Source: Gammaproteobacteria bacterium
GTDB taxonomy: Bacteria > Pseudomonadota > Gammaproteobacteria > Arenicellales > JAHEKD01
Direction of reading: 5' to 3'
NCBI GenBank assembly: GCA_024638545.1
Contig: JAHEKD010000035.1
Coordinates: 1 to 10,695 of the forward strand
DNA: 10,695 nucleotides
The translations under genes were made by a program, and so were the position numbers. How positions within the stretch are numbered: the stretch's first letter is position 1; each line of letters opens with the position of its first letter. Positions 1-10,695 of the stretch are shown one piece after another. The notes below the pieces were generated by a model. That model had not been told where the DNA came from. It searched no databases and was given only the letters and a program-made list of their open reading frames with translations.

Positions 1-391
1 CTCCGTTCTCATTCCGCCACTGGTGTTATGCCGCCTGAGGCTGTGGCGGCGGCCGGGAGAGCCTTATGGCCATTGTTTTGAGGTTCTGGACGATAGCGGC
101 GAGGTGGAATTCGTCTCGGGCACCGGACAGGCCGCGTAATCGCAGACGCTCGAACCGGTGATGGGTCTTGAGATGGCCAAACCGCATCTCGACCTTCTTG
201 CGGTCATCCCAGGAGCGTTCGAAGGCGGGTGTCCCCACCAGAGATCGGGCGACATCTCGGGCGGCTTCGTTGACATCGCGTGGGACCTTGCGCACTGGTG
301 CCTTGGGGCAGCATCGCTGCTTGAGCGGGCAGTGTTGGCAATCGGCCTTGCGCGCGCGATAGAGAACGGTTTTGCCGTCATGGACCCGGCC
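1..391 (-). mobile_element. Remnant of an insertion sequence (IS1182-like), 3' part of the transposase and flank
   Basis: This block is much richer in G and C than the rest of the window: 40 of the first 60 bases are G or C. It contains the C-terminal part of a transposase on the minus strand. The transposase stop lies at 26-28, so the outer end of the element should lie at or just beyond the left edge, but no terminal inverted repeat can be identified. The right boundary falls inside the transposase reading frame, somewhere in 380-405, where it meets cox1 sequence. An intact insertion would show an IS end there. The element is therefore deleted, or joined artificially. The IS1182 assignment is from memory of the protein family. 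Confidence 0.75.
26..391 (-). pseudogene. DDE transposase, C-terminal fragment (N-terminus missing)
   Basis: About 120 residues of genuine transposase remain, against roughly 450-550 for a complete IS1182-type enzyme. Visible landmarks are a start motif [10 protein letters not shown], a cysteine cluster ([11 protein letters not shown]) typical of the zinc-like region in these transposases, and the block [11 protein letters not shown] followed by [16 protein letters not shown]. The glutamate in KKVEM is the likely last acidic residue of the DDE triad, and the other two are lost. The open frame continues to 442, but residues encoded from about 392 to 442 are the reverse strand of cox1 and not transposase. 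The fragment cannot be active. Whether it comes from decay in the genome or from an assembly join cannot be decided here. Confidence 0.85.
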
Positions 392-1261
392 GGTGGTGGC
401 GATCCGGTGTTGTATCAGCATATTTTCTGGTTCTTCGGTCATCCGGAAGTCTACATCATGATTTTGCCTGCTTTCGGCATTATTTCCCAGATTATTCCGA
501 CCTTCTCCCGCAAAAAGCTGTTCGGCTACGAGTCAATGGTCTTCGCCACAGCGGGAATCGCGTTTCTCTCGTTCATTGTCTGGGCGCACCACATGTTTAC
601 GGTGGGCATGCCGCTGGCCGGTGAGCTGTACTTTATGTATGCCACCATGCTGATAGCCGTGCCGACAGGCGTTAAGGTCTTTAACTGGGTGGCAACCATG
701 TGGCGTGGATCAATGACCTTCGAAACACCCATGCTCTATGCAGTAGCGGTGGTATTTCTTTTTACCATCGGCGGGCTCTCAGGGTTAATGCTGGCAATCG
801 TGCCCGCGGATTTTCAGTACCACGATACCTATTTCGTTGTTGCACATTTTCATTACGTGCTGTTTTCAGGTTCAGTCATGGCAATGATGGGCGGTGTCTT
901 TTACTGGATTCCCAAGTGGACCGGCCATATGTACAACGAGAAACACGGCAAGATACATTTCTGGCTGACCGCCATTTTCTTCAACATCACCTTTTTCCCG
1001 CAACATTTCTTAGGTTTGGCGGGCATGCCGCGACGTATCCCTGATTACAATCTGCAGTTTGCGGAATTTAATTTCATGTCCAGCGTTGGCGCAATGGGTC
1101 TGGGATTGACGCAAATTTTCTTTATCTACATCATCTACAGCACCATTAAAGGCGGTAAAAAAGCCACAACGGAAGTCTGGGAAGGTTCAGAGGGTCTGGA
1201 ATGGACAGTGCCGTCACCAGCACCTTACCACACCTTTGAAACCCCGCCGGTTGTGAAATAA
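380..1261 (+). CDS. ctaD: Cytochrome c oxidase subunit I, 5'-truncated (C-terminal ~294 residues)
   Basis: This is the C-terminal part of the catalytic subunit of an aa3-type oxidase, an inner-membrane proton pump that reduces O2 to water. Recognisable cox1 begins at [13 protein letters not shown], just after 380. The CuB ligand and its cross-linked tyrosine are present in HPEVY, the two further CuB histidines in WAHHMFTVG, the K-channel lysine in PTGVKVFNW, and the heme a3/heme a histidines in [10 protein letters not shown]. The N-terminal ~250 residues are missing, including the first heme a ligand and the D-channel aspartate. The frame stays open leftwards to 158, but those 74 codons are antisense transposase, so a 367-aa prediction would be chimeric. 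ATG 380 lies at the junction and is not a natural start. As drawn, the product cannot form an oxidase. Confidence 0.93.
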
Positions 1262-1273
1262 GTTGCCGTGGAC

Positions 1274-1387
1274 ATGACAAAAACCAAGGTGACACCGGAA
1301 CTCAAGCGTAAAAATGTCAAGCTTGCACTGATACTCGTTGGTTTCGCGGCAGCTATGCTGTTATTAACACTTTACCAGCATAGTTGA
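1274..1387 (+). CDS. Cytochrome oxidase small assembly-type membrane peptide, 37 aa
   Basis: A short gene lies 12 bases after cox1. The peptide has a charged N-terminus (MTKTKVTPELKRKN), then one hydrophobic span of about 17-18 residues (LALILVGFAAAMLLLTL), and ends YQHS. Length, position and the TPE-x-KR-x-N start resemble the unnamed 'cytochrome oxidase small assembly protein' found between cox1 and ctaG in many proteobacteria. The likely topology is N-in with a single helix in the inner membrane. GTG at 1268 is in frame and would add two residues. I chose the ATG because the N-terminus then matches the family style. Its stop codon sits inside the left arm of a strong hairpin. Exact function is not known to me. 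Confidence 0.75.
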   Translation: MTKTKVTPELKRKNVKLALILVGFAAAMLLLTLYQHS

Positions 1388-1409
1388 GCCTAAAGGCGCA
1401 ACTATGCTG
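1376..1409 (+). terminator. Strong RNA hairpin between the small cox peptide and ctaG (attenuator or processing site)
   Basis: The arms CAGCATAGTTG (1376-1386) and CAACTATGCTG (1399-1409) are perfect 11-bp reverse complements. Inside them, one A-G mismatch is followed by GCC/GGC around a TAAA tetraloop, giving a stem of about 14 pairs. The sequence after it (TTCGCTTTG) is only weakly T-rich, so full intrinsic termination is doubtful. Partial termination, or mRNA stabilisation that sets the ratio of oxidase subunits to assembly factors, fits as well. The left arm includes the last codons and stop of the 37-aa gene. Confidence 0.6.
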
Positions 1410-1448
1410 TTCGCTTTGATCTCTGGCAGCAGGAACTTGTAAATACAG

Positions 1449-1973
1449 ATGTACAAGGTTTTAGTTTCCAAATTACTGGTCTTCACGCTGTGCATGTTTG
1501 CATTCGGTTACGCGCTGGTGCCGCTTTACGATTTATTTTGCGAGGTTACCGGTATTGGCGGAAAAACCGGCCAGATCGAGCAATCCGTTGCTGAACGTGA
1601 ACAGATCGTTACCGATCGCCTGGTTACCGTGGAGTTCACCAGTGTTTCTACATCAGGGATTCCGTGGGAGTTCAAACCCGAGGTGAATAAACTCGATGTC
1701 CATCCCGGTGAAATAAACGAAATCATTTACTCTGCCACTAATATGAGTTCCCGGGCGGTAACGGGCCAGGCGATTCCTAGCGTGACCCCGGGGCTGGCGT
1801 CGAAGTATTTTAACAAAACAGAGTGCTTTTGTTTTACCCAGCAAACACTACAGGGGAAAGAACAAAAAGATATGCCGGTGCGCTTTATTATCGATCCGGA
1901 CCTGCCTGACGACGTGCATACGGTAACCTTATCCTACTCATTTTTTAATGCAGAAAAATATGCAGAGAATTAA
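1449..1973 (+). CDS. ctaG: Cytochrome c oxidase assembly protein CtaG/Cox11 (copper chaperone for CuB)
   Basis: Cox11 proteins deliver copper to the CuB site of subunit I from the periplasmic side of the inner membrane. The 174-aa product has one N-terminal membrane span at about residues 7-27, the conserved PLYDLFCEVTG with Cys31, and the family copper motif CFCF (Cys126, Cys128) in TECFCFTQQ. DMPVRFIIDP follows at about 141-150. Length is slightly short for the family but the domain appears complete. The start ATG lacks a strong ribosome site; GCAGGA lies about 15 bases upstream. The gene sits between the cox1 remnant and cox3, as is usual. With cox1 broken, its usual partner would be missing unless another copy exists. 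Confidence 0.95.
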   Translation: MYKVLVSKLLVFTLCMFAFGYALVPLYDLFCEVTGIGGKTGQIEQSVAEREQIVTDRLVTVEFTSVSTSGIPWEFKPEVNKLDVHPGEINEIIYSATNMSSRAVTGQAIPSVTPGLASKYFNKTECFCFTQQTLQGKEQKDMPVRFIIDPDLPDDVHTVTLSYSFFNAEKYAEN

Positions 1974-2064
1974 GGCGAACGCTGGGCGCAAATTAACGGA
2001 TGATGTAGAATATCGCGTCAATACAAGAGACATCTCATTAACAAAGAGGTTTTAGGGATTTAAG

Positions 2065-2940
2065 ATGAGCGGATCAAACGATTATTATGTGCCCCACTCA
2101 AGCCAGTGGCCCATTGTTGCAACAATTGGACTGTTTGTACTGTTTTTTGGTTTTGCACTGCTTTTGAACGATATGGCTGCGGGCAAATGGATCATGCTTG
2201 TCGGTGTCGGTGTCTTAATCTATATGCTGTTTGGCTGGTTTGGCACCGTTATACGCGAGAGTGAGGGCGGTTATTATAACAGCCAGGTTGATACCTCCTT
2301 TCGCATGGGCATGGGCTGGTTTATTTTTTCTGAAGTTCTATTTTTTGCAGCCTTCTTTGGCGCCTTGTTTTATGTGCGTAATCTGGCAGTTCCCTGGCTG
2401 GATGAAGCAGAATTATTATGGCCGGGTTATGACGGTGGCTGGCCTACTGCAGGTCCTGAAGGACCGCAGGTACTGGGGCCGGACACGAAGGTGCAGTCAG
2501 CCGGCTTTTTCTCCACGATTGGCGCCTGGGGGCTGCCGATGTGGAACACGATTATACTGTTAACCTCCAGCGTGACATGCACCTTTGCGCACTGGGCCTT
2601 CGTCAAGGGACAGCGTGCACGAATCATTTTCTGGCTGGCGGTGACGGTGGCCCTGGGTTCCACGTTCTTATACATCCAGGCCTATGAGTATCACGAAGCG
2701 TACACCGTCTACGGTCTGACGCTGGGCACCGGAATTTATGGTTCAACATTCTTTATGCTGACAGGGTTTCACGGACTGCACGTGACAATAGGTACGTTAA
2801 TACTTCTCATAGTCATGCTGCGCGTGATCCGGGGGCATTTTACCGAGCAAAACCACTTTGCATTTGAAGGTGCAGCCTGGTACTGGCATTTTGTTGATAC
2901 TGTCTGGCTGGGATTATTTGTGTTTGTCTACGTTTTATAA
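2065..2940 (+). CDS. ctaE: Cytochrome c oxidase subunit III
   Basis: Subunit III of the aa3 oxidase is a seven-helix membrane protein that binds lipid and stabilises proton uptake by subunit I. The 291-aa product has several hydrophobic spans. It carries the conserved glutamate in FSEVLFFAAFFGALFYV (Glu90), the motif TGFHGLHV in the C-terminal half, and the terminal YWHFVDTVWLGLF block. A hydrophilic insert rich in Gly and Pro (about 119-145) separates the first helices from the rest, as is common in proteobacterial subunit III. AGGGA at 2054-2058 gives a ribosome site six bases before the ATG. The gene is intact. It is the last gene of the first plus-strand run, and the next gene converges on it. 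Confidence 0.96.
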   Translation: MSGSNDYYVPHSSQWPIVATIGLFVLFFGFALLLNDMAAGKWIMLVGVGVLIYMLFGWFGTVIRESEGGYYNSQVDTSFRMGMGWFIFSEVLFFAAFFGALFYVRNLAVPWLDEAELLWPGYDGGWPTAGPEGPQVLGPDTKVQSAGFFSTIGAWGLPMWNTIILLTSSVTCTFAHWAFVKGQRARIIFWLAVTVALGSTFLYIQAYEYHEAYTVYGLTLGTGIYGSTFFMLTGFHGLHVTIGTLILLIVMLRVIRGHFTEQNHFAFEGAAWYWHFVDTVWLGLFVFVYVL

Positions 2941-3164
2941 GCTCTTTGTCATCAGTGACATAATTGCTGAAGACTTACATTACGAATACCACGTATATAG
3001 CGGCAGCAGTCAATTTAGCGCAGATTCCGCTGCTGGACACGCCGAATGTGTGAATACGATGCAGTCAACACATATCCGCGTGGGACAGTGGGCTGGGTGT
3101 CAGCAATAGCTTGTCTTATTAATTGAATTTTTTCAGCACCTGATTACCATTCATATTCAACGCT

Positions 3165-3398
3165 TTACTCAAGACTTTGTTTTGCTACGGGTGGATTTAA
3201 TGAGTTGCTTGGAATGATCTTGCCTGTGCCAACTCCTATCAAGACGATAATGAACAGAACAACGCATATGGTTACTCGGGCAGTCAGTGCTTTGACATTG
3301 CGTGTGCCTTTACCACCATCTTTCATCATAAATAAGACGCTTAGAAACAGAGTGACCCCAGTTAGGGCAAATAAAATAAAAACTATCCAGTTGATCAT
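3165..3398 (-). CDS. DUF2909-type twin transmembrane protein
   Basis: This 77-aa product has two hydrophobic segments (about residues 4-24 and 42-62) joined by a basic loop, KDGGKGTRNVKALTARV. That pattern and the ALT-x-R motif match the small DUF2909 family, which occurs between cox3 and SURF1 in many proteobacterial oxidase clusters, often on the opposite strand as here. A role in oxidase biogenesis is inferred from location only. It converges on cox3 across 224 bases and diverges from SURF1 across 71 bases, so it must have its own promoter. The last dozen residues are polar and look unconserved. Confidence 0.82.
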   Translation of the reverse strand: MINWIVFILFALTGVTLFLSVLFMMKDGGKGTRNVKALTARVTICVVLFIIVLIGVGTGKIIPSNSLNPPVAKQSLE

Positions 3399-3469
3399 AT
3401 ATTCAATCTTTACAAATAAGGTGTACTGGACAAGTATATGTTAACAAGACTTTCCTCTTACTGAATAAA

Positions 3470-4192
3470 ATGCGGGTTATCTCAAAAATAGTTGCTCCTT
3501 TAGTGGCCGTGCTGCTTACTGCTGGAATGATCATGCTGGGTTTCTGGCAGCTTGACCGCGCAGCGTTCAAAGCAAAAAAACAGATGATGATAAATTCCCG
3601 TCTCAACCAGGACACGCGTCAGCTGCCGTCCAGTGTCGTTGATATTGACCTGTGGCAATATTATCGCGTCAGGGTGGACGGCGAATATCTGCCCGAGCTG
3701 GGATTTTTTGTAGATAATGTTGTTAACAACGCTATTGCCGGTGTTAATACGGTCACACCGCTGAAAATTGCGGGTTCTGATACACTCATTCTGGTAAACC
3801 GAGGCTGGTTGGCCTGGGGTAATGACAGGACATTCTTACCGGTCATTGATACGCCGGGCGGTTCTGTCAGTTTGAGTGGAGTGCTTGTACCGGCGCCTGA
3901 AGATCCTTTTTATCTTAAAAATCCGGATGATACCGGTGAACAGAAAGAGCTGTGGTCGCAGCTGGACCTGCAGCGATTCAGGAAAATGGCAGATAACGAA
4001 GTACAGCCGCTGATTCTGCTGCTGGATAGGGATCAGTCTGGAAGTTTTAAGCATATATGGCAGTTTCAGGGAGATACCTGGATTGCTCGTCATAAGGCTT
4101 ATGCATTCCAGTGGTTTGGCCTGGCGTTCGCCCTGGGCACTATCATCATTGTGCTGGGCTATAAGTATATTATGTATAAGGAAAAAAAATGA
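3470..4192 (+). CDS. SURF1-family cytochrome oxidase biogenesis protein
   Basis: SURF1/Shy1 proteins aid assembly of the heme a centres of subunit I in the inner membrane. The 240-aa product has the classic two-helix hairpin topology. A first span at about 8-26 leads into GFWQLDRAAFK, a family signature. A periplasmic domain includes LVNRGW (108-113). The C-terminal block HKAYAFQWFGLA (from residue 208) runs into the second span (about 214-232). Its stop overlaps the start of the next gene (ATGA at 4189-4192), pointing to translational coupling. There is little ribosome-site signal before the ATG. The gene appears complete and heads the second cox-biogenesis run. Confidence 0.95.
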   Translation: MRVISKIVAPLVAVLLTAGMIMLGFWQLDRAAFKAKKQMMINSRLNQDTRQLPSSVVDIDLWQYYRVRVDGEYLPELGFFVDNVVNNAIAGVNTVTPLKIAGSDTLILVNRGWLAWGNDRTFLPVIDTPGGSVSLSGVLVPAPEDPFYLKNPDDTGEQKELWSQLDLQRFRKMADNEVQPLILLLDRDQSGSFKHIWQFQGDTWIARHKAYAFQWFGLAFALGTIIIVLGYKYIMYKEKK

Positions 4193-4824
4193 GCGAGCCT
4201 GAAGAAAACCAAAAAGTAAATACCCGACAACGTAACAGATCAAGATGGATGCTGATCGCCGTTGCCGTATTGTTTGTGCTTCCGATTATCGGCCCTTTTT
4301 TCTGGACACCCAGGAGTTTTGTTAATCATGGTGAACTGGTTCAGCCACAGGCACGTCCGTTAACGCCACTAAAGCTATCCGATGATAATGACGAAACGGT
4401 GGGAATTGAGGCTTTTCAGGGTAAATGGACCCTGCTGATTCTGGATCATGCCAGCTGTAATTCGGTATGCCAGAGTAATCTGTATAATATACGCCAGGTT
4501 CGCCTGACCCAGGGCCGGCGCATGAAGCGGGTTCAGCTGGCCTGGATACTGCTCTCAGGCACACGGGATGACATCGATGCAGAAATTCGAGAGGATTATT
4601 CTCAGGTAAAAATATATAATATTCCAGTTGATAAACATCAAGTCATTAATGATATGTTTCGTGTAGAATCAGGAACGCCTGATGACGGTATACAGCGGGT
4701 CTATTTTATTGATCCCTTTGGAAATCTGGTGATGAGTTTCGACCCTCAGCAAAATCCTAAAGAGATACAGAAGGACCTTGGGCGTTTATTAAGAGTCTCC
4801 AAGGCTGGTGAAGATCAAAATTGA
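4189..4824 (+). CDS. Membrane-anchored Sco-like thioredoxin-fold protein of cox clusters (PA0111-like)
   Basis: Genes at this position, between SURF1 and the heme synthases, usually encode a poorly characterised transmembrane protein. This 211-aa product has a charged N-terminus, one membrane span at about 20-39, then a periplasmic domain. The domain shows CNSVC (Cys90, Cys94), the CxxxC arrangement of Sco1/SenC copper proteins, and a later YFIDPFGN (from 172) resembling the Sco YLxDPxG strand. In canonical Sco the copper-binding histidine lies eight residues before that DP aspartate; here the equivalent residue is Gly167. It may act as a thiol reductase or partial copper carrier for oxidase assembly, but this is inference. 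It overlaps SURF1 by 4 bases and stops just before ctaB. Confidence 0.8.
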   Translation: MSEPEENQKVNTRQRNRSRWMLIAVAVLFVLPIIGPFFWTPRSFVNHGELVQPQARPLTPLKLSDDNDETVGIEAFQGKWTLLILDHASCNSVCQSNLYNIRQVRLTQGRRMKRVQLAWILLSGTRDDIDAEIREDYSQVKIYNIPVDKHQVINDMFRVESGTPDDGIQRVYFIDPFGNLVMSFDPQQNPKEIQKDLGRLLRVSKAGEDQN

Positions 4825-4825
4825 T

Positions 4826-5758
4826 ATGAATATGCAAGCAGCGGCAAGCAAAGAGCAGCATCTGTCATTAAAGACGAAGATGCAGCAATTCTATGAACTC
4901 ACAAAACCCAGAGTTGTAGCCTTAATTATTTTTACAGCTATTGTTGGCATGTTTCTTGCTGTTGAGGGATTGCCATCGTTTTCCCTGTTTTTCTGGGGAA
5001 CATTGGGTATCGGAATGGCTTCAGCAGCGGGTGCTGCAATCAATCAACTGTTTGATGCCGACGCTGATTCAGTGATGAAGCGCACGCGTCTAAGACCGCT
5101 GCCAACCGGCCAGTTGACAACAACCCAGGCAATGGGTTTCGCATTACTGCTTGCAACGGCGGCGATGCTGATATTGATTCTAAAGGTCAATACGCTTACG
5201 GCAATCCTCACATTTATCTCATTAATTGGTTACGCTGTCATATATACCGTGTACCTGAAACACGCGACGCCACAGAATATTGTTATTGGTGGTGCCGCCG
5301 GTGCTGCGCCGCCCGTGTTGGGCTGGGCCGCCGTTACCGGCGAGGTGACCTCGGACGCCTTACTTTTATTTCTTATTATTTTCGTATGGACGCCGCCACA
5401 TTTCTGGGCACTGGCCCTTTATCGCTATAAAGATTACGAAAAAGCCGGGATTCCAATGTTGCCGGTGACACACGGTCAAAAATTTACGCGTTTAAATATC
5501 CTGCTTTATACACTGTTACTGTGTGCGGTCTCGATAATGCCTTTTGCCGTGCAGATGAGCGGTTGGCTATATTTAGTGGGTGTGATCGCCTTGAATGCTG
5601 TGTTTCTGTATTATGCCATCAAGCTTTATCGACGCTACAATGATCTGCTGGCAAGGAAAACCTTTGTCTACTCAATCCAGTACCTGGCCATGCTATTTGC
5701 ATTAATGCTGGTTGATCATTATTCGCCTTTGCTCGGACGGTGGCTGGAAACCCTTTGA
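4826..5758 (+). CDS. ctaB: Protoheme IX farnesyltransferase (heme O synthase)
   Basis: The enzyme transfers a farnesyl group from farnesyl diphosphate to the vinyl group of heme b, making heme O, the precursor of heme A. It is an integral membrane UbiA-family prenyltransferase. The 310-aa product shows ELTKPRV near the N-terminus, the first aspartate-rich motif NQLFDADAD (73-81) followed by KRTRLRPLPTG, and the second-half motif YKDYEKAGIPMLPV (201-214). About nine hydrophobic spans are visible. I prefer ATG 4826, one base after the upstream stop, with GGTGAAG at 4807-4813 as a possible ribosome site. GTG 4808, overlapping the upstream gene, and ATG 4832 are in-frame alternatives. No ctaA lies beside it. 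Confidence 0.95.
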   Translation: MNMQAAASKEQHLSLKTKMQQFYELTKPRVVALIIFTAIVGMFLAVEGLPSFSLFFWGTLGIGMASAAGAAINQLFDADADSVMKRTRLRPLPTGQLTTTQAMGFALLLATAAMLILILKVNTLTAILTFISLIGYAVIYTVYLKHATPQNIVIGGAAGAAPPVLGWAAVTGEVTSDALLLFLIIFVWTPPHFWALALYRYKDYEKAGIPMLPVTHGQKFTRLNILLYTLLLCAVSIMPFAVQMSGWLYLVGVIALNAVFLYYAIKLYRRYNDLLARKTFVYSIQYLAMLFALMLVDHYSPLLGRWLETL

Positions 5759-5825
5759 TGTACATCATCTGATATCAAACAGGCAAATAGCGCTATACCG
5801 GCAGAATCTCATTTTGCATCTGGCC

Positions 5826-6042
5826 AGCCCGCATTTCTCACCGGACTTCGTAGCGAGACGGTTAAAGGATGCGTCCTGTATGGGTTTTACGACCACAGGC
5901 CGGCATTATGTTATCAGCATATGTGCCGGCACAAGGGCCCGCAGGCATCGTTGACGCTATGTCGAGGACCCTGGCCGAGTAAAATGCCCACAGGGCGCGG
6001 CAAGGGACCGTCGCAGTAGTAGGGTGGTGAGAAATGCGGGCT
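5826..6042. repeat. Perfect 17-bp inverted repeat enclosing a long nested fold (structured RNA or MITE/IS relic)
   Basis: AGCCCGCATTTCTCACC at 5826-5842 is the exact reverse complement of 6026-6042. Moving inward, more segments pair in the same nested order: GACGGT 5857-5862 with ACCGTC 6007-6012, GCGTCCTGT 5871-5879 with ACAGGGCGC 5990-5998 (one G-T), and GGG-TTTTAC 5882-5890 with GTAAAA-TG-CCC 5979-5989. The tip holds a hairpin GCCGGCA/TGCCGGC (5899-5905/5924-5930) with TATG/CATA inside, and a smaller stem at about 5946-5960. There is no T-run after the right arm, so it is not a simple terminator. No target-site duplication is obvious at the ends. The pairings were read by eye, not computed. 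Confidence 0.7.
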
Positions 6043-6149
6043 AAGGTCTCAACGGTGATGACCGGACTGGACGGATTTTAAAGACTTCTGAGAGCCACGT
6101 TCGGTTAAAAAAAGCAGGATTACAGGCTAAAACCAGAGGATGACTAATT
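6043..6149. other. ackA upstream region with further short stems; no gene
   Basis: This completes the 391-base gap between ctaB and ackA, which holds no convincing reading frame. GGTCTCA (6045-6051) can pair with TGAGA-G-CC (6089-6096) with one bulge. AGCC/GGTT around ACGTTC (6093-6106) gives a small stem before a run of A. AGAGGA at 6135-6140 is the ackA ribosome site. I could not find a convincing -35/-10 pair. The tight stems next to the large inverted repeat suggest one continuous structured region, but this is inference. Confidence 0.4.
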
Positions 6150-7400
6150 ATGAATATACTCGTCTTAAACTGCGGGTCATCATCATTAAAGTTTCAAATT
6201 ATTGACACCGATTCGCAGGCACTGGTAAGTAACGGCGATCGCTGCCTGGTCAAAGGCGAAGTTGAGCGTATTGGCTCGCAATCCTTGATCCAATACGAAG
6301 TGCCGGGCTTACCTACCACCAAAAAATCCGATCCTATCGCCAATCACAAGAGTGCTATTGAAATGGTTTTATCCTGGGTGATTTCAAAAAAATCAGGAAT
6401 AAAGCAAATTAACGCATATGCGGATATTCACGCTGTCGGACACAGAATTGTCCACGGTGGTGAACATTTTCGCAAATCCATATTAATTGATCAACAAGTC
6501 ATTGAGGGCATAGAAGATTGTGTCGAGCTGGCACCACTGCATAACCCAGCCAATATTAAAGGCATCAAAATCGTGACGCGAATACTTGGACCAAAGCTGC
6601 CTCAGGTTGCAGTATTTGATACAGCATTTCATTCGACCATGCCCGAGCAGGCGTATCTGTACGGATTACCCTATGAGTTCTATCGTCGATATAAAATCAG
6701 GCGCTATGGATTTCACGGCACCTCGCATCGGTTTATAGCCTACCAATATCGTAATCTGACTGGCCTTGAAAAATTTCAGACCAATATAATTTCATTACAT
6801 CTGGGTAACGGCTGTTCTGCCTGTGCAATTCAGGCAGGAATTTCAATCGACACCTCAATGGGCTTTACACCACTGGAGGGTTTGTTGATGGGAACTCGAA
6901 GTGGCGATGTTGACGCTTCTATTTTAGAGTACCTGCATTTAAAAGAAGGCATGAACTTCAATGATCTGGATACAATGCTGAACAAGCGTTCCGGTCTTTT
7001 GGGCATATCCGGATTAACCAGCGACATGCGGGAGTTGCTGGAAGAAGAATCCGAGAAACAGGACAGGCGGGCGAGGCTGGCTATTGAGATCTTTTGCAGG
7101 CGAATTGCACGATATATTGGTAAATATTTTATTGAGATGAACGGCGAAATTGATGCCATCGTATTCACCGGCGGGATTGGTGAAAACAGCGCGACGATCC
7201 GAAACCGGGTATGTGCACAACTGGCATGCCTGGGCATCACCATCAGTGAAAAACTAAACCGGCAATTTATTAATGACCAAAAAGGTATAATCAGCGTGGC
7301 TGAAAGCAAGATTGATGTTTACGTCATTCCCACGAACGAAGAGTTAATGATCGCCAGAGATACATACAAAGTCATTAACAAAGCGCTAAGCGAGCCGTAA
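6150..7400 (+). CDS. ackA: Acetate kinase
   Basis: Cytoplasmic enzyme that interconverts acetyl phosphate + ADP and acetate + ATP. The 416-aa product carries the full family signature: NCGSSSLKF at 7-15, GHRIVHGG with Arg99, FDTAFH with the catalytic-base candidate Asp157, YGFHGTSH with His189, HLGNG with Asn220, EGLLMGTRSGD with Arg250, FTGGIGEN (339-346) and TNEE with Glu397. It is slightly longer than the usual ~400 residues. The adenine-site region reads GNGCSACAI where many enzymes have GNGASAAAI, a conservative change. AGAGGA ends nine bases before the ATG. No pta is adjacent, so the source of acetyl phosphate (pta, or a phosphoketolase) must be elsewhere. The polyphosphate kinase gene follows after 131 bases. 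Confidence 0.97.
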   Translation: MNILVLNCGSSSLKFQIIDTDSQALVSNGDRCLVKGEVERIGSQSLIQYEVPGLPTTKKSDPIANHKSAIEMVLSWVISKKSGIKQINAYADIHAVGHRIVHGGEHFRKSILIDQQVIEGIEDCVELAPLHNPANIKGIKIVTRILGPKLPQVAVFDTAFHSTMPEQAYLYGLPYEFYRRYKIRRYGFHGTSHRFIAYQYRNLTGLEKFQTNIISLHLGNGCSACAIQAGISIDTSMGFTPLEGLLMGTRSGDVDASILEYLHLKEGMNFNDLDTMLNKRSGLLGISGLTSDMRELLEEESEKQDRRARLAIEIFCRRIARYIGKYFIEMNGEIDAIVFTGGIGENSATIRNRVCAQLACLGITISEKLNRQFINDQKGIISVAESKIDVYVIPTNEELMIARDTYKVINKALSEP

Positions 7401-7531
7401 CGGGTTAACCTGCTTTTTGAGTAAAATCAAGCTACAGGTCCTGATCTTGAGTATTTATTAAAGCGGTATCATGCAGCCGGAATTAAACTTAGGACCCTGA
7501 AACCCAGCTGGACAACGAAAGGTTTAAAGCC

Positions 7532-8401
7532 ATGAAATTTAATGCAATTGAAAACGAATATCTAATACCCTCGCAGGGTAATTTGAAAATTGAGTCACTG
7601 CCGACCTTGCCTGAGCAGGTACCAGATCATAAAAGCGCAAAAAAGCAGTTATCTAAAACTGTAAAGAAAATAGACAAATTGCAGCGGGTTCTGTATGCAC
7701 AAAATACATACTCATTGCTATTGATTTTTCAGGCCATGGATGCAGCCGGTAAGGACTCAACGATCCGGGCAGTGACGCGCGGCGTTAATCCGGCCGGGTT
7801 CCAGGTTTACTCATTCAAACAGCCCTCTAAACTCGAACTTGATCACGATTTTTTGTGGCGCAGTGCCATTGCGCTTCCCGAGCGTGGTCGAATCGGTATT
7901 TTCAATCGCAGCTATTATGAGGAAGTGCTGGTCGTGCGTGTCCATCCTGAATATCTGGCTGGCCAGATGCTGCCTGTGATCAGTGAGGGTATCTGGAGTC
8001 AGCGCTATCAGTCAATCAATGATCATGAAAAGCATCTGGCGTTAAACGGAACAGTTGTATTGAAATTCTGGCTCAATGTCTCAATGGCAGAACAGAAGAA
8101 TCGATTTCTTTCACGGATCGAGGATGAGTCAAAAAACTGGAAGTTTTCATCCGGCGATGTCAAGGAGAGGGGCTACTGGTCCGAGTATATGAATGCATAT
8201 CAGGAAATGTTGAAGACAACCTCAAAACCCTGGGCACCCTGGTATGCCATTCCAGCAGACAACAAGCCCTTCATGCGACTCCAGGTAGCGAGGATTATAG
8301 AACAGAGCCTGTCAAGCCTTGATTTGAGCTACCCGCAGCTTGCTGCTGATGAAGTTGCAGAACTTAAAGCCATGCGAATACAGTTAGAGCAGGAAGATTA
8401 A
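7532..8401 (+). CDS. ppk2: PPK2-family polyphosphate kinase (class III-like polyphosphate:nucleotide phosphotransferase)
   Basis: PPK2 enzymes move phosphate between polyphosphate and nucleotides; class III members phosphorylate both AMP and ADP. The 289-aa single-domain product has a Walker A-like loop AMDAAGKDST (68-77). After it come GVNPAGFQVYSFKQPS, LDHDFLWR (103-110), the Walker B/catalytic block GRIGIFNRSYYEEVLVVRVHPE (119-140), and a lid region ending in KNWKFSSGDVKERGYW. The C-terminal TTSKPWAPWYAIPADNK is also typical. FQAMDAAGKD and the FLWR block resemble class III rather than class I sequences, but class assignment by eye is tentative. AAAGG lies about 9 bases upstream of the ATG. 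It probably shares a regulatory unit with ackA, since no clear terminator separates them. Confidence 0.92.
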   Translation: MKFNAIENEYLIPSQGNLKIESLPTLPEQVPDHKSAKKQLSKTVKKIDKLQRVLYAQNTYSLLLIFQAMDAAGKDSTIRAVTRGVNPAGFQVYSFKQPSKLELDHDFLWRSAIALPERGRIGIFNRSYYEEVLVVRVHPEYLAGQMLPVISEGIWSQRYQSINDHEKHLALNGTVVLKFWLNVSMAEQKNRFLSRIEDESKNWKFSSGDVKERGYWSEYMNAYQEMLKTTSKPWAPWYAIPADNKPFMRLQVARIIEQSLSSLDLSYPQLAADEVAELKAMRIQLEQED

Positions 8402-8486
8402 TGGCGGTGGGTGTCACTTTGCCAGGCGCTGCTAAAAACTGTTAAAGTCGATCGCGGGCAGGATTGTTTAGCTTGGTTGATCCGAA

Positions 8487-9785
8487 ATGAGAGGTTTGAT
8501 TGATAATAATAAACGCCTCATAAAGGTTTTTACATGCTTTGCGATCTGTTACTGCGTCTTTGCGTTTTTTTATATGACCGGGAACTGGCTATATATATCG
8601 GTACCCGGCTTAATACCCTCTTTTGCTGATTTCTACTTCATCCTTGCCGGTTCTGATTGTGCTGCAATGGGAATCGATGTGGTAATTGAGAACCCCTGTG
8701 ATCCCTGGGGCCGGGCCCATAATTACGGTTTGTTATGGCTTGAAATTGGCAGGCTGGGTTTGACGCGTGACGATATTACCTGGCTTGCATTATTGATAAA
8801 TGCCCTGTTTTTATTTTTCGCAGTTGCCGTTATCTCGCCATCATCAGTCGTTCAATCGTTGATTACAGTGTGTTTTTTGATCTCACCGGCAGTTATGCTG
8901 GGTTTGGAACGTAGCAATGCAGATTTGTTGATATTCACTCTGCTGGCGTTGAGTTTTTATCTGATACATCCCGGTAATCTGTTATTAAACGGGTTTGGCT
9001 GCATGATTATATTTCTGGCGGCGATATTAAAACTATATCCTGTTGTTTTACTGCCGGTGTTGATTTTTTATTATTCTGCAAACAGAACTAAATTCACTTT
9101 ACTGCTGATGACCATGCTTTTGTTTTTGCTTTATCTCTACCTTAACTGGCAGGATGTATCTCATTTAATCGGCGTTATTCCGAACATTACCTGGCATTAC
9201 TCCATGGGCGGTGAATTACTGTTTGCCAGACTCGGCAATGAACTCAGCCACACTACGCGTTTAGCCACCTACTGCATGGCATTAGTCTGCGTTGTGACTG
9301 GAATAATATGGGCCAACAGGGTGAAGATTGATGAGCCTGAATTTACACGTCAGAATGAGGATGCTGGCTGGTCTGGCATGCTTTATCTATGCGGTGCGGT
9401 ACTGGTGGTGTTCAGTTTCGTTATTAAGAACAGTTTTGACTATAGAAATATTTTCTTTTTATTTTTATTGCCTTATTTGTTCCGGCTTAACTTCAGGCCC
9501 GAGATTGACAAAATGCTTAAATTCACCGCATTAGTGATCGTAATCATTTACGGTTTTCTTTTCTGGGCTGAGTTTTTTGTATCGCTGTTCCACGATATTG
9601 CTTTATCTGACGTTTACATTAGAGTGACAGAATCGGTTCTGAACTGGCTGATGATGGTGCCGATTGTCATGCTGGCCATGCGGATTGCAGTGATTCAGTC
9701 CCAATCCAGCTGGTTGATGAGAATCATAATTAATCCACTTCAAAAACTGCTCGGCCCGAAACCCGGGAAATTTGACCATGAGTGA
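8487..9785 (+). CDS. Polytopic membrane glycosyltransferase, GT-C fold (DUF2029/GT87-like)
   Basis: The 432-aa product is almost entirely hydrophobic, with about ten or more membrane spans. It has features of DUF2029/GT87 proteins, which use polyprenyl-phosphate sugars outside the membrane. These are an acidic residue in the first periplasmic loop (FADF, Asp48), ERSNADLLIF (141-150, compare the family's ERGN-DLL), LKLYPVVLLP (181-190), and a late FDYRNIFFLFLLPYL. The long first loop contains two cysteines (Cys58, Cys71) that could form a disulfide. The donor sugar and acceptor are unknown. There is no good ribosome site before the ATG. Its 3' end overlaps the methyltransferase start by eight bases, so the two are probably co-translated. 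Confidence 0.75.
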   Translation: MRGLIDNNKRLIKVFTCFAICYCVFAFFYMTGNWLYISVPGLIPSFADFYFILAGSDCAAMGIDVVIENPCDPWGRAHNYGLLWLEIGRLGLTRDDITWLALLINALFLFFAVAVISPSSVVQSLITVCFLISPAVMLGLERSNADLLIFTLLALSFYLIHPGNLLLNGFGCMIIFLAAILKLYPVVLLPVLIFYYSANRTKFTLLLMTMLLFLLYLYLNWQDVSHLIGVIPNITWHYSMGGELLFARLGNELSHTTRLATYCMALVCVVTGIIWANRVKIDEPEFTRQNEDAGWSGMLYLCGAVLVVFSFVIKNSFDYRNIFFLFLLPYLFRLNFRPEIDKMLKFTALVIVIIYGFLFWAEFFVSLFHDIALSDVYIRVTESVLNWLMMVPIVMLAMRIAVIQSQSSWLMRIIINPLQKLLGPKPGKFDHE

Positions 9786-10434
9786 GATCAATACCGGGAT
9801 TAGATCTGTTTTGAAATATGGCTGGATCTACCGATTATCGCAATCATTTTTTGGCGAAAAAAAATCCAAACATTTCATCATAGATAATTTTTTTACCCGG
9901 CGCACACCTAATACAGTCATGCTGGATATGGGCTGTGGTGCGGGTAACTTCGCCTATTTTATTCCGCCGGGTATGAGATACATCGGTTTTGATCCCAATA
10001 AAAACTATATTGACAGTGCCAAGCGGAAGTTCTCCAGTAACAGTGCTCTGACATTTCTTCCCGGCACCGCCAACAGCCTGGCTGTTAATGATCACATTGA
10101 TGATGAATCAATTGATTATGCAGTGATTCACGGTGTATTGCACCACTTGTCTGATGACGAGATACTTCCTATGTATAGACTGGCTGAGCGAGTCCTGAAG
10201 CCTGGTGGCAGATTGATCAGTCTTGAGCCTGTATGGTACCAGGGTCAGTCACTCCTGAATTCTTGGGTGATGTCCCTGGACCGCGGTAAAAATATCAAAC
10301 CGCTATCTGAATGGCTGGATATCGCCCATGAAAATAGTGAAAGCTGGGGAACGATACGTCACCAGATAAGCCAAAATTTAATTCGGTTTTATGATTTAAT
10401 TATCATTGACATATCGAAAAATGAACGGAATTGA
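9778..10434 (+). CDS. Class I SAM-dependent methyltransferase
   Basis: A 218-aa soluble protein with a Rossmann methyltransferase fold. SAM-binding motif I is MLDMGCGAG (48-56), the acidic residue ending strand 2 is in IGFDPNKNYI (Asp72), motif IV region is SIDYAVIHGVLHHL (111-124), and RVLKPGGRLISLEP (138-151) is the usual post-motif III strand. ATG 9778 is preferred, with GGGAAA about 8 bases upstream. TTG 9772 is in frame and adds two residues. The start lies inside the end of the glycosyltransferase gene. The context suggests methylation of a surface glycan or its lipid carrier, but the motifs alone do not fix the substrate. Confidence 0.9.
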   Translation: MSEINTGIRSVLKYGWIYRLSQSFFGEKKSKHFIIDNFFTRRTPNTVMLDMGCGAGNFAYFIPPGMRYIGFDPNKNYIDSAKRKFSSNSALTFLPGTANSLAVNDHIDDESIDYAVIHGVLHHLSDDEILPMYRLAERVLKPGGRLISLEPVWYQGQSLLNSWVMSLDRGKNIKPLSEWLDIAHENSESWGTIRHQISQNLIRFYDLIIIDISKNERN

Positions 10435-10458
10435 ACAGATTCGGAATGGGAAAACAGG

Positions 10459-10695
10459 ATGGATGCTGAATTATATGACGCCTTTAATGTCGTGGAAGAC
10501 AAGCACTGGTGGTTTGTTGCGCGGCGTGCATATATTCATCGCTGTTTATCAAGGTTGATGCCGAGTGACGACGGTTCTTTAAAACTGGCAGAAATTGGCG
10601 CGGGTACGGGTGGTAATTTTGATATGTTGACGCAGTTTGGTAAGCTGGACGCTGTTGAAATGGATCAAAAGGCGATCAGCCTGGCGGCTAAAAAG
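10459..10695 (+). CDS. Second class I SAM-dependent methyltransferase, partial (runs off the window)
   Basis: The frame begins with ATG 10459 and is still open after 79 codons at the window end. The N-terminal region contains EDKHWWFVARR (13-23), a motif often seen at the start of methyltransferases in sugar and envelope clusters. SAM motif I follows as EIGAGTGGN (45-53), then AVEMDQKAI with the likely strand-2 acidic residue (Asp69). The gene starts 24 bases after the first methyltransferase and is clearly not a duplicate of it, as the N-terminal regions differ. It is probably the third gene of the glycosyltransferase operon. Confidence 0.88.
   Translation, partial: MDAELYDAFNVVEDKHWWFVARRAYIHRCLSRLMPSDDGSLKLAEIGAGTGGNFDMLTQFGKLDAVEMDQKAISLAAKK

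Follow-up and report, generated by a model that had tools for sequence, protein, structure and literature searches.

The question raised by this locus is what a 217-nt nested palindrome-like fold (positions 5826–6042) represents upstream of ackA-ppk2 in the window, the stretch of 10,695 nucleotides analysed here. The first-pass annotation had offered three readings: a noncoding RNA, a long leader controlling ackA-ppk2, or a non-autonomous transposable element. We conclude that the window copy is probably a MITE, a DNA transposon without a transposase of its own, that its ends are of the IS1380 type and that its fold would serve its own spread.

A folded element upstream of the acetate kinase gene

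The 217 nt fold at -110.1 kcal/mol, where dinucleotide shuffles give -76.7 (sd 4.2); the z is -7.93 and 0 of 200 such shuffles fold as well, confirming that the nested fold is beyond chance. Folded as DNA, the same 217 nt give a z of -6.09. The interior without its outer arms still beats chance, at a z of -3.33, with 1 of 200 shuffles equalling it.

We used the ends and flanks of 68 elements from the source genome to delimit the whole element, a 213-bp form of the rod family, to 5828–6040 on the plus strand. Its left 15-bp terminal repeat CCCGCATTTCTCACC (5828–5842, plus strand) is identical to both ends of the IS1380 element L116, and the right repeat (6026–6040, minus strand) is the inverted copy. 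The element ends had been placed at 17-bp repeats: the perfect arms at 5826–5842 and 6026–6042 are real, but the true repeats are 15 bp, the arms being longer because the outer AG/CT is part of the CTAG-like target. The target flanks are CCAG on the left (5824–5827), which is imperfect relative to YTAR, and CTAA on the right (6041–6044).

The interior rod (5843–6025, plus strand) matches our covariance model R1 with 76.4 bits (E 1.7e-19), a match to be read with the knowledge that alignment A1 holds two 176-bp relatives from the same genome and the model holds one. Within it lie the conserved 5′ internal-loop motif CGTAGCGAG (5849–5857) and, opposite to it, the conserved 3′ motif CGCAGTAG (6012–6019), both on the plus strand; the 5′ motif occupies nearly invariant columns of alignments A1 and A6, from which the 3′ motif is also drawn. 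Alignment of the source-genome forms indicates that the 213-bp form differs from the 176-bp rod by a GC-rich hairpin insert of 37 nt (5896–5932, plus strand), which is the tip hairpin of the first-pass annotation. The apical hairpin region of the conserved rod, followed by the motif GTCGAG, is found at 5945–5966 (plus strand).

No coding explanation had been seen for this stretch and we find none: an 80-aa mechanical frame (5712–5954) enters the element, and the consensus has short frames only. A scan of 5700–6200 likewise bears out the reported lack of a terminator tail, with no terminator-like site on the sense strand, one weak terminator match on the minus strand (6000–5988) and one weak promoter match on the minus strand near 6153–6180. 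The neighbours are all on the plus strand, with a UbiA-family (cyoE-like) gene upstream and acetate kinase followed by a PPK2 gene downstream. Elsewhere in the window, a DDE_Tnp_1_6 transposase fragment (26–442, minus strand) overlaps a frame (158–1261, plus strand) running into a COX1 gene that is matched only from profile position 176 on; the overlap reflects either insertion within the oxidase gene or a join made during assembly.

Dispersed copies and their target sites

The source genome is a 3.06-Mb draft in 549 contigs that is 75.6% complete. At least 40 copies at 95–100% identity were found among 217 first-look candidates, and R1 matches 138 interiors among 150 candidates scored. The 15-bp end with at most one mismatch has 142 + 135 matches, compared with 0 for the reversed pattern. 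By size, the 68 elements (67 without one duplicate; two nested pairings were also dropped) comprise 51 of 213 bp, 4 of 209/214 bp, 11 of 172–178 bp and 2 of 87 bp, with 33 in one contig orientation and 35 in the other. The shortest variant (L043:387–420, contig C4) is a 34-bp pair of inverted ends with 4 bp between them and is perhaps a minimal deletion product. In four copies (L021, L029, L089:1840 and L090) an aberrant left end, ATATACGCATTTCTCACC, replaces CCCGCATTTCTCACC.

Of the 67 elements, 47 have YTAR at the left flank, 47 have it at the right flank, and 36 have it at both. Identical 4-mers flank 27 of the 67 elements, where shuffled partners lead to an expectation of 10.7 and a maximum of 20 in 2000 shuffles; they are absent from the other 40. 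Target-site duplication is thus found in the family and is not intact at the window copy, whose two flanks are unequal.

By a crude frame call, 24 of the 67 elements lie between convergent frames, 20 between co-directional and 4 between divergent ones, 10 overlap a frame and 9 are at a contig edge. In 17 of 67 elements (for example L003, L008, L014, L015 and L023) the flank TAR doubles as the stop codon of an open frame 100 or more codons long, versus 54 of 1652 other nearby YTAR sites. This excess fits the purging of harmful insertions and is no proof of targeting. A preference for YTAR, in some cases at a stop codon, goes some way to explaining why the genome tolerates this number of copies. 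Among genes that read into an element within 300 bp, the two element orientations are equally frequent (38 vs 38), a result that lends no support to a role in host transcripts.

IS1380-type ends and a candidate mobiliser

Several IS1380 loci share the ends of the element. At L116 both 15-bp ends are exact, with CTAG on both sides, around an IS1380 transposase (1406–3143). The transposase loci L114 (one end mismatch) and L059 (two mismatches per end) also have CTAG on both sides, the transposase locus L060 has one exact end, and L040 carries an exact end running into the same sequence as the L060 end. At L301, in an Eisenbacteria MAG with 25 rod matches, a full-length transposase is accompanied by an exact end that has CTAA beside it and lies 236 bp away from the match to the gene. 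L058 to L060 are IS1380 by NCBIfam, the ends of L058 being of type CCCGGATATTGCACGA. Across the order, YTAR plus the end is present in 12 of 109 genomes, the source genome included. Past the ends, comparison of the interior with IS1380 loci gave no convincing similarity.

Since IS1380 elements elsewhere share the ends beside CTAG, an IS1380-type transposase is the likely mobiliser of the element in trans, as judged from sequence. No intact IS1380 transposase is present in the 75.6% complete draft of the source genome. The candidate parent there was rejected: it is a 68-residue fragment adjoining a scaffold gap. A transposase match was obtained in 6 of 18 other carrier genomes, in 0 of 4 carrier genomes from the phylum scan (IS1380 transposase), and not in the isolate Acanthopleuribacter pedis. 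Draft assemblies lose multicopy IS.

Taken together, the proposal of a non-autonomous transposable element is borne out. The element is 213 bp long, lacks a transposase gene, and has 15-bp inverted repeats, dispersed near-identical copies and, in the family, target duplications; its ends are identical to those of an autonomous IS1380 element (L116).

The rod in distant bacteria

When named genomes were scanned for YTAR, end and RG, at least 116 stretches were obtained, and 43 of the 80 classed among them hold short paired elements. Sixty elements longer than 70 bp fall by interior similarity into one group of 40 and another of 11 that includes the window's element. Members of the window's group of 176–178 bp occur in MAGs labelled Thiohalobacter, Holophagae, Thermoanaerobaculales, Actinomycetota, Myxococcales, Nitrospira and Gammaproteobacteria. 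R1 adds MAGs of Planctomycetota, Vicinamibacteria, Fermentibacteria and Eisenbacteria to the rod carriers, and a rod of ~176 bp recurs in MAGs labelled Acidobacteriota too. MAG phylum labels may be wrong; A. pedis KCTC 12899 (Acidobacteriota), with 57 R1 matches, is a cultured isolate. The Fermentibacteria MAG G482 (4.1 Mb, the genome of L222) has 112 R1 matches among 150 scored candidates, in several subfamilies. R1 thus names repeats with tens of copies in draft genomes of several groups.

R1 matches were found in 20 of 20 genomes, a figure that gives no prevalence because 18 of the 20 were picked on a known match. The family is rare: strict filters, with 7 candidates scored in each genome, recover it from 5 of 398 phylum genomes, the source genome included. 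Other element lengths are 56, 87, 116, 125, 189, 223, 247, 256 and 295 bp, and the constant length of ~176 bp is partly due to choice, since A1 members were chosen near 176 bp and with a visible motif.

The group of 40 is a second MITE group with the same 15-bp ends and another interior, found in relatives of the order and in other bacteria (L033–L056, L161, L168, L185, L197 and others), often with a GTAGC/GCTAC or CATAGC/GCTATG apical hairpin. Two members, L200 and L203, are weak R1 matches (24.8 and 38.1 bits), so the two MITE groups may be related.

Covariation, strand and decay

Alignment A1 holds the 13 sequences found by their ends and selected as above, aligned with MAFFT. Alignment A6 holds 26 interiors, many of them found by R1, which favours intact pairing. 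A1 is therefore the cleaner covariation test. RNAalifold predicts 53 pairs in the 13 sequences, 31 of them with two-sided compensated change. With one member's fold as reference structure, a choice that favours covariation, 84.2% of cells are paired in the 13 sequences compared with 69.4% in shuffled controls and at most 50.8% in slid controls, which preserve relatedness; the covariation score is 0.421, where shuffling gives 0.179 (sd 0.013) and sliding no more than 0.147. The 26 interiors have 75.7% of cells paired compared with 58.7% in shuffled controls, two-sided changes at 47 of 53 pairs, and a covariation score of 0.476 versus 0.196 (sd 0.011) shuffled and at most 0.146 slid. None of 500 shuffles reaches any of the five measures in either test. 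The covariation check suggested by the first-pass annotation thus gives compensatory change beyond chance in both sets.

In all 13 and in all 26 sequences the plus strand gives the better fold, and the alignment fold energies for reverse versus plus are -40.2 vs -68.6 (13 sequences) and -3.2 vs -21.3 (26 sequences). RNAalifold pair cells include 85 G-T and 6 A-C in the 13 sequences, and 72 G-T and 13 A-C in the 26, for which shuffled composition gives an expectation of 96.7 G-T and 60.1 A-C. Pairs predicted on both strands give small, mixed numbers (15 and 3; 0 and 2). The fold is therefore strand-specific in a way that points to selection on the single-stranded plus strand, as RNA or DNA.

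Copies within the source genome behave differently from diverged lineages. In 55 of them (median 97.7% to the consensus; the set covers elements of 205–216 bp and still holds one duplicate), changes in paired cells are compensatory in 1 case, one-sided in 47 and broken in 129; paired and unpaired columns of the interior vary to a similar degree (1.30 vs 1.46 changes per column). By comparison, 15 of the 112 Fermentibacteria copies, from several subfamilies, have 44 compensatory, 48 one-sided and 25 broken changes, an excess of compensation that arises partly by selection, these 15 being among the best R1 matches. Because recent copies decay while diverged lineages keep the fold, selection would act on spread and not on each locus: multiplying lineages probably retain the fold while single recent insertions drift.

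Dispersed copies had been expected to indicate a MITE and covariation at one locus an RNA. Both signals are present. The noncoding-RNA option may also hold, given that the fold covaries across distant bacteria and is strand-specific, but it would then describe the mobile element and not the window locus.

Rods with other ends

R1 contains no terminal repeat, and the ends of its matches can be compared. Both standard ends are present within 3 mismatches in 25 of the 32 R1 matches examined (of 33, one of 17.6 bits being omitted; several are at loci used for the model). Matches at L276, L296, L280 and L288 have a decayed, shifted or single end, and L303 is cut by a contig end. Rods with other ends are found at L289 (CCCGGACTATTCATG) and L290 (CCCGGAATATGCATT). 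CCCGTCTTATTCAT ends are present on L313, L314 and L317, less perfectly in the last two, L316 has a different short repeat as ends, and L315 has no visible repeat. The rod thus persists while the terminal repeats differ in a few carriers. The CCCGTCTTATTCAT end also occurs on four viral contigs, where it lacks a good inverted partner and tblastn gives no match to a transposase.

How the fold may serve the element

In the mechanism we propose, an IS1380-family transposase acting in trans would cut at the element ends and paste at YTAR sites. Where such a site coincides with a stop codon, duplication of TAR would keep the stop intact. The folded plus strand, as RNA or single-stranded DNA, would serve the element's spread, with possible roles in transposase recruitment, excision or escape from host control. 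We infer such a role because diverged lineages keep the fold and fresh copies in one genome lose it freely, a pattern that suggests that the rod helps the element spread.

The rod could be an ancient selfish structured RNA of ~146 nt that, in different bacterial groups, has come to sit between the ends of one transposase lineage or another, the folded core rather than the transposon ends being the long-lived unit, and its conserved internal-loop and apical motifs serving mobility as transposase cofactor, regulator or ribozyme. We consider this joint reading a serious prospect that falls somewhat short of even.

Alternatively, the plus strand may fold as a single-stranded DNA hairpin in the lagging-strand template, promoting excision or copying by the transposase. 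The strand-specific fold, the perfect arms and the z of the DNA fold all agree with such a hairpin, but contig orientations are equal (relative to contigs, not to replication) and the many G-T pairs fit RNA at least as well, leaving this explanation rather unlikely.

An ordinary MITE, derived from an IS1380 element by internal deletion, with a fold that follows incidentally from its inverted ends together with an inverted duplication, would account for ends and targets that are the same as those of IS1380 elements, for drift of the source-genome copies regardless of pairing, and for the variants of 34 and 87 bp. It is at odds with the strong covariation and nearly constant ~176 bp length across labelled phyla, with the strand asymmetry, with an interior unlike IS1380 loci past the ends, and with rods that have other ends, and we judge it improbable.

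A long leader or regulatory RNA of ackA-ppk2 is hardly credible: the element does share a strand with the ackA frame and end 109 bp ahead of it, but more than 100 copies are located elsewhere, copies decay neutrally, and in the one same-genus genome searched (G001) cyoE, one frame, ackA (79% identity) and ppk2 follow each other without the element. In G001, YTAR plus the end is not matched at all, and the interior is matched once, on a different contig (L290). A later chance effect of the window copy on ackA may nevertheless exist.

The preferred reading is thus a MITE whose fold would serve its own spread. Bacterial MITEs are usually seen as decayed IS leftovers with incidental hairpins. Here the hairpin is the conserved part, on one strand and across labelled phyla, and the terminal repeats can differ. 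This leads to a testable claim, namely that a non-coding fold participates in DNA transposition, or that a structured RNA is a long-lived passenger of transposases.

Comparison with known systems

The proposed Rfam scan came back empty for the window at gathering score (Rfam 15), and ten related loci gave tRNA only. In permissive mode the window had two matches with E 4.2 and above, and L202 had seven weak matches (best E 0.003) to plant and animal microRNA hairpins, at no more than a third of the gathering score. ERIC resembles the element in tip and end and was rejected: with filters off, three real ERIC loci reach at best 4.9 bits with R1 (E 0.33 in 1260 bases). A blastn search of plasmids with L314 and L202, both relatives of the element, gave no copies, and an exact search of genome contigs with the window's left end found none in a collection that may leave out the source and near records.

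No description of the element appears in the accessible parts of PMC4133298, PMC11578231, PMC2267715, PMC9330008, PMC10969869, PMC2229807 and PMC10813416, in a literature search that covered few subscription journals. IS1380 does not occur in the main text of the 2024 MITE review (PMC10969869).

By its sequence, the element behaves as a MITE and groups by its ends with IS1380-mobilised elements, from which its conserved fold appears to set it apart. We know of no such rod in piggyBac elements. The piggyBac target resembles the YTAR of the element: in the parts of PMC10813416 available to us, these eukaryotic elements use TTAA with variants such as CTAA and TTAG, and IS1380 transposases serve as an outgroup.

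IS1380-family IS (Pfam PF13701, NCBIfam NF033539) share with the element the 15-bp ends (exact in L116), the CTAG/YTAR target and the 4-bp duplication. Unlike them, the element has no transposase gene, and its rod is dissimilar to the compared IS loci past the ends. The Correia/NEMIS, RUP and ERIC MITEs, as described in the portions of PMC2229807 and PMC10969869 available to us, are also short and non-coding, with terminal repeats, target duplication, a mostly intergenic location and a long stem-loop. In contrast to those MITEs, the element has a fold that is kept by compensatory change across labelled phyla, on one strand.
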